In this document: in pieces, positions 1 to 64,000 of the stretch | How positions within the stretch are numbered: position 1 is the stretch's first letter | Layout: the number at the start of each line of letters is the position of its first letter | DNA from: Rhizocola hellebori | GTDB lineage: Bacteria; Actinomycetota; Actinomycetes; Mycobacteriales; Micromonosporaceae | DNA: 64,000 nt | Reading direction: 5' to 3' | Assembly: GCF_016862955.1 (NCBI RefSeq) | Contig: NZ_BONY01000047.1 | Coordinates: forward strand, 1-64,000 | Made by a program: the position numbers and the translations under genes | Notes under the pieces: generated by a model | The model's database searches: none | Seen by the model: the letters and a program-made list of their open reading frames with translations, nothing else | Told to the model about the DNA's origin: nothing

Positions 1-38
1 GGAATCCTGGCGCGCGACCACACGAACTAGCGCAAAAG

Positions 39-686
39 CTACTGGGGCGAGGTCTGGCGTGGACCGGTCAGCCCGGAGTGCAGCAGGTCGGTGAGGGCGT
101 CGACGATCCGGTCGTCGTCCTTGGGCTGGACGGTTGCCGGTGTCGCATATCCGAGCATGCCGAGCATTGCCCCGATGGCCGCGGCGATCAGCTGCGGCTC
201 GCCGGGCAGCGGATGCCCTTGCGCGCGTGAGTATTCCAGGTGTTCGCGCAGCGTGGTGGTCTGTTCGAGCAGGCTCTGCCAGGCCCGGCCGGAACCGGGA
301 TCGGCGGCGATCATCGACTGGAACTGGGCAACGGTGACCGGGCGGTGTTCGCGCATCACCGTCCAGGCGATGGCGATGTGCTCGCGCAACTGCGCCCGGT
401 CGGTCAGGTCGTGATCGTTGGGATGGTCGTGTTGGGCCAAGTGCGCGTCGGCCGAGGCTTCCATCTCGGCGATCATGGCCTGCAGCAGCTGTTCCTTGTC
501 GGCGAAGTGCTCGTAGAACGAGCCGGTGGAGCGGCCTGCCGCGGCGGTGACATCAGTGATCTTGGTGTTGAGGTAGCCGCGCTCGCTGAACACCCGGCGG
601 GCGGCGGCCAGCAGCGCGGCACGCGTCTCGGCGGCTTGCGCCTTGCGCGTGTTCGCCTTCGCGGTGGTGGCTGTGGCTCGGGCCAT
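39..686 (-). CDS. TetR-family transcriptional regulator
   Basis: A 215-aa TetR-type repressor. An N-terminal helix-turn-helix domain lies at about residues 18-65, with the typical AAxxFSERGY and GxSTGSFYEHFADKEQLL signatures, followed by a helical ligand-binding half. The ATG start at 686 has a GGAAGGAC ribosome binding site six bases upstream. It is transcribed divergently from an FAD-dependent monooxygenase. The gap between them holds a perfect 9-bp inverted repeat, the layout of a repressor controlling a neighbouring oxidase and itself. The inducing ligand is unknown. The family call is firm; the target is inferred from position. Confidence 0.93.
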   Translation of the reverse strand: MARATATTAKANTRKAQAAETRAALLAAARRVFSERGYLNTKITDVTAAAGRSTGSFYEHFADKEQLLQAMIAEMEASADAHLAQHDHPNDHDLTDRAQLREHIAIAWTVMREHRPVTVAQFQSMIAADPGSGRAWQSLLEQTTTLREHLEYSRAQGHPLPGEPQLIAAAIGAMLGMLGYATPATVQPKDDDRIVDALTDLLHSGLTGPRQTSPQ

Positions 687-736
687 GGATGTCCTTCCGC
701 AATCAGGTTGACCGCACCCATCGTATCGAACATACT

Positions 737-760
737 TTCACTGAACTTATATTCAGTGAA
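737..760. promoter_or_regulatory. Palindromic operator between tetR and the monooxygenase
   Basis: TTCACTGAA at 737-745 and TTCAGTGAA at 752-760 form a perfect inverted repeat with a 6-bp spacer (CTTATA). The site sits in the 94-bp divergent gap and is locally AT-rich. It is the probable binding site of the adjacent TetR protein. Size and position match TetR-family operators; binding itself is inferred. Confidence 0.75.
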
Positions 761-780
761 TTTCAATTCAAGGAGCTCGC

Positions 781-1953
781 GTGCGAACGATCATCATTGG
801 TGGCGGAGTCGGCGGATCTGCGGCGGCCCTGGCGCTGCGGCAGGTCGGCCTCGACGTCACCGTCTACGAGGCGTACGGCGATCCAGCTGGAGACATCGGC
901 TCGTTCGTCAGCCTGGCCAGCAACGGCCTGCGCTGCCTGGAAGTGCTCGGTTGCCTGGCGCAGGTCCAGGCGGCGGGCATCGATGTGCCGCGACAGCGGA
1001 TGTGGTCGGCCGGTGGCCGGCTGCTCGGCGACGTGCCGCGCGGCAGACGCAGCTCGGACACGCTGCACAGCGTCACTCTCATGCGCGGGCGCCTGGTGGC
1101 GACATTGCGAGACGCGGCCATCGCGGCCGGGGCGCGGATCGTCACCGGAGAGCGTGCCGTCCAAGTGACCGAGACCGCCGACGGCGTGGCCGCCGAGTTC
1201 GCCAGCGGCCTACGCGACAGCGCCGACCTGCTGGTCGCGGCCGATGGCATCTGGTCGACGGCACGCGGTCAGCTCCACGCGGCTGCGCCCACGCCCGAGT
1301 ACGCCGGGCTCTATGCGCTCTCCGGCGTGTCCAGCATGGACGGAGTGGATCCGGGGGTGTTCAACCTGACCTTCGCCCGCAACGGCGCCTTCATCCACCT
1401 GGCCGCCGGCGACGGCGAGATCTGGTGGCAGGCACAGATCTCCGACCCGATCGAGCCGGACCGCCACGGCGTGCCGGAAGCGGAATGGCTGCGGCGCGCA
1501 GAGCAGCACTTCCAGCGTGAGAAGGTGCCGTCGGCGGTCATCGCGGCGACCACCCGCCTGCATCCACCGGTCATCTTCCACGCCCTCGATCCGGTGGCGA
1601 CCTGGCACAGCGACCGGACTGTGCTGATCGGAGACGCCGCCCATCCGGTCGGCGCGGGCCAAGGCGCATCGATGGCGATCGAGGACGCGCTCACTCTCGC
1701 CGCCGCATTGCAGACGCAACCGACGGTCGCCGCCGCGCTGAAGGCGTATGACAGCGAGCGGCGTCCACGGATCGTCAAGCTCCTGGACGCGGCCGAGGAC
1801 AACCGCGGCATCAAGCGGGCAGGGCCGCTCAAGAGGCAGCTCCAAGCCGCCGTGATGCGCCTGTTCGTGCCGCTGTTCTATGAGAGGGCCACCGCATGGC
1901 TGTACAGCCACGAACCCGCACAGCTCCACGCATCGGGCCACCATCGGAAGTAA
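781..1953 (+). CDS. FAD-dependent monooxygenase (aromatic hydroxylase type)
   Basis: A 390-aa flavoprotein of the PHBH/salicylate hydroxylase-like class. Residues 6-11 (GGGVGG) form the dinucleotide-binding loop of the N-terminal Rossmann fold. An ADGIWSTAR segment near residue 155 is the DG motif, and GDAAHPVGAGQG near 284 is the GD motif that contacts FAD ribityl. The start is GTG at 781, with AAGGAG six bases upstream. Such enzymes hydroxylate aromatic or polyketide substrates using NAD(P)H and O2, but the substrate cannot be read from the sequence. It is probably repressed by the divergent TetR protein. Confidence 0.9.
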   Translation: MRTIIIGGGVGGSAAALALRQVGLDVTVYEAYGDPAGDIGSFVSLASNGLRCLEVLGCLAQVQAAGIDVPRQRMWSAGGRLLGDVPRGRRSSDTLHSVTLMRGRLVATLRDAAIAAGARIVTGERAVQVTETADGVAAEFASGLRDSADLLVAADGIWSTARGQLHAAAPTPEYAGLYALSGVSSMDGVDPGVFNLTFARNGAFIHLAAGDGEIWWQAQISDPIEPDRHGVPEAEWLRRAEQHFQREKVPSAVIAATTRLHPPVIFHALDPVATWHSDRTVLIGDAAHPVGAGQGASMAIEDALTLAAALQTQPTVAAALKAYDSERRPRIVKLLDAAEDNRGIKRAGPLKRQLQAAVMRLFVPLFYERATAWLYSHEPAQLHASGHHRK

Positions 1954-2098
1954 CGTCCAGATCGGACAGTCCCAAGCCGAGCGCGCGCCGATTCGGGCCG
2001 TGGGCGGCCAGTCCGGTTCCAGCCGCCGTCCAGCAACGATCCAGAGGTCATCGCTACGGTCGGCGCGTCCGGGACTCTATCCATGAATTGCGAGAGGT

Positions 2099-2998
2099 GT
2101 GACCAATTTGCTTAGGAGGAGCTGGCTTCGAGCCGCTGCCCCATTGACCGCACTCATTTTGACCGGCGTCATGGTCGGGACGTCGAATCCCGCTCAGGCC
2201 GCGCCCACCGGGCCCGACGCCGCGGCCACGCCGCTCGCCGCCGGTGCTGTCTCACCGACCGTGCGATTGGCGACCACCGAACAGATCCTGGCGATGGCTG
2301 CCCGCGGCAACGGCAAGCTGATGACCCTCGGCGCGCCGGATGCCAAGGCCGGCAAGGCTGCTTCCGGCAGCGCCATAGCCGCGGTCAACTGCTACCTCGA
2401 CTTCACCGCTCCCTACGGGGGAGGTGCCGCCGGCGCGCACATCTACGTCGACGGCTTCGTGTTCTGCGACGCCTACATACACCTGGGTGTCCTCACGGTG
2501 GAGTTGTACCGCGGGGCTGACCGGGTGGCCAACCGCACCGTAACTACCGCCTATGTGCCGGTCCTCTACGGCACCGCCGAAACTTCGACCTGCAATGCGG
2601 GTGTGTACACCGGAGTCGTCGGCGCGACATTGGCTCGCTATGACCTGACCCCGCCGTCGGTCTCGCTCACCATCGTCACCTACCCCGTCTACATCGGTTG
2701 CGGACCGTCGACCCCGCCGGCCACGCCGCTTGCCGTGACCAACCCCGGCAACCTGCAGGGGATCGAGCTTGTGTACGGAACGCTGCAAATGACGGCGACC
2801 GGCGGAACAGCCCCGTACACCTGGTCCGCCACCGGGCTGCCCACCGGCCTGTCAATCAACTCCAGCACCGGCCTGATCAGCGGCACCGCTCGGGCGGGTA
2901 TCTACGCGACCACTGTCACCGCAGTCGATGCCACCGGCGCCACCTCAAGTGCCCAATTTCAGTGGACTATCTTTCGGGATCGCTGTCCACGCTGCTGA
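2099..2998 (+). CDS. Secreted protein with C-terminal putative Ig domain
   Basis: About 299 aa. The N-terminus has arginines, a hydrophobic stretch and an AQA-AP cleavage site near residue 35, a clear Sec signal peptide. The middle (about 95-200) is an unassigned domain with several cysteines. The last 90 residues carry the He_PIG-type pattern (ATGGTAPYTWSATGLPTGLS...STGLISGT). The GTG at 2099 lies only two bases after GAGAGG; TTG at 2108 is an alternative with better spacing and keeps the signal peptide. The role is unknown, perhaps cell-surface adhesion. The C-terminus ends abruptly at FRDRCPRC, slightly beyond a normal Ig-fold end. Confidence 0.75.
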   Translation: MTNLLRRSWLRAAAPLTALILTGVMVGTSNPAQAAPTGPDAAATPLAAGAVSPTVRLATTEQILAMAARGNGKLMTLGAPDAKAGKAASGSAIAAVNCYLDFTAPYGGGAAGAHIYVDGFVFCDAYIHLGVLTVELYRGADRVANRTVTTAYVPVLYGTAETSTCNAGVYTGVVGATLARYDLTPPSVSLTIVTYPVYIGCGPSTPPATPLAVTNPGNLQGIELVYGTLQMTATGGTAPYTWSATGLPTGLSINSSTGLISGTARAGIYATTVTAVDATGATSSAQFQWTIFRDRCPRC

Positions 2999-3024
2999 AT
3001 CCCACTGAACCCAAACGCCGACAA

Positions 3025-3050
3025 GGGGCGGACGTATACACGTCCGCCCC
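3025..3050. terminator. Bidirectional hairpin terminator
   Basis: GGGGCGGACGT and ACGTCCGCCCC form a perfect 11-bp stem with a 4-base ATAC loop. It lies between the stop of the Ig-domain gene on + and the convergent stop at 3066 on -. It has no long T tract, as is common in actinomycetes. Confidence 0.8.
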
Positions 3051-3065
3051 GAACTCTGTGGCGCC

Positions 3066-3422
3066 CTAGACGACTCGCCAGGCGCTGCATCCCTTTGAGA
3101 TCTCGCAGACCCGGAATTTCTGGATGGGATGGCCGTTGAAGGTGTTCGCGAAGGCGTAATTCCCGCCGCATCCGTCCGAGTCGTGAACCGACATGTAGCT
3201 AAGGTTGTTGTCCCAGGTGGCTTCCCCGTAAACGCCATGGTTGTCGCACTCGTTGTCTTGGACCCACAGGGTGACTCCCCCGCCGATGATCCAGGCTTCG
3301 TCTTCGCCGTGGAAGGCGTCGTAAACGGCGTAGGCCGCGGTTGAGGTGAAGCCGATCAGGGCTGCCGCCACGGCGGCCACGAAGGCGATCCGGGGCCCGA
3401 AGGCCTGGCTTCGGCTGATCAC
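3066..3422 (-). CDS. Small secreted protein of unknown function
   Basis: A 118-aa predicted secreted protein. GTG at 3422 overlaps the TGA of the upstream peptide gene (GTGA), indicating translational coupling. After about 30 residues of signal-like sequence ending STAAYA, the mature part is rich in W, D, N and C (WVQDNECDNHGVY, SDGCGGNYAF) and holds four cysteines that could form two disulfides. It resembles small exported actinomycete proteins of unknown role, but I cannot assign a family. A longer open frame upstream overlaps the regulator gene and is not credible. It lies just downstream of the XRE-NB-ARC regulator on the same strand. Confidence 0.6.
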   Translation of the reverse strand: MISRSQAFGPRIAFVAAVAAALIGFTSTAAYAVYDAFHGEDEAWIIGGGVTLWVQDNECDNHGVYGEATWDNNLSYMSVHDSDGCGGNYAFANTFNGHPIQKFRVCEISKGCSAWRVV

Positions 3423-3544
3423 GGTGTGTGGCACTTGTGGTGGGGGCAAATGGCTACCGGGTCGTGCGCCGCGCTGGGCGCCGCGACCACACCGGCGAAC
3501 GCCGTGGCCGCTATGGCAAGCGTTACCAGTATCCGCTTGATCAT
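3419..3544 (-). CDS. 41-aa secreted peptide precursor
   Basis: ATG at 3544 has a strong AAAGGAG site six bases upstream. The peptide begins MIKRILVTLAIAATAFAGVV, a compact signal peptide with likely cleavage at PSAA-H. This leaves a mature piece of roughly 15 residues, HDPVAICPHHKCHTP, rich in His and with two Cys. The stop overlaps the GTG of the next small secreted gene by four bases. The CPHHKC pattern could bind a metal or form a disulfide loop. The function is unknown; a signalling peptide or bacteriocin-like product is possible but unsupported. Confidence 0.55.
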   Translation of the reverse strand: MIKRILVTLAIAATAFAGVVAAPSAAHDPVAICPHHKCHTP

Positions 3545-3642
3545 TTCGTGCTCCTTTCTCATCGAATCGACGTACAGTGCGGCAAGCATCGCGGCGCCCG
3601 TTTTCATGGCGATTGATTTCTGATTGATGGCGCCGTGGTACG

Positions 3643-6024
3643 TCACCCGAGCCGGTCTCGCACGTGGGCCGCGTTCGGATGGCCGAGCTCGACGAGGATC
3701 GCCAATGCCTGCTCGTATAGGTCGCGGGCGGCGTCGTAGTCACCCTTAGCGCGCCAGACGTCGCCAAGCCGGGTCATCGAATCGGCCTGGTCGTAACGGT
3801 CACCGAGGTCGGCGAACAGCCCGATCGCCTCCTGGAAGCAGGCGGCCGACCGGCTGTGATCGCCGAGCTGGTGGTGGGCGTAACCCAGGCTGTCATAGGT
3901 GAGCCCGAGCCCGTGTCGGTCGTCGAGCTCGCGCAGCACGGCGAGCGCATTCTCACAGTGGACGACCGCCTGCTCGTGGTCGCCAAGCTGGGTGTGGCAC
4001 CAGCCGATCGCGTTGAGTGCCCGGGCTTCGCCGCGCCGTCTTCCCAACGTACGGAAAAGGTCAAGGGCACGTTGGGACTCGCGCAGGGCGTCGGCGTGCC
4101 GTCGCTGCGCGTTGTGGGCGAAAGACAGATCGAGGTGCGCGGCGGCCTGGCCGAGGCTGTCCCCCAGCGTGGTGGACACGGCCAGCGCCTGCCGCAGCTG
4201 GTCAAGCGCCTGGTCGTAGCGGCCCAGCCGGATGCAGGCCGAGCTGAGGCAGCGGTGCGAATAGGCGAGCGCGGCCGGGTCTGCCAGCCGTTTGGCGGCC
4301 TCTTGCGCGATCTCCTGCGTGCGGGCGTAAACCGGCCAGTGCCCATGCCTGTCGAGGTACTCCACGATGGACCATGCCAGCGCCCACGCACGAAAGTCTT
4401 GGCCCGCCCCGGCGGCCAGCTCCACGCTCCCGACGAGCACCTGATGTTCGGTGGCGAGCCAGGCCAGGCCCTGCTTCGGGTCGGTCAGCGTTTCCACCTT
4501 CGCCCCCGGTGCGACGGCGCTGAGGGCGATCGGTGGGCGGCTCGGGTTCAGCATCAGCGCGATGCCGTGCGCGGTATGCAGGTAGTGGTCGAGCATCCGG
4601 TCCACCGCGGCGGATCGTTCCACATTGGAGTCTTCGGTGCGGCTCAGCTCGGCGGCGTACGCACGCAAAAGGTCATGAAGGACATACCGGCCCCGGTTCG
4701 GTTCAGAGGTCAGGTGCGCGGCGGCCAGAGCGAACAGCGCCTCGCTCGTCTGATCGACCGGCAGCGCGGCGAGGCTGGCCGCGGCCGAAATCGACACATC
4801 CGGCCCGGGGTGCAACCCGAGCAGCCGGAACAGGCGGGCGGCGGCCGGATCCAGCGCGTGGTAGGACCAGGAGAACACGGCGCGTGCGTCGCTTGACGGA
4901 TCTTGGCCGGTGAAGGCGTCGAGCCGGTCGCGCATGCCGGAAAGCTGATCGGCGACGCTGCGCAGTGGGAGCGTGGGATGAAGGCCGGCGTGGGCCGCGA
5001 CGATGGCCAGCGCGAGCGGCAGCCGCGCACAGGCGGCGGCGATCCGGTCCACCGCCTCCGGTTCGGCTCCTGTCCGGTCCTGGCCGAGCCGGCGCGACAG
5101 CAGCTCGCGCGATTCCCCCGCGGAAAGCAGGTCCAGCGCAAGGGGTTCGGCGCCCTCGACGGCGACCAGCCCGGAGAGCAGGTTGCGGCTGGTGACAACT
5201 GCCACGCATCCGGCCGTGCCGGGCAGCAGCGGGCGCACCTGCTCGGCGTCGCGCGCGTTGTCGAGCACCACGAGGATGCGCTTGTCTGCCACCAGGCTGC
5301 GGTACAGCGCCGCCCGGTCGTCCAGGCCGGCGGGGACGGCTTGTGGCATGACCCCGAGTGCGGTGAGGAATCCGAGCAAGGCGTCGGCGGGCGGCACTAT
5401 CCGGCCCCCCGGGTCGAATCCGCGCAGGTTGACGTGCAGCTGCCCGTCGGGGAACCGGTCGCGTACCCGATGCGCCCAGTGGATCGCCAGGGTGGTCTTG
5501 CCGACGCCCGCTGTCCCCGCGATCGCCGAAATCAGCACAGTGCCACCGGTTTGGGCGGCCCGGGCGGCCACGCCGTCGAGGACCGCGAGCTCGTCCTCGC
5601 GACCGGTGAAATGCCTTACGGCCGCGGGCAGTTGCCGCGGGACCGTCGGCCTCGGATGCGCCCGCTTCCCGAGCGCGGCATTGCCTCGCCGGCGCAGCTC
5701 TTCTACCCGATCGCGGGCCGTGGCCAGCGCGCCCTGCTCCGCGGGCGTCGCGCCGAGCAGCCGGATCAGATCGTCAAACCGGTCGGTGGGCGGCAGTACC
5801 CGGCCCGCGAAGTAATCCGAAATGACCGTGAACGACCAGCCGGTCTTGCTGGCCAGTTCGCGATAGGTGAAGGGGGCGCTGCGGCGCTCCCGAGCGTCGC
5901 GGCGCCGGAGCTCGCGCAGAAGCTCGGCCAGGTCCGGCAAGCTGCGCGCGTTCGCTGTCCCCGCCAACAGCGGGCCGGTTGCCGACCGATCCCAGCCGCC
6001 TCCCACCGTCCCCCCAGACGTCAC
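3643..6024 (-). CDS. XRE-type HTH, NB-ARC and TPR regulator (STAND family)
   Basis: A 793-aa regulator. Residues about 25-110 hold a helix-turn-helix region (TYRELASKTGWSFTVISDYFAGR). An NB-ARC ATPase follows, with Walker A GTAGVGKTT near residue 170 and an RILVVLDNARDAEQVRPLLPG segment for Walker B. The last 250 residues are tandem TPRs of about 40 aa (AYSHRCLSSACIRLGRYDQA and repeats). STAND proteins of this kind switch on after signal sensing by the repeats. I place the start at GTG 6024; the frame extends upstream but there it overlaps the divergent lectin gene. A TATATC element 8 bases upstream suggests a leaderless transcript. It is divergent from a secreted lectin gene. Confidence 0.87.
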   Translation of the reverse strand: MTSGGTVGGGWDRSATGPLLAGTANARSLPDLAELLRELRRRDARERRSAPFTYRELASKTGWSFTVISDYFAGRVLPPTDRFDDLIRLLGATPAEQGALATARDRVEELRRRGNAALGKRAHPRPTVPRQLPAAVRHFTGREDELAVLDGVAARAAQTGGTVLISAIAGTAGVGKTTLAIHWAHRVRDRFPDGQLHVNLRGFDPGGRIVPPADALLGFLTALGVMPQAVPAGLDDRAALYRSLVADKRILVVLDNARDAEQVRPLLPGTAGCVAVVTSRNLLSGLVAVEGAEPLALDLLSAGESRELLSRRLGQDRTGAEPEAVDRIAAACARLPLALAIVAAHAGLHPTLPLRSVADQLSGMRDRLDAFTGQDPSSDARAVFSWSYHALDPAAARLFRLLGLHPGPDVSISAAASLAALPVDQTSEALFALAAAHLTSEPNRGRYVLHDLLRAYAAELSRTEDSNVERSAAVDRMLDHYLHTAHGIALMLNPSRPPIALSAVAPGAKVETLTDPKQGLAWLATEHQVLVGSVELAAGAGQDFRAWALAWSIVEYLDRHGHWPVYARTQEIAQEAAKRLADPAALAYSHRCLSSACIRLGRYDQALDQLRQALAVSTTLGDSLGQAAAHLDLSFAHNAQRRHADALRESQRALDLFRTLGRRRGEARALNAIGWCHTQLGDHEQAVVHCENALAVLRELDDRHGLGLTYDSLGYAHHQLGDHSRSAACFQEAIGLFADLGDRYDQADSMTRLGDVWRAKGDYDAARDLYEQALAILVELGHPNAAHVRDRLG

Positions 6025-6165
6025 ACGCAGAGGATATATCGACGAACGTTTGTACGGCCATGTTCGATGGAGTCCGGGAAGCGCGCCCGAATCGCCTCCC
6101 CCGGCCGACGATCGTCGCCAGGCGCTTCGCACCAGAGCGGGGCTCGCAAATGACAGGAGAGGACC
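6025..6165. promoter_or_regulatory. Divergent promoter region of the XRE-NB-ARC regulator and lectin gene
   Basis: This 141-bp gap contains a TATATC -10-like box for the minus strand (6033-6038), eight bases from the GTG. It also holds a near-palindrome, ACGAACGTTTGT (6042-6053, one mismatch), that could be an operator. AGGAGAGG at 6155-6162 is the ribosome binding site of the lectin gene. No clear -35 is visible for the minus promoter. Confidence 0.45.
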
Positions 6166-6870
6166 TTGCGCGAACCAACCCTCCGGCGCGTCCTGGCCGG
6201 ATTCGCCGTGGCCGCCACCGTCGCGGCCGGCCTCGTCGCGGCGACGGGCACAGCGGCTCAAGCGGCCGATCGGCCGAGCGGTGCCGGAAACGACACCATC
6301 ACCAAAGCTCTCGATGTTGGTCCCGCATCGGTGGGACCGTATCCGACAGCGCTTTCGTCCCAGCAGCTGGCCATGCGCGACCTGTTCGCCAAGCAGACGG
6401 GACGGTCTACCGCCGCGCTGAGCGGACCGTGGCATTTCATCAACCGCCACAGCGACAAATGCCTGACGGTCTCCGGTGCCAGCGTCGCCAACAACGCCGG
6501 CGCCGTCCAGTACACCTGCGACTATTCCGCCCCCCACAACGAGGACTGGTACTTCGAAGACGTTTACGGGACGGGCAACTGGTGGCATGTCATCAACGCC
6601 CACAGCGGCAAGTGCCTGACGATCTCAGGTGCTAGTGGCGCCAACAACGCCGGAGCTGTCCAGTACACCTGCGAATACAACTCCCCATACAACGAGGAAT
6701 GGTACGTCTACGACGTATACGGCACCGGTATCTATTGGCACCCCATCAACAGAAATAGCGGTAAGTGCCTGACCGTCTCCGGTGCCAGCGTCGCCAACAA
6801 CGCCAGCGCCGTCCAGTACACCTGCGACTACAGCCTGCCCTTCAACGAGGAATGGGCAATCGCCTACTGA
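6166..6870 (+). CDS. Secreted ricin-type lectin (CBM13-like), three repeats
   Basis: A 234-aa exported protein starting at TTG 6166, preceded by AGGAGAGG. A signal peptide ends near AQA-AD at residue 34. From about residue 88 there are three near-identical 51-aa units. Each has a core of KCLTVSGASVANNAGAVQYT with a closing EEW/EDW, giving one beta-trefoil. Such modules bind sugars, but no catalytic domain is fused here, so this is probably a stand-alone lectin or wall-associated protein. It is divergent from the XRE-NB-ARC regulator. A strong hairpin terminator follows directly. Confidence 0.8.
   Translation: MREPTLRRVLAGFAVAATVAAGLVAATGTAAQAADRPSGAGNDTITKALDVGPASVGPYPTALSSQQLAMRDLFAKQTGRSTAALSGPWHFINRHSDKCLTVSGASVANNAGAVQYTCDYSAPHNEDWYFEDVYGTGNWWHVINAHSGKCLTISGASGANNAGAVQYTCEYNSPYNEEWYVYDVYGTGIYWHPINRNSGKCLTVSGASVANNASAVQYTCDYSLPFNEEWAIAY
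6430..6870 (+). repeat. Three in-frame 153-bp tandem repeats in the lectin gene
   Basis: Units start at 6430, 6583 and 6736, exactly 153 bases apart, each encoding one beta-trefoil lobe. The stretch around GCCAACAACGCC and GTCCAGTACACCTGCGA is almost identical at nucleotide level. This points to recent duplication or gene conversion. Confidence 0.85.
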
Positions 6871-6879
6871 CATCTTTGA

Positions 6880-6909
6880 CGGTAGCCCCGGCGTGCGCCG
6901 GGGCTACCG
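6880..6909 (+). terminator. Hairpin terminator after the lectin gene
   Basis: CGGTAGCCCCGGC and GCCGGGGCTACCG form a perfect 13-bp stem with a 4-base GTGC loop, nine bases after the stop codon. No T tract follows. Confidence 0.85.
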
Positions 6910-6938
6910 CGACATCATGCATCCGCCGCTGCGGGACC

Positions 6939-6974
6939 TTGTCCTCCGGGGACGGCCCTCCTATACTTCACCAA
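6939..6974 (+). promoter_or_regulatory. Promoter of the arsR-SRPBCC operon, probably leaderless
   Basis: TTGTCC (6939-6944) and TATACT (6962-6967) are separated by 17 bp, a near-consensus housekeeping promoter. The GTG start at 6975 lies seven bases after the -10 box, so transcription should begin at or next to the start codon. No Shine-Dalgarno sequence is present. Confidence 0.75.
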
Positions 6975-7292
6975 GTGGTTAATAGTTGTCTCGACGAAAT
7001 ATTCGCGGCGCTGGCTGACCCGACCCGCCGGGCCATGCTGTCCGAACTGGCCGGAGGCGCCCGCACCGTCGGCGAACTGGCCGCGCCGCACAGCATGACG
7101 CTGCCGGCGATCAGCAAACACCTGACCGTTTTGCGCCGGGCCGGTCTCATCTCCCAACGCCGGGACGGCCGCACGCAAGTCTGCACCCTGGCGGCCGGCT
7201 CGCTGCGCGAGGCGAGCGTCTGGCTCCAACAGCACCATGAGTTCTGGACAGAGCGCATCGACAACCTTGAGCGATTCTTGGAGACCCAATGA
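6975..7292 (+). CDS. ArsR-family HTH regulator
   Basis: A 105-aa winged-helix protein. FAALADPTRRAMLSEL is the classic start of the ArsR fold, and the recognition helix region is MTLPAISKHLTVLRRAGLI at about residues 40-60. No metal-binding CxC motif is visible, so it belongs to the non-metal ArsR group that partners with SRPBCC genes. The GTG start at 6975 is chosen because the promoter ends there. Its stop overlaps the next gene's ATG by four bases. A similar pair lies at 34186-35024. Confidence 0.9.
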   Translation: MVNSCLDEIFAALADPTRRAMLSELAGGARTVGELAAPHSMTLPAISKHLTVLRRAGLISQRRDGRTQVCTLAAGSLREASVWLQQHHEFWTERIDNLERFLETQ

Positions 7293-7684
7293 CCAGCGTT
7301 CAAATCACCCGAGTTCTACCCGCCCCACCGGAACGGGTGTGGGCGGCGTTCACCGAGCCCTCCGCCCTCACCGCATGGTTCTGGCCCGAGCGCCTTTCAC
7401 CTCGCGTCAGCGCCGACGTGCGTGTCGGTGGGGCCTACCGTATAGAGGGCACCGGGATGGCCGTCAGTGGCGTCTATCGCGAAGTAGTGCCTACGCACCG
7501 TTTGGTGTTCACCTGGCAATGGGACGGCGACGATGCGGAAAGCCTTGTCACCGTCGATTTTGAGGCCTCGCACGGCAAGACAGTGCTCAGCCTGCGCCAC
7601 GACCGCCTCGCCACCGCCGAGGAACGCGACTCCCACGCGCAAGGCTGGAACGATTGCCTGGACCGGCTCCCGTCCTGCTTGTAG
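7289..7684 (+). CDS. SRPBCC / AHSA1-like domain protein
   Basis: A 131-aa START-like protein. The beginning, ITRVLPAPPERVWAAFTEPSALTAWFWP, is characteristic of activator-of-Hsp90-ATPase homologues (AHSA1), as is the closing HDRLATAEERDSHAQGWNDCLDRL. These small hydrophobic-cavity proteins bind lipids or other ligands, but the ligand is unknown. It is translationally coupled (ATGA) to the ArsR gene, a common pairing in actinobacteria. Confidence 0.9.
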   Translation: MTSVQITRVLPAPPERVWAAFTEPSALTAWFWPERLSPRVSADVRVGGAYRIEGTGMAVSGVYREVVPTHRLVFTWQWDGDDAESLVTVDFEASHGKTVLSLRHDRLATAEERDSHAQGWNDCLDRLPSCL

Positions 7685-7761
7685 GGACGCCGACAGGCTG
7701 CGCCAGCGGCTAAGTTAGCCAACCGCCTTGCGGTGGCCGCGATCTCGGGCGAGCATGTGGT

Positions 7762-8736
7762 GTGCAAGAACTCATTTCGGTAGACGACGTACGCGCGGCC
7801 GCGGCCAGGATCGGGCCGCACGTCCTGCGTACACCCGCGGTGGACAGTCCCGGCCTGACCGCCGTGCTCGGCGTCCCGGTCTCGCTCAAGCTGGAAAACT
7901 TGCAGCGCAGCGGGTGTTTCAAACCGCGGGGAATCACCAACAAGGTGCTGTCGCTGACACCGGCCGAGCTGGGTGCGGGCGTGGTCACGGTCAGCGGCGG
8001 AAACCACGGCCGGGCTCTCGCCCAGATCGCCCAGCAGCTGGGCTTCGCCGCCACCATCGTCATGCCGCAATCGGCTCCTGCCCATTCGATCGCCGCTGTC
8101 CGCGCCAGCGGCGCCACCCTGCTGCTCGCGCACAATTCCGCCGCGGCCTTCGAGCAGGCCGAGCAGATCAGCGCCCAGGGGCACACCTACATTCACGCCT
8201 ACGACGATCCGCTGATCATCGCGGGGCACGGCACGGCCGGCCTCGAGTTCGCCGAGGACAAACCCGGCTTGACCGACGTGATCGTCAGCATCGGCGGCGG
8301 CGCACTCATCTCCGGAACAGCGACGGCCATCAAATCCCTGCTGCCACACGTTCGGGTGTGGGGCGTGGAAACCGTTGGCGCAGAAGCGATGAGCCAGGCC
8401 ATGACCAACGGCAAGCCGGTGCCGGTCACCATCTCCTCGATCTGCTCGACGCTGGCCGCACCCTACGCCACCGACCGGACCCTCGCCCACGTCCAGGCGC
8501 TGGTCCAGGAGGTCCTCGTGGTACCCGACGCCGAAGCGGTCAAGGGCGTGCTCACCCTCGCCGAACACGCGAAACTCTGGGCCGAACCGGCATCGGGCTG
8601 CCTCATCGCGGCCGCCAGCCGTGTCATCGAGCAGGTAGGTCCGGACATCACGCTCGGGCTGCTCATCTGCGGCGGCAACGTGTCCTACTCAGACCTGGCC
8701 GGCTGGGTCAGCACCGTAGGCCAGGGCGCCGCGTAG
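7762..8736 (+). CDS. PLP-dependent threonine/serine dehydratase-like enzyme
   Basis: A 324-aa fold-type II PLP enzyme. Lys54 in the SGCFKPRG segment is the expected Schiff-base lysine. SGGNHGRA near residue 75 and GGGALISG near residue 178 are the substrate loop and the phosphate-binding glycine loop. It lacks the C-terminal ACT domain of biosynthetic IlvA, so it resembles catabolic threonine dehydratase or related dehydratases and racemases. The GTG start at 7762 has no strong ribosome binding site. It is followed nine bases later by the M1 aminopeptidase gene, perhaps as one transcript. Amino-acid specificity cannot be read from sequence. Confidence 0.85.
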   Translation: MQELISVDDVRAAAARIGPHVLRTPAVDSPGLTAVLGVPVSLKLENLQRSGCFKPRGITNKVLSLTPAELGAGVVTVSGGNHGRALAQIAQQLGFAATIVMPQSAPAHSIAAVRASGATLLLAHNSAAAFEQAEQISAQGHTYIHAYDDPLIIAGHGTAGLEFAEDKPGLTDVIVSIGGGALISGTATAIKSLLPHVRVWGVETVGAEAMSQAMTNGKPVPVTISSICSTLAAPYATDRTLAHVQALVQEVLVVPDAEAVKGVLTLAEHAKLWAEPASGCLIAAASRVIEQVGPDITLGLLICGGNVSYSDLAGWVSTVGQGAA

Positions 8737-8745
8737 CCTGTCGGG

Positions 8746-11138
8746 GTGTCGTTGACCCTGAACGAGGCCCGTGCTCGGGCTGCCATGATCTCCGAGGTCT
8801 CCTACGATCTCGCGCTCGACCTGACGTCGCCGGAGGCCTTCCGTAGCCGGGTCGCCGTGCGGTTCAGTACCCATGGTGGCGATACGTTCCTCGAGCTGCA
8901 CCGGGCCGAATCGCTTGAGGTGACGCTGGACGGCACGACCGTTGCGCCGGCCTACGACGGAAGCCGTATCCGGCTGGACGGCCTGGCCCCAGGGCCGCAC
9001 GAAGTGGTCGTTGACGCGCGGCTGCGATACGTCACCGACGGCGAAGGTCTACACACCTTCACCGACCCGGTGGACGGGCAGCGGTACGTCGGCGGATATC
9101 TCGGCCTGGACATCACCCAGCGCCTCTTCGCCTGCTTCGATCAGCTCGATCTCAAGGGGCCCATCACGCTCAGCGTGACCGCAGATCCGGCCTGGACTGT
9201 CCTGTCCAACGGGTTGTCCACGGCCGTTGGTGGGGGCCGGTTCGGATTCGCCACCACGCCGCCGATCCCGTGCGATCTGTTCGTGGTCGTGGCGGGGCCG
9301 TATCACTCGGTGCGGTGGGAGCACCGCGGCGTGCCCATGGGATGGCACGCCCGCCGCTCGCTGGCCGCCGAGCTGGAGCGCGATGCCGCAGAGCTGCGGC
9401 GGGTGACCGAAGTCTGCTTCGACCACTACGCCGAAATCTTCACCGAGCCTTTCCCGTTCGACTCCTACGACCAGGTCTTCGTGCCCGAGCTCAACTGGGG
9501 AGCGATGGAGTGCCCGGGGTGCGTCACCTTCAACGAAGCCATGTTGCCGCGGCGCAGGGTCACCGACGATGACCGCCGGCGCCGCGCGATGGTGATCGCG
9601 CACGAGATGTCGCACATGTGGTTCGCCGACTTGGTTTCCCCCGTGTGGTGGCAGGACGCGTGGCTCAACGAGTCGTTCGCGGATTACATGGGGTTCGAGG
9701 TGGCCGAGACCGCGGCCGGGTACGCGGGCACCCGGGTGTCGTTCGAGGCCGGCCACAAGCCCGCCGCGTTCCTGGCCGACCGGCGCCGTTCCACGCACCC
9801 GGTCGCGCCAGCCGCCGAGGACGTGCCCGACGTGGACGCCGGCACGACGATCTTCGACAATATTTCGTACGGCAAAGGCAACGCCGCGTTCGGCAACTGG
9901 TGACCTGGCTAGGAGCAACGGATTTCCTGGCCGGGGTGAACGCGCACCTGTCCCGGCACCGGTTCGCCAACGCCACGCTGGAGGATCTGCTCTCGGCACT
10001 CGACGCGGCTTCGCCGCGCGACGTGCGCGGTTGGGCCCAAGTGTGGCTGCGCCAGTCGGGACACGACACCATCCGGGTCTCGCGCGTCGGCGACGTTCCG
10101 GTGCTGACCCGCGACGGCGTGCGGCCACACCGGTTCACCGTCACGGCATACTCCACGTCGCTGGAGCCGGTCGGCTCGCGGCTGGTCGACCTCGCCGACG
10201 AGCCACTGCAGCTGCCGGAATGGGCAGGCCTTGTCGTTGTGCCCAATTCGGGTGGCGAGACCTTCGCCCGCATCGAGCTGGACGCGTTGTCCTACAACAG
10301 CATCACGCATGCGCTGACCGCGCTGCCCGATCCGCTTACCCGGGCGGTGTTGTGGGCCACCGCGCTGGACCGGGTTCCGCCGGCTGCACACCTGGAACTG
10401 CTGACCCGCCAACTGCCGCTCGAGTCGTCGCCTACCTTGGTGACTGCCGCCCTCGACCGGACCCGCAACGACTTGGTGCGCCGCGTACTACCACCCTCAC
10501 AAGTAGCCGCCGCGCTTGAGACGGTCGCCGCGGCGTGCACACTCCCCAGCGACACCGACGAGCAGCGGGCGGTCGCGCTGGCGCGCGGGCTCGCTTGGGC
10601 CACAAGCGACGCGACGCTGTTGCGGCGCTGGCTGGACGCCGACGCCACCGATCGGGGGTTGGCCCTGGACCCGCAACTGCGCTGGGCTGTCGTACACCGG
10701 CTGGCCGAGCTGGGTGGCCTGGAAGCGCCCGAGATCGAGACCGAACGGCTGCGGGACGGCACCGCCGAGGGCGACCTCGGCGCCGTCACCGCGCTGGCCG
10801 CCCGCCCCACAGCTGAGGCGAAATCGGCAGCCTGGGCGGCGATGACCGAGGATCCCAACGTGTCCGTGCACCGATTCCGGGCGCTGGCGGCCGGGCTCTG
10901 GTCACTGTCGCAAAGAGAGCTTGTCGCGCCTTACATTGCCGCCTATGTCGCGGTCGCTCCAACGCTTGCCCGGCGCGGGTCGGCGTTCGCTGCCGCCGTC
11001 GGCCGGGCCTTCCCTGCCTTCCCGCTGACCGTCGAGGAACTGGAGCTGGTAAGCGAGGCCTTGCGCGCCGACCTGCCCGCCGTGCTCAGGCGGCACTGGG
11101 AGGACGAGCTGGACGACCGTGGTCACCCGCCACGGTAG
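8746..11138 (+). pseudogene. pepN: M1-family aminopeptidase (PepN-like), disrupted by a single-base frameshift
   Basis: The first frame (8746-9903) holds the N-terminal beta domain and the gluzincin core: HEMSH at residues 286-290, then NESFADY with the third zinc ligand Glu 18 residues on. It stops right after SYGKGNAAFGNW. The next frame continues the family pattern at once (RQLVTWLGATDFLAGVN) to 11138. One missing base near 9889-9891 would restore a normal AALRQLVTWLG junction. The exopeptidase motif reads GAMEC (residues 252-256) instead of GAMEN. Either a real pseudogene, a sequencing error, or two separate pieces. The C-terminal half is the helical ERAP1-like domain. Confidence 0.85.
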
Positions 11139-11149
11139 GGTCGCTGCCC

Positions 11150-12412
11150 ATGGCGGTGGATGACCTGATATCGCAGCTGTCCGGCCGGGGTGAGAAGGCT
11201 CGCCTCGAGGCGATCAAGGACCTTAAGCAGGTCGGCGAGCCTGCGGTCGCCCCGCTGGTGGCGAGCCTGCTCGACGAGCAGTCGCCGGTTTCCTGGTCAG
11301 ACGCGGGGGTAATCCTGCGCGGGATTGGCCGGCCGGCGTTCTGGCCGGTGGTCGAGGCGATCGCGGTCGCCGCGTCGCCGGAGACGCTGCGTCGGTGTGC
11401 CTGGGCGTTCGCGGGCTTCGGTGCGGAGGTGATCGACCTGTATGCGCGGGCACTCTCGCACGAACATCCGCGGGTGCGTGAGGAGGCCGCGCTGGGCGTG
11501 CAGTACTGCAAGGAGGCTGGACTGCCGGCGCTGCCCGACCTTTTGCCGCTGCTGGCGGCCCCCGACGACGAGGTACGGCAACGGGCCGTCTGGGCGATGG
11601 CCGCGCTGGGCGAGGACGTCCTGCCGCTGCTGCAACAGGTCCGCCGCAGCGGTCCCGGGCACCTGCGCCCAGGCGCGCTGCGTGCGATCGCCGAGGTGGC
11701 AGGCGAACAGGCGTTCAGCGATTCCGATCGGGCCGCCGTGGAGCGCCTGATCCGCATCAAGCTCACCCGTGAGGCGGCCGAACCGATCGAGGGCTGCGGC
11801 ACCTGCGGCAGCTGGCTGGCGCTGCCCACCAGCGACCACCGCGCGATCTGCGAAGCGCTCGACCTGTCCACCCCACGCCCGGCAACGATGACGCTCGGCT
11901 TCGCCGCGTTCTACTGTGACGGCCACGGCATGGCCGACGACAACCAGCGGATGGGCCGGGTGTTCCTTACACCCCGCCTCGACGGCTGGACCCTCGTGAT
12001 GGGACCGTGGTACGCCTACGCGGACGCAGACTGGGCCGAAACGGTGCGAGCCTGCCGCGAGCTCAGCGAACGGTTCGGTCAGGCGCAGTGCTATTGGCAC
12101 GACGCGCAGACCGGATCCGGCTCCTGGGTGATCTGCCAGGGCGGCGAGTTGATACGCGCCTATGACCAGGATGATCGCCACAACGAGGCCGGACCGAGGC
12201 TACCGGTGGAACAGGGCAAGACCCTCTCCTTCGAGGAGGACGACGAGGATGACGTCGAAGGGACGTATTGCGACGCGTTGATGGTGGCGGCGGCGATGTC
12301 TGTGTCACCCGACAGCATTGGCGCTCAGACCCAGGTCCACGGACACGGTCTGCTTGCCCTGACCAAGTTCGGCCGCCAGTACGGCGTACCCAACGGCACC
12401 TTGCCGATCTGA
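11150..12412 (+). CDS. HEAT-repeat protein of unknown function
   Basis: A 420-aa protein starting 11 bases after the aminopeptidase. Residues 1-200 are HEAT/PBS-lyase-like helical repeats (ARLEAIKDLKQVGEPAVAPL, PRVREEAALGVQYC, DEVRQRAVWAMAALGEDVLPLL). The second half is a separate domain with a CGTC pair, then GWTLVMGPWYAYADADWAETVRAC and a W/G-rich stretch (CYWHDAQTGSGSWVICQGG), ending in an acidic segment (EEDDEDDVEG). Such C-terminal domains occur in many uncharacterised actinobacterial proteins. HEAT repeats suggest a scaffolding role. No enzymatic motif is visible. Confidence 0.7.
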   Translation: MAVDDLISQLSGRGEKARLEAIKDLKQVGEPAVAPLVASLLDEQSPVSWSDAGVILRGIGRPAFWPVVEAIAVAASPETLRRCAWAFAGFGAEVIDLYARALSHEHPRVREEAALGVQYCKEAGLPALPDLLPLLAAPDDEVRQRAVWAMAALGEDVLPLLQQVRRSGPGHLRPGALRAIAEVAGEQAFSDSDRAAVERLIRIKLTREAAEPIEGCGTCGSWLALPTSDHRAICEALDLSTPRPATMTLGFAAFYCDGHGMADDNQRMGRVFLTPRLDGWTLVMGPWYAYADADWAETVRACRELSERFGQAQCYWHDAQTGSGSWVICQGGELIRAYDQDDRHNEAGPRLPVEQGKTLSFEEDDEDDVEGTYCDALMVAAAMSVSPDSIGAQTQVHGHGLLALTKFGRQYGVPNGTLPI

Positions 12413-12583
12413 CGGCACGATTAGGGCCCTACCCCGTCACATCGGCCCAAGAGCCGGACACACTCTCTTTGGCGGCCTTGGACTGGTCGCGAAGTCCCGC
12501 CGAGGCCCACCTATCGTAGCGATGTATGGCACTATGTTGCGGTTACGTCAGCATAGTAGCGCTAGACCCTCGGAGGGCCGATC

Positions 12584-14053
12584 GTGGAGGAGACCGCCGA
12601 CGAGCAGTTCGCGTCGCATCTGGCCTTCATGCGCAGGATCAGCGAAGGAAAGGAGTCCTATCGCGGCGGGAGCGCCTATGAGCAGGCAACCCATTACTAC
12701 CTGGACCATCTGGTTGACTCATGCGCGGACAGCGCACGCGAGCAGCTGCCACCCGAGCGCCCCACAGAGATCGACCTTCTGATATGCATGACCGGTCTGT
12801 CACCGCGGCCGGTAGTGCTGGCATTCAAGATTCTCAGGCCCAAACGGCTCGTGCTGATCACCTCTGACGACGCAGGCGAGAGTATCAACATCATCCACGA
12901 CCACCTGGTGATGGGCGGGCCCTTGCGCGGCGCCGACTTCTCCCACAGCGCGTGTGTAGCCACCAATCCGCTCGACATTTACCGCATCGTGCGGCATGAG
13001 GTAGAGATCGTGGAGCGGCGCCACTCCCGGCCGATCACCGCCTACATTGACATCACGGGCGGCCGCAAAGTCATGGGCGCGAGCGCGGCGCTGGCCGCGT
13101 GGCAACTCAATCTCCGATTGTCCTATGTAGACGGAAAATATGACGGTGGGCTTCGGCAGGCCCTTCCCGGTTCCGATCGCATCCTGCTGCTGGACAATCC
13201 GACCTCGATTTTCGGCGAGCAGGAAATGGAGGTCGCACGGCAGGCGTTCACCAGTGGCAACTTCGAGGTGGCCCGCACTCGCTTCGGTGATCTCGGTGAT
13301 CGGCTGGTTCAGCCTGACCAGCCGCGTGTCATGGAGGCTCTCTCTGCGCTGTACCGGGCGTGGCTCGACCTCGACCGCGAGGCGTTGCCCGAAGCGATCA
13401 AAGGCGTCCAATCGGTCTTGTCGGTGGCACGCCGGGAGCTGGCCGAGGCGGATGTCCGCCGAATCTACGATCAGCTTGCCCACCTCGATGAGCTTGCCCG
13501 AGGCGAGCGGCGGGCGCTGCTGCTCACCTTCAGCCTCCTCGACGATCACTACCGCCGGGTGGGCCGGCACGACTTTGCGGCCCTTTTCTCGTACCGGACG
13601 ATAGAGCTTTGTCTGGCAGCGCATCTGAGCCAGAGCCATGGCGGGTTCGATTGCGGCAGTCCTGATTGGAGCCTCCTTTCAAGTGATCGGCAGGCCCTAC
13701 AGCACTCATACGGACTGGTGGTCAACGGTGTCCGCGAGGACCAGGTCAAGCGGTCGCTTCCACCCCAGGTCGGCCCGTTCGCCGCCGCGGTCCTGCTGAA
13801 CGTGACCGGGGACAAGCTGGCCGCATTGGCTGGCCTTGACGGCGACGTGCACCTTCGTGAGCTGGAAGCGCTCGCCAAGGCGCGCAACAACTCCGTACTG
13901 GCGCATGGCGAGAACTTCATCACCATGGCGCAGTCTGCTGCGCTCAATGCGAAGGCACAGCGCGTGTTGCGGGCCTATTGGCAGTTGCACTATCAGGACG
14001 AGGACCTGGCGGAGTGCAGACGCGCCCTGGCGTTCCTGCGCGGCGGGCAGTAG
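12584..14053 (+). CDS. CARF-HEPN protein (Csm6/Cas02710-like) opening a defence-like operon
   Basis: A 489-aa protein. Residues about 60-200 look like a CARF sensor domain: a beta strand leading into TGLSPRP (70-76), the ITSDD strand, and the diagnostic DITGGRKVMG (156-165) before SYVDGKYD. The C-terminal third is helical and ends in ARNNSVLAHGE, with Arg434 and His441 as an R-x6-H HEPN ribonuclease motif. CARF domains bind cyclic oligoadenylates and HEPN domains cut RNA, as in Csm6 and the TIGR02710 group. GTG at 12584 has GGAGG seven bases upstream. No CRISPR array or cas genes are in the window. Three bases separate it from the helicase gene. Confidence 0.75.
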   Translation: MEETADEQFASHLAFMRRISEGKESYRGGSAYEQATHYYLDHLVDSCADSAREQLPPERPTEIDLLICMTGLSPRPVVLAFKILRPKRLVLITSDDAGESINIIHDHLVMGGPLRGADFSHSACVATNPLDIYRIVRHEVEIVERRHSRPITAYIDITGGRKVMGASAALAAWQLNLRLSYVDGKYDGGLRQALPGSDRILLLDNPTSIFGEQEMEVARQAFTSGNFEVARTRFGDLGDRLVQPDQPRVMEALSALYRAWLDLDREALPEAIKGVQSVLSVARRELAEADVRRIYDQLAHLDELARGERRALLLTFSLLDDHYRRVGRHDFAALFSYRTIELCLAAHLSQSHGGFDCGSPDWSLLSSDRQALQHSYGLVVNGVREDQVKRSLPPQVGPFAAAVLLNVTGDKLAALAGLDGDVHLRELEALAKARNNSVLAHGENFITMAQSAALNAKAQRVLRAYWQLHYQDEDLAECRRALAFLRGGQ

Positions 14054-14056
14054 AGC

Positions 14057-17000
14057 ATGGCGACGAAAACGCCAGTGCGGGAACGGAACCTGACCGCGCC
14101 GTGGATGGAGGAGTTCCGCGCTCAGCTCATCTCGTCGCGGCGCGCCTCCGCCGACCCTTCACTCGACTTCGCCGTCTTCGACCAACTCGATAACAGGCTT
14201 CACAGGGCTGGGCTGACAGTCGACAGGGTTCTGAATGAGCTGCGTCAGGGGATCTTCGGCGCGTGGCTGCTCGACAGCGACTCACCAGATCGGCGCTTCT
14301 ACCAGCTGATGACCCGCAAGCTGGAGGTGCGCCTGCACACCGAGCCGTCCCGCAACCACTGGGGCGACATCACAGTGCTGGACAGGGCCTACCGGCGACG
14401 CGACGCGCCGAAGCCGTCGCAAATGCCTGTCTACCCATCGAATGTGACGCTGCATAACGCAGCCGACACACCGTCCTGCGACCTCGATACCCTCATCGAG
14501 GAGGTGAACTGGCGCCGTTGGCTATTCGAGGCAGAAGAAACCCTGACGACGGTCAGGTTGACGCCACGGCTGCACACCCAGCTTCGAGACGACGTCCGCC
14601 GCCGCTTCGGCTCGCTGCGCACGCTGTTGGAGCTGGCCAAGCAGCGGGCCGAGAAAGGCGACAAGGCAACCGCCGAAGGCACTCTCCTCGACGGCGCGCA
14701 GTGGTTTGGCCGTAACCACAAGTACAGCGACGAGGTGGTGGTGCGGCTCGACAAACCCTCGCCCTTCCAGCTTCAGGAAGACCCGATCCGGCTGGCGATC
14801 TGGCCCACGGGCGACATGGAGAGCAGCGTTGTATTGCAGGCGGCCGACATCGTTGACGAGATTGTGGTATTCAGCCGTTCCAGCCAACATCGTGACTCCG
14901 AAAGACTGCAGGGCTGGGCACGGCCCGGTCTGCGGGTCGTCGTGTCGGAGTCGGGCGAATTCCGGTACAGAAGGCACCTCACGTCGCTCTACCAATTCCT
15001 CGACGAGAAGACCGCGGGAAACTGGACCGCGCTAGCCATCATGCTTTGCCACCCCGAGCAGCTGGCCCACCGAAGGCTAACGGAGATAAGGCAATCCGGA
15101 CGGAAACTCAACCAGCAGCAGCGGCTCGCCGTTGCCGGGGCGCTGGACGCGCCGCACGCCTATTTCGTCCAAGGCCCACCCGGCACCGGTAAGACACAGG
15201 TCATCACCGAGGTCGCCAGCCGCCTGGTTGCCCGCGGCGAGCGCGTGCTGCTGACAGCGCCCACGCACGTCGCGCTCGACGAGGTGCTGCAGCGACTTGC
15301 TGACGAACCCGGCGTGCTGCCGCTGCGCCTCTCCTGGAACGACAAGTATGTCGCGGACGATGTGCAGCGCTTTACCCTCAGTGGCTATGACGCGGTCGTC
15401 TCAGGAACACTACGCATACCCTCAACAAGCAAGCTGCCTCAGTGGAACGAAAGCCTCAGCCAAGCTCAGGCAAGACTTGGAGCAGTCGACGGCTGGCTCG
15501 CCAGCCAGGCTGAGCTTGACAGCGCCGAGAAGGAACTGGCCGCCGCCCGACAGAACGCGATGCAGCGGGCCAAATATCGTCACGATCATATTATGTGGTA
15601 CGAGGTGGAACTCGGCCGGTTGCTGGCATGGATGCGTCACCACAGCGACGAACTCGGGCGCATTGATTTCCAGGAGCGCGAGATCGCAGGCCGGCTAGCC
15701 TTGATCCAGCGTGAGCGTGGCTGGTTCGGCAGATTCCTGGACAGGATAGGTGTCGGCGAGATGGCCCGCCTCGAAGTCCGAGCGCAGCGACTCCAACAGG
15801 TAAAGGCAGCCACCACAGGCCGTTATCAGGATGCCTACCGCCACCGGGCAGAGCAGGAAGCCGCCCGCGACCGGCTGGTCACCGCGGGCCTGGAACAAGC
15901 CCACGCCGACCAGGCCGTCGTTGCGGCGGCCGAGCGAAGGCGGGAAGCGGCGGCCGCGGCACAGCTCCTGGCCACACAGAGCCTTTCCAGGCTAGGCCTA
16001 GGCGAGCTGTTGGCAACAAAGGCGGTGGCGGTCAGGGCACGCCGCGCGATCGAGGCCGAACACGCCGAGCTTGCCGCGCGGATAGCTGTCCAACAGCAGT
16101 GGTTCGAAATCATCGGAGCAGATGGCACCGACGCGGCTTCCGATCTGGCCAAGGCGCAAGCCGTATTGGGTAAGGCCCTTTCGAGCGCAGCGAACCTGAT
16201 TTGCTCCACCACCGCCGGTTTCGGTGGCGCGAAAACCTTCCGGGATTTGGACTATGACACCCTGATCGTTGACGAGGCGAGCAAGGTCACCGCCGCCGAG
16301 TTTCTGATTCCGGCACTGCGAGCTCATCGATGGATCCTCGTCGGCGACGAGAAACAGCTTGCGCCCTATGTGGACGCCGGTGTGGAGCACCATATCCACG
16401 CGATGGCTGCCATCCACCTCAGCGAACGCGAGGCCGGATACGACCGCAACAGCGCCGTGAAGCATCTGAGCGGGCTCTGGCGCGCATTCGAAGATGCTGA
16501 GCAGCACCCGTTTCGCGAGAAGAATGTGGAACAGATAGCGGACCGCCTGGTAGACAAGGGCACCTGGGCTGGAGCTCATCGGCAAATATATGCCGAGCAG
16601 GTCAAGCACCTGCTGGGCAAGGACACCGAGCCGGAGCGACACCTGATGGAGGCGATGCGCGAGCACTTGGTGACAAGCCTCTTTCAGCGTTGCGTGGCAC
16701 ATGTCGACTCACGTACAGGGCCACGGTCGCGCCTGATCGAGCAGCGGCGAATGCCTGCCGAAATCGCCGAGTTGGTCAGAGAGCCGGTATACGGCGGGAA
16801 CTACAAGTCGCCGCCGCCCTCAGATCCCGACTGCCCCCAGCCGTTGCTCACACCATCGTTCAGCGCGCCGCTTGTCTTCCTCGACACGTCAAAACAGGCG
16901 TGGCCATGGGATGACTTGCCTCACGGCACCACCAGCTTCATCAATAATCTGGAAGCTGATTGGGTGGTGGAGGTCTGCAGACGGTGGAACGACGAGCTGG

Positions 17001-17473
17001 GCCAGCTCGGCATACCCGGACGGACAAGCATCAGCGTCTTGGCTTTCTACGGCGCCCAAGCCCGGCTGATCCGCCAGAAGCTGGGGTATCCAAGATATCC
17101 GAGGTTTCCTCACCTCGCCTTCCGGGTCGTCGACTCGATCGACCGCATCCAGGGCCAGCAGAGTGACATCGTCGTCATCTCGTTCTGCCGCACCTTCGGT
17201 AGACCGAAAGACCCCAAAGCCCCACCGCGCAAGGGGACGGCCATACCCACACCAGGCTGGGCGCCATGGCTGCAAAACATCAACCGCCTCAATGTCGCGT
17301 GCACCCGGGCCTGCCGCTCGCTTGTGCTGGTGGGGCATGGCCCAACCTTGCGGGCGTTGCGCGGTACCCCCAAAGCTGAGCAATTCTTCACGAACATGTT
17401 CGCGCTAGAACAGCGTGGGGTGCTGGAAATTAACATCGACTGGGCCACCGCGGCCGCCCGGAAAAAGTCGTGA
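14057..17473 (+). CDS. UPF1-like superfamily 1 helicase with coiled-coil insert
   Basis: A 1138-aa protein of the COG1112/AAA_11-AAA_12 type. After a 350-residue N-terminal region of unknown fold comes the Q motif (LNQQQRLAVAGAL), Walker A GPPGTGKT (373-380) and motif Ia (LLTAPTHVALDEVL). A long charged helical insert (about 470-700) is probably a coiled coil. Then CSTTAGFGG, Walker B VDEAS (about 739-742) and GDEKQL follow. The C-terminal RecA domain has DSIDRIQGQQSDIVVISF and LNVACTRACRSLVLVG. These helicases unwind RNA or DNA with ATP. It is tightly linked to the CARF-HEPN gene upstream and overlaps the next gene by GTGA. Confidence 0.9.
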   Translation: MATKTPVRERNLTAPWMEEFRAQLISSRRASADPSLDFAVFDQLDNRLHRAGLTVDRVLNELRQGIFGAWLLDSDSPDRRFYQLMTRKLEVRLHTEPSRNHWGDITVLDRAYRRRDAPKPSQMPVYPSNVTLHNAADTPSCDLDTLIEEVNWRRWLFEAEETLTTVRLTPRLHTQLRDDVRRRFGSLRTLLELAKQRAEKGDKATAEGTLLDGAQWFGRNHKYSDEVVVRLDKPSPFQLQEDPIRLAIWPTGDMESSVVLQAADIVDEIVVFSRSSQHRDSERLQGWARPGLRVVVSESGEFRYRRHLTSLYQFLDEKTAGNWTALAIMLCHPEQLAHRRLTEIRQSGRKLNQQQRLAVAGALDAPHAYFVQGPPGTGKTQVITEVASRLVARGERVLLTAPTHVALDEVLQRLADEPGVLPLRLSWNDKYVADDVQRFTLSGYDAVVSGTLRIPSTSKLPQWNESLSQAQARLGAVDGWLASQAELDSAEKELAAARQNAMQRAKYRHDHIMWYEVELGRLLAWMRHHSDELGRIDFQEREIAGRLALIQRERGWFGRFLDRIGVGEMARLEVRAQRLQQVKAATTGRYQDAYRHRAEQEAARDRLVTAGLEQAHADQAVVAAAERRREAAAAAQLLATQSLSRLGLGELLATKAVAVRARRAIEAEHAELAARIAVQQQWFEIIGADGTDAASDLAKAQAVLGKALSSAANLICSTTAGFGGAKTFRDLDYDTLIVDEASKVTAAEFLIPALRAHRWILVGDEKQLAPYVDAGVEHHIHAMAAIHLSEREAGYDRNSAVKHLSGLWRAFEDAEQHPFREKNVEQIADRLVDKGTWAGAHRQIYAEQVKHLLGKDTEPERHLMEAMREHLVTSLFQRCVAHVDSRTGPRSRLIEQRRMPAEIAELVREPVYGGNYKSPPPSDPDCPQPLLTPSFSAPLVFLDTSKQAWPWDDLPHGTTSFINNLEADWVVEVCRRWNDELGQLGIPGRTSISVLAFYGAQARLIRQKLGYPRYPRFPHLAFRVVDSIDRIQGQQSDIVVISFCRTFGRPKDPKAPPRKGTAIPTPGWAPWLQNINRLNVACTRACRSLVLVGHGPTLRALRGTPKAEQFFTNMFALEQRGVLEINIDWATAAARKKS

Positions 17474-18696
17474 CCACCTACCGCCGCGCGGAAAACGCGC
17501 CGCCGACCGACCGCCCAACCCTTCATATCACGTCGGCAAGTCTGGCCGTGCTCTGGTGGCGTGACGTGAGGATCACCTTCACTGAGCCCATTGAACTCAA
17601 CGAGCTCGACGAATTCGCCGTCGCCGCCGTCACCCGGCTGGGAAGCCTGAGCGCGCAAGACTTCGAGGAGTTCACCGGTCTTCCCCCACTCATCTTCAAC
17701 GGCCTTGCCCGCCGGCTGCACAGCTTGGGTCTGCTCGATTGGCGCGACGGCACCCTACGCCCGACGGCAGCCGAAGACCCGTCGGAGATGCCGCGCAAGG
17801 CCGCCAAGACCACCACCGCCTCTGTCGACCTTGTTTATCTCCCCGGTACCGATGAGCTTCTCGTCGCGCACGAGGGTCTGGCTGTTTGGGAAAGGGCTGG
17901 GCTGCAACCGATCGGCGCGTCGCCGTTACCGGAGACGCTTCACCGCACGACCTTCCGAAACTTTATCTCCGCACGGGTCAGGCAGGGCCGGGTCGCGGGC
18001 CTACCGGCCAACGCCATCGAGCTGACGGAAGGCGACGACGAGCCGCTGACCGCCATGGTGGGCGCCCATCCGGAGCCTCCGGTGCCGGTGTGCCCAGTTT
18101 TCCTGTGCGCGGCGACGCTTGTGCTCGGCGAGGGCCGCAGTCAGGCCCTTTTGGACGCATCAGAGAACCCACGTAAGAAGTCGAAGAAGGCCAACCGTGT
18201 CACGATCGACGTGAGCGATGCCAAGGGACTCATAGGCCGCTGGGCGGGGGCAGTCACCGAACTGACCGGAAAGCCTTCCCTCGTCGAGGAGGCGATGCGC
18301 TCGCTTGGCCTTGCCGAGCCGCCTTGGCCGTCGCTTGTCCAGGACCACTCCGGTGCGTGGCGGCTCTCCATCGACGGGCGGCATGCGCAAACCCTCTCTC
18401 GCGAAGGTTTGCTCACCTTGCCAATCGGGCTTGAGATCTGCGAGCCAGACTTCAATGTCACGATGGCCCTTGTCCTGGAACCCGTCGACGACGAGGCGCG
18501 GCAGCTGATCCGGCTCGACCGAGTGCTGCAGGAGACCCTCCAGCGCTATGGTGCAGGCGACAGCGCGATCGGCAAGCATCATGCGGGCATCCGGGAGGTG
18601 GGCGGAATCGCCCGTCTCATGTCGCGGGCATGGCAATTGAGGTTCTACTCGCTGGTGTACCAAGCAAAAGAAAGCGAACACTTCGACTATGCCTGA
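17470..18696 (+). CDS. Unknown protein between helicase and PLD genes
   Basis: A 408-aa protein I do not recognise. The N-terminal part (about 35-95) could be a winged-helix domain (ELDEFAVAAVTRLGSLSAQDFEEF, then GLARRLHSLGLLDWRDGTLRPT). The middle has a beta-rich segment (ASVDLVYLPGTDELLVAHEGLAVWE). A basic stretch (NPRKKSKKANRVTI) lies near residue 235. The C-terminal part has alternating beta strands and a helical end. No signal peptide, membrane helix or catalytic motif is visible. GTGA overlap with the helicase and an 8-bp overlap with the PLD gene make it an integral component, perhaps an adaptor or nucleic-acid-binding subunit. Confidence 0.75.
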   Translation: MTTYRRAENAPPTDRPTLHITSASLAVLWWRDVRITFTEPIELNELDEFAVAAVTRLGSLSAQDFEEFTGLPPLIFNGLARRLHSLGLLDWRDGTLRPTAAEDPSEMPRKAAKTTTASVDLVYLPGTDELLVAHEGLAVWERAGLQPIGASPLPETLHRTTFRNFISARVRQGRVAGLPANAIELTEGDDEPLTAMVGAHPEPPVPVCPVFLCAATLVLGEGRSQALLDASENPRKKSKKANRVTIDVSDAKGLIGRWAGAVTELTGKPSLVEEAMRSLGLAEPPWPSLVQDHSGAWRLSIDGRHAQTLSREGLLTLPIGLEICEPDFNVTMALVLEPVDDEARQLIRLDRVLQETLQRYGAGDSAIGKHHAGIREVGGIARLMSRAWQLRFYSLVYQAKESEHFDYA

Positions 18697-20251
18697 TCCG
18701 CGCGCTATTGATCTCAGCGAGACCCGATCGGAGGAGGGTTACTTCCTGCTTCGAGAGCATGTCGAACGCCCTTTCCACCATCGAGCCGATGACAGCGACG
18801 GATGGCGCTTCTGCTGCACCTATCGGGATTCCGCGCCCACGCTGCGCGATGCCGTCTTCGAGCTCATCCGCAATGCCAAGCAGAAAGTCTTCATCACCAG
18901 TTTCATCGTCGGTGACGATGAACTGATCGAGTTGCTGGCACAGACCGCCCGTCGCCTACTCGGCGGTGTATACGTCATCAGCGGGCTCACCGAAACGAGC
19001 CTTCAGCGCGGCCTTGCCGAAATCGCGGATCGCGAGGACATAAGCCAGAAGGTCGAGGCGGAGAAAAAGAGGTTCATCTCGCTCACCAACCAGGGTGTCG
19101 CGGTCAGAGGCCACGAGAACTGCCACGCGAAGTTCCTCGTCGTGGATGACGCGGTGGCCTGGGTGGGCAGCGCCAACCTGGAGACGCGGGCATTCACCCG
19201 GGTGGGAGAGGTCGGCGTCGTCCTCAACCACCAGCCTTCGGTCTCCCGGCTAGCGCGGCTCTTTGCCCGCATGTGGCTGACAGATTGCAAATATGAGCTT
19301 CCAGCCTTTGGCGACGGGTACCGAGTGGCCGTGCGCAAGGAGTTTCCGCAGATCCGTTTCAAGGTGGCCGATCCAGAGCTCGATGGCGAGGCGGCGCTCG
19401 TCTGGACAGACGATCTCGACACACCCAGCCGAGGCGATGCCACCGATCCCCGCCGCGCGAGCCTGCTGCACAGCGTCCAGGACGTGATAGATCGTGCCCG
19501 GCGGCGTCTGGTGCTCGCCAGCTTCAACCTCAACCGCATGCAGGAGAACCCACAACTAGTTCTGGATCTGGTGACCGCGGCGGTCGCCCGCGGCGTCAAA
19601 GTCGAGCTGCTGGTACGCGCGCTCAACGACCGCGACCGCCACCGGCGTGATGCCGGTCTTTTCCACGATATGGGAGTCGAGGTTCTCGCCGACGACTCCA
19701 ACCATGCCAAAGCCGCAATCGCCGATGACCAACACGGCGTGCTGTTCTCCGCCAACTTTGACGGCGATCACGGCCTGCTCGCGGGCACCGGCATCGAAGT
19801 GGGCACCCGCCTCGATGGAACACCGGCGATGGCCGACCTGACCGCCTACTTCCAGCACGCACTCAGCTGCGCGACGCGTACTTACACGCCTCAGCCGACC
19901 GCGCATCAGCTCGCTCGCGGGCTCTCCGTGATGCCACCGTGGCCGCTGGACGCCGAGATCGGCATCGAATGCGACTGGCAGGCATGGCTGCAATTTCACC
20001 AGAGCGCCTGCCAGCGACCGGTAACCTGGGTGCGGGGCAAGGCCAAGTCCATCGAGCTCGCGGCGGGTGATCGCAGTTTTCTATTGCGCCCCAACGGTTC
20101 TTCCTATCAGCTGTTGCCCGAATCGACGCCCGGCGGAGGCGACGCCATTATGCGACTGGTCCGCGAGGCGCAACGAGGAGGTGGCCGATTACAGGATCGG
20201 GGTGTCTGTACGGCTGTTTTCCGCTACACGGGAATTCATTCACCTAGGTAA
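18689..20251 (+). CDS. Phospholipase D-superfamily protein with two HKD motifs
   Basis: A 520-aa protein. HKD motif 1 is CHAKFLVVDDAVAWVGSAN (His146, Lys148, Asp153, then GSAN). Motif 2 is NHAKAAIADDQHGVLFSAN (His339, Lys341, Asp346). Both sets of residues are intact, so an active phosphodiesterase, probably a nuclease, is expected. No signal peptide is present. About 110 residues after the second domain form an extra C-terminal module. It is the last large gene of the four-gene operon and overlaps the preceding stop by eight bases. A helicase with a PLD protein recalls Mokosh and DISARM, but the other partners differ. Confidence 0.85.
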   Translation: MPDPRAIDLSETRSEEGYFLLREHVERPFHHRADDSDGWRFCCTYRDSAPTLRDAVFELIRNAKQKVFITSFIVGDDELIELLAQTARRLLGGVYVISGLTETSLQRGLAEIADREDISQKVEAEKKRFISLTNQGVAVRGHENCHAKFLVVDDAVAWVGSANLETRAFTRVGEVGVVLNHQPSVSRLARLFARMWLTDCKYELPAFGDGYRVAVRKEFPQIRFKVADPELDGEAALVWTDDLDTPSRGDATDPRRASLLHSVQDVIDRARRRLVLASFNLNRMQENPQLVLDLVTAAVARGVKVELLVRALNDRDRHRRDAGLFHDMGVEVLADDSNHAKAAIADDQHGVLFSANFDGDHGLLAGTGIEVGTRLDGTPAMADLTAYFQHALSCATRTYTPQPTAHQLARGLSVMPPWPLDAEIGIECDWQAWLQFHQSACQRPVTWVRGKAKSIELAAGDRSFLLRPNGSSYQLLPESTPGGGDAIMRLVREAQRGGGRLQDRGVCTAVFRYTGIHSPR

Positions 20252-20277
20252 CCTGTCAACAGACACCGGAGGGATCG

Positions 20278-20403
20278 ATGAGTGACGCTTTCGAACAGTC
20301 GCTATCCGACCTGCGCAACACATTGGGGTCCGCTGGGGTATTCACAACAGCCGAGTTTCAAATCCGACATCCAGCCCTTGCGCGGCAATCGATCACCATC
20401 TAA
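20278..20403 (+). CDS. 41-aa small protein at the end of the CARF-helicase-PLD operon
   Basis: ATG at 20278 is preceded by GGAGGG (20268-20273) at ideal spacing, 26 bases after the PLD stop. It encodes a 41-residue soluble peptide beginning MSDAFEQSLSDLRNTLGSAG and ending RQSITI, helical in appearance. No homologue is recognised. It could be a fifth small operon member or the remnant of a longer gene cut short by the TAA at 20401. Confidence 0.45.
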   Translation: MSDAFEQSLSDLRNTLGSAGVFTTAEFQIRHPALARQSITI

Positions 20404-20426
20404 CCTAGTCGACTATGCGCGCTACG

Positions 20427-20462
20427 CCCCGCCGCAATGGACGAGAGCCAGGATCGGCGGGG
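20427..20462 (+). terminator. Candidate terminator after the defence-like operon
   Basis: CCCCGCCG and CGGCGGGG form an 8-bp GC stem around a 20-base loop, shortly after the small ORF and before the convergent gene. The large loop and lack of T residues make this only a weak candidate. Confidence 0.35.
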
Positions 20463-20512
20463 TGTCCACATCCCGCACCCGAGGATTAGGACGTGACCAG
20501 GGCGGTGCCTTC

Positions 20513-21270
20513 TTAGGGCGGGCACTGTCCGCCTGTCCAGGGGCACTGATGCGGGTTGTAGTCGCTGGTCAGGCTTTTGCTGACGAACTCGCTGTTGTCA
20601 CCGAATCCAGGGTTAAGCCATCGCGCGGCGGTAAGGATCGAGACCTTATCCGCGCCGGCGTCGCGGAGTCCCAGGGCTGCGGACTGGGCGTGCCCACCTT
20701 GTGCCCAGGTGTCGTCCAGCACAAGCACGTGTGAGCTGGGCGGCAATGTCTTTGTCGTACGGAATTGCCCGGCGCGGCGGCTCGCGGGTCGGCGACGTTG
20801 GGCGACGCGACCAGGACGATCTCATGCTGTGCTGGTAGTGCTTTTGCCGCGAGCTTGTGGAATGGGTGAACTCCAGGTTTATGCGGCAGAGATGGGACTG
20901 TCGCCCAGTGAGTGACCGGGGATCCGGTGTGCGCGCTGGCGCAGTCGCCGTGCAGGCCTATGCCCGTCCACGTGAGCAATGAGACGAGGTTGATGTGGTC
21001 GCTCGGCGGCCTGTTGGCTTTGTAGCCGCGCATGGCGTAGCCCGATTGCTTACCGCGTATCGCGTAGGTCAGTGCTCCGACCGAGTCGGCCAGCCGCTGG
21101 CCGTGTTCGGCTGTGTGTTTGTGGCAGGCGACGCAAAGCTTGAACCCAGCTACGGGCGTACTGCAGACGTGGCAGGTGATCTGCGGTTCGCGGACGGTGT
21201 TGCGCAGGTATCCACCTGCCCGGCTGATCAGCAGGTCCGTGATTCGATCAAGGCTGGGCAGGCGGAACAC
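20513..21270 (-). pseudogene. ComF-like phosphoribosyltransferase, frameshifted
   Basis: Reading from GTG 21270, the first frame has a zinc-ribbon-like start (CHVCSTPVAGFKLCVACHKH), then GYAMRGYKANRPP and THWATVPSLPHKPGVHPF, continuing to VLVASPNVADPRAA. The sequence then loses frame near 20761-20770. The +1-shifted frame continues RTTKTLPPSSHVLVLDDTWAQGGHAQS, which is the PRPP-binding signature of PRTases, and ends at 20513. One missing base explains both pieces. The family includes ComF and related actinobacterial PRTases. It directly follows the DprA gene, so the two probably act together. It could be a sequencing error rather than a true pseudogene. Confidence 0.75.
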
Positions 21271-21271
21271 G

Positions 21272-22180
21272 TCACGCCCGGATGAGGCGACGGATGAGAT
21301 CGTCTTCTTCAGCCCGCGACGAACGAAGCTGATCGATGACGGCCATCACATCGCGCAGGCCATGTGCAACATGCACACCGGGCCTGCCGATGAGAGCTTT
21401 GGCCCACTGATTGTTATCCACAACCAAGTCGGTCAAGATGACAGGCCGACCGTGCTCCACAGCCATCCGCGCTTGAGCACGGGCTCCACTGGTTTCTCCC
21501 GCCTCCACCACCACGGTCGCGATGCCATAACCGGACATGGTGGCGTTACGCATCAGGAAGGTGTGCCGCTGCGGCGGGGCATCGGGCCAGAACTGCGACA
21601 GCACAAGACCGCGGGATGCGATCTCGTCCTGCAGCTCACGGTTCTGCGCGGGGTAGTACATGCGGATCCCGGTGCCGATAACCGCCACTGTCCTGGCACC
21701 TCGGCTAAGGGCGGCCTGGTGAGCGGCGGTGTCAATGCCCAGGGCAAGCCCCGCGATCACCGTGACGTTCTGGGCGGCGAGTTCGCTGGCGATCGCCGTC
21801 GCCATGGCCAGACCTCGAGAGCTTGCCTTGCGGGAACCGACCACGGAGACCGCGGTGTCCTCGTCCTTCAGGTCACCTCTGCCGAACAGCACCGGCGGGG
21901 CCTGGTGGATACCACGTAGCCGGACCGGGTACGACGAGTCCAGGACCGTAGCGAAGATCAGGCCTTCTGCCTGCCAAGCGGCGATGTCGGAGGCTGCCTG
22001 CTCGACAGGGTCGGCCTCACCTGGTGGCGGCAGCAGAACCAGTGGCTGCAGCCGTTCCCACAGCTGGCTGGCAGATCCGGCGGCAACGACTTCCGTGGTG
22101 ATGTCTGGCCAGCTCATCCCGTCCGGTCGGGAGCGCAACAGCGCGACCAGCGTGGCCTGCTCGTGTAGATCAGCGCTCAT
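21272..22180 (-). CDS. dprA: DprA/Smf-like Rossmann-fold protein
   Basis: A 302-aa protein with the DprA core: SVVGSRKASSRGLAMA, AGLALGIDTAAHQAAL, VIGTGIRMYYPAQNREL, QRHTFLMRNATMSGYG and VVVEAGETSGARAQA. Classical DprA loads RecA on incoming single-stranded DNA. Relatives in the SLOG superfamily act in conflict systems and bind nucleotide-like ligands. The housekeeping dprA neighbours (comM-like, xerC) are absent; instead a PRTase gene follows two bases after its stop. That context hints at a specialised role. I use ATG 22180; GTG 22186, two codons upstream, is equally possible. Confidence 0.85.
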   Translation of the reverse strand: MSADLHEQATLVALLRSRPDGMSWPDITTEVVAAGSASQLWERLQPLVLLPPPGEADPVEQAASDIAAWQAEGLIFATVLDSSYPVRLRGIHQAPPVLFGRGDLKDEDTAVSVVGSRKASSRGLAMATAIASELAAQNVTVIAGLALGIDTAAHQAALSRGARTVAVIGTGIRMYYPAQNRELQDEIASRGLVLSQFWPDAPPQRHTFLMRNATMSGYGIATVVVEAGETSGARAQARMAVEHGRPVILTDLVVDNNQWAKALIGRPGVHVAHGLRDVMAVIDQLRSSRAEEDDLIRRLIRA

Positions 22181-22475
22181 GAGCACAGCCTAGGCGATAG
22201 GCAGCCACCAAGGTCTCGTCCCTCGGCAGTTTCGGATGGATCACCATGCGGAACATCCTGCGATGGCCGTACGACAGAACTCGAACAGATCACGCTTGTC
22301 GCCCACGGATCTAACAGCACGCTCGCTGCCAGCCACCGGCAGCCTTGTTGGTTCATCGTGGATGTCGAATGCTGACCCGGATCGCGAACGCGTACACGGG
22401 AATGGATGTCACCAACGTTGTTGATCCGCTGGTGGGCCAGTATTCGGCGCGACCTTGCGGCATTGGGCCGGTGTG
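22181..22475. other. Intergenic stretch, nothing assigned
   Basis: About 295 bases between the dprA start and the stop of the thioredoxin-like gene. It must hold the dprA promoter on the minus strand. I found no convincing gene, hairpin or repeat. Confidence 0.5.
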
Positions 22476-22859
22476 TCAGCCGAGGGCGGTGTAGCGGTTG
22501 GCTGGCGCGGGGTCGGCGGATGCCTCGTCGATCTCACGGATGAGCCGGGCCAGGGGACGCACGCCGCGCAGGACGCGTTCCAATCTGCCTCGGTGCAGCA
22601 GCAGCATGACCGGGACGTCGGCGATGCCCCATGATTGTGCGACGGAAGGGTTTGCGGCGACGTCCACCGTGGCCACGACGAGACGGCCGGCCCGCTCGCG
22701 GGCGAGGTCGGCCAGGATGGGACGCAAGGCTCGGCAGCTGCTGTCGTCTTGAGTCATGAACGCCACGATGATGAGACCCCGGTTGTTGAGAATCTCTTCG
22801 TGGTACGTGGCGTCGGTGACCGCGAGCACGATGCCCGCGGTTTCTGCCGCATCGGTCAT
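22476..22859 (-). CDS. Thioredoxin-fold protein with degenerate active site
   Basis: A 127-aa protein with the thioredoxin fold pattern: FMTQDDSSCRALRPILADLA, VVATVDVAANPSVAQSWGIADVPVMLLLHRG (cis-Pro in DVPVM) and the LxRVLRGVRP ending. The usual WCGPC is replaced by DDSSC, so only the second cysteine (Cys42) remains and normal disulfide exchange is unlikely. The ATG at 22859 overlaps the upstream TGA (ATGA). It closes the ESX toxin cluster, where it may be a chaperone-like or immunity-related component. Confidence 0.75.
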   Translation of the reverse strand: MTDAAETAGIVLAVTDATYHEEILNNRGLIIVAFMTQDDSSCRALRPILADLARERAGRLVVATVDVAANPSVAQSWGIADVPVMLLLHRGRLERVLRGVRPLARLIREIDEASADPAPANRYTALG

Positions 22860-23164
22860 GTCAGGTCCACCCGCCGCCATTCGAAGGCGGTGCGCCAGCG
22901 GTTGCCGCTGCCCAGATAGTCGACGAACGCGTCGACGACGGCCTCGCGGGAGCCGAAGGCTTTGTAGTGCTGATCCACGCCGCCCTCCCTGTACTCCACG
23001 GCGAAATCACCGTCGTCGAAGACCCGGGTCTGGATGTAGTAATCGGATCTGATGTCCAGGACAGCCCACGCCGGCCCGGAAGGGTCGAGCCGCTTCAGCG
23101 TTTTGCGGATGTCTGCGGCCGTGGGGTTGTTCGCCGCCGGCTCACCGTCGATCTCAAGTCGCAC
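22856..23164 (-). CDS. Small immunity-like protein
   Basis: A 102-aa acidic soluble protein. It contains a beta pattern DYYIQTRVFDDGDFAVEYREGG followed by a helix (REAVVDAFVDYLGSGNRWRTAFEWRRVDL). This arrangement is common in immunity proteins beside type VII toxins, but I cannot name a family. GTG 23164 overlaps the upstream stop, and its own stop overlaps the thioredoxin-like ATG. Its place downstream of the putative toxin supports an immunity role. Confidence 0.55.
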   Translation of the reverse strand: MRLEIDGEPAANNPTAADIRKTLKRLDPSGPAWAVLDIRSDYYIQTRVFDDGDFAVEYREGGVDQHYKAFGSREAVVDAFVDYLGSGNRWRTAFEWRRVDLT

Positions 23165-23903
23165 TGTCGATTCCTTCGTAGACGAACCGGTGGGCCCACG
23201 CGAGCAACTCCGCCATCTGCATCACGCGGGTCTCGTCGCCGTTTTCGAGCTGCAGGGCGCCGGACCACAGCACCCGGCGTGTCTCGCCGCGGAAGTTCTC
23301 CAGCTCGATGAAGGCGCCATCGGCGAGCTCGAGGTCGCGCAGCTCCCGCAGCAGAATCTCCGCCGACGCGATGCCCAGCTCCGAACCGATACTGCCGGCA
23401 CCGGTCTTCGGATTGTCGAACCGCATCCGCACCCAGGGCGAAGGCTGCCGTTGCAGGTTCGCCGGGTCGAGCATGCTGTCGAAGCGGTAGACCGCCTCCG
23501 GCTGGGTCTCCAAACCGGAGAACTCGCAACGGTACCCAGGAAAAACTGCGTAGCAGACCTCGTTGAGCTCAGCGTTGTCGAACTCCAGGTAGCGATGCAC
23601 AGCTGGGATGGCGGCGCCGACCACATCGAAAGGTGTCGCCGTCGGCGAGGCGAATCCCTCCACCACGGCCAGCGGTGCGGCGGCCAGCACCGTCTCACTG
23701 TGGGCTCGGGCGAAGGTCAGCACGGCGATCGCGAGGTCAGGCTCCCAGGTGCCGCGGCAGTTGAGCTGGAACGCACGGTCGCCTTCGGGGCTGAGCGCGA
23801 GAGCAAAGTGGAACCTGCCGGCCGACCACTTCCATGCGCCGCTCAGCCCGGCCAGCGGCGCGGCCTCGGGGAACCCCTGCACTGCGGCAGCGATATCGAC
23901 CAT
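23154..23903 (-). CDS. Unknown protein in the ESX toxin cluster
   Basis: A 249-aa soluble protein without signal peptide or recognised motif. It is rich in aromatic beta segments (GAWKWSAGRFHFALALSPEG, ELNEVCYAVFPGYRCEFSG) and has a helical C-terminus. It starts 12 bases after the HNH-like toxin stop and overlaps the next gene by 11 bases. By position it may be a specific chaperone or immunity protein of the toxin; this is inference only. Confidence 0.6.
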   Translation of the reverse strand: MVDIAAAVQGFPEAAPLAGLSGAWKWSAGRFHFALALSPEGDRAFQLNCRGTWEPDLAIAVLTFARAHSETVLAAAPLAVVEGFASPTATPFDVVGAAIPAVHRYLEFDNAELNEVCYAVFPGYRCEFSGLETQPEAVYRFDSMLDPANLQRQPSPWVRMRFDNPKTGAGSIGSELGIASAEILLRELRDLELADGAFIELENFRGETRRVLWSGALQLENGDETRVMQMAELLAWAHRFVYEGIDSAT

Positions 23904-23914
23904 GACACTCCACG

Positions 23915-24625
23915 CTACTCGGAATAGTTGGGGCCAACGTCCTGACTGTAGCGCTGGCGCAAGCGACCACCCGCAGCCGAGTTCTCGGAACCCCGCATCG
24001 GTCTCAGATGATCTGGATCATTGTACCAATCGATGCGATCGGCTCGGGAAGCGTTGCGCCCTCCTGAGTTCCAATGCTCGACGACGGGCGGCCGGTGGTC
24101 GTAGGTGAGCTGGTCGTAAGGGATCCGGCGGCCTTGTTCGTCGCGCCAGGTGAGCTGCTCGGGCGGAATCCGCCTGCCTTGGGCGTCGACCGGCACGCCA
24201 CCGGCCCGCTGACCCTCGTCGGTGTACCTGGCGGCCATCTGGTCGTGCGTGCCCTGCCTATAACCGCTGGGGTACTCGGTCGACCTGTCGCGTGTTCCGG
24301 GCACGTGGTTCGGGTCCCGGGCGTAGCGGCCGTCCGGCCCGCGCACGAAACCCTCGGCGTCGTAGCGGTGCCCCGGGGGCAGCTGGCCTTGGCCGGGTGT
24401 CCGGGTGGTGGGGGCCGCTGTCTGCCTGCGCATCGCCCCCGGCGATCCCGGGTTGCCGGGCCTGCCCAGTTGCGCGGCCTGGGTGACCGACGTATGCGCC
24501 TGCCTCACGCTCGGCACGGCAGTCGAGACACGCGGCCTGCGCGGCGTCGTGCCATCGTCGCCGTGGGGGCGTGGCGTGGTGCCGTCACCGCCGTGGGTGC
24601 GCGGCCGACGGGGTCTCGGCGTCAT
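23915..24625 (-). CDS. Putative polymorphic toxin, Pro-rich linker with C-terminal HNH-like domain
   Basis: A 236-aa protein. Residues 1-85 are low-complexity, rich in Pro, Arg, Thr and Gly (RPRTHGGDGTTPRPHGDDGT), a linker typical of ESX-exported toxins. The centre has GYRQGTHDQMAARYTDEGQ and two DxxGRRIP segments. The last 60 residues read YDHRPPVVEHWNSGGRN, then DRIDWYNDPDHL and GSENSAAGG. This matches the spacing I recall for GH-E type HNH/EndoVII nuclease toxins. The upstream gene encodes a membrane WXG-like protein, so one classic toxin architecture appears split over two genes. Nuclease activity is an inference. Confidence 0.55.
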   Translation of the reverse strand: MTPRPRRPRTHGGDGTTPRPHGDDGTTPRRPRVSTAVPSVRQAHTSVTQAAQLGRPGNPGSPGAMRRQTAAPTTRTPGQGQLPPGHRYDAEGFVRGPDGRYARDPNHVPGTRDRSTEYPSGYRQGTHDQMAARYTDEGQRAGGVPVDAQGRRIPPEQLTWRDEQGRRIPYDQLTYDHRPPVVEHWNSGGRNASRADRIDWYNDPDHLRPMRGSENSAAGGRLRQRYSQDVGPNYSE

Positions 24626-24632
24626 CGGCGCA

Positions 24633-25334
24633 TCACCCGTTCACCAGCTTGTTGAGATTCGTCAGGCTAGTGATCAAAGCGTTGACATACATGAGTACGC
24701 GACCGGTCCACTTTGTCACGGCGGCGACGATCTGCACGGCGACGGCCGGGATCGCGATCACGGTGAGGGCCTCGAGTGCCCACACGACCACCCGTGCCAC
24801 CAGGTCGGCGATGAGGTCACGGACGAGGTCGCGGGTGAACATCACCAGGTTGCCCGCACCCGTGGTAGCAGCCGCCATCGCCTCCGAGGCACCGGCCAGC
24901 CCGCCCAGCGCCTCCACGTTGTGGACCATCAGCTCCTGGTAGTCGACGGCCCGGTCGCCCTGCCATTCGGGCATGTCCCGGCCGAGGTGCAGCTGCAGGT
25001 CTTCAGTCATCCGCTGCAGCTCGCCGGCCATGTTGCTCCAGGTCGCCGCATGCGAGGCCACCACGTCGGGCATGCCCAGCAGCGAGTCGAGGATCTGGCG
25101 CAGCGGCTGGAAGTACTCCATCGCCCAGCCCAGACCGTTGGCCACCAGGGCGCTCAACGGGTCGATGTAGGTGCCCGCAACCTCGAGCGCCAGCCCGGCG
25201 CCGGCCAGCGCGTCATCCACCCAGCCCTCGCTGCGGATCGCGTCGACCAGGCCCTGGATCGCGTCGGGCAGCATCGCCCCTGTCCACGGTTGCCGCGTCG
25301 ATACCACATCGGCGACGAGCGACGTATCAGTCAC
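24633..25334 (-). CDS. WXG-like ESX-associated protein with C-terminal membrane segments
   Basis: A 233-aa protein. The first 150 residues are helical, with a WxG-type turn (DMPEWQGDRAVDYQELMVHNVEAL) as in ESX substrates. The region from about 180 has hydrophobic helices (LIADLVARVVVWALEALTVIAIPAVAVQIVAAVTKW). GTG 25334 has GAGGTGGG upstream, a few bases after the stop of the EspC-like gene. Similar N-terminal halves are normally fused to toxin domains. It probably serves as the secretion-targeting partner of the downstream HNH-like protein. Confidence 0.65.
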   Translation of the reverse strand: MTDTSLVADVVSTRQPWTGAMLPDAIQGLVDAIRSEGWVDDALAGAGLALEVAGTYIDPLSALVANGLGWAMEYFQPLRQILDSLLGMPDVVASHAATWSNMAGELQRMTEDLQLHLGRDMPEWQGDRAVDYQELMVHNVEALGGLAGASEAMAAATTGAGNLVMFTRDLVRDLIADLVARVVVWALEALTVIAIPAVAVQIVAAVTKWTGRVLMYVNALITSLTNLNKLVNG

Positions 25335-25344
25335 CGCACCCACC

Positions 25345-25662
25345 TCACCACAGGTCCGCCGCCACCGCGTTGATCGATTCGGCGTTCGAGTTGTCGGCGC
25401 TCTCGTAAAGCTCCGCCGTCCGGCGCAGGCCATGTGCCACCAGCGAAAGGTTCTCCTCGACGTAGGCCAGCAGCTCGTCTTGGCGCTTGTGCCGGCTCTC
25501 CAGCACCCGCGGCATCCACTGGCACAACGTGCCGTAGGCGGCGTCGTTCTGCGTGATGTGGGCGCTGGCCGCCCTGACCGCACGGAACCGGTCGTGAATG
25601 GCATCGATGTTGCGCGCGTGCCCTCGCACCTGCTCCGCTGCTATCTGGAACCCTTCCGCCAT
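25345..25662 (-). CDS. EspC-family type VII secretion substrate
   Basis: A 105-aa all-helical protein. FQIAAEQVRGHARNIDAIHDRF, AAYGTLCQWMP and VAHGLRRTAELYESADNSNAESI follow the T7SS EspC family pattern, a relative of WXG100 proteins. It is expected to form a helical hairpin and to dimerise with a partner for export. It lies between the YbaB-like gene (7 bases upstream) and the WXG-like membrane protein gene. No ESX machinery (EccA-E) is inside the window. Confidence 0.75.
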   Translation of the reverse strand: MAEGFQIAAEQVRGHARNIDAIHDRFRAVRAASAHITQNDAAYGTLCQWMPRVLESRHKRQDELLAYVEENLSLVAHGLRRTAELYESADNSNAESINAVAADLW

Positions 25663-25668
25663 CTCAGC

Positions 25669-26124
25669 TCACCTCCACCGCTCGCGCTCGTCACCCGCCG
25701 CCTGATCGGGCGGCCGCAGGTGTTGCACCATCCGCTGGGCCATCTCGCGTCCGGCCGCGGACTCCTCCCCCATCGTCTCGGTGATGATCTGCTGTGCCCG
25801 CTCCCCCATCTGCCCAGCAGCCATCGCAATGGTCTGCATGATGGTCGCGGCTATCGCCTCGGGCGAAGCACGCCGGGCACGCTCATTCAGCCGCAGGTTC
25901 ACCAGCCGGCCGCTGACGTCGACCGTCACCTCGACCATGCCATTGACGTCGGTCGCGGTCACCTGCGCCTGCCGCAGCCGGTCGCTCATAGCCTTCGTGT
26001 CACTGGCCATCCGGTCGACGCGGTCGCGCCATCGCGCGACCTGCTCGTGGGCGCTGTCTGGATCCAGCAGACCGCCCGCACCCGGGTCACCGCCCCACAT
26101 CCGCCCCCCTTGATCGTCCGACAT
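25669..26124 (-). CDS. YbaB/EbfC-like protein of an ESX cluster
   Basis: A 151-aa protein. The core VNGMVEVTVDVSGRLVNLRLNERARRASPEAIAATIM matches the YbaB/EbfC nucleoid-protein fold, with an N-terminal helix carrying RWRDRVDRMASD and a charged C-terminal tail. In actinobacteria such copies frequently open ESX substrate or polymorphic toxin operons. Its ATG at 26124 begins the seven-gene minus-strand operon down to 22476. Confidence 0.75.
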   Translation of the reverse strand: MSDDQGGRMWGGDPGAGGLLDPDSAHEQVARWRDRVDRMASDTKAMSDRLRQAQVTATDVNGMVEVTVDVSGRLVNLRLNERARRASPEAIAATIMQTIAMAAGQMGERAQQIITETMGEESAAGREMAQRMVQHLRPPDQAAGDERERWR

Positions 26125-26188
26125 GGATATGTAGTCGGACGTTAGCAGGTGAACGAGGACACAAAAAAGACCGAGCGCCCACGGATGC

Positions 26189-27193
26189 TCAGTATTGCGC
26201 CAGTTCCCACTGTTGAACCAGGTCGATGTCCGGTGAAGTGGTCTGGTCCAGCACGCTGCGGTAGGACAGGCCGCGCCGTGGTGGGCGATGCGCTGTGGTC
26301 CGGATGCCGAGCTGGCGGGCTGCCTCGGCGAGCACGATGCCCGTCAGGAGACGATAGCGGCCGGCTTCGCCAGGCACGGCGACGCGGGCGAACTGGGCGC
26401 CCGGTGGGTGCTGCCAACCGTGGCCGTCTGGGAGGACGAGCACGGTGCCGGCGCCGGTCAGTTCGGTGCGATGTAAGGGCGGACCATCGGCATCTGGTGT
26501 ACAGATGACAACTCGGCTGCCCGGTGGCGGCGACCAGGCGTCACCGGCCGGCACGACCCGCAGCGGGTTGCGGTGGCTGCGCGCGGCCGCTCGGGCCTCA
26601 TTGCGCACCGGACGTGGCGTGCCGAACCACACCTTCTCACGGTCGTCGACGGTGACGGTCTGCCAGCCGAATGCGGCGGCCGAACGCAGTGAACTTCCCG
26701 CCTCGACGTGGTCACGCGGCGCGGCCAGCAGCAGGGCTGGACGGTGCGTCTCGGGGCGCGGGGCGCGTGCTTGGCGCCGGCCATTCGCATCGAGCAGGTA
26801 GTACAGGGCCACAGCCGCTGCGGTGGCCACGTTGAGCGTGTTGACGCCGTGGCCCGGCATAGGGATCTGCACTGTTCTGGCGGCGGCGCGCAGAACGTCG
26901 GGCCGCACGCCGCGGCGCTCGTTGCCGACCACGACGGATGCCCCGTCGTGCAGCAGCCCGGCACGGTACACCGACTCCGCCCCTGGCGTGTTGTCCACGG
27001 CGATGAGCTGGCCAGGGCCACCCAACAGCGCAGCTGTGTCCACAGTAGACAAATCCGGAAGCTGTTCGGCCAGGCCCCGGGTGTCGCGGAAGCTGCACGA
27101 TATGGCAAACATCCGCGCGGCTTCAGCGAGAGCTAGCGCGTTGGCGGGGTTCTCCACACCATCGCCGATCAGGTGGGCGCGCGTGCTCACCAT
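26189..27193 (-). CDS. SpoU/TrmH-type (SPOUT) RNA methyltransferase-like protein
   Basis: A 334-aa protein. Motif 2 is SVVVGNERRG (86-95) and motif 3 is IPMPGHGVNTLNVATAAAVALYYLL (110-134), both diagnostic of the SPOUT knot that binds S-adenosylmethionine. The usual N-terminal substrate-binding domain is missing or reduced. After the knot comes about 190 residues resembling a second, degenerate alpha/beta unit (HRPALLLAAPRDHVEAGSSL and VVICTPDADG). The RNA target is unknown. It overlaps the upstream metalloprotease-like gene by seven bases, so the two form a unit. Confidence 0.8.
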   Translation of the reverse strand: MVSTRAHLIGDGVENPANALALAEAARMFAISCSFRDTRGLAEQLPDLSTVDTAALLGGPGQLIAVDNTPGAESVYRAGLLHDGASVVVGNERRGVRPDVLRAAARTVQIPMPGHGVNTLNVATAAAVALYYLLDANGRRQARAPRPETHRPALLLAAPRDHVEAGSSLRSAAAFGWQTVTVDDREKVWFGTPRPVRNEARAAARSHRNPLRVVPAGDAWSPPPGSRVVICTPDADGPPLHRTELTGAGTVLVLPDGHGWQHPPGAQFARVAVPGEAGRYRLLTGIVLAEAARQLGIRTTAHRPPRRGLSYRSVLDQTTSPDIDLVQQWELAQY

Positions 27194-27747
27194 TGTGCCG
27201 CCCAGATGCGCCGCGCTCGCACGGCGTACTCGTCCGCGCGGCGTTCATGGTCGGCGGTACGCATCGCGCGGGTGCGGTGCTTGCCAGCGGCATGCTGGAT
27301 CATGTGGTGGCCGATCTCGTGCATGAGACCGTCGAAAAGCATGAAGTCGCGCAGGGTGCTGCCGGGCCAATCGACCCTGACGCCGGTGTGGCTGGGTGTC
27401 ACCCGGGCGCCTGCGCGCTGCAAGCGTGCCGTGGCCATGTCGGTGAGCTGACCGGACAGGTCCCACGGGGACATAGGCTGCTCAAACAACAGCACAAGCC
27501 CTGGCACCCGCAGCATCGCGACAGCCACACCGGCACCCGCCGCAGGCTGCTGCCGCAGCTCGACCCCACGCACGCCGTACACAGCGGCCGGCCCAAAGAA
27601 AGTCAGGATCCCAGCGATGTCGCCAGGGTCGGCTGGATGCACGAACCCGGCTCGCGGCGGGCAGACCCGCACGGGCACATGGGCCTTGGCCCGGCGGGTG
27701 GCGCGCAACAGGTACGGATCGGTGCGCAGGCTACGACTCAACAGCAC
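27187..27747 (-). CDS. Zinc-metalloprotease-like protein (HExxH)
   Basis: A 186-aa protein with HEIGHH at residues 143-148. A second acidic motif, HERRADEYA (167-175), lies about 20 residues later, as in gluzincin or minigluzincin-type peptidases. The N-terminal half is beta-rich with a hydrophobic strand (GVAVAMLRVPGLVLLFEQP). No signal peptide is seen, so it acts in the cytoplasm. GTG 27747 is the start. It is coupled to the SPOUT methyltransferase gene, an unusual combination whose joint function I do not know. Confidence 0.65.
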   Translation of the reverse strand: MLLSRSLRTDPYLLRATRRAKAHVPVRVCPPRAGFVHPADPGDIAGILTFFGPAAVYGVRGVELRQQPAAGAGVAVAMLRVPGLVLLFEQPMSPWDLSGQLTDMATARLQRAGARVTPSHTGVRVDWPGSTLRDFMLFDGLMHEIGHHMIQHAAGKHRTRAMRTADHERRADEYAVRARRIWAAQW

Positions 27748-27881
27748 TCACTGGAACTACCTAACAGCCAAACCGCACAGCACGCCACCGGGTTTTCGCC
27801 GACTCCACACCCGCCGTGCGCCCCTCATCGCGTCGCGAGGTGCGTTGAGCCGGTGGCGACTTCGGCCAGGATGGCGGGATT

Positions 27882-28415
27882 TCAGGCGGTCGCCTTGGTC
27901 CATGGTTGCAGGTGTGCGGGGATGGTGGCCATGGCTGGGTCGTGGGCGACGACGTGGTTGCGGTCGAAAGGCCACCGGCGGTCACCGGCCTCCCGGCCCA
28001 GCAGGAACCACAGGAAGGTCCACAGGTTGGTGGCCACGACGTAGCCGATTGCCTCGAAATCGGCCTGGTCGACGAATCCGACGCAACCGCTCAGCTCGCC
28101 GCTGGTGATGAGGACGTAGTGGTCGCCGTTGCCGTCGCCGGCCACGGGAAGCCAGCCGCGTTCGCGCCAGTTCGGGAACCAGCCGAGGACGCTGGCGATG
28201 CCAGTCACCGTGGGGCTGTCCTGCACACCGTAGAGGCCACCAGGTCCGATGAGATCGCCCTTGCACACACGCAGCCAGTCCACCAGATCGGCTGGAAGTG
28301 TCAGACCGGCGGCTTGTTGCAGATCGGCGATCTCGGCCTCGTCGGCGCCACCGGGAAACGACGTTCCGGGCGGCCGAACCGCCTCGTGGGCCAGCCGCAT
28401 AACCCCATCTCTCAT
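27882..28415 (-). CDS. SMI1/KNR4 (SUKH) family protein, probable immunity protein
   Basis: A 177-aa protein. The SUKH pattern is clear: GADEAEIADLQQAAGLTLPADLVDWLRVCKGDLIGPGGLYG, then WLPVAGDGNGDHYVLITS and CVGFVDQADFEAIGYVVATNLWTFLWFLL. SUKH proteins are the most common immunity proteins for polymorphic toxins and also act as scaffolds. No cognate toxin lies immediately next to it; the nearest is the ESX-type toxin about 3.3 kb away. Confidence 0.85.
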   Translation of the reverse strand: MRDGVMRLAHEAVRPPGTSFPGGADEAEIADLQQAAGLTLPADLVDWLRVCKGDLIGPGGLYGVQDSPTVTGIASVLGWFPNWRERGWLPVAGDGNGDHYVLITSGELSGCVGFVDQADFEAIGYVVATNLWTFLWFLLGREAGDRRWPFDRNHVVAHDPAMATIPAHLQPWTKATA

Positions 28416-28508
28416 GCCGGGCGACGGTAACAGGACGAGGCCGGCGATGAGCCGCGCGGCCTCAGGTCAGCACCGACGGCGTAGAAGTCCAGGTTAGGCA
28501 CCGATCCA

Positions 28509-29099
28509 CTATGCCGAACCGCTGTGTTTGCCGTGGGCTCGGGGTGGGCCTGCGACGGAGAAGAGGGCGTCCTCGTATTTCGCGCCTACTTCGATTCTCG
28601 TCAGGTCCCGATACCGGTATCGCGTAAGGGTTTTCGACCACTTGGCCGACGGGGAAATTTCACGCAACGATAGCGACTTCTGGCCGATTGCCTGTGGCAC
28701 ACCGATATAGGCGACCTGCGGGTCGCACTCTTCCACAAGCAAAGTGGTCAGTGGATACTTTGCGGTTGACAGCAGAAGCTCACGGGTGCTGCCGAGCGCG
28801 ATCGGTGGATCCGGAAGCCTCGGTGGCCATTGATCCCGAAGCGAAAGTGCCTTTTGTATGAACCGCTCCTTGGAGCCACTCGTTTCCAGCGCTTCCAGAT
28901 GTTTCGTGCGGAAGGCCACCCACCCGTTGAGGTAGATTTCGTCGTCCACATCGGCCATGAGGGTCCAGCGGGGCGACCATGCGAGCACGTACCCTCGAAG
29001 CTCGTCGCAGCCTGCGATGCTTCGTCTGACCCGCACCAGCTGAGCCCCTACGAGGACATTCGGAAGGCCGCCCTTGATCCTGCGCCACCGCCCGGACAT
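28509..29099 (-). CDS. Uncharacterised 196-aa protein
   Basis: A soluble protein with no signal peptide. The N-terminus, RIKGGLPNVLVGAQLVRVRRSIAG, leads into a beta-rich segment (LRGYVLAWSPRWTLMADVDDEIYLNGWVAFRTKHLEALE), possibly an SH3-like or barrel fold. A second domain follows, ending RYRYRDLTRIEVGAKYEDAL. I do not recognise a family. ATG 29099 is well placed, and a 93-bp gap separates its stop from the SUKH gene start. Confidence 0.6.
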   Translation of the reverse strand: MSGRWRRIKGGLPNVLVGAQLVRVRRSIAGCDELRGYVLAWSPRWTLMADVDDEIYLNGWVAFRTKHLEALETSGSKERFIQKALSLRDQWPPRLPDPPIALGSTRELLLSTAKYPLTTLLVEECDPQVAYIGVPQAIGQKSLSLREISPSAKWSKTLTRYRYRDLTRIEVGAKYEDALFSVAGPPRAHGKHSGSA

Positions 29100-29208
29100 T
29101 TAGTTCTCACCCCCCAAACCATAGCTAGTCGGCGAAGTCATCAACCGCGGTAACCCATGTTCTTTCATTCAACGGCTTCGGTCCATTGGTTTTGCCGCAC
29201 ACGCGCAG

Positions 29209-29241
29209 GCGGGCAGCACCCACGTCTGGGGTGCTGCCCGC
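29209..29241 (-). terminator. Hairpin terminator of the GDSL esterase gene
   Basis: GCGGGCAGCACCC (29209-29221) and GGGTGCTGCCCGC (29229-29241) form a perfect 13-bp stem with a 7-base loop, 18 bases after the minus-strand stop at 29259. Confidence 0.8.
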
Positions 29242-29258
29242 TTTCCGAATGGCGATCC

Positions 29259-30368
29259 TTAGCGGGGCGACCAGCGCTGTGCGCCGGTGCCGTTGCACGC
29301 CCACAGCTGGATGAGGGTGCCGTTGGTGGTGCCGCTGGCGTTGACGTCTATGCATTTGCCCGAGCCGGCGCCGACGATGGTGCCGTCGGCGTTGAAGGTG
29401 AAGCGCTGGGCGGAAGTGTTGTTACAGGGCCAGATCTGAACCTTTGTGCCGTTGGCGGTGCCGTTGGCGTTGATGTCGAGGCAGCGGTCGCCGAAGATGC
29501 GAAGCTCGCCTGCGGCAGTGCGCGTCCAGCGCTGGTTGGCGTTGCCGTGGCAGTCCCAGAGGTGCACTTGGGCGCCCTGGGTGTTGGCGCCGCCGGAAAC
29601 GTCCATGCAGCGCTTGGACTGTGGGTTGGACAGAAGCGCGGCTGAGCCGACGGGGGGCACGGCCACCGACGAGAGGCTGCCCGGCACCGATTGCATCGCC
29701 GCGTACCAGCGCGCCGCCATCTTGTCGTAGCCGCCCGCGTTGGGGTGCAGGCCGTCGGCGAGGTCGGCGGTGGTGAAGCCGGTGTGCTGGTCGACCAGGT
29801 GGGTGCGGGGCCCCTTCTGCGCGACGATGCCGGGCAGGGCGGCGTTGAACGTCTGCGACTGGGCTTCCTGGCCGGCGTTGCTGCGCGGCACCAGCTGAGC
29901 CACGAACAGCTCGACCAGCGGCGCATTGACACGGATCTTGTCGATCAGCGCGGACAGCCGGGCCGGCGCGTTGGGTACGTCGAAGTTTTGGCCGATGTCG
30001 TTGGTGCCGATGTGCAGCAGGATCGTGCGAGGATTCGCGGCCCGTATCCAGCCGACGATGTTCGCGTCGAGCTGGTCGATGCGCCAGCCGGAGTGACCTT
30101 CGTGGTCGTGGTCGCCGAGGTTGGCAGGCCCGTTCACTCCCGAACCGACGAAGTCGGTCAGGGTGCCTGCGGCGGCGAGTCGCTGCCACAGCCCGATACG
30201 GTATCCGCCGGGCACATTGAAGCCATCGGTGATCGAGTCGCCAAGCGGCATTATCCTTACGCCGCCGTTGGACTCGGCCTGCGCCGGGGCGGCGACGGCC
30301 AGTGACAGCCCGGCGGCCAATGCCAGGCCGATCCCGGCGGCACCGAGCCGCCTGAGGTTCCATCGCAT
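29259..30368 (-). CDS. Secreted SGNH/GDSL esterase with CBM13 lectin domain
   Basis: A 369-aa exported hydrolase. ATG 30368 follows GAGAGGA, and the signal peptide ends AQA-ES near residue 31. Block I is GDSITDG (Ser45 nucleophile). HIGTNDIG and DGLHPNAGGYDKM carry the remaining oxyanion and catalytic Asp/His residues. The last 130 residues are a ricin-type beta-trefoil with SAALLSNPQSKRCMDVSGG, GTKVQIWPCN and closing QRW motifs. This build is typical of acetylxylan or related carbohydrate esterases that bind polysaccharide. Its promoter shares a 10-bp motif with the divergent GH97 gene. Confidence 0.9.
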   Translation of the reverse strand: MRWNLRRLGAAGIGLALAAGLSLAVAAPAQAESNGGVRIMPLGDSITDGFNVPGGYRIGLWQRLAAAGTLTDFVGSGVNGPANLGDHDHEGHSGWRIDQLDANIVGWIRAANPRTILLHIGTNDIGQNFDVPNAPARLSALIDKIRVNAPLVELFVAQLVPRSNAGQEAQSQTFNAALPGIVAQKGPRTHLVDQHTGFTTADLADGLHPNAGGYDKMAARWYAAMQSVPGSLSSVAVPPVGSAALLSNPQSKRCMDVSGGANTQGAQVHLWDCHGNANQRWTRTAAGELRIFGDRCLDINANGTANGTKVQIWPCNNTSAQRFTFNADGTIVGAGSGKCIDVNASGTTNGTLIQLWACNGTGAQRWSPR

Positions 30369-30710
30369 AGCGGGTCCTCTCTGATGGACAAGTGAAGGCA
30401 ACGTTGTCAATAGTGGTCGGGTACCTGGCAGGCTCGGAACTATTGCAAACATGTAAAGAAATGGATGTCAAGAGCTGTCCCGCCGGGATGGCCGTCCCAA
30501 AACTTTTGTCGCAAGGCCCGAACTAAGTCCGACCTGGCAGAAACATCTGGACATCGAAATAAAAGAATCGTAAAGTTGGCTCGCCAGGCAGCGGCGTGCC
30601 CGGGTTCACCCAGAGGAAATTCACCACGGCGAAGGCCGGTGAAGGGGCATGCCGCAAGCGGCGGGCATCCATGCACCGGTACAACGTTGTCCCGCTGCAT
30701 GGAGGAACTC
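30369..30710. promoter_or_regulatory. Divergent promoter region with two copies of CAACGTTGTC
   Basis: This 342-bp gap separates the GDSL-CBM13 and GH97-CBM13 genes and contains no credible gene. CAACGTTGTC occurs at 30399-30408 and 30682-30691, near each gene's start. The core CAACGTTG is palindromic, as in LacI-family sugar-regulator sites. The first copy overlaps a minus-strand TTGACA (-35-like, 30405-30410). GGAGGA at 30701-30706 is the ribosome binding site for GTG 30711. Co-regulation by one sugar repressor is inferred. Confidence 0.5.
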
Positions 30711-33332
30711 GTGCCCACACCTAGCCGTCACCGTCGCCAGGTCTTGGCCGCGCTCGTTGCGGTGGTCATCGCCGTGGTGCTGAACCCCGGCCGGGCCTTC
30801 GCCGCGCCGCTCACCTGGACCGTCACCGCCCCCGGCGGCGCCGCCCTGACAGCCAGCGTCTCCCTCGACGGCGGCCTGCTGACGTTCTCCGCGGCGCGAA
30901 ACGGCGTCACTGTGCTTTCGCCTGCGCCGCTGGGCGTCGAGACCGCAGCAGTGGATCTCACCCGCAACCTGTCGTTCAGCCAGCGGCAGGACCGCACGGT
31001 CACCGAGACCTACACGATGCCGACCGGCAAGCAGCGCAACCGCCAAACCTCGTACAACGAAACGGTTCTGTCCTTCACAGGCATCGGCGGAGCGCGCCTT
31101 GACGTGGTGGTTCGCGTATCCGCGACCGGCGTCGCTTACCGCTACGTCCTGCCGGGTACCGGGTCGGTGACCGTGCGGCGGGAGGCGTCGGCGTGGGCCG
31201 TGCCCGCCTCGGCCCCGGCCTGGCTGTCGCCCGCGCACGCCGAGGATCAGGGCGTGTGGTTCGAAACCACGGCCGGTGGGGCTGCCACTGCCACTTATCC
31301 AGCTCCGGCGCTGTTCGACGTCGGCGGCACCTTCGCCCTGTTAGCCGAGTCCGATGTGGATGGACGCTACGCCGCGGCGAGCTTGTCCCATCTGACCGGC
31401 ACCGGGACGTTCACCATCGCGTTGGCCAGCCCCACCATCGCCACGACGCTGCCGCTTTCCAGCCCTTGGCGCACCGCCGCGATCGGGGACCTCAAAACTG
31501 TCACCGAATCCACGCTCGTTGACGACCTCGCCACACCGTCCAAAGTGGCCGACACCTCATGGGTCAGGCCCGGAACGGTGGCCTGGTCGTGGCTCACCGA
31601 GCATTCCAGCCCGTCCGATCCCGCGCGGCAGCGCCAGTACATCGACTTCGCGCAACGCAACGGCTGGGGTTACGTGCTCATCGACGAAGGATGGCAGTTC
31701 AGCTGGGCACCGGATGTCGTCGCCTACGCCCGCGCCCGTGGCGTCGCAGTCATCCTGTGGTTCAACTCCGCCAGCTTGCAAACCCCGCAGCAACGCGAAC
31801 AGTGGCTGCCGCTGGTCAAAAGCTGGGGTGTGGCCGGCGTGAAGATTGACTTCAGCTTCCAGTTCACCCAGCCGACGCTGCAGTGGTACGACGCCGTGCT
31901 GGCCCGCACCGCGCAGCTGCAGCTGATGGCCAACTTCCACGGCAGCGCCACCCCACGCGGCATGCAGCGCACCTGGCCACACGTGATGACGGCCGAGGCT
32001 GTATACGGAGCCGAGCAGCAAGCCAACCGGGCCGCCCTCAACACCATCCTGCCCTTCACCCGCAACGCCATTTCCAGCATGGACTTCACCCCGGTCACCT
32101 TCAGCATCAGCAACCGCGACACGACCGACGCCCACGAGCTGGCCACGGCGATCGTGTTCGAATCCGGTTGGCAGCACGACGCCGACAACCCGGGCAGTTA
32201 CGAAGCAAGGCCCGAGGCTCTGCGAATCCTCAACCAGCTTCCGTCCGCCTGGGAGGAGACCCGCCTTCTCGCCGGACGCCCGGGACGCGAGGCTTACCTG
32301 GCCCGTCGCAACGCTGGGAAGTGGTATGTGGCAGGGGTTTCCGCCCTCTCCGCCAAGACGTTCAGCACCCCGCTGACGTTCCTCGGTGGTGGGCAGTGGC
32401 TGGCCGAGACCGTCCGCGACGGAACCGGTTCGCTGCTGCGCGAGACGCGTGTCGTCACCAGCGCCGACACTCTGTCAGTGCCCATGCCCACGCGTGGTGG
32501 TTTCGCCACCGTCCTTTGCGCTTATACGGCCGGGCTCACCACCTGTGGCACCGGTGCCGCGGGTGGCATTCTCAAAGGCCACGAGTCCGGGCTGTGCATC
32601 GACGTGCCCGGAGGCAGCCAGGCCAACAGCACCCCGGTGAACCTGTGGGACTGCAGCGGTGGCGCGAATCAGAGCTGGACCTCCACTCCCGCCGGGCAGC
32701 TCACCATCTTCGGCGGCAAGTGCCTCGACGTTCGCAGCTCCGGCACAGCCAACGGCACGGTCGTACAGATCTATGACTGCAACAACTCCGGCGCGCAGCA
32801 ATGGAGTGTCAACGGCGACGGCTCAGTCGTCAATCCGGCCTCGGGCAAGTGCCTTGACGCCTTCGACCATGGGCTGGCCAACGGCACCGGGCTCATCATC
32901 TGGACCTGTTCCGGCTCCGCCAATCAGAAATGGGCCCGCAACCCCGTGCCCGGAGTGCTCAAGGGACAGCAGTCCGGCCGATGCGTGGACGTTCCGAACA
33001 GCAACCAGGCCAACGGAACCAGGCCCGCACTGTGGGACTGCCATGGCGCCGCCAACCAGATCTGGACCTCGTCGGTCTCCAATCAGCTGGTGGTGTTCGG
33101 CCTCAAATGCCTGGAAGCGGCCGGGGGATCCAGCGCCGACGGCACCGCGGTGCGCAGCTGGGACTGTAATGGCTCGGCCGCCCAGCAATGGCGGGTACGC
33201 TCGGACGGTTCGGTCGTGGGCGTCGCCTCCGGCAAGTGCCTCGACGCCACCGGCCAGGGCACGGCCAACGGCACCCTGCTCGTGATCTGGCCGTGTACGG
33301 GCGCCGCCAACCAGAGATGGGCACGCCTCTAG
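30711..33332 (+). CDS. Secreted GH97 family glycosidase with two CBM13 domains
   Basis: An 873-aa exported enzyme. The GTG start at 30711 is set by GGAGGA just upstream; the signal peptide ends AFA-AP near residue 29. An N-terminal beta domain (about 30-260) precedes the TIM barrel with WVRPGTVAWSWLTEHSS, YIDFAQRNGWGYVLIDEGW, GVKIDFSF (Asp380, possible nucleophile) and LMANFHGSATPRGMQRTWP. GH97 enzymes are alpha-glucosidases or alpha-galactosidases; the Asp suggests the retaining galactosidase type. From about residue 620 there are two ricin-like trefoils with six QxW-type repeats. Its stop overlaps the convergent S51 gene stop. Confidence 0.88.
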   Translation: MPTPSRHRRQVLAALVAVVIAVVLNPGRAFAAPLTWTVTAPGGAALTASVSLDGGLLTFSAARNGVTVLSPAPLGVETAAVDLTRNLSFSQRQDRTVTETYTMPTGKQRNRQTSYNETVLSFTGIGGARLDVVVRVSATGVAYRYVLPGTGSVTVRREASAWAVPASAPAWLSPAHAEDQGVWFETTAGGAATATYPAPALFDVGGTFALLAESDVDGRYAAASLSHLTGTGTFTIALASPTIATTLPLSSPWRTAAIGDLKTVTESTLVDDLATPSKVADTSWVRPGTVAWSWLTEHSSPSDPARQRQYIDFAQRNGWGYVLIDEGWQFSWAPDVVAYARARGVAVILWFNSASLQTPQQREQWLPLVKSWGVAGVKIDFSFQFTQPTLQWYDAVLARTAQLQLMANFHGSATPRGMQRTWPHVMTAEAVYGAEQQANRAALNTILPFTRNAISSMDFTPVTFSISNRDTTDAHELATAIVFESGWQHDADNPGSYEARPEALRILNQLPSAWEETRLLAGRPGREAYLARRNAGKWYVAGVSALSAKTFSTPLTFLGGGQWLAETVRDGTGSLLRETRVVTSADTLSVPMPTRGGFATVLCAYTAGLTTCGTGAAGGILKGHESGLCIDVPGGSQANSTPVNLWDCSGGANQSWTSTPAGQLTIFGGKCLDVRSSGTANGTVVQIYDCNNSGAQQWSVNGDGSVVNPASGKCLDAFDHGLANGTGLIIWTCSGSANQKWARNPVPGVLKGQQSGRCVDVPNSNQANGTRPALWDCHGAANQIWTSSVSNQLVVFGLKCLEAAGGSSADGTAVRSWDCNGSAAQQWRVRSDGSVVGVASGKCLDATGQGTANGTLLVIWPCTGAANQRWARL

Positions 33333-33988
33333 CCGAACTTCGTCCATTTCCCTTCGGAGATCACCTCGACGGAGCCATCGACGACCTTGATCGCCGTCTG
33401 TTCGTCGATGGCATAGGCCGGCCCGCCGATTTCGGCCGCCCACCGCTGTGCGTCAGCAAGGGTGTTCGTGGGGAAAGCGTCCAGGTGCGGGAAGATCGAG
33501 AAATCGACGACTCCCAGGGTTCGGTCGTCCGGCGCGGACGTCCACTCGACGAAGTACGTTCCGATCCGGGGCGTCATCACCATGCTTCCGGCGCTGACTC
33601 CCACCCAGACCGTGTCGGGCAGCGAGGGCAGCAGATCGGCCAGCCCCGACTCGCGCATCCAGTGGCACAGGTATGTTGCGTCGCCGCCGTCGACCAGCAG
33701 CACGTCGGCCTCCCGGGCCCAGGGAACCCATCGCTGCGCGCCGATGGTGGGCAACGCGGTGAGCTCGAGGACACCGAGCGACGCCCAGCCCAGGCCGGAC
33801 AGGTGCCGAAAATCGGGTTCGGCGGCGACGAAGCCCCGTACCGATGTCGGACCACACATCGGGTGACCCCATTGTGCTGTCGGGATGCACAGGGCGCGGC
33901 ACTCGCCGATCGGCTTACCCAAAAGCTGCACGAGCGCCGATTGGATGCTGGGATTGGTGACGCCGCCTGAGGTCAGTAAGAGCTTCAA
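33329..33988 (-). CDS. Peptidase S51 (dipeptidase E-like) family protein
   Basis: A 219-aa protein with an opening MKLLLTSGGVTN and DVLLVDGGDATYLCHWMRESG. The nucleophile elbow GVSAGSMVM has Ser132, and FPHLDAFPTN provides the later motif. These match the glutamine-amidotransferase-like fold of PepE/cyanophycinase relatives, which cleave Asp-X dipeptides or unknown peptides. It is cytoplasmic. Its stop codon shares the CTAG at 33329-33332 with the convergent GH97 stop. Confidence 0.85.
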   Translation of the reverse strand: MKLLLTSGGVTNPSIQSALVQLLGKPIGECRALCIPTAQWGHPMCGPTSVRGFVAAEPDFRHLSGLGWASLGVLELTALPTIGAQRWVPWAREADVLLVDGGDATYLCHWMRESGLADLLPSLPDTVWVGVSAGSMVMTPRIGTYFVEWTSAPDDRTLGVVDFSIFPHLDAFPTNTLADAQRWAAEIGGPAYAIDEQTAIKVVDGSVEVISEGKWTKFG

Positions 33989-34006
33989 GATGACTCCAAT
34001 TCGTGT

Positions 34007-34183
34007 CTAGAGGTGGTAGGTGGTCTGGCTGAAGGGGCCGCCCTTGGCGTACGCGTATGCCTTGTCTGGTCTCACCTCGAAGACCACGAGCTGGGAGCGG
34101 GACGTCTTGGAGACCACGGCGCCGTTGCGGACACCGAGGTCCCAGCGGCCGTCCCAGCGATCACGGGAAAACTGGTCGGATCC
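34007..34183 (-). pseudogene. C-terminal remnant of a pyridoxamine-phosphate-oxidase-like gene
   Basis: Between the SRPBCC stop and the S51 gene, the minus strand reads a 58-residue coding-like fragment with no start codon at its beginning. It contains DRWDGRWDLGVRNGAV, then QLVVFEVRPDKAYAYAKGG and ends FSQTTYHL. The final part resembles the conserved end of FMN-binding split-barrel (PPOX-like) proteins. The N-terminal two thirds are missing, replaced by the SRPBCC gene. This suggests decay after insertion or deletion. Confidence 0.5.
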
Positions 34184-34185
34184 AC

Positions 34186-34662
34186 TCAGCTGGCTAGGTA
34201 TCGGGCCAACCCGTCGAGGAGTTCGTTGGTGCCACCGACGCGCAGCGCGGGCGCCTGTGCGCCGTCGATGCCGTCCAGATAGACACCCTGCTCGGTCCAG
34301 GTCAGCGTCGTGCCGGCCGCGCTCTTCGCGAGCTCGATGGTGGCGACCGACACTGAGATCCGCACGTCGTCGGCGTACATCTCATAGCTGTAGACAATTC
34401 GGTGGTCCGGCACGATGTCGTAGTACCTGGCGTCGTACCGGTAGGTCGCGCCGCGAGCCTTGACACCGAAGAGTTCCCGGCCGCCTGGCCGGAAGTCGAA
34501 CTGCTGCTCGCCCGCCGCGCCGTCCGCGATTTCGTGCTCGCTGACGGATCCCCAGGCGTCTTTGGCCTTCGCGGAGGCGAAGGCGGCGAACACTCGCGAC
34601 GGAGTGGCTGGGTAGGTCCGCTCGATCGAGAACGTGTCGTGAATGACGCAACGATCGGTCAT
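34186..34662 (-). CDS. SRPBCC / AHSA1-like domain protein (second copy of the module)
   Basis: A 158-aa START-like protein. FSIERTYPATPSRVFAAFASAKAKDAWG is the AHSA1 signature, followed by beta strands (FDFRPGGRELFGVKARG, DHRIVYSYEMYADDVRISVSVATIEL) and TTLTWTEQGVYLDG. The ligand is unknown. Its ATG overlaps the ArsR stop (ATGA). The module parallels 6975-7684. Confidence 0.9.
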   Translation of the reverse strand: MTDRCVIHDTFSIERTYPATPSRVFAAFASAKAKDAWGSVSEHEIADGAAGEQQFDFRPGGRELFGVKARGATYRYDARYYDIVPDHRIVYSYEMYADDVRISVSVATIELAKSAAGTTLTWTEQGVYLDGIDGAQAPALRVGGTNELLDGLARYLAS

Positions 34663-35024
34663 TGCTGCCCCTCAGCGTGGCTGGTCGGGTCTGGCTGGTC
34701 GGCGGTCGCGGCTAGGTATTCGCCGAGCCGGTCCAGGTTGCGCTCGACCATGGTGCGCCGGTCGGCGATCCAGCTCTCCGCCGAACGCAGGGCCGCCGGG
34801 TTGATGCTGCAGGTGCGGGTGCGGCCAAGCTTGGCCGACCGGACCAGGCCGCACGCCTCCAGCACCTGAACGTGTTGCAGGACCGCGGCCAGCGTCATGG
34901 CCAGCGGCCTGCCGAGCTCACTCACCGACGCCGGGCCGCGGCTAAGCCGATCGACCATAAGCCGCCGGCCAGGGTCGGCCAGCGCCTGGAACACCCGATC
35001 CAGGTCGGGAGCATAGGCAAGCAT
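34659..35024 (-). CDS. ArsR-family HTH regulator (second copy of the module)
   Basis: A 121-aa winged-helix regulator. VFQALADPGRRLMVDRLSRG opens the fold, and MTLAAVLQHVQVLEACGLVRS is the recognition helix region. There is no metal-binding cysteine pair. It is coupled to the SRPBCC gene. The ATG at 35024 follows a promoter without a leader. Confidence 0.9.
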   Translation of the reverse strand: MLAYAPDLDRVFQALADPGRRLMVDRLSRGPASVSELGRPLAMTLAAVLQHVQVLEACGLVRSAKLGRTRTCSINPAALRSAESWIADRRTMVERNLDRLGEYLAATADQPDPTSHAEGQQ

Positions 35025-35061
35025 GAGCTTAAGTATTGGGCAAGCCGACGGAGATAGTCAA
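35025..35061 (-). promoter_or_regulatory. Leaderless promoter of the second arsR-SRPBCC pair
   Basis: On the minus strand TTGACT (35061-35056) and AATACT (35037-35032) are separated by 18 bp. The ATG follows seven bases after the -10 box. The arrangement matches that at 6939-6974. Confidence 0.65.
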
Positions 35062-35107
35062 GTGGATGCTTCAGTGTCGCGATTTCGATGCACCAGCTCG
35101 ACCTGAA

Positions 35108-37927
35108 TCAGGGTCCTGCCGCTTTGGCGTCAAGCTTCGCGCGGATCCGGTCGGCGTCCGGATGGCCAAGCCCGTCAAGGATTTCCACGGCCTGCTGCCA
35201 GGCCGCGCGGGCCGCTTCGGGCGAGCCGGCGGCATCGTGCGCGTCGCCCAGCCGGCCGAGCGTGTCGGCCTCACCGAAGAGGTCGCCAAGCTCACGGTCG
35301 ATCTCGACAACGTGCTGAAAGCAGGCAATGGCCCGATCGTGGTCTCCGTTGCGATGGTGGGCGTAGCCGAGGCTGTCCCAGGCGGCGGCCTGACCGTGCC
35401 GGTCGCCGAGTTCCTTGTGCCGGGCGACTGCCTGCTGGCAGAAGTCCAGCGCCTGGTCACACTGCCCGAGCAGGGCGTATGACCAGCCGACCGCGTTGAG
35501 AGCGTTGGCCTCCCCCACCCGGTCGCCGACGGCCCGGTACCGGTCAAGGGCGTGCTTCGCCTGGTCTAGCTCGTCGGCGTAGCGGCCCTGACGCTCCAGC
35601 ACGATGGCCAGGCTCAGGTGCGTCCGGGCCGCGCTGGTGACATCGCCGATGTCCAGATAGATGTCCAGTGCCAGCCGCAGGTAGGTGGCGGCGTGGTCGT
35701 ACTGGGTGAGCCGGGTGTAGGCCCCGCCGATGCCGCGGCAGGCGTAAGCCTGCGCAGGCCGGTCGGCCATCCGGCGGGCGGCGTCCAGGGCGGCACGGTG
35801 CGTGTCGGCCCAGTCCTGCCAGTGCCCGCGCCGGTCGAAGAAAGACCGCATTGCCCCGGCCAGTTGCCAGGTGTAGGCGTCGAACCCGGTCCGGCCCGCG
35901 TGGTCCACAGCGGCGACGAGAACCCAATGCTCGACGGTGAACCAGGCAAGAGCCTGGTGGTAGTCGGCCAGCCGCTCGGGTGTGGTGCCGGGCTGTGCGG
36001 CGGCGGGTGCGGCCGGGCTCTGGTGCGGGTCGAGCAGCATGGTCGCGGTGTGCGCCGTGTGCAGGTAATGGTCCAGCATGCGGCGCGACGCCGCTTGCCG
36101 GTCTGGCTCAGCGTCGGTCCGGTCGGCCATCTCGGCGGCAAAGGCACGCAGCAGATCGTGCAGGACGTACCGGCCGTCAAGGTGTTCGAGGATGAGGTGT
36201 GCCCGCGCCAACTCGTCCAGCAGGGACTGTGTCGACCGGGGCGGGAGACCGGCAAGGCTCGCAATGGCGGGCACCCCGATGTCCGGTCCCGGGTGCAGGC
36301 CGAGTAGCCGGAACACGCGTGCGGCCGCGGAACTCAACCGGCGGTAGGACCAGGAGAAGACCGTACGCACATCGGCCAGCGCGTCCCCGGTGTCGAAGGC
36401 GTCCAGGCTGCCCTGACCCTCCCGCAGCTCCTTGGCAATGTCGGCAAGCGGCAGGTCGGGGCGGGTGGCCGCGCGGGCCGCGGTGATGGCCAGCGCCAGC
36501 GGCAGCCGCGCGCACAACGTGATGATCTCGTCGACCGCGTTCGGTTCGGCTGCCACCCGATCCCGGCCCAGGCGGCGGGCAAGCAGCTCACCCGCTTCGG
36601 CCGGGGCGAGCAGGTCCAGAATCAGGGGGCGGGCGCCTTCGGTCGCCACCAGACCAGCCAGGCTGCTGCGGCTGGTGACCACGACCAGGCAGCCCGGTGC
36701 GCCGGGCAGCAATGAGCGGACCTGGTCGGCGTCGCCGGCGTTGTCCAACAGCACCAGCATCCGCCGGCCGGCCAAGACCGTGCGGTAGAGGGCGGCCTGC
36801 GCGTCCAGGTCGGCCGGAATGCGTTGCAGCGGAACGCCGAGCGCATCCAGGAAGCTGCGGATCGCTACGCCCGGGTCGGTGGGCAAATTGCCTGGAGCGA
36901 AGCCGCGGAGATTGACGTAGAGCTGCCCATCCGGGAAGCGATCTGCGATCCGGTGTGCGAAATGGACGGCCAGCGCGGTCTTGCCGATCCCGGCTGTCCC
37001 CGCGATCGCCGAGATCACCACTGCGCCGCCCATCTCGGCGGCCGCTTCCGCCAGGCGGGTCAGCTCCGCCAGCTCGGCGGCCCGGCCGATGAAATGTTCT
37101 CCGGTGGCGGGGACCTGCTTCGGCACACCCGGGGCGGTGCCGAGGCGGCGGCCGTTCAGCTCCGCCCGGCCCGCGGCCGGCACCGTCAGCGTCGGGTCGT
37201 CGGCCAGCAGGCGCCGATGCAGATCGTGCAGCTCTTGGCTGGGCTCGATGCCCAGCTCGTCTGTCCAGAGCGCGCGCAGCCGCTGGAAGGCGTCCAGCGC
37301 ATCGGGTCGGCGCCCGCTGCCGTGCAAGGCGAGCATCAGCAGCCGCCACGGCAACTCCCGGAACGGCTCGGCCGCTGTCAGCTCGACCAGCTCGGTGACC
37401 GCCTCGGCCGACCGTCCAATGTCCAGCAATGCTTCGGCGAACACTTCCCTGGCTTCGGTCCGCTGCTGGTCGAGGCGACGCGCGGCCTCGTCGAGCACGG
37501 GCAGCGTCCGGGCATCCGCAAGCGCCGGGCCGCGCCAGAGCCCGAGCGCGCCGGAAAGCGTGCGGACCACCCGATCGGGCTCGCCAGAGCGGGCCGCATG
37601 GCGCCCTTGGGCCAACAGCTCGCCGAAGCGCTCGCTGTCGAGGTCGCCGGCCGCCACCTCCAGCAGGTAGCCGGAAGGCACGCCGCGCAGCCGTTCGGCG
37701 CAGCCGGGCAGCAGCCCACGCAGACGCCAAACATAGTGCGGCAACAGCCGTACCGCCGACTCCGGGCCGCGGCCTTCCCACAGCGTCTCGACCAACCAGC
37801 GGCGTTCCAGCATCTGGCCCGGATGCATCAGCATGATCGCCAGCAGGTCCCGCTGCTTTCCAGCCGGTACCGGCATCCACGCATCGCCGTTCCACGCCTC
37901 CACCGAACCGAGTACCCGCCACTGCAT
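35108..37927 (-). CDS. SARP-type AfsR-like regulator (OmpR-like HTH, BTAD, NB-ARC, TPR)
   Basis: A 939-aa activator. Residues 1-95 are an OmpR-like winged helix (MQWRVLGSVEAWNG, WLVETLWEG). BTAD follows (about 100-250, WRLLMLALHGSGRRPDALDAF). The NB-ARC has Walker A GTAGIGKT near 305 and RRMLVLLDNAGDADQVRSLL. The C-terminal TPRs (about 700-930) show QAYACRGIGGAYTRLTQYDHA repeats. Start at ATG 37927 is preferred over the upstream ATGs because the winged helix begins there and a GGGGGGACGG box precedes it. It is divergent from the RHS gene, with a perfect palindrome in the gap. Confidence 0.9.
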   Translation of the reverse strand: MQWRVLGSVEAWNGDAWMPVPAGKQRDLLAIMLMHPGQMLERRWLVETLWEGRGPESAVRLLPHYVWRLRGLLPGCAERLRGVPSGYLLEVAAGDLDSERFGELLAQGRHAARSGEPDRVVRTLSGALGLWRGPALADARTLPVLDEAARRLDQQRTEAREVFAEALLDIGRSAEAVTELVELTAAEPFRELPWRLLMLALHGSGRRPDALDAFQRLRALWTDELGIEPSQELHDLHRRLLADDPTLTVPAAGRAELNGRRLGTAPGVPKQVPATGEHFIGRAAELAELTRLAEAAAEMGGAVVISAIAGTAGIGKTALAVHFAHRIADRFPDGQLYVNLRGFAPGNLPTDPGVAIRSFLDALGVPLQRIPADLDAQAALYRTVLAGRRMLVLLDNAGDADQVRSLLPGAPGCLVVVTSRSSLAGLVATEGARPLILDLLAPAEAGELLARRLGRDRVAAEPNAVDEIITLCARLPLALAITAARAATRPDLPLADIAKELREGQGSLDAFDTGDALADVRTVFSWSYRRLSSAAARVFRLLGLHPGPDIGVPAIASLAGLPPRSTQSLLDELARAHLILEHLDGRYVLHDLLRAFAAEMADRTDAEPDRQAASRRMLDHYLHTAHTATMLLDPHQSPAAPAAAQPGTTPERLADYHQALAWFTVEHWVLVAAVDHAGRTGFDAYTWQLAGAMRSFFDRRGHWQDWADTHRAALDAARRMADRPAQAYACRGIGGAYTRLTQYDHAATYLRLALDIYLDIGDVTSAARTHLSLAIVLERQGRYADELDQAKHALDRYRAVGDRVGEANALNAVGWSYALLGQCDQALDFCQQAVARHKELGDRHGQAAAWDSLGYAHHRNGDHDRAIACFQHVVEIDRELGDLFGEADTLGRLGDAHDAAGSPEAARAAWQQAVEILDGLGHPDADRIRAKLDAKAAGP

Positions 37928-37977
37928 GATCCGTCCCCCCGGGTCCAGGTCCGTGGCCTCACTACATATCGGATAGA

Positions 37978-37995
37978 GCATCGATAGATCGATGC
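37978..37995. promoter_or_regulatory. Palindrome between the SARP regulator and the RHS gene
   Basis: GCATCGAT-AG-ATCGATGC is a perfect 8-bp inverted repeat with a 2-bp centre. It lies 50 bases from the regulator start and 40 bases from the RHS start, in their 108-bp divergent gap. It is a good operator candidate for control of both genes. Confidence 0.6.
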
Positions 37996-38035
37996 CCGCC
38001 ATCATTCTCCGATCAGTGTCAAGAACGGGAGAAGC

Positions 38036-41000
38036 ATGATGAGAATCTTGGCGTCAGGCCGATATCGACGAGCATGGGTATTGGTGGTGATCCTGCCTGG
38101 TCTGCTGGCGTTGAAGTCCCTGCCGGCGCAGCCCGCCGCCGCTGCGGGGGTCCCGGGCAAGCCACCGGTTCTGTCCCTTCCCGTGAAGCGGCCAGCCGTG
38201 GCAACGTCGGCGCCGGGTGCCGATGGCACGCTGTCGGTGCCGGCCGACTGGGCACAACCACTGCCGGCAAGGGCTCGCCGCGCAGCGGGCGACCTGCCAC
38301 CGACGCAGCGTGAGCTCACCGAGCAGCGCAGCGCCGCGACCGAGGTCTGGGCGAACACCGACGGCACCCACACCGTGCGCATCCACGCCGAACCGGTGCA
38401 TTACCGCCGCGCCGGCGCGACCGGCTGGGACCGCGTCGATAACACGCTTTCGGCTGATCCGGCCAGACCCGGCTGGGTACGCAACGGCGCGAACGCCTGG
38501 ACAGTGCGATTCGGCCCGATCGGGCCGGGCGCAACCGGCGGCGTGGAACTGGTTACCGACGCAGGCCTGGTCCGGTTCGCCCCGGAGCTGGATCAGGGCG
38601 CCTCCGCCGTGGCGCCCACAGTGGACGGTGACACGGTGATCTACCGGCAGGTGTGGCGGGGCGTGGACGTGAGGTACACGGTCTCCGGCGGCGCGGTGCG
38701 ACAGGAGATCGACATCCGTGGCCGCGGCCGGGCGGTGTTCCCGTTCACGGTCGAGGGCCTCGGTCTGGTGGCCGGCTCGGGCACCGTAGCGGTCACCGGT
38801 GCGCAGGCCGGGCAGATGGCTCTGACACAGCCGCACGTATACCCCAGCGCAGGCGTGGCCGACAGCCTCGCCGCAGCGACGCCGACACTGACTGCCACCG
38901 GCAAGCCCAACGGCCACCAGCGGCTCATGGTGGGCGTGGATGGGACATGGCTGGCCGACGCGCTGCCCAGCGACACGCGGCCGGGCCACCTCGAAACAGC
39001 GGGCACGGGCTTCGGCGGACCGGTGGTGCTGGACACCACCGTGGTGATCGGCAACTCCATCCATCAGTCATTCAAGTCCGACGGCACGGTGGTCTCGCAG
39101 GACGGCATCCGGGTCGGCAACTCGCAGGGCGGCGCCGGTGGCGGCGACTCCTACTGGCGCTCCGTGGCCGCATTCCCCTACTGGGACCAGATCAACGGCC
39201 GGCAGCTGCTTTCGGCCGGACTCCAGCTCGGCGTGGCGCAGGGCACCACCACCGGGTACCCCGTCACGGCTTGGTGGGCATGCAGCGCCGACTACAACGG
39301 CGCGGTGTGCGGCGGCGACACCTCACGGCGGTTCACCACCACCGAGGTGACCGGCGCCGCCACCCTGGACGTCACGGATCTGGTCGGTCTGTGGCAGTAC
39401 TTCGGTACCCAGAACGGGGCGTTCGGGTTCTCCGGCGCGAACACCGCCGGCGTCTACACCTACAAGCGGTTCCATCCGCCGACGCTGGTGCTCAACGTGA
39501 ACCGCAAACCCGCCGCTCCCAGCCTGCTCGGGCCGACCGACCAGGCTCTGGCAATCACTTCCACCACCCCGACGCTGAGATGGAACGCGGTCACCGACCC
39601 CGACGGCGACTCGGTGTCCTACACCGCGAAGATCGCCACGGGTGCGGACGGCGAGTCCGGCCTGGTGGCCACCTCGCCTGCGGGCGCGGCGACCTCATGG
39701 CAGGTCCCGGCGGGCGTGTTGCAGGACGGCGTCACCTACTACTGGAAGGTTTTCGCCAGCGACGGCCACGCGTGGACGGCAAGCACGGTAAGGCGCATCA
39801 CCGTGGACCGCCGGCTCGGTGCGGGCGCGGTGTCGCCCACCGACAACTTCGGCGGGGTAATCACCAACCTTGTCACCGGCAACGCCTCGGTGCGCCTGCC
39901 CGAGGTGCGGATGCCCACCGTGGGCGGCGGCATCGGGGTGGACTTCGCCTACAACTCACAGCAGACGTCGGGCGGTCTGGCCGCCGAGTACCGGGTGGAT
40001 GCCGACCGGGACACGGTCATCGACGCCACCGACCCGGTGGTGTTGGCGCGCAACGACGCCCAGGTGAGCTTCAACTGGAGCGTGCCGGCCGAAGGGTCCG
40101 CGGGTGAGGAATCCACTTCGCCGTCCCCGGGTGTGCCACAGGACTGGTATTCGGTGCGCTGGCGCGGTTTCGTGGCGTTGCCGGCCGGGCAGTGGCAGTT
40201 CGGCGCCCGCTCAGACGACGGGGTGCGGGTGACCATAGACGGAATCACCGTGCTGGACAAGTGGATGCCGCGGTCGCTGCCGGCCGTGCCCGACTTCCAG
40301 ACGGGCAGCATCGCCAGCGGCGTGCGGCGGATTACGGTCGACTACTTCGAGGCCGACGGCCCCGCAGCTATCGAGCTGTGGGCGCGCAATGCGGCCGATC
40401 CCGCGCAGGCGTTCGTCGTCCCGGCAGGCTGGTTCTCAGCCGAGCCGCGGATACTTCCCGCCGGCTGGTCATTGCAGGCCACCGACGGCGGCTCGGCCTA
40501 CATCCGGGCCGAGGTTTCCGACGGCAGCGTCACGCTTTACGCGCCCGACGGCGCGACCACCTCGTTTGCCAAGACCGCCTTCGGTTTGGCTTACGCCCCA
40601 CCACCCGGCGTGGACGACGTGGTGGTCGTCAACGCCGATGGCACCGTGACCGTGCACGCCGACGACGGCCGCACCTACCTGTTCCGCCCGGATGGCTTCC
40701 TGGACCGAGTCACTGGCGCGCTGGACGACCAGCGGTCGGCCGCGGCCAATGCCAGCTACGACACGGCCGGGCGGCTGACGGCGCTCACCGACCCGGTCTC
40801 CGGCCGCGCGGTGCAGCTGACCTATGCGCCGAACGCGGCGTGCCCGGAACGCCCGCCTGTGCTCGGCGGGGACACCTTCGGGCCGACCCCGACCGGCATG
40901 CTGTGCAAAGTGGACTACTGGGACGGCAGCACAACCCAGCTCTATTACAAGAACGGGCTGTTGGGTTACGTACGCAACCCGGGCGACGCCTACTGGGGGT

Positions 41001-44000
41001 TGAGCTATGACGCCGCAGGGCGGCTGATCGGCTACCACGACCCGACCACGTTCGATGCGGCTTTCGCCGGGCGAACCGACTGGGACAAGCTGCTGGTGGA
41101 AATCTCCTACGACGGTGCCGGGCGTGTCGCCGCTGTCACCCAACCGCCGCCCAATCAGGGAGACCAGCGCCCGGCGCAGACCTACACCTACGCCCCGGCC
41201 AGCGACGCCAGCGGTCAGCTGACCAGTGGCACGGCCGGTGTCACCCGGGCCGGGATCACCGGCACCTACCGGACCGTGGCTTATGACGCGCGGGGCCGAC
41301 AGACCCGTGACACCAATGCTCTCGGGCAGAACATCACCATGTCGTGGAACGCCGACGATCTGGTCACCTCGGTACTGGACTCCGCCGGACTGAAGAGCAC
41401 GACGAGCTACGACGCGCTGGACCAGCCGACCGACGAGTGGGGTCCGGCGCCCGCCTCGATGTTCAATCCCGACGGCACCGGGCAGGCCGGCGTCCCGCGT
41501 CAGGTGACCCGCTACGACGAGGGCCTGGACGGCCTGGCCGTGCGGTGGTGGGCCAACCCCGACCTGACCGGCGCCCCGGCGTTGCATGCGCACGACCCTG
41601 GGCCGCTCAGCAGTGACTGGGGCAGCGGTTCACCCGGCACCGGCGTACCGGCGGACAATTTCTCCGGCCGCTATACCGGAACGATCATTTTCCCCTCGGC
41701 GGGTACTTACACGCTGCGGTTCGTCCGCGACAACAAGCTCGCGGTCTATCTCAACGATGTGATCCACCTCCTCAAGTGGGACAACACCACCAGCCCCGGT
41801 GACGACGTCACGGTCACCGTGACGGCGGCGAACGTCGCCCGCCGGTTGCGCATTGACTACGCCGACGTCACCGGGCCGGCCAAGCTGCAGATGTTGTGGA
41901 AGACCCCGGGCTCGTCCAGCTTCGTGACGGTACCGGGTTCGGCGCTACGCACCGGCTACAGCCTGGAAACGTCCACAGTGGACGCATCCGGCAGGTCCAC
42001 CACGTTCAGCTACACCGATGCCACCACCGGCATCGGCGCGCAGCACGGGATCAAGGTCCGCAGCACGACCGACCCCGCGGGGGCCGGTCTGGCCGAGACT
42101 GCGGGCTTCGAAACCGTTGGCACCGGCTACGTCCGGCAGGTGTCACGGACCCTGCCCGCGGGCGGGGCCTCGACCTCCACCGTCACCTATTACGGCACCG
42201 GCGACAGCCGCGACAACCCCTGTACCACCGCATCCGATGCGGTGCATCAGGGCGGGCTGGCCCGACTCGAGACGGGTGCGGACCCTGACGGCACCGGCCC
42301 ACAGACCCCGCTGGTGAGGGAATGGGTTCACGACGCGGCAGGCCGTACCGTCGCCTCGCGGGTTGGCACCGAGCCGTGGACCTGTACGGCATATGACGCA
42401 CGGGGACGGGTGGTCACGGTCGCCCACCCGGCGTTCGGCGGATCCGCGGCACGGACGGTGACCTACGCCTACACCGCCGACCCGGACGGGCCAGGCCCGA
42501 GGCCTGCCAGCCCGTTGGTGACGACGGTGACCGACCCGGCCGGCACGATCATGTCGGAGGTCGACCTGCTGGGCCGGCCGGTCGCCCACCGGGATGTGTT
42601 CGGCAACGCCACCACGTTCGGCTACGACCTAGCCGGGCGGGAGACCACCAGCTCGGGTCCGGCCGGCACTATCGAGAAGGCCTACGATGCCGCCAACAGA
42701 CTGATCTCGATGAAGCGCAACGGCCAGGTCCTCGCCGACGGGCTCACCTACGACGCCGGCGGCCGCCCCACAGTGGTCGTCTACCCGTCCGGGACGGGCA
42801 ACGCCGGCAACGGGACCGCAGGGGCGTTCGCCTACGACACCCTGGGCCGGTTGCGGTCTGTGACCTGGTTCGGGCCGGCGTGGTCGCTGATCACCAGCGA
42901 CGAGGTCACCCGGGACCCGACCGGCGCCGTGGTCGGTCAAGTGGTGGACGGGGTAGACCACCACGCCGGGGACGACTATAGGTACGACAGCTCCGGGCGC
43001 CTGATCGAGGCATGGGTTCCCGGTGCCCGTTATACGTACGAGTTCTTCGACAACGGTTACTGCACGGCCCCGGGCTCGTACCGCAACGGCAACCGCACCA
43101 CGACGTCGGTGACCCCGACCGGTGGCGCTCAGGTCTCCACCGCCTACTGCTACGACCACGCCGACCGGATGTATCTGGCGACCGACCCGGCGGTAGGCAC
43201 CGTCAGCTACGACGCGCACGGCAACATGACGGCCGTCTTCGGCGAGACCCACACCTACGACGCGGCCGACCGGCACGTCGCCACGACCAAGGCGTCGAGC
43301 ACGGTCACCTACGTGCGTGACGCGTTGGACCGCATCGTCGAGCGCCGGGTCAATGGCGCGGTCGTGGCCCGCTACGGCTACACCGGTGGCAGCGACGCCC
43401 CGGCGTTCGCCATGGACACCGCCAACACCGTGCAGGAGACCACCTTCAGCCTGCCGGGCGGGGCGTTGCTTACCATCCGGGCCGCAGGCAATGTGTGGTC
43501 GTATCCCAACATTCACGGCGACCTGGTGGCGATTGCCAACAGCGCCGGAGCCAAGGTGGGTGCGACCACGATTTACGACCCCTACGGCAACCAGGTCGCT
43601 GGAAATGTGCCCGACAATTCCGCCGGCAACCTCGACTATGGCTGGCTCGGCCAGCACCAGCGCCCGCTGGAGCACGAAGCCGGGATCCAGCCGGTCATCG
43701 AGATGGGTGCTCGCCAGTACTCGCCCCTGCTGGGACGGTTCCTGGAGGTTGACCCCGAGGTGGACGGCTCCTGCAACGCCTACGACTACGTCTGCAACGA
43801 CTCGGTCAACAGCATCGACCTCGACGGCCACCGCAGGTACCACGTTTACTTCCGGTACGGCATCGTCACCGGCACGTGGTACCTGAGCCGCAACCTCACC
43901 CGTCTGGCGAAGGTATGGATGGACAACTACGGGTACAAGGGTGCGACGGTGGCCACCTTCCTCTGCGCCGCCATCTCCAAGAGCGTGTGGTGTGGGGTGA

Positions 44001-44176
44001 TCGCGGCGATCGCCGCAGTCATCGGCATCTGGCTCACCTTGGCCAAGAACCGCAACGCCTGCGCCACGGTGAAGGTCAATAGATCGGGATTCCCACCGCC
44101 GTCCATTCCGATGTGGAGCAACGGAAAGAACTGCTACACCAACGGCACCCAGTACCTCTGGCGACGAGCCAAGTGA
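38036..44176 (+). CDS. Giant secreted RHS/YD-repeat protein with two PA14 domains and a short C-terminal domain
   Basis: A 2046-aa exported protein. A signal peptide (about 1-35, ending AAAAG) is followed by a beta-rich region with DNRLRE-like elements. PA14-like sugar-binding domains lie near 650-785 and 1161-1290. YD/RHS repeats (YDAAGRLIGY, YDARGRVVTV) fill the space between and after. The RHS core ends RQYSPLLGRFLEVDPEVDGS...IDLDGH, where the usual DPxG reads DLDG. The variable tip (1933-2046) has four Cys and a long hydrophobic segment (SVWCGVIAAIAAVIGIWLTL). RHS shells encapsulate toxins. No immunity gene follows; the convergent protease gene comes next. Confidence 0.9.
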   Translation: MMRILASGRYRRAWVLVVILPGLLALKSLPAQPAAAAGVPGKPPVLSLPVKRPAVATSAPGADGTLSVPADWAQPLPARARRAAGDLPPTQRELTEQRSAATEVWANTDGTHTVRIHAEPVHYRRAGATGWDRVDNTLSADPARPGWVRNGANAWTVRFGPIGPGATGGVELVTDAGLVRFAPELDQGASAVAPTVDGDTVIYRQVWRGVDVRYTVSGGAVRQEIDIRGRGRAVFPFTVEGLGLVAGSGTVAVTGAQAGQMALTQPHVYPSAGVADSLAAATPTLTATGKPNGHQRLMVGVDGTWLADALPSDTRPGHLETAGTGFGGPVVLDTTVVIGNSIHQSFKSDGTVVSQDGIRVGNSQGGAGGGDSYWRSVAAFPYWDQINGRQLLSAGLQLGVAQGTTTGYPVTAWWACSADYNGAVCGGDTSRRFTTTEVTGAATLDVTDLVGLWQYFGTQNGAFGFSGANTAGVYTYKRFHPPTLVLNVNRKPAAPSLLGPTDQALAITSTTPTLRWNAVTDPDGDSVSYTAKIATGADGESGLVATSPAGAATSWQVPAGVLQDGVTYYWKVFASDGHAWTASTVRRITVDRRLGAGAVSPTDNFGGVITNLVTGNASVRLPEVRMPTVGGGIGVDFAYNSQQTSGGLAAEYRVDADRDTVIDATDPVVLARNDAQVSFNWSVPAEGSAGEESTSPSPGVPQDWYSVRWRGFVALPAGQWQFGARSDDGVRVTIDGITVLDKWMPRSLPAVPDFQTGSIASGVRRITVDYFEADGPAAIELWARNAADPAQAFVVPAGWFSAEPRILPAGWSLQATDGGSAYIRAEVSDGSVTLYAPDGATTSFAKTAFGLAYAPPPGVDDVVVVNADGTVTVHADDGRTYLFRPDGFLDRVTGALDDQRSAAANASYDTAGRLTALTDPVSGRAVQLTYAPNAACPERPPVLGGDTFGPTPTGMLCKVDYWDGSTTQLYYKNGLLGYVRNPGDAYWGLSYDAAGRLIGYHDPTTFDAAFAGRTDWDKLLVEISYDGAGRVAAVTQPPPNQGDQRPAQTYTYAPASDASGQLTSGTAGVTRAGITGTYRTVAYDARGRQTRDTNALGQNITMSWNADDLVTSVLDSAGLKSTTSYDALDQPTDEWGPAPASMFNPDGTGQAGVPRQVTRYDEGLDGLAVRWWANPDLTGAPALHAHDPGPLSSDWGSGSPGTGVPADNFSGRYTGTIIFPSAGTYTLRFVRDNKLAVYLNDVIHLLKWDNTTSPGDDVTVTVTAANVARRLRIDYADVTGPAKLQMLWKTPGSSSFVTVPGSALRTGYSLETSTVDASGRSTTFSYTDATTGIGAQHGIKVRSTTDPAGAGLAETAGFETVGTGYVRQVSRTLPAGGASTSTVTYYGTGDSRDNPCTTASDAVHQGGLARLETGADPDGTGPQTPLVREWVHDAAGRTVASRVGTEPWTCTAYDARGRVVTVAHPAFGGSAARTVTYAYTADPDGPGPRPASPLVTTVTDPAGTIMSEVDLLGRPVAHRDVFGNATTFGYDLAGRETTSSGPAGTIEKAYDAANRLISMKRNGQVLADGLTYDAGGRPTVVVYPSGTGNAGNGTAGAFAYDTLGRLRSVTWFGPAWSLITSDEVTRDPTGAVVGQVVDGVDHHAGDDYRYDSSGRLIEAWVPGARYTYEFFDNGYCTAPGSYRNGNRTTTSVTPTGGAQVSTAYCYDHADRMYLATDPAVGTVSYDAHGNMTAVFGETHTYDAADRHVATTKASSTVTYVRDALDRIVERRVNGAVVARYGYTGGSDAPAFAMDTANTVQETTFSLPGGALLTIRAAGNVWSYPNIHGDLVAIANSAGAKVGATTIYDPYGNQVAGNVPDNSAGNLDYGWLGQHQRPLEHEAGIQPVIEMGARQYSPLLGRFLEVDPEVDGSCNAYDYVCNDSVNSIDLDGHRRYHVYFRYGIVTGTWYLSRNLTRLAKVWMDNYGYKGATVATFLCAAISKSVWCGVIAAIAAVIGIWLTLAKNRNACATVKVNRSGFPPPSIPMWSNGKNCYTNGTQYLWRRAK

Positions 44177-44191
44177 CCGGGTAGCCGATCG

Positions 44192-44223
44192 AAAACGCGC
44201 CGGGCCTACACCCGGCGCGTTTT
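44192..44223. terminator. Bidirectional terminator between RHS and protease genes
   Basis: AAAACGCGCCGGG and CCCGGCGCGTTTT form a 13-bp stem with a 6-base loop. Flanking A and T runs make it an intrinsic terminator in both directions, between the two convergent stops. Confidence 0.9.
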
Positions 44224-44229
44224 TCGCTA

Positions 44230-46497
44230 CTACCAGCGGCCGAGCACCAGCCGATCGCTGACGTTGTTCAGCTCGAACGTGCCGGAGGTATACCAGCCGC
44301 CGGCGCCTTGATACAGGTACCCGTCAAGAAAAACGTGGTATCGGAAGTTCGGTCCGTAATCGTAGGCCGTGACTATGTCGTCGCGGCCGTCGCCGTTGAC
44401 ATCGTCGGCGGCGATCCGATCGCCCACCAGAGCGCCGCTGTAGCCGCTGGCGACACTCCAATCGTTGGTCAGCTGGAAGACCGCGGAATTGGAAATCCAC
44501 CGCCAGAGCCGAACGTGACCGCCTCCGTAATCGTAGAGCAGGGCTGGCTCTGCATCGCCGTCCTCGTCCCAGTCGCCGACTACGAAACGGTTGCCGACAT
44601 TGCTGAGACTGAACGATCCTGAGGTGTACCAGGTGCTTCGGCTGTAGATGCCGAACGGAAAGACATCGAAGCGGAAGGTGCTGCCCAGACTGTAAGCGAC
44701 CACGATGTCGTCATGACCGTCGCCGTCGACGTCACCGGCCGCCACCCGGTCTCCGATGTTGGCCACCGAATAGCCAGCAATATCCTGCTGGCTGAGCAGC
44801 TCGAAACCGGAACCTGTGCTGCGCCAGGTGTAGATGCGGGAGTTTCCGCCACCCGCGTCGTAGAGCATGGCGACGTCGTCGTAGAGGTCGCCGTCCCAGT
44901 TGCCGACCACCATGCGCCCGGCGACGTTCTCCACCGCGAAGGATCCCGAGGTGTACCAGCCTGCGTCGCCCTGGTAGTAGTAGCCGTCCTCGAAGACGTG
45001 GAACCGGAACGTGGACCCGTAGTCGTAGGCCACCACGATGTCGTCGGTGCCGTCGCCGTTGAAGTCGCCTGAGGCCATCCGATCGCCGATCTGGCTGACC
45101 GAGTAGCTGCCCGAGGTCGTCCAGTCGTTGGCTCGCGGGAAGGCGGTGTTCGACGAGTACCAGCGAAACAGGATGGGACTTGTTCCGGTGCCGTAGAACA
45201 TGGCCGGGGCGGCGCCGGTAACCGTTGTGGTGTCGGTCAACAGGAAGCCGGGAAGGGCGTAGTAGGCGTCCCAGATGTCGGTGAAATAGTGATGACATTC
45301 AGCTGCGGACTCGGTGGTACCGCCGCTGGTGATGCCCTTGGCCGCCACCTTTCCGTCCGAGCGGACGGTGTAGACCGGGCCACCGGAGTCACCTTTGATG
45401 ACGCAGTTCGGGCCTTGCCGCCAGCCAAATACCAGATTGTAGAATTTCTCGCCGTTCTTGTAGGTGCCTTCGACCCCGGGTTCCACCACCGTCCAGCCGC
45501 AAGACTCGCCGGCCATGCGGCCACCTGTGCAGTACTGGTCGCCGGGGGTGGCCCGGCCCGACCACATGTCGTTGATGGCGGCGGAGGTGCTCGAACCAGC
45601 CGGACCGCGGTAGATGCGTGGGTCCACCGAACCGTTGGCGGTGTTGGCGATCAGGGCGACGTCACCCCGGTAGACGCTCTCCCCGGGGAACAACTGCGTA
45701 CCCCTGAGGTCGTCCCAGTTCTCCCGGGTACGTTCAGCGACATAGCCGATTTGACGCAACGGCGTTTCGAGCTCGCCGCCGGTCGGGGCGCAGTGCCCGG
45801 CGGTGAGCATCGCGTAGGTGCCGTTGTAGACCCACGGAAAACCGCTACTGCAGGCCACCATCGAGGCACCGCCGAAGAAGGGTGACCGGTCGCCGTCGCG
45901 GCCGCCGGTGGCCGGATTGTCGATCGGTCCGGCCGGGTCGATGCGCACCGCCACGGCCTGCGTGCCGTAGCGCTTGGCAAGGTAGCCAAACAGAGCATCG
46001 CTGGCGCGGCTCACCGTCACGATGATCCTGTTGTTCTCCTCGTCACGTTCGGCAAGGAAAATCGCGTCGGCGTCAGGGATTTGCTCATCACGCAGCAGGA
46101 TGAGACTGTGCTTGATGTCCTCCAGCTCACGCCAGCTGCGCCCGGCCGGGGCGGTGCGCCGCAGCGGGTCTGCCGCCTTCGCCTGGGCCAGCACGCCGCC
46201 CGCGGCGGTGACCGGCCGGTGCACCACCTTTCCAGCGGCCCGGTCGAGGGCCGGGTAGCCGAAGTCGTCCGGGTTCTTCTCGGCCTCGTGCACCGCCTCA
46301 CGGTAGGAGTTGGCCAGGTCGTCGCTGACCGGCGTTGGAATCTCGCGCTGTCCTATCTCGACAAGACCGTGGGCCTGCGGGCTGGGTGCCTGCGCCCGCG
46401 CCGGTGCGCTGATGAGGCTGGCCAGCAGCATCGCCGCAGCCCCGGCAGCGGTCAACCGTCTTGCCCGGTGACCCTTTCGTGGATTTGCATAGTTCAC
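44230..46497 (-). CDS. Secreted trypsin-like serine protease with FG-GAP/VCBS repeats
   Basis: A 755-aa exported protease. A signal peptide ends ARA-QA near residue 36, followed by a propeptide-like region. The catalytic triad is visible as TAGHC (about 231), YRGDVALI (about 275) and KGDSGGP (about 368). From residue 430 on there are integrin-like FG-GAP repeats with calcium-binding loops (GDFNGDGTDD, GDVDGDGHDD, DDVNGDGRDD) that would form a beta-propeller. It may act on envelope or polymer substrates. The gene is divergent from a SARP-NB-ARC regulator. Confidence 0.88.
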   Translation of the reverse strand: MNYANPRKGHRARRLTAAGAAAMLLASLISAPARAQAPSPQAHGLVEIGQREIPTPVSDDLANSYREAVHEAEKNPDDFGYPALDRAAGKVVHRPVTAAGGVLAQAKAADPLRRTAPAGRSWRELEDIKHSLILLRDEQIPDADAIFLAERDEENNRIIVTVSRASDALFGYLAKRYGTQAVAVRIDPAGPIDNPATGGRDGDRSPFFGGASMVACSSGFPWVYNGTYAMLTAGHCAPTGGELETPLRQIGYVAERTRENWDDLRGTQLFPGESVYRGDVALIANTANGSVDPRIYRGPAGSSTSAAINDMWSGRATPGDQYCTGGRMAGESCGWTVVEPGVEGTYKNGEKFYNLVFGWRQGPNCVIKGDSGGPVYTVRSDGKVAAKGITSGGTTESAAECHHYFTDIWDAYYALPGFLLTDTTTVTGAAPAMFYGTGTSPILFRWYSSNTAFPRANDWTTSGSYSVSQIGDRMASGDFNGDGTDDIVVAYDYGSTFRFHVFEDGYYYQGDAGWYTSGSFAVENVAGRMVVGNWDGDLYDDVAMLYDAGGGNSRIYTWRSTGSGFELLSQQDIAGYSVANIGDRVAAGDVDGDGHDDIVVAYSLGSTFRFDVFPFGIYSRSTWYTSGSFSLSNVGNRFVVGDWDEDGDAEPALLYDYGGGHVRLWRWISNSAVFQLTNDWSVASGYSGALVGDRIAADDVNGDGRDDIVTAYDYGPNFRYHVFLDGYLYQGAGGWYTSGTFELNNVSDRLVLGRW

Positions 46498-46510
46498 GAT
46501 CGGCAGTTTG

Positions 46511-46551
46511 ACGGCAACGCCTTATCCATCCGCTTGTCAACGCCTTGCCGT
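46511..46551. promoter_or_regulatory. Inverted and direct repeats between protease and SARP genes
   Basis: In the 104-bp divergent gap, ACGGCAA (46511-46517) and TTGCCGT (46545-46551) form an inverted repeat. CAACGCCTT occurs at 46515-46523 and again at 46538-46546 in direct orientation, 23 bp apart. One of these arrangements may be an operator for the adjacent regulator. Confidence 0.4.
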
Positions 46552-46601
46552 GACGCACAGCAATCTCCTACGGTGGCCTTTCGGGGATGAAGAGGTGAGA
46601 A

Positions 46602-49430
46602 ATGCGCTACAGGCTGTTGGGTCCCGTTGAGCTCACGGTCGGTGGGGAGCTGGTCTCGCTCGCCCAGCCGCGGCACCGCGGGATTCTGGCCTACCTGTTG
46701 CTGCACGCCAATCAGCTGGTCTCCCAGGATCAGCTGGTCGAGGCGGTGTGGGGCGGCATGGAACCGGCGAGCGCGACCGCGCAGATCCACGTGGCCGTTT
46801 CGCGGCTGCGTGGTTCACTTCGCCGGCACGGCCTGCCCGACCCGATCGCGACGCGGTCGGGCGGCTACGCGCTCACCGCCCACGAGGATGACATCGATGC
46901 CGAGCTCTTCGCTGCAGAGCTGGCGGCGGCCCGCGACACCGGGCAGCGCCGCCAACACCACGACACCATCCGGCGCCTCGACAGCGCCTTGGGGCTGTGG
47001 CGCGGGGAGGCGCTAGCCGGAGTCACCGCCGCCTACGCCCCCGCCGTGCGGCACCGCTTGCATGAGCAACGCCTTGCCGCGCAAGAGCTGCGCCTTGACG
47101 CGGAGCTGGCCGTGGGACGTCACGCGGCCGCCGTCCCCGTGCTGACCCAGCTGGTCAAGGAGCACCCGCTGCGGGAAGCGCTGGTCTGTCAGCTGATGCT
47201 GGCGCTGTACCGGTCCGGCCGCCTCAGCGACGCCACCAACGTGGCTCGGCACACCCGGCAGCTGCTGGCCGAGGAGCTCGGCCTCGGCCCAGGCCCGCAG
47301 TTCCTCAAGCTCGAACACGCCATTCTCAATGCCGATCCCGTCCTGGACCTCACCGATGCCACCGTCGGTCTCGCCCGCCCGCCCGCGCCGTTGCCTGCCC
47401 AGCTGCCTCCGGGCGTGCCCCACTTCACCGGGCGCTGCCATGAGCTCGCCACGCTCGACGCCGCATGGCCGGGCACGGTCTGCGTCATCACCGGGCCAGC
47501 CGGCGCCGGAAAGACCGCCCTGGCCACGCATTGGGCGCACCAAGTTCGCCACAGCTTCCCCGACGGCCAGCTTTACCTCGACCTGCGCGGCTTCGACCCG
47601 TTGTGTGAGCCGCTGACCGGGCTGGAGTCGCTGTCGCGCCTGCTGCGCGGGCTTGGGCTGGAGGCGGCACGCCTGCCCGGGGCCGCCGACGAGGCTACGG
47701 CTCTGCTGCGCTCCATGCTCGCGCAGCGCCGGGTGCTGCTCCTGCTCGACAATGCCCGCGACGCCGCCCAGGTACGCCCGCTGCTGCCGGCGAGTGAGAA
47801 TTGTGCCGTGCTCGTCACCAGCCGACAGCCCCTGGTGACCCTCGACGCGCATCGGATCGAAATCGGCGGCCTGCCCCAGCACGAGGCCGCCGAGCTGCTC
47901 AGCCACTACGCAGGAAGCCGAATGCGCCATGAACCCGAAGCGGCGCAACAAATGCTGCGCTACTGTCAGCTGCTGCCCCTGGCGATCCGGGTCGCTGGGG
48001 CGAGGCTGCTGGCCGAGCCGGAGCTGGCCCTGCAGACCCTCGCCGCCGGGCTGGCCGACGAACGGTCCAGATTGGACATTTTGGAGCTGGACGATCTGGC
48101 GGTGCGGGCCAGCCTGGGCGCCAGCTATCGCACCCTTGACCAGCCGACCGCGCGGGCCTTCCGCCTGCTGGGTGTGTTGCAGCTACCCGACCTCGAAGTG
48201 CGCACCGCGGCGGCACTGTGGGATCTCTCGCCCACTGCGGCCCTGCAGATACTGCACCGGCTCCATGCCGCGCGGCTTTTGGAGCGCAGCGGCGAGCGAT
48301 ACAGGCTGCACGACCTCGTCCGCCTTTTCGCGATGGAGCGCCATGCCGAGGGCGACCCCGCCGAAGGCGAGGCGGCCTTGGTGCGGGTGGCCACGTGCCT
48401 GCTCGGGGCGGCTCGCCGTGCCACGAACCTGTTGCGCCCCGGGCAGTCGCTTGGCGGCGAGCAGGAGCTGTCGGAGGGTCGCTACGCCAACCTGATTGGA
48501 CTGTCCGATCTGGACGCGGCACGGGCCTGGTTCGATGCCGAGCGGGTCAATCTGATCGCCCTCGCCGGCCAGCTCGCCGAATCCGGTGAGCCGCTGTGCC
48601 GATATCCCATGCGCCTGCAGCTGGTGATGACGATGTTCCTCGCCGGGGCAGGACATTTTGCCGACTGGCAGCACCTGTGTGAGCTGTCCGCCGCGGTGGC
48701 GCGCCGTGTCGGTGACACTCTGGCCGAGGCGGTCGCTGCGATGAACCTGGGCGCGATCGCCTCCCGCCAGGGCCGCCAGGCGCAGGCCGTCGCCACACTC
48801 ACGCGGGCGCTTGCGCTGAGCCGCAAGGCGAAGCGTCACAGCACCGAGGCTGCCGTGCTGTCGTACCTCGCGTCAGCTCACTCCGAGCTCGGCGACCACG
48901 ACAGCGCCGCCAGCTGCCACGAGGAGGCCATCCGGCTGCGCCGTCAGGTCGGCGACGACCGCAGCACCGCGCACACCCTGGCCAATGCGGCGTTGCACTA
49001 TCTTGTCCAGCGCCGCTACGCCGACGCACGCCGCCATCTCGACGAAGCGCTGCGCATCAAGTACGAGAAGGGCGACCTGGGCGGTGCGGCGGCAAGCGAG
49101 GTGCAAATGGCTGGAGTGCTTGCGGCACAAGGCCTGCTGACCGACGCGGTGCATGCCGCCCAGGCCGGTCTTGACCTGTGCCGGCGCTACGGCGACCGGC
49201 ACAACGAGTGGATCGCGCTGCTGCTGCGCGCGGTCGCTCATCGGCGGCTGGGCCGGTGGCGGCAGTCCGACGACGACGCGGCGGAGTGCATCGCCGTATG
49301 CGTGCACCTCGGCCAGCTCACCGCCGCAAACTTCGCGGCCGCTTTGACAGACCAGCCTTTGGTGGGGGCCGATGAAGGCGACCCGGTCCCGGCATGGCTT
49401 GTCAGCGCGCTGGAGCAGGCCGGCGCTTAG
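46602..49430 (+). CDS. SARP-type AfsR-like regulator, second copy
   Basis: A 942-aa protein. Winged helix (MRYRLLGPVELTVGGE, LVEAVWGG, AVSRLRGSLRRHG) is followed by BTAD (LVCQLMLALYRSGRLSDATNVARH), NB-ARC with GPAGAGKTAL near 296 and RRVLLLLDNARDAAQVRPLLP, and C-terminal TPRs (AMNLGAIASRQGRQAQAVAT). ATG 46602 has GAGGTGAG upstream. Divergent from the FG-GAP protease and followed 66 bases later by a secreted-protein gene. An inverted repeat (GCTTAGG/CCTAAGC) spans its stop codon. Confidence 0.9.
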   Translation: MRYRLLGPVELTVGGELVSLAQPRHRGILAYLLLHANQLVSQDQLVEAVWGGMEPASATAQIHVAVSRLRGSLRRHGLPDPIATRSGGYALTAHEDDIDAELFAAELAAARDTGQRRQHHDTIRRLDSALGLWRGEALAGVTAAYAPAVRHRLHEQRLAAQELRLDAELAVGRHAAAVPVLTQLVKEHPLREALVCQLMLALYRSGRLSDATNVARHTRQLLAEELGLGPGPQFLKLEHAILNADPVLDLTDATVGLARPPAPLPAQLPPGVPHFTGRCHELATLDAAWPGTVCVITGPAGAGKTALATHWAHQVRHSFPDGQLYLDLRGFDPLCEPLTGLESLSRLLRGLGLEAARLPGAADEATALLRSMLAQRRVLLLLDNARDAAQVRPLLPASENCAVLVTSRQPLVTLDAHRIEIGGLPQHEAAELLSHYAGSRMRHEPEAAQQMLRYCQLLPLAIRVAGARLLAEPELALQTLAAGLADERSRLDILELDDLAVRASLGASYRTLDQPTARAFRLLGVLQLPDLEVRTAAALWDLSPTAALQILHRLHAARLLERSGERYRLHDLVRLFAMERHAEGDPAEGEAALVRVATCLLGAARRATNLLRPGQSLGGEQELSEGRYANLIGLSDLDAARAWFDAERVNLIALAGQLAESGEPLCRYPMRLQLVMTMFLAGAGHFADWQHLCELSAAVARRVGDTLAEAVAAMNLGAIASRQGRQAQAVATLTRALALSRKAKRHSTEAAVLSYLASAHSELGDHDSAASCHEEAIRLRRQVGDDRSTAHTLANAALHYLVQRRYADARRHLDEALRIKYEKGDLGGAAASEVQMAGVLAAQGLLTDAVHAAQAGLDLCRRYGDRHNEWIALLLRAVAHRRLGRWRQSDDDAAECIAVCVHLGQLTAANFAAALTDQPLVGADEGDPVPAWLVSALEQAGA

Positions 49431-49496
49431 GCCACTCAACTGTCCTAAGCAGACGCTCGACCCCGGGGCCGTACTCACCTATGCGACACTGAATAC

Positions 49497-50147
49497 GTGG
49501 TGGGATCGAGACTTCGCCAGGGCGTCACGCTATGGATCATCGCGGCCCTGACCCTGGCCACCTTGTCAACGAGCGGCAACGTCGGCCCGACCCGGTCCGC
49601 GTCGCAGGCCGAGGGCCTGCTCGACCCGATAGCGGCCGCTGCCACGACCGCCTTCTATCAGTCCGATCCCCCGGCCGGGCAACCGGTCATTGTCTCCCGG
49701 CCGCTCGAACGATCCGACGTGCCGGTCAACCTGCGACTCTGGACAGTCATGTGGCTGTCGGGCACCGGCCGGCTCTGCGGCGCACTGATAGCACAGTCTC
49801 GATCAAACGACGGCTTTTGCTACACAGACCAGGCCACACAGCTCATTCCAGCTCCGGGACGAGCGATGAGCCTGAACTTTGTCGCCGACAAGGGCTATTT
49901 TCAGGCAAAAGCCTTCGTACAGCCCGGCATCGCCACCGTCACCGCCAGCACCGCGGTCACCCCCGATCAGACCGCCACCGTCGTGCGTCTGGCTCTGCCC
50001 AACGGCGCCGACATCGGCCTGTTCGCCCTCACGCTCTACGCTCGCAACGTCTCGTTGGGAGACATCACCTGGATCTTCCGAGACGCCCACGGCAACGTGG
50101 TGGCCACCGAGGTCACCAACGAATGGGGCCAGAAGACAGCGGCCTAA
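49497..50147 (+). CDS. Exported protein of unknown function
   Basis: A 216-aa protein. The N-terminus (LRQGVTLWIIAALTLATLS) is a signal peptide or membrane anchor. The rest is beta-rich with two cysteines (GRLCGALIAQ and GFCYTDQATQ) and ends in a domain like RLALPNGADIGLFALTLYARN. No family is recognised. GTG 49497 starts the gene, which follows the SARP regulator on the same strand. Confidence 0.65.
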   Translation: MVGSRLRQGVTLWIIAALTLATLSTSGNVGPTRSASQAEGLLDPIAAAATTAFYQSDPPAGQPVIVSRPLERSDVPVNLRLWTVMWLSGTGRLCGALIAQSRSNDGFCYTDQATQLIPAPGRAMSLNFVADKGYFQAKAFVQPGIATVTASTAVTPDQTATVVRLALPNGADIGLFALTLYARNVSLGDITWIFRDAHGNVVATEVTNEWGQKTAA

Positions 50148-50164
50148 ACGTCCGCCGGCCGAGG

Positions 50165-51262
50165 CTAGCGACCAACGGCGTCGAGCCAGGCGACGCTGAG
50201 ATCCGTGTGGACAACGACGACGCCGCCCGAGCCGTCGTAGCGGGCGGCCCGCGTCTGCCCGGTCGTGCGCAGGACGGCACCGGTAAGCGGGTCGATCTCG
50301 ATCAGGCTGTCGCCGGCCACGTAGCCGACGCGGGCGCCGGCTGGATCTGCCACCACCGCTACCGGCTGCGCGGTCTCAGCGCTCCACGTGACCTTACCGG
50401 CGGCGTCGAAGACCCGAAGCGCCGATCGGCTGCCGCTCACCGCCCGGGTCAGGTCGGCGACTATGCCGCCGGCTCGGGTCAGCGCGCAGGTTCCCGCCCG
50501 TTCCAGGTCGGTCACAGGTGTCTGGGCACCGGTCCGGTCGAGCAGCACCGGCCGCTGCCCGATCAGCAGCGCCTGGGACCCGTCCGGGTGCAGGCATGCG
50601 GTTCCTCCGGCGACCTGGACCGGGGACCCGGTCACCCGCCAGCCCGCATCGTCCCTTTCGAACCACCTGGCCTCATAGGCCGGTCCGGCACCGGTCGGAC
50701 CGGGCGTGACCGCGCCGGCCGCGCTCACCGCGAGCCCGTACCGGCCATCTGCGTCCTCCCGCCACGACGTGCGGGGCCCCCCGACCGACACGCGCTCGGT
50801 GTTAGCACCGTGCCGGATCTCCAGCCACCACTGCCCGTTTCTGTCTCCGGTGTGGACAACCAGGTCGTCCGCGGAGCGCGCGGTCAGCACCCATCGCTTG
50901 GGCGCGGTCAGGGTGGCTATCGGGTGCGCCCGCCCGTCCACCATGAGCACCGGTTCGGGGTCTGGCATGGCGGGCGAGATGAGCGAGGCTGCGCTGCCGG
51001 ACAGCACGGCGTCCGGACATCGGTCCAGGCACATCACCGGGGCCGGGTCGCGGTCGCCAGCCGGCACCCGCCAGGCCACCGTCCCATCTCGACGGACGCC
51101 GACGTAGCGGACGGCGGCCACGTCGAGGAAAATCACGCCGTACTGATCGGCATCGATGATTACCGGTGCCCGGTCTGCCGGCGGTGCCGCGGGGCGTGCA
51201 GGCGTGGTACACCCGGCGGCCGCCACGGCAAGCGCGACGGCGATGCGCCCGATGGTTCGCAC
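50165..51262 (-). CDS. Lipoprotein with a WD40/PQQ-like beta-propeller
   Basis: A 365-aa protein. GTG 51262 is chosen because GGAGG lies just upstream. The short leader VRTIGRIAVALAVAAAGCTT carries a lipobox (AAGC), so Cys18 should be lipidated. The mature part is built of repeated beta units with D/G-rich turns (LRVFDAAGKVTWSAETAQPVAVVADPAG, LIEIDPLTGAVLRTTGQ) typical of propellers. The role is unknown, possibly a surface receptor. The gene is convergent with the preceding secreted-protein gene. Confidence 0.7.
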   Translation of the reverse strand: MRTIGRIAVALAVAAAGCTTPARPAAPPADRAPVIIDADQYGVIFLDVAAVRYVGVRRDGTVAWRVPAGDRDPAPVMCLDRCPDAVLSGSAASLISPAMPDPEPVLMVDGRAHPIATLTAPKRWVLTARSADDLVVHTGDRNGQWWLEIRHGANTERVSVGGPRTSWREDADGRYGLAVSAAGAVTPGPTGAGPAYEARWFERDDAGWRVTGSPVQVAGGTACLHPDGSQALLIGQRPVLLDRTGAQTPVTDLERAGTCALTRAGGIVADLTRAVSGSRSALRVFDAAGKVTWSAETAQPVAVVADPAGARVGYVAGDSLIEIDPLTGAVLRTTGQTRAARYDGSGGVVVVHTDLSVAWLDAVGR

Positions 51263-51325
51263 GATTTGCCTCCAGGGGTTGGCCCGGGTCGGCACCCGCG
51301 ATCGAGCGCCGGCCCGGGCGGCTGA

Positions 51326-51763
51326 TCAGGTTTCGGCCCAGACGTTGCAGGAGGTGTCACCCGCGAGCGGCAGGTCGAACACGCCCTTCCATCGGGTGAC
51401 CTCATGGTCGCTGGCAAGCGTCCATTGGCTGGTCCACCAGTCTCGCCACTGGTAGCCGGGCACATGGTTGTCCCACTCGTGGAACATCTGAACACCGTTG
51501 CGGTGGAACCAGATGTCCAAATCGTTGTTGTCGTTGATGTACGTGTGGAAGCCCGAGCTGAAGTAGGCGCTGAACAGGTACCAGTTGTGGTAAGGGCCAT
51601 CGACCGAGTAGGCGGCATAGCCCTGCAGGTAGTGCTCGTAGCCGGACGGACGCCCGTCGTCGCAGTAAGAGCTGAGGGCGTCGGCCTGCGCGGGTGCGGC
51701 GAGCGCGACGCTGGCCACGCAGGCGGCAAGCGCCCCGGCGACAACCCTTCGGAATCTGGACAC
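51326..51763 (-). CDS. Small secreted protein of unknown function
   Basis: A 145-aa exported protein. GTG 51763 has AAGGAG upstream; the signal peptide ends AQA-DA near residue 26. The mature part is rich in aromatic residues and D/N (HNWYLFSAYFSSGFHTYI, DNNDLDIWFHRNG, WRDWWTSQW) and has two Cys. It is reminiscent of other small exported proteins in the window (3066-3422) in composition, though homology is not evident. It is close to the third SARP regulator. Confidence 0.6.
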   Translation of the reverse strand: MSRFRRVVAGALAACVASVALAAPAQADALSSYCDDGRPSGYEHYLQGYAAYSVDGPYHNWYLFSAYFSSGFHTYINDNNDLDIWFHRNGVQMFHEWDNHVPGYQWRDWWTSQWTLASDHEVTRWKGVFDLPLAGDTSCNVWAET

Positions 51764-52086
51764 TGTCTCTCCTTCCTGGCTGCCCGATCGGCAGTCACGG
51801 CAAATCAGGTATCGACTTATGTGCTCGTTCTGGTTGACGGGCTCCGGCCCCAATCTGGCCCCAAAACGTCTACGTAGCAACGCTCGGCCCGCTGCTCAGG
51901 TCCGATCGCGGTACAGGCGACCACGACTACGGCACACGGTACTGAACTTCGCCGCTCCCGCCGCCGGTGCGCGGTGACCGTTGTCTGCCAATGGCCGGTG
52001 CTGGCCAACCGAGCCGCCCTCGGCGCGTCGTTCCGCTGCAGGGCATGGCTATAGCACGAAGCTGGCCGGCATCGTTGCGGTGAGCC
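51764..52086. other. Intergenic stretch, nothing assigned
   Basis: About 323 bases between the secreted-protein start and the stop of the third SARP regulator. It should contain the promoter of the secreted-protein gene on the minus strand. I saw no gene, strong hairpin or repeat. Confidence 0.5.
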
Positions 52087-54867
52087 TCACGCAGCGGTGC
52101 CGACCGTGGCGTCGAGCCGGTGAAGTTCGGCGCGGATCCGATCGGCGTCGGCGTGGCCGAGAGTGTCCAAGATGGACAGTGCGCGGCTCAAGGCGGCGCG
52201 GGCGGCTTCGCCGTCGCCGACGGCCTGCTGGCTGCCGCCGATGTTGGCGTAGGTGCTCGCCTCACCGTATTGGTCGTTGACCTGCGCGAAGTGCTCAAGC
52301 GCGTGCTCGTAGCACTCGATCGCGCGCCGATGGTCGCCGAGTTGGTGGTGCGCGTAGCCGAGGCTGTCCCAGGTATCTGCCTGCCCCTGTACGTCGTCGA
52401 CCTCCACCAGCAGCTTCAGCGCCTCCTCGCACAGCTCGATCGCGCGGTGGTAGTCGCCGAGCAGCCCCTCCTGCCAGCCGACGGCGTTGAGCGTGTAAGC
52501 CCGCCCGGGCAGGCATCCGGCCCGCTCGAACAGGGTCAGAGCCTGCCGCGACTGATCCAGCGCGTCCCTGTACAGCCCCTGCCGTTCGGTGACCTGGCCC
52601 AGGCCGAGGTAGGTGTGCGCCTGCCCGGCCAGGTCATCGCAAGCGGTGAAATGGTCCAGCGCACGGCGCAGATGCTCACTCGCCTCGTCGAAGCGGCCCA
52701 GCCGCGAGCAGACCAGGGCGAGATTTCGGTGCGCGTGGCCCTGCCCCGCCGTGTCAGCGATGCGCGACGCGGCTGCCAGCGCGGTGTGCTCCGTGCCCAG
52801 CCAATCCTGCCAATACCCCTGCCGGTGCAGGAACCCGGCCAGGCACCAGGCCAGACGCCAGGCGTGCCGCTCGAACCCGCACCGCGCCGCGAGCGCCACG
52901 GCGGCCAGCAGCACGGCGACCTCGGCGGTGAACCACGCCTCGGCTTCCGAGCGGTTGCGCGGGTGCTCGGGCGAGGCCCCCTCCTGCGGCGTCTCCATCG
53001 CGATCCGGCTGAAGTGCGGGTGCAGGGCGAGGTCGGCGGCGTGCGCGGTGTGCAGGCAATAGTCAAGAAACCGGTGCATGGCGGCACGCCGGTCACCCGG
53101 CGAGTCGGCCTGCTCGGCCAGATCTGCGGCATAGGCGCGCAACAGGTCATGGAAGCTGTACCGGCCGTAAGCGTGCTCCGTGAGCAGATTGGCCCGGGTC
53201 AGTTCGGTAAGCAGCGGCCGGATCCGGCCCGGGGGTACCGCGGCGAGGCTGGCGGCCGCCCGGCCCGAGATGTCGGGGCCGGGATGCCGGCTCAGCAACC
53301 GGAACAGCCGCGCCGCCGCCGGGCTCAGCGTCCGGCACGACCACGAGAACACCGCCCTGACATCGGTCGCGTCGTCGCCGGCGTCGAAAGCGTCGAGATC
53401 GCGCAGCTGGGCAGCCACCTCGGCCAGGGTGAAACCCGGATGCGTGGCGGCCCGGGCGGCGACGATGGCCAGGGCCAAAGGCAGCCGGGCGCACCGGTCG
53501 ACGATCGCTTCCGTGGCCGCCGGTTCGGCCGCCACCCGGCGCTGGCCGAGCCGGAGCGTCAGCATGTCTCGGGCCTCGTGCAGGCTGAGCAGGTCGAGGC
53601 GCAACGGCTGCGCGCTCTCGGCAGCGACCAGCGGGATGAGCTGATCGCGGCTGGTCACGATCGCCAGACAGCCGGGCGCGGCAGGAAGCAGCGGGCGCAC
53701 GTGCCCCGCCTCACGTGCGTTGTCTAGCAGCACCAGCAGCCGCCTTCCGGCCACCATCGTGCGGTAAAGGTTGACCAGGCCGTCCAGATCGGAGGGCATC
53801 CGCGCCGCCGGAACGCCAAGCGCCTCAAGGAATCCGTGCAGAGCCCACTGCGGCTCGACCGCCGAATCGGCCGGGTCGAACCCGCGCAGATTCACGTAGA
53901 GCTGGCCGTCGGGGAACCGTGCGGCGTTGCGGTGCGCCCAGTGCACGGCCAGCGTCGTCTTGCCGACCCCTGCCGTGCCCGACACCACTATCACGCCACC
54001 GTTTCCGGCCAGATCGTCCAGAGTGGACATTGCCGCATCGCGTCCGGCGAAGGTGGGCACCGCCGAGGGAAGCTGCGCCGCCACAAGCCACTGCCCGGCC
54101 GGCGCCGGTGCGTCGATGGCTGTGTCCTGGCGCACGATCGCCGCCTCCAGGTCCCGCAGTTTCGAGCTCGGGCCGACGCCGAGCTCTTTGCCCAGCGCGT
54201 CGCGCAGCCGCCGGAAGGCGGCGACGGCATCGCCGGGACGGCCGCTGCGGTACAGGGCGAGCATGAGTTGCGCGTGCACCTGTTCGTCGAGCGGGTGTTG
54301 CCGCGCAAGGCGTTCCAGCTCCGGCGCCAGCTGCGCGTGCTCGCCCAGCGACAGCCGCGCCTCGGTCAGGTTCCGCTCAGCTCCCCAGCGCAGGCGCACC
54401 AGGTGTTCGGCCTGTTCCTCCAGCCGGGTCAGCTCGGCGAGGTCGGCAAGCGGCTGGCCACGCCACAGCGCCACGGCCGCCTGCAAGCAGGCGACCCGCT
54501 CGGCCGGGTCGGTGGCTCGCTGCGCAAGCTGCACAAGCCGCTCGGCGGCCTGCACGTCGACGGCGTCAGGCCCCATGTCCAGCAGATACCCGGGCGGGCG
54601 AGCCACGATCGTGCCGGCCCCGCCGAGCAGGCCACGCAGGTAGGAAACGTGACGCTGCAACGTGTTCAGCGCGGTGGCCGGTGACCGATCGCCCCAGACG
54701 ACGTCGATGAGCCGGTCGGTGCTCACCACCCGGCCCGCATGCAGAGCCAGGGTCGCGAGCACGGCCCTGCGGCGCAGGCCGTTGACGGCCTGCGCCTGGC
54801 CGGCGACGATCACCTCCACCGGCCCAAGTAGCCTGATCCGCAACCCCTGGCTGACCCCGTCCAGCAC
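52087..54867 (-). CDS. SARP-type AfsR-like regulator, third copy
   Basis: A 926-aa protein. Winged helix (LRIRLLGPVEVIVAGQ, LIDVVWGDRSPATALN) and BTAD (AQLMLALYRSGRPGDAVAAFRRL) precede NB-ARC with Walker A SGTAGVGKTT near 294 and RRLLVLLDNAREAGHVRPLLP. TPRs run from about 690 to 910 (AHRNLALVCSRLGRFDEASEH and repeats). The start GTG/ATG region at 54867 lies 66 bases downstream of the large unknown gene on the same strand, so it could be cotranscribed with the two giant genes or use its own promoter. Confidence 0.88.
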   Translation of the reverse strand: MLDGVSQGLRIRLLGPVEVIVAGQAQAVNGLRRRAVLATLALHAGRVVSTDRLIDVVWGDRSPATALNTLQRHVSYLRGLLGGAGTIVARPPGYLLDMGPDAVDVQAAERLVQLAQRATDPAERVACLQAAVALWRGQPLADLAELTRLEEQAEHLVRLRWGAERNLTEARLSLGEHAQLAPELERLARQHPLDEQVHAQLMLALYRSGRPGDAVAAFRRLRDALGKELGVGPSSKLRDLEAAIVRQDTAIDAPAPAGQWLVAAQLPSAVPTFAGRDAAMSTLDDLAGNGGVIVVSGTAGVGKTTLAVHWAHRNAARFPDGQLYVNLRGFDPADSAVEPQWALHGFLEALGVPAARMPSDLDGLVNLYRTMVAGRRLLVLLDNAREAGHVRPLLPAAPGCLAIVTSRDQLIPLVAAESAQPLRLDLLSLHEARDMLTLRLGQRRVAAEPAATEAIVDRCARLPLALAIVAARAATHPGFTLAEVAAQLRDLDAFDAGDDATDVRAVFSWSCRTLSPAAARLFRLLSRHPGPDISGRAAASLAAVPPGRIRPLLTELTRANLLTEHAYGRYSFHDLLRAYAADLAEQADSPGDRRAAMHRFLDYCLHTAHAADLALHPHFSRIAMETPQEGASPEHPRNRSEAEAWFTAEVAVLLAAVALAARCGFERHAWRLAWCLAGFLHRQGYWQDWLGTEHTALAAASRIADTAGQGHAHRNLALVCSRLGRFDEASEHLRRALDHFTACDDLAGQAHTYLGLGQVTERQGLYRDALDQSRQALTLFERAGCLPGRAYTLNAVGWQEGLLGDYHRAIELCEEALKLLVEVDDVQGQADTWDSLGYAHHQLGDHRRAIECYEHALEHFAQVNDQYGEASTYANIGGSQQAVGDGEAARAALSRALSILDTLGHADADRIRAELHRLDATVGTAA

Positions 54868-54933
54868 CCAACCAGGCTACCGACCCGATTCGTCCTCGTC
54901 GATCCGATCGTCGGGCAATGGACACGAGACCAC

Positions 54934-57900
54934 TCATTGCTTGTTGACGAAGGTCGCCCGCAGCGAGGCCAGGGTCTGGTCGTCCATCGGGAGATCCAGA
55001 CCGAGGATATCGAGCAGATCGGCAAGCTTGAACACCTTGCCGTAGGGCTGATCGTCGTTGAGCAGGTCGAACATTTCGCCGAAGTGGCGCACTCCGACCC
55101 GCAGCCACGTGTAGAGCAGGAACATGACGGCGTCGGCCGGCCAGTCGTCGTTGTGTTTTTTGAGCAGGTCACCCAACGTCGGCGGGGTGATCTTCGCCGC
55201 TGCGCTGGCCACCAGCTTGCGGATGTTTTTCTCCAGATCCGCGTCGGCGGCGAGCTTGGCCAGCCGCCGGGTCAATTCCTCCTCATTGCCGATCAGGCTC
55301 TGGATGAAATCGCGAAAAGCCGTGTCCCTGTCCTGTACGCGGGTCAGCTTCGGGCGATCGACACCGCCCTGCTCCTCCAGGCCACGTTTGAGCGAGGCCG
55401 GCAGATTGTGAAGCTCTGCGAACGGGTGGATGGCGAACTCCAACAGCGCCCGCCACGTGCCACCGGCCAGCATGGTCTTGGCAGCGCGGTCGCTTTGCCG
55501 CCGGTCGAACACCACTCCGGTACCCGCCCTCGTCTTATCTGAGACGATCTTGCGTTCCAGCATGATGGTGCCGATCAGCTCGCCCACCGCCTCGCCGAGC
55601 TTGCGCGCATGATGGGGTGCCGCTGCCGCCAGGGCGTCGACGCCGCGCTCCATCACGTCGGTGATGCCCAGGTTCTTGAGCTCGTTCCAGTTCCTTATCC
55701 CGATGCGCTCGAAAATCATCTCCAGGTAATCCGCCACGGCGGGCACCGACTTGACGCCGTCGCGCAGTTTGCTGGTGACCGTGCCGGACATCCGCTGGTT
55801 GTACTTGCGCACGATCTTGGATGGGTCCTGCGGCGGCGGGCCGCTGGCCGGCACCAATTCCTCGCGCAAGTCCCGGGCGATGTCGGCGATCTCGTTGCCG
55901 GTGGTCTCCACCATCCATTTGAGGGTCTGCTGCTGCTTCTTAACCCAGTCCTCGATATTTTTGTCCCAACGGGACCGGTAGGCCCAGTCGAGATAAATCA
56001 CGACGAATACCACGACCAGAAAGCCTGTGCCTGCGTACTGGCTGAACTTGTTGAGCTGCTCGGCTATCAGCTTGGCGTTCTTGTCGGTCAGCACCACACG
56101 CAGCGAGCGGATCACCCCAGCGATCCGCACCAGCGCGACCCTGACCTTGTTGAAGACAAGGATGGCTTGGTACCCGTTCTTGGTTACGTGATTCAGGATC
56201 AGCCGAGGTGCCTGATTGATCGCGCGCTTCACGCGTTCGTCGGTCTCGGACAGATAGTGCTCGGCCGCGCCACCGCCGAATCCCTCGAACACCCCGTGGA
56301 TGAACTGGAACACCAGGTTGTCGTTCTTCGGGACCAGGCTCATCGCAGCCGCGATCAGCTCGGCCATCAGGATCCGGCGCGCGGCGGCCGCCGCGTTCTT
56401 GGCGATGGCACTGCCGACCGCGTGCGTGACAAGCGTTTTCACCAGACTGCGGGCGACGTTCGTCATCACGACCGGCACGCCGACCACCCCGCCGGTCATC
56501 ACGATGACCCCGCCCCAGGTCACCAGAGTGATGAAGGGCAGCATGCCGGCCGTGTTCTCGTAGATGTCGGCTGCTAGGGCCCCGACCTCGTTGTCGGTCA
56601 GCCAGTCGGTGAGCTGGATGACCGTCACGTGCTTGGTGTCGGGGTTCCACTCGTACACATCGAAGCGAGGCGACACCCCGATGACCTGGCGGCCGCTGAC
56701 CATCATGCCCTGGGTGAGCACGTAGCGCCGCTTTCCCAGATTCTTGTCGTCGCACCACGCTATGAGCTCGTTGAGCCGGTCCTTGATCGGGCCGGGCTGG
56801 CTCTGGCTGGCCTCTTCGCGCAGCGCACCGAGAAAGAGCTTTTCGCGGTCGGGAGCGACGGCCGGGGCCGTCACAGTCAGCTCCATCGGATAGCTCTGGT
56901 CGGCGAAGAACACGTCCATGAACGCGTCCAGCCACTCCGAATCGTTGCGGTACTTGAGTTCCTCGTCGCCGTAGTACCAGCGCACGTAGGCCTTGTAGTC
57001 CACGGAGTGACGCTTGTCCAGGCTTTTCCGATAGTCGATTTTGCCGTAGGTCATCCTGGGCGGCTCGCCCGCTCCGTCGATCGCCCGGAATATCACTGCC
57101 TCGACCGGGAACCGGATACCGCCGCCGGGAGGCGGAGCGCCCGCGCCGGCGAGGCTAAACATCAGCTGCACGGTGAACCTCGGTGGCCCGAAAGGGTTGC
57201 CCCGCGGCGGCTCCATGAGCAGGCGGTAGAGGAACTGGGCGTGCGGCAGGTCGATGAGCAGGTAGGTGTCGCCCTCCTTCATGACGAATTCGGTGAAGCA
57301 CTCCTTGAGATACTCGTCGCTGAGCTTGGAAGGCTGGAACTGCCTGTCCTGCGTGTTCAGCGGCGCCTTCTCCCGCCACTTCTGGTAATAATCGCCGCCT
57401 TCGTCGCGGCCCACCTTCTTGCTGTCGTGGTAGGTGGCGTTGGTGTAAAGGTGTTCGCGAAACTCACGATCGCGTCTCTCGAGCTGCTGCGGTATCGGCA
57501 CGTTCTTGACATTGACCTCGTACTCGCGCCGCGGCGGCGTGTAGTCGAGGACGAACGGGAAGCGGAACAGGGCCTGCTTCCCCGCTGCCATGTCGTCCCA
57601 CACGAGATCGACCCGGTTGGCGATCGCCGAGAACTCGTAGGTGCGCGTCTGAGCCATGGTCTTGTCGTCGGCCGTCCGGCTGCCCAGGCTGGGCTGGACC
57701 GTGATCAGCCCACCAGGCTTGTCGATCGGGATGTTGGCGTGGGCCACGATGCGGTTGCGGCCGAACACCCGGCCGTCGGGCAGGGTCACGTCGTCGTTCT
57801 TGTTCTCGACCAGCAGCACGTACTTGACCAGCATTCCCAGCCCGAACAGCCGGCTCAGCTCGTCCTTGTGGTTGGCCCAAGCCTTCGGCAACAGCCGGGG

Positions 57901-58086
57901 GTCGAATCGGTTATACAGCCGGCGATCGAAGCGGTGATAGGTACCCGCATAAAGGTTGAGATCTTCGATTGGCACATAGGCCAGCTCCGGTATGCCCGGC
58001 AGGTCGTGGTTTTTCAACCACAGCAACAGCTGCCGAGCAAGCTCGGCGAGTTCTTCGCCGAGCTTGTCGTCCTTGGTGGCAGTCAT
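54934..58086 (-). CDS. Very large protein of unknown function with membrane segments
   Basis: A 1050-aa protein without signal peptide. The N-terminal 480 residues are mixed alpha/beta (IPELAYVPIEDLNLYAGTYH, RFTVQLMFSLAGAGAPPPGG). Hydrophobic helices occur near 510-535 (MLPFITLVTWGGVIVMTGGV) and 685-704 (GFLVVVFVVIYLDWAYRS). The C-terminal third is helical and charged. I recognise no family. It starts nine bases after the 875-aa gene stop, so the two form an operon. Size and central membrane helices would fit a pore-forming or membrane-acting effector, but this is speculation. Confidence 0.7.
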   Translation of the reverse strand: MTATKDDKLGEELAELARQLLLWLKNHDLPGIPELAYVPIEDLNLYAGTYHRFDRRLYNRFDPRLLPKAWANHKDELSRLFGLGMLVKYVLLVENKNDDVTLPDGRVFGRNRIVAHANIPIDKPGGLITVQPSLGSRTADDKTMAQTRTYEFSAIANRVDLVWDDMAAGKQALFRFPFVLDYTPPRREYEVNVKNVPIPQQLERRDREFREHLYTNATYHDSKKVGRDEGGDYYQKWREKAPLNTQDRQFQPSKLSDEYLKECFTEFVMKEGDTYLLIDLPHAQFLYRLLMEPPRGNPFGPPRFTVQLMFSLAGAGAPPPGGGIRFPVEAVIFRAIDGAGEPPRMTYGKIDYRKSLDKRHSVDYKAYVRWYYGDEELKYRNDSEWLDAFMDVFFADQSYPMELTVTAPAVAPDREKLFLGALREEASQSQPGPIKDRLNELIAWCDDKNLGKRRYVLTQGMMVSGRQVIGVSPRFDVYEWNPDTKHVTVIQLTDWLTDNEVGALAADIYENTAGMLPFITLVTWGGVIVMTGGVVGVPVVMTNVARSLVKTLVTHAVGSAIAKNAAAAARRILMAELIAAAMSLVPKNDNLVFQFIHGVFEGFGGGAAEHYLSETDERVKRAINQAPRLILNHVTKNGYQAILVFNKVRVALVRIAGVIRSLRVVLTDKNAKLIAEQLNKFSQYAGTGFLVVVFVVIYLDWAYRSRWDKNIEDWVKKQQQTLKWMVETTGNEIADIARDLREELVPASGPPPQDPSKIVRKYNQRMSGTVTSKLRDGVKSVPAVADYLEMIFERIGIRNWNELKNLGITDVMERGVDALAAAAPHHARKLGEAVGELIGTIMLERKIVSDKTRAGTGVVFDRRQSDRAAKTMLAGGTWRALLEFAIHPFAELHNLPASLKRGLEEQGGVDRPKLTRVQDRDTAFRDFIQSLIGNEEELTRRLAKLAADADLEKNIRKLVASAAAKITPPTLGDLLKKHNDDWPADAVMFLLYTWLRVGVRHFGEMFDLLNDDQPYGKVFKLADLLDILGLDLPMDDQTLASLRATFVNKQ

Positions 58087-58095
58087 CTCAGTTCG

Positions 58096-60723
58096 TCACT
58101 TCAGCTCGTTCAGCGAGGTGTTGATGGTGATGTCGAGCGCGCTGACAGGCGTGTACTCGTGCCACGACGCGATGCGCTGCCCCCGCTCGGCGGCCTCGAC
58201 CGCTTCGGGGGACGGATCGTTGCCATTGCTGCTCGTGCCGGGGATGCCGGGGTAGTTGGTCGCGGCGTAGGCCCGGATCTCTTGGGCGATCGTGAGATAC
58301 GGGTGATTGCCCAGCTCGCCGTCCAGCGTCCCGGTTTCGAACAGGCGCGTGAAGCTCTCCTCGAATCCGGGCCGCACGGTGAGCACGACCCGCGCCGCGC
58401 CGCCACGCAGGAAGGATTGATGAATACTGTCGGGGTGGTGCATGAAGCGTTTCATCGAGTGATTACGCGGGTGGTCCCAGAAGTAGGGGTAGATGAAGAA
58501 CAGCACGCTCTCCCACTCGATGGCCTGGTGGAGGAACTTGATGAACTCGCCGACTCCCATCGCCTGCGCCCATTCCTGAATGGTCAGGCGCGACGGCTCC
58601 AGTGTCGCCAAACCGTCTCCCCCGCCGTAGAGCCGGGAGACCTCGCTGGGCATCAGATCGAAGGCAGGACCGAAGATCCACTTCAGCGTGGTCTTCATGA
58701 TCTCCTCGCGTTCCATCCGGCGCAGTGTCAACGGATCCCACTGACCGATCTCCTCAGCCAGCTGTCCGCGGCGCTCCTGCAACTCCTGGCGCTCCAGCTG
58801 CCACCGCTCCTGCGCGGACTTGCGCATCGCCGCCCACGCGCGCTGCTGCCAGGCGCGCCAGCCGTCGAGGTTCTGCGCGATGTCCAGGGTCGCCTTGGCG
58901 TGCCCTGCCTTCACGCCCTCGCTGAACATGACGATCACCACGTGCCCGGTGCGGTCCTTGAGATAGTTCAGATCTGTTTCGTACGAACGCATGGTGTCGT
59001 CGTTGTGACCGATGGGGCCGGCGCCCGAGTCCACCACGTTGTAGTGCCCGCCGGTGTAGAGGTGTACGAAGGCACGGAACCAGCCGCCCGTGACGTAGTA
59101 GCCCTCCGGGATGTCGAACTCCAGCGTGTCGTAACGCTCTTGCTCAGCCTCGTCGTCGGGGCGGTACGGGTAGGCCAGCTGCTGCTCCAGCTGACGGGTG
59201 GCGGGATCGGGCGGCTCGACCTCGGCGCCGTACTGCGACGCGAGCGACTGCCACTTGTCCAGCGTGATGTCGGCCGGGGTGAGCGGGAACGTGAACGGCA
59301 GTCCGAGACGGTGGTCGATGCGCCGCAGTTCATCCACATTGGACAACAGATCGATGCCCGGCGCGGGCACCACTATGTCGTAGGTGAGGCGCAGGCCGTA
59401 CCGGTAAAGATCCACCTTCCAGTCGCGAATCATCTGATGCAAATCGATGCGCATGGCGTTGTTATCGCTGGGGTTGGTGATGGTGCGCACCGCCTGGTCC
59501 TCCACACCCGCCTGTTCCTTGACCGTGAGCGTGACCTTGTGCTCCTTGCGCGAGCGCGACGAGGCCTTGCGGGTCACCTGGATCGAGTGGTTGCGGCTGT
59601 CCTTCTTGGTGGTCTCGTCGCCAGAGGTCGAGTTGTACCCGACAGTCGCGCTGGCCGACGCGAAACCCCAGCTACCCGAGGCGGTCGCCTCCATGCTCAA
59701 CGCCGAGGAGTGCCTGGCCTGGGTCTCGGTCGCGCTGGCGAGCTCGGTGTTCTCGGTCATACCCTCCTCTTTGGACTGTTCGAACTCCTCGCTGACCACC
59801 TTCTCGAAGCTGACCTCCCGACTGGACCACTCGCGGTGGATGAGCGTGATGGTCTCCGCGGGCGCCAGGCCCACCGAATGCACCAGCTCGCCGCGGATGA
59901 TCCCGGCCGGGGTCATGTCGATGCGCTCCAGGTGCAGGCGGCCGATCGGCTCGATCTTCATCCGCTCCTCGAAGCCGTCGGTCAGATCGTCGGTCCAGTC
60001 GGTCGCATCCTCGCTGGTATCGATCACGACGTCGGCGAAGCCGTCCCAGTCGACGGCCGCGAGGTTGGAAAAGTCGATCCTCAGACCGGCCACCTGGCGG
60101 GCCAGAGCGCCGATCGTGTCCGCGCGGGCCGGGTTGCCCACCCGCGCCCATTCCATGGCCGCGCCGAAGCTGGTCCTCAGGCTCGCGGCGCTAAGCCGCG
60201 GGTCCTCGACGGGCAACACGGGCGGTGTCATCGACACCACCCCACGCGCCAGGACGGTCGATGGTGCGGCGGCGATCGCGGTGACCGGAGCCGCGGTGAT
60301 GATCCCACCTCCGCCCAGCTTGGCCCGCACATGCGCGGCGTAGTCCGCGGCGAGTTGATTGGCCTGGGCGCGCAATGCGGTGCGCACCGACCGCCGGTAG
60401 GCGGCGATCGCCCGTCCGGCGCCCGCCACCCCCTGCTTCGGCGTTGCGGCGAGGGTGCTCCACCCGGAACGCGAGGCGCCGCCGCGGGCGACCACCTCGC
60501 GCATGGCGTTGAGTGCCGCGATGATGGGCTCGTGCTCGCCCGGGTTGAGGGTTGCCTTGACGGCGTCGATCTCGGCCTGCGAGGTGTGCAGCGCGTTGGT
60601 GAACACCACCTTTTCCAGCCCGCGCATGCGCCTTCCTACCGCGCCGCTCTCCTCGTCGGCCGCGCTGGGCCGGATCGGCGCGTAGGTCACTTTGTTGATG
60701 CTCCGACGGTAGCCGGTTGCCAT
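58096..60723 (-). CDS. Large uncharacterised protein, partner of the 1050-aa protein
   Basis: An 875-aa protein. ATG 60723 has AAGGAG upstream. The N-terminal 200 residues are helical and Ala-rich. Then comes a conserved-looking beta module (LVHSVGLAPAETITLIHREW, a Ser/Thr-rich segment with GSWGFASASATVGYNSTSG, then YRYGLRLTYDIVVPAPG at about 438-454). The rest includes a coiled-coil-like stretch (WQLERQELQERRGQLAEEI) and a helical W/F-rich end. No signal peptide is visible. The beta-hairpin-like Ser/Gly segment resembles membrane-inserting regions of some toxins, though I cannot place the family. Confidence 0.7.
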   Translation of the reverse strand: MATGYRRSINKVTYAPIRPSAADEESGAVGRRMRGLEKVVFTNALHTSQAEIDAVKATLNPGEHEPIIAALNAMREVVARGGASRSGWSTLAATPKQGVAGAGRAIAAYRRSVRTALRAQANQLAADYAAHVRAKLGGGGIITAAPVTAIAAAPSTVLARGVVSMTPPVLPVEDPRLSAASLRTSFGAAMEWARVGNPARADTIGALARQVAGLRIDFSNLAAVDWDGFADVVIDTSEDATDWTDDLTDGFEERMKIEPIGRLHLERIDMTPAGIIRGELVHSVGLAPAETITLIHREWSSREVSFEKVVSEEFEQSKEEGMTENTELASATETQARHSSALSMEATASGSWGFASASATVGYNSTSGDETTKKDSRNHSIQVTRKASSRSRKEHKVTLTVKEQAGVEDQAVRTITNPSDNNAMRIDLHQMIRDWKVDLYRYGLRLTYDIVVPAPGIDLLSNVDELRRIDHRLGLPFTFPLTPADITLDKWQSLASQYGAEVEPPDPATRQLEQQLAYPYRPDDEAEQERYDTLEFDIPEGYYVTGGWFRAFVHLYTGGHYNVVDSGAGPIGHNDDTMRSYETDLNYLKDRTGHVVIVMFSEGVKAGHAKATLDIAQNLDGWRAWQQRAWAAMRKSAQERWQLERQELQERRGQLAEEIGQWDPLTLRRMEREEIMKTTLKWIFGPAFDLMPSEVSRLYGGGDGLATLEPSRLTIQEWAQAMGVGEFIKFLHQAIEWESVLFFIYPYFWDHPRNHSMKRFMHHPDSIHQSFLRGGAARVVLTVRPGFEESFTRLFETGTLDGELGNHPYLTIAQEIRAYAATNYPGIPGTSSNGNDPSPEAVEAAERGQRIASWHEYTPVSALDITINTSLNELK

Positions 60724-60785
60724 GACAGATCTCCTTGGTTCGTCATATCGATGAGGCGCAACCGTGGCACCGGCCTTGGAAAGTG

Positions 60786-60804
60786 CGCTGAAACATCGCT
60801 GAAA
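60786..60804. promoter_or_regulatory. Direct repeat with 11-bp period upstream of the giant-protein operon
   Basis: CGCTGAAA occurs at 60786-60793 and 60797-60804, exactly 11 bp apart (TTTCAGCG on the minus strand). Such 11-bp-spaced direct repeats are the usual form of SARP binding sites. It lies about 63 bases upstream of ATG 60723 in the 263-bp divergent gap. No matching -10 box at the usual 8-bp distance was found. Confidence 0.5.
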
Positions 60805-60986
60805 TCGGCCCCCGCCGCGCACCCGATGGTCCCCTGACTCAGCCGCCCTGGATCCGCCCGAGCAGGCAATGCACACGCTGACGGCGCTCCGGTGTCGGGT
60901 TATGGACGGCCGTCGAGTCCGATCCAGCACGACCGCTGATGCGTAACCCGCTGGCTGCGACCCGGTTGGCCTGGCATCATCGCTGG

Positions 60987-61490
60987 GTGATTGCCGTACC
61001 TGCCGCCCCGGACTCGCTGACGCAGCTGTCGTGGGAGGCCGACGAATATGTGCTGGGACGCATCGACAGCTCTCGGCTGCCGATGATTGCCGCACAGGCG
61101 CTGGCGCGCGGGACAGACAGCCCAGCCTTGCGCGAGCTGGCTGGGCTGGGCCGCGCCGAAGTAAGGGAAGCACGCGACCTCTTCGTGATCGCCATGGCTG
61201 AGCTGGGCCAGCCATTGCGCGAGCCGGAGGTTGTGTTGTGGCATCGCGCGTCGCAGGCCGCGCAGGGCCTCCTGGACGGTATCCGCGATGCCGGCGACGC
61301 CATTGGCGAAATTGCATGGCTGCTGTGCAATGCAGACGGGCAGCACGGCGAGCTGGCAACCGACTTCGAAATGCTGCTCATCGACTGGGACGAAAGCCCG
61401 GCCGGGCGCGCCGGCATCGCCAAGGACTCGGAACAGGCATGCCGGCGGCTGCTTGATGTGGCCAAGACCATTGGCACGCAACCTGTCTGA
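60987..61490 (+). CDS. Uncharacterised 167-aa protein
   Basis: A soluble, mostly helical protein (LSWEADEYVLGRIDSSRLPMIAAQALARG, LRELAGLGRAEVREARDLFVIAMAELG). GTG 60987 is preferred; an ATG at 60939 would add 16 residues without folding pattern. The family is unknown to me, although similar short helical proteins are common in actinomycetes. It is convergent with the NERD-helicase gene. Confidence 0.6.
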   Translation: MIAVPAAPDSLTQLSWEADEYVLGRIDSSRLPMIAAQALARGTDSPALRELAGLGRAEVREARDLFVIAMAELGQPLREPEVVLWHRASQAAQGLLDGIRDAGDAIGEIAWLLCNADGQHGELATDFEMLLIDWDESPAGRAGIAKDSEQACRRLLDVAKTIGTQPV

Positions 61491-61514
61491 CGACGGCCCT
61501 CGCCGAGTCGGCTG

Positions 61515-63569
61515 TCACTGGCCTTCCGGTGTGGTGGTGCCCATCCATAGGCTGTCGCGGGCGCGGGTGATCGCGACGTGTAGTTGCTGGCGGGCCAGGG
61601 GCAGGCGGTCTGCGGCGTCGGCGGACTGTTCGGCATTCTTGAGGTGCCGGTCGTGGTGAGGTAGGAAGACGTGCCGAAATTCCAGGCCTTTGCCGCGTTG
61701 CACGGTGCCGATTTTGATTCCTGGGGTGGGGGTGCCGTCGTAGCGGTCCAGTGGGGTGTGGGTGATGCCGGCGCGGGACAGCTGTTTGCGGTAGGTGTCG
61801 ACATCGTCGTTGGTCAGGCACAAGACCGCACTGTTGGCCAGATCGTCGGGGTTCAGCGCGGTGATGGCGGAAAGCATGACAGTGTCATGTTCGGTGCCGC
61901 TTTGCGCGCGGGCGAGGATGACATCACCGGCCGTATAAGAGTTGTGCAGCTGCGGGCGGCCGGAGGCAACGGTATCGTCGATGTCTTCCACTTCATGCCC
62001 CGACAGGACCTCCAGGCCGGTTTCCAGGATGCGTGAGCCGTTTCGGTAGTTGACCGTCAGGACTTCCGCACGGCCCCGCACGGTGAAGCCTGCGTCGGCC
62101 AGCCGGTATCCGCCCGGGTACACCGTCTGCCGGGCGTCGCCAATGAGCAGCAGGCCGTTGGGCCGGTCCCCGACGAGCCGGTGCGCGATACGGACACCGG
62201 TGAGGGTCAGGTCTTGGACCTCGTCGATCACGACGGCACCGACGCCGGTTTCCGCTTCGCGGTCCAGTTCCGCCAGAGCCATCAGCAGCAGGTCGGCGTG
62301 GTCGTGTAAACCCTTGGCGGCCAAGCGTTCCTGGTAGTCGGTGTACAGATCCCACACGTCGGCACGGGCCGCACGCCCCAGTGGGACCCGCCGTCCGGGG
62401 CGCGGCCGGACGGCGTACTCGTCAAACGTGGTCAGGCCTTGGCCTTTGATGACGTATGTGATTTCGTCGCGCCAGTAATGTGGCGGCAGCGCACTGTCAC
62501 GCAGCTGGCAGGCGAGCAGGGCGTAGCTGAACTCGCTTTCGGCCTTGCGGGCATTTAGGTGGTAAGGCAGTCCGCGCCGATCCAGAAGATTGCGGGCCCA
62601 AGCGTGCATGTTGATGCATTCGACACGCCCGGCAAGGTCGGGCCGCATCCTGTGGATCAGCTGCTGGTGGACTTTCGGCAGGCTCGCCACATACGTGGTC
62701 AGCAGGATAGTGCCGGTGCTGGACTCTGCCAGGTGCAGGGCGCGGTGCAGGCCCACGACGCTTTTGCCGGTGCCCGCGGCGCCGGTGATGCGGGCGGGAC
62801 CATTCCAGTTGCGGCGCACCGTCTTCAGCTGCGCCGGGTCGAGGAACGTCATCCACCGTTCCATCGGCAGGGCAAGTTCGGCCCGCAGCGCCGCATGCGC
62901 GACGGTGTCCACATCGAACAACGTACCCGCAGTGAACTCGCCCTCCGGAAGATGCGCTTGCCGGGTAACGTCGAATTCGTCAATGAGCATTTCTGGGTAC
63001 ACAGACTCGAGGATCGCCGCGATCGATTCGACATCGGCCGGGGCCAAGCGTTGGGGCCGGCCGATCATCTGGGCCAGCAGCTCGGTGATTCCCGCCAGCC
63101 GGATCTGGCCGAACGCCTCATCGACCCGGTGGTTGGCGAAGACCAGGAATCCGTGCACCCCAGCCGGGGCGAGCCCGGCGGCTTCCAGAGCATCCTGGAT
63201 GGGCCGCATCATCGCCCGCAGCTTGCTCACCTCGCCATCACGGTTCTCGCTGCCAGCCAGCAGGTGCCCGCCGGTGATCTGCGGGGCATCGCGCCACACC
63301 TTCACATCGATCACGAATACGCCTGCCGGGCCGACAGCCAGAACGTCCACATTGGACGATCGGGTGCCCGGCCAGGCGCGGTCGAACAGCAGCCGCCAGC
63401 CCTGCTGCTCCAGCATCTGCAACGCGCGCGCTACCTGACGTTCGCCGTCCGCACCCGCGCGGAACCGCCCTGACCTGTCCCTCGTCGCATGAAACTGGCG
63501 CTCCAGGTCCAACGCCAGCAGTGCCAGCCGCTGTGATTCACGGCTCGCAGAACCCCCTGCGGTCGTCAC
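61515..63569 (-). CDS. NERD-domain nuclease fused to a UvrD-like helicase
   Basis: A 684-aa protein. The N-terminal NERD domain holds GADGERQVARAL and NVDVLAVGPAGVFVIDVK, with Asp75, Asp88 and Lys90 as the restriction-type D...DxK site. The SF1 helicase follows: Walker A GAAGTGKSVVGLHRA near 262, Walker B VVIDEVQDL near 444, GDARQTVY, VQRGKGLEFRHVF and QLHVAITRARDSL. It probably works in DNA processing, and similar fusions occur in defence loci. I place the start at GTG 63569, since further upstream it would overlap the divergent hydrolase promoter. Confidence 0.88.
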   Translation of the reverse strand: MTTAGGSASRESQRLALLALDLERQFHATRDRSGRFRAGADGERQVARALQMLEQQGWRLLFDRAWPGTRSSNVDVLAVGPAGVFVIDVKVWRDAPQITGGHLLAGSENRDGEVSKLRAMMRPIQDALEAAGLAPAGVHGFLVFANHRVDEAFGQIRLAGITELLAQMIGRPQRLAPADVESIAAILESVYPEMLIDEFDVTRQAHLPEGEFTAGTLFDVDTVAHAALRAELALPMERWMTFLDPAQLKTVRRNWNGPARITGAAGTGKSVVGLHRALHLAESSTGTILLTTYVASLPKVHQQLIHRMRPDLAGRVECINMHAWARNLLDRRGLPYHLNARKAESEFSYALLACQLRDSALPPHYWRDEITYVIKGQGLTTFDEYAVRPRPGRRVPLGRAARADVWDLYTDYQERLAAKGLHDHADLLLMALAELDREAETGVGAVVIDEVQDLTLTGVRIAHRLVGDRPNGLLLIGDARQTVYPGGYRLADAGFTVRGRAEVLTVNYRNGSRILETGLEVLSGHEVEDIDDTVASGRPQLHNSYTAGDVILARAQSGTEHDTVMLSAITALNPDDLANSAVLCLTNDDVDTYRKQLSRAGITHTPLDRYDGTPTPGIKIGTVQRGKGLEFRHVFLPHHDRHLKNAEQSADAADRLPLARQQLHVAITRARDSLWMGTTTPEGQ

Positions 63570-63672
63570 ACACCACCCCCGGTCACGTGGCGTGTTCGCG
63601 GCACGCCGGACAGCAACATATGAGAGTACGCCGATGGTAGCGGGTGCTGGCGACATGGGTAAGGATGTATGC

Positions 63673-64000
63673 GTGACACCCGGCGTAATCACCCTTGCTG
63701 ACGGCAGACTGCTGAGCTGGCATGAGTTCGGAGACCCAGACGGATCCCCGGTTCTCTACACCGCAGGCACACCGGTATCGGGCCTGGGCGGAGCCTGCTA
63801 CGACCAGACCGCGCGGGCAGCCGGCCTGCGATGGATCTCGCCGGACAAACCCGGCTACGGCGCCTCGGGTCACCAGCGCAGGCGCAGCCTGGCCAGCTGG
63901 AGCGATGACCTCCTCGCGCTGGCCAGTCATCTCGGTCTGGGCAGGTTCGCGCTGGCCGGTGAGTCCGGCGGTGCCCCGTTCACGTTGGCCGCTGCGCATC
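63673..64000 (+). CDS. Alpha/beta hydrolase, 5' part only (runs off the window)
   Basis: The open frame from GTG 63673 (AAGGA upstream) continues to the window edge. It reads VITLADGRLLSWHEFGDPDG, then a strand followed by SPDKPGYGASGHQRR, and the nucleophile elbow AGESGGAPFTL (GxSxG). The loop normally carrying HG reads YTAGTPVSG, so the histidine is absent. The C-terminal part with catalytic Asp and His is outside the window. Substrate unknown. Confidence 0.8.
   Translation, partial: MTPGVITLADGRLLSWHEFGDPDGSPVLYTAGTPVSGLGGACYDQTARAAGLRWISPDKPGYGASGHQRRRSLASWSDDLLALASHLGLGRFALAGESGGAPFTLAAAH

What the first reader, a model, noticed from the sequence alone, without database searches (positions are those of the whole stretch)
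12584..20403. Candidate new antiphage system: CARF-HEPN, UPF1-like helicase, unknown subunit and double-HKD PLD protein in one operon
Four genes follow each other with a 3-bp gap, a GTGA overlap and an 8-bp overlap, so they must be expressed together. The first carries CARF-like TGLSPRP and DITGGRKVMG motifs and a C-terminal R-x6-H HEPN motif. The second is a COG1112-type helicase, the fourth has two intact HKD motifs. Helicase plus PLD is known from Mokosh and DISARM, and CARF-HEPN from type III CRISPR accessory proteins, but I know of no described system joining them with this third protein. The neighbourhood (DprA-PRTase, polymorphic toxins) is conflict-rich. A working model is a cyclic-oligonucleotide-gated RNase combined with a helicase-nuclease sensor.
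Basis: partly seen in the sequence, partly recalled or inferred. Interest (0 to 1): 0.92.

Follow-up and report, generated by a model that had tools for sequence, protein, structure and literature searches.

The report
CARF RNase joined to helicase operon
Four coupled genes found across many actinobacteria join a CRISPR-type, signal-gated RNA-cutting enzyme to a helicase, a winged-helix protein and a second nuclease-like enzyme, mostly in genomes where none of the three signal-making enzyme families that we looked for was found.

Summary
Four genes (12584-20251, +) are coupled exactly as described. A is a Csm6-type CARF-6H-HEPN ribonuclease, B a UPF1-like helicase, C a winged helix plus an unrecognised part, D a PLD protein with two HKD motifs. 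The order A-B-C-D recurs in 26 distinct genomes (window included), mostly with 4- and 8-base overlaps. A related cassette, helicase / C-position gene / PLD / CARF, occurs in 11 loci, ten from Bacteroidota; eight add a Card1-like gene. No NCBIfam model reaches its cut-off for any of the four; PADLOC already catalogues A.

B-C-D resembles the helicase / wHTH-nuclease (cnuHE) half of CoCoNuTs, without McrBC. In one Catellatospora genome A follows a helicase / wHTH / McrB-like / McrC-like operon.

Most surprising: the main cA4-binding positions of T. thermophilus Csm6 and its HEPN site are kept, yet 0 of 29 carriers have Cas10 over cut-off and 26 of 29 have no Cas10, SMODS or mCpol. In one Clostridiaceae contig a Cas10-like gene accompanies helicase and C-position genes, and no PLD is found. 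Best reading: a new cnuHE-like defence variant with a CARF-HEPN effector whose activator is unknown and may come from the operon itself. Anti-phage function is inferred.

The parts
12584..14053 (+). A: CARF-6H-HEPN ribonuclease of the Csm6 type (489 aa, GTG start)
   Evidence: PADLOC CARF1--CARF_HEPN PDLC01819 E 1e-176; Pfam Csm6 HEPN 34 bits, cut-off 27, Csm6 6H below cut-off; TIGR02710 83.2 bits, cut-off 83.9; PDB T. thermophilus Csm6 1.1e-33 by profile; model pLDDT 90.6, Foldseek E 3.4e-20, VIA Z 26.8, rmsd 5.7 over 439 residues
12776..13195 (+). CARF domain of A (about residues 65-204); S94, T158, G160, K162, Y181 the same in 27 of 27 aligned
   Evidence: roles of the matching TtCsm6 positions from PMC10897365, passages
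13508..13990 (+). HEPN domain of A (about residues 309-469); R434, N435, H441 the same in 27 of 27 aligned
14057..17473 (+). B: SF1 UPF1/IGHMBP2-like helicase (1138 aa), 362 residues from the Walker A start (373) to the Walker B pattern (735)
   Evidence: AAA_11 3.2e-35, AAA_12 1.5e-24; TIGR00376 144.8 bits, cut-off 348.9; MkoA 8.4e-87; Walker spacing
17470..18696 (+). C: winged-helix protein with an unrecognised second part (408 aa)
   Evidence: no NCBIfam or PADLOC match, one Pfam match at E 0.2; model pLDDT 84.1; winged helix at 42-108, VIA Z up to 9.7, rmsd 2.0 over 66 residues (Foldseek list)
18689..20251 (+). D: PLD-superfamily protein with two HKD motifs (520 aa)
   Evidence: PLDc_2 4.5e-27; DrmC 2.6e-21 and MkoB 7.8e-16; DrmC_I 100.7 bits, cut-off 133; both HKD motifs kept in 5 of 5 aligned

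Best explanation
A-B-C-D is a four-subunit immune-type operon: a cnuHE-like helicase / wHTH / nuclease module (B, C, D) that works without McrBC and carries a Csm6-type CARF-HEPN RNase (A) as its ligand-gated effector. Shown here: gene content, order, coupling, conservation, catalytic motifs, CARF pocket positions. Inferred: B loads on and moves along foreign or aberrant nucleic acid, perhaps RNA (the one Bacteroidota helicase scanned, L123, carries S1 RNA-binding domains); C couples B to D; D cuts the nucleic acid. Also inferred: A's CARF dimer binds an oligonucleotide messenger produced during the attack, its HEPN site opens, and general RNA cleavage stops growth. The messenger is unlikely to come from Cas10 in these genomes; where it comes from is the open step.
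For: Order in 26 distinct genomes; 4-base B-C overlap in 21 of 25 and 8-base C-D overlap in 18 of 25 fetched genomes (starts chosen by script). A is Csm6-like along its length. Of the TtCsm6 positions mapped, K137, T133, G135, Y161 and the HEPN R, N, H are kept in 27 of 27, T81 is serine in 27 of 27 (roles in PMC10897365, passages). A second arrangement, helicase / C-position gene / PLD / CARF, in 11 loci. A sits behind a helicase / wHTH / AAA_5 / DUF2357-like operon in L092. CoCoNuT-type helicases are described with a downstream wHTH-nuclease gene, in III-C with two PLD domains (PMC11090510, passages). Of 28 full-length carriers in 350 family genomes, 18 have A-B-C-D (window included), 1 has D-C-B on the opposite strand, 3 have A-D.
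Against: No phage test. 4 of 28 carriers have A without B, C or D and 2 have A with remnants, so A can stand without them. C shows no sequence match to the L092 wHTH protein and matches the Bacteroidota C-position proteins by profile over 96 columns only, probability 64. TtCsm6 T59 and N164 positions are not kept, so ligand handling may differ. By pattern only 2 of 11 PLD proteins of the second arrangement show both HKD motifs, 8 show the first only, 1 neither. The target of B and D is not tested.
Confidence: 0.6

Rival explanations
1. The operon is a Mokosh or DISARM derivative, and A is a passenger picked up in a defence island.
For: B scores 8.4e-87 to MkoA, D 7.8e-16 to MkoB and 2.6e-21 to DrmC; A stands without B, C or D in 4 of 28 carriers.
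Against: No kinase family in B by Pfam at E up to 1 and the best MkoA profile matches only from position 324; D is below the DrmC_I cut-off; A is first in the operon in 26 genomes, and a CARF gene follows the PLD gene in a second lineage.
Confidence: 0.15
2. A is a stray type III CRISPR effector acting in trans with Cas10 elsewhere in the genome.
For: A is Csm6-like in sequence and fold; L110 (28 percent identity) has neighbours that look like Cas10, Csm3 and Csm4 by eye.
Against: No Cas10 palm match over cut-off in 29 of 29 carriers, 2 with matches below it, nor in 14 of 14 further genomes with the cassette or its relative (completeness unknown); 5 of 14 control genomes ring.
Confidence: 0.05
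3. A is gated by linear nucleic-acid fragments, such as ends with 2',3'-cyclic phosphate, released when a partner nuclease or the phage cuts RNA, as proposed for RtcR-like CARF proteins, so no cyclase is needed.
For: 26 of 29 carriers have none of Cas10 over cut-off, SMODS and mCpol; genes beside A in other loci are of restriction type: GmrSD in L065, McrB-like and DUF2357-like in L074/L092; RtcR idea in PMC11090510, passages.
Against: The pocket keeps cA4-binding positions, which fits a cyclic ligand as well; nothing tested.
Confidence: 0.2
4. The operon is not immune but serves RNA quality control or RNA repair.
For: UPF1-like helicases and S1 domains act in RNA turnover (family knowledge; S1 in L123).
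Against: Patchy presence: full-length A in 28 of 350 family genomes and only the own genome in a class sample of 394; decayed copies; defence-type genes nearby in several loci.
Confidence: 0.1

Closest known systems
CoCoNuT types II and III (CnuH-CnuE)
   Same: UPF1-like helicase with a long stretch between Walker A and B, a wHTH protein and a nuclease downstream; III-C uses two PLD domains (PMC11090510, passages)
   Different: no McrB or McrC gene in A-B-C-D; wHTH (C) and PLD (D) are separate genes; the HEPN is on a CARF protein. L092, with McrB-like and McrC-like genes before A, stands between the two
Csm6 of T. thermophilus (cA4-activated)
   Same: CARF-6H-HEPN fold along the length; K137, T133, G135, Y161, R415, N416, H422 positions kept, T81 as serine
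   Different: no Cas10 over cut-off in carriers; T59 and N164 positions not kept
Mokosh type I (MkoA, MkoB)
   Same: UPF1-like helicase plus PLD protein; strong MkoA score
   Different: no kinase found in B (kinase in MkoA is recalled), extra C gene and CARF-HEPN gene
DISARM DrmC
   Same: PLD family of D
   Different: below the DrmC_I cut-off; no DrmA/DrmB-type match among A-D
Card1/Can2-type CARF-PDDEXK
   Same: follows the small CARF gene in the L123 cassette (PDLC01890 4.8e-102, Card1_endonuc 3.5e-13)
   Different: there without Cas10 over cut-off (0 of 10 genomes); not part of the actinobacterial cassette

Membership tests
Csm6 (CARF-HEPN) | CARF, 6H and HEPN domains with the R-x4-6-H motif | tested here: met
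Csm6 (CARF-HEPN) | a type III Cas10 in the same genome | tested here: not met
   0 of 29 carriers over cut-off, 2 of 29 with a match below it; 5 of 14 controls ring
CoCoNuT II/III | UPF1-like SF1 helicase | tested here: met
CoCoNuT II/III | large helical insertion after Walker A | tested here: inconclusive
   only length measured: 362 residues Walker A to Walker B pattern in the window, 201 in L123
CoCoNuT II/III | wHTH protein fused to an effector nuclease downstream of the helicase | tested here: inconclusive
   winged helix in C by fold, PLD in the next gene D, so split; no match of C to the L092 wHTH protein
CoCoNuT II/III | McrB-like GTPase and McrC (CnuB, CnuC) | tested here: not met
   no match among A-D, the HEAT and DprA genes and 10 further window proteins; found beside A in L074/L092 only among loci scanned
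Mokosh | UPF1-like helicase (MkoA) | tested here: met
   PDLC03920 8.4e-87
Mokosh | kinase domain in MkoA (recalled feature) | tested here: not met
   no kinase family in B at E up to 1
DISARM | DrmC at the NCBIfam cut-off | tested here: not met
   100.7 bits, cut-off 133
DISARM | DrmA/DrmB-type proteins in the operon (recalled feature) | tested here: not met
   no such match among A-D in the lists shown
CBASS | CD-NTase encoded with the effector | tested here: not met
   none among A-D; SMODS in 2 of 29 carrier genomes; other CD-NTase families not searched
mCpol systems | minimal CRISPR polymerase with the effector | tested here: not met
   none among A-D; 1 of 29 carrier genomes
any anti-phage system | protects against phage | not testable with these tools
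   needs a bench test

The most novel reading that the evidence does not exclude
The operon is a Cas10-free oligonucleotide-signalling system in which B-C-D itself makes the ligand of the CARF-HEPN protein. Either the PLD enzyme, whose family works through a phospho-histidine intermediate and can transfer as well as hydrolyse (recalled), releases or circularises short oligonucleotides from nucleic acid that the helicase feeds it, or its cut ends are the signal. It would be a further way to drive CARF effectors besides Cas10 and known cyclases. L141, where a Cas10-like gene accompanies the helicase and C-position genes and no PLD is found, fits this but is one case.
Probability: 0.22. Interest if true: 0.93.

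Novelty: new variant of a known kind. Interest (0 to 1): 0.76.

Why it matters
Csm6-type CARF-HEPN enzymes are known as receptors for oligoadenylates made by Cas10. Here such a receptor, with the main binding positions kept, is tied to a helicase / wHTH / PLD operon in 26 genomes, and the 29 carriers of A that were searched (19 of them with the full cassette) have no Cas10 over cut-off. That makes a clean question testable: what activates a CARF protein when no known cyclase is there? It also links type III CRISPR effectors, CoCoNuT/Mokosh helicases and PLD nucleases through genomes in which one effector stands beside different partners.

Tried and rejected
Chance neighbours: rejected by 26 genomes with the same order and 0 of 24 distant CARF loci with B, C or D.

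Type III CRISPR in trans: Cas10 palm searched in the own genome, 29 carriers and 16 of 17 further genomes named (L122 not held). Over cut-off only in G792 (the L141 operon itself) and G807 (Gemmataceae, L106, A without B-C-D). The own-genome match is below cut-off, in a 472-aa protein that looked by eye like a GAF protein; G625 also has a match below cut-off. One of the five control genomes that ring is E. coli, so the model is permissive.

CBASS or mCpol as ligand source: SMODS in 2 of 29, the own genome with three matches being one of them, mCpol in 1 of 29. The own genome therefore does have candidate CD-NTases elsewhere. SMODS does not cover every CD-NTase family.

C as a cyclase: only the winged helix at 42-108 was recognised. 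The other parts were barely tested, so this is not excluded. In the VIA-align list nearly every row spans only that winged helix.

The 41-codon ORF after D: nothing. First genome-contig scan with one protein: no relative. Viral contigs: none. Phage records with D: none. Plasmids with A: 4 records of Thermus and Meiothermus at 24.6-28.3 percent. Search for the L141 C-position protein: 2 of 245 genomes, one of them L141's own.

Literature: eight searches, listings only, plus passages of PMC4012209, PMC3710099, PMC12669027, PMC11090510, PMC12458937, PMC12926258 and PMC10897365. None of what I saw joins these four genes. Makarova et al. 2020 is not held, so the operon may be noted there.
Full report
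WHAT IS THERE. Four ORFs on the + strand: A 12584-14053, B 14057-17473, C 17470-18696, D 18689-20251. The reported end, 20403, lies beyond D; the extra ORF of 41 codons has no convincing relative in the fetched loci. Third-position GC of the four genes (0.74-0.78) is lower than that of four other window genes (0.80-0.84) and close to the DprA gene and its neighbour downstream (0.74, 0.72). This fits import but does not prove it.

WHAT THE PROTEINS ARE. A: PADLOC CARF1--CARF_HEPN model PDLC01819 at 1e-176, Pfam Csm6 HEPN over its cut-off, TIGR02710 just under it, 83.2 of 83.9 bits. A profile of 27 sequences finds T. thermophilus Csm6 in the PDB at 1.1e-33. The model (pLDDT 90.6, pTM 0.63) matches TtCsm6 with cA4, 8jh1, at Foldseek 3.4e-20 and VIA Z 26.8, rmsd 5.7 over 439 residues. 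In TtCsm6, K137 and T81 carry cA4 binding, Y161 and N164 cleavage, T59 and S60 both, R415/N416/H422 the RNase site (PMC10897365, passages). I carried these positions over by hand from the HMM alignment. K137, T133, G135, Y161, R415, N416 and H422 are the same residue in 27 of 27 proteins, T81 is serine in 27 of 27, S60 is kept in 23, R172 in 23; T59 is never threonine and N164 is asparagine in only 4 of 27. So the binding pocket and RNase site look intact while positions used for ring cleavage differ. B: UPF1/IGHMBP2-type helicase, AAA_11 and AAA_12, MkoA 8.4e-87, no kinase found, 362 residues between the Walker A and B patterns. C: no NCBIfam or PADLOC family, one Pfam match at E 0.2; model pLDDT 84.1; winged helix at 42-108, the rest unrecognised and barely tested. 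D: two HKD motifs, nearest DrmC and MkoB models, below the DrmC_I cut-off.

CONSERVATION. Of 151 relatives (own genome included) 6 match A, one of them a fragment. In a class sample of 394 genomes 15 match, but only the own genome with the full protein. In 350 genomes of the family 31 match, 28 of them full-length. Of these 28: 18 have A-B-C-D in order on one strand (window included), 1 has D-C-B on the opposite strand (L077), 3 have A-D only (Glycomyces, L076, L078, L079), 2 have A with remnants (L071, L075), 4 have A without B, C or D (L065, L066, L073, L074). The other three matches are fragments (G056, G076, G748). Counting both sets, 34 loci have the four genes in order. Named ones include Micromonospora, Actinoplanes, Asanoa, Catellatospora, Allorhizocola, Nonomuraea, Actinomadura, Saccharothrix and Sinosporangium. 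The 4-base B-C overlap is seen in 21 and the 8-base C-D overlap in 18 of the 25 (starts were chosen by script, so single values are approximate). In two genomes (L010, L057/L100) B is broken.

A SECOND ARRANGEMENT. In ten Bacteroidota loci and one Erysipelotrichaceae locus the order is helicase, a 409-454-aa gene, PLD, CARF. The N-terminal part of the second gene aligns by profile with C's winged helix over 96 columns, probability 64, E 6.4e-5. In eight of the eleven a 357-370-aa gene follows the CARF gene; it was scanned only in L123, where it is a Card1-like CARF-PDDEXK protein. L123's helicase carries S1 domains and its small CARF protein falls in the CARF1 group like A. The helicase and PLD genes match B and D by HMM. 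By pattern 2 of 11 PLD proteins show both HKD motifs, 8 the first only, 1 neither (L120 is cut by a masked stretch). On the CARF tree the eleven form one supported group, and the actinobacterial proteins another (with L106 and L110 on long branches); A-B-C-D carriers are not one clade within it. In contrast, 0 of 24 further CARF loci had B, C or D in the fetched flanks.

WHO MAKES THE SIGNAL. Cas10 palm: 0 of 29 actinobacterial carriers over cut-off, 2 below it; 5 of 14 control genomes ring, E. coli among them. 0 of 14 further genomes with the cassette or its relative, completeness unknown. SMODS: 2 of 29, the own genome being one. mCpol: 1 of 29. So 26 of 29 carriers have none of the three, but the window's own genome does have SMODS proteins elsewhere. 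Other CD-NTase families were not searched. L141, a Clostridiaceae contig, is the telling exception: a CARF1-HEPN gene, a Cas10-like gene with palm2 (77 bits, cut-off 27) and GGDD, a Csm4-like gene (1e-5), a helicase, a gene in the C position and a CARF2-HEPN-Csx20 gene, with no D match. It is a single metagenome contig, and calling its gene C-like rests on position and length.

PARTNERS. In Catellatospora methionotrophica (L092, same contig as L074) A follows a UPF1-like helicase, a protein with a wHTH match just under cut-off, an AAA_5 McrB-like gene and a DUF2357-like gene under its cut-off. L073 looks similar for the last genes by eye. L065 has a GmrSD-type gene upstream of A and L066 the same by N-terminus, with a DUF1643-like gene under cut-off. 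Recurrent neighbours of the cassette are a HerA module (7 of 29 loci by clustering; 6 by direct search) and a DprA pair (3 of 29, the window among them). So A stands beside several restriction-like partners.

READING. CoCoNuT helicases (CnuH) are described with a large helical insertion after Walker A, and the wider family with a downstream gene of an elongated wHTH fused to nucleases, in type III-C two PLD domains (PMC11090510, passages). B-C-D looks like that pair with wHTH and PLD as separate genes, and lacks the McrBC half that defines CoCoNuTs. I therefore call it a cnuHE-like variant with a CARF-HEPN effector, not a CoCoNuT. It resembles Mokosh in helicase and PLD, but no kinase was found. 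Steps: intact motifs and conserved operon (shown); helicase as sensor, C as coupler, D as cutter (inferred from family knowledge); A as abortive RNase gated by an oligonucleotide (inferred from the pocket); source of that oligonucleotide (open). Defence is inferred from patchiness, decay and neighbours, not shown.

NOVELTY. No NCBIfam cut-off is reached by any of the four. PADLOC has a model for A, so that protein family is catalogued. No paper that I saw joins the four genes; Makarova et al. 2020 could not be read.

Noticed in passing
L141:3365-12629: Clostridiaceae contig with a Cas10-like gene (GGDD), a Csm4-like gene, UPF1-like helicase, C-position gene and two CARF-HEPN genes; no Cas7-type gene was noticed, though none was searched for by model. 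Possibly a type III derivative in which a helicase replaces the guide complex.
   Followed up: partly
L123:1-11592: Mariniflexile operon: helicase with S1 domains, C-position gene, PLD, small CARF, Card1-like gene, preceded by two genes that look like PglZ- and BrxL-type proteins (by eye, not scanned).
   Followed up: partly
L092:602-11413: Helicase, wHTH-like, McrB-like, McrC-like and CARF-HEPN genes in a row in Catellatospora methionotrophica: a CoCoNuT-like operon with a relative of the window's effector.
   Followed up: partly
   Followed up: partly
L007, L057, L059, L075, L076, L078, L079: A module of a 209-305-aa gene and a HerA/mad8-like ATPase recurs near the cassette; in the three Glycomyces A-D loci a 375-397-aa gene (no Pfam family in the one scanned, L078) also lies just before A.
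   Followed up: partly
L071:5222-7258: A intact, but a short piece of B is followed at once by the tail of D, as after a deletion inside the operon.
   Followed up: no
L157:8405-12688: A relative (33 percent) of the L141 C-position protein next to a 1010-aa frame in another genome, with no CARF gene noticed nearby; the frame was not scanned.
   Followed up: no
G365, G487, G479 and others: In one family of the class, long frames (about 720-930 aa) match the CARF part of A weakly.
   Followed up: no
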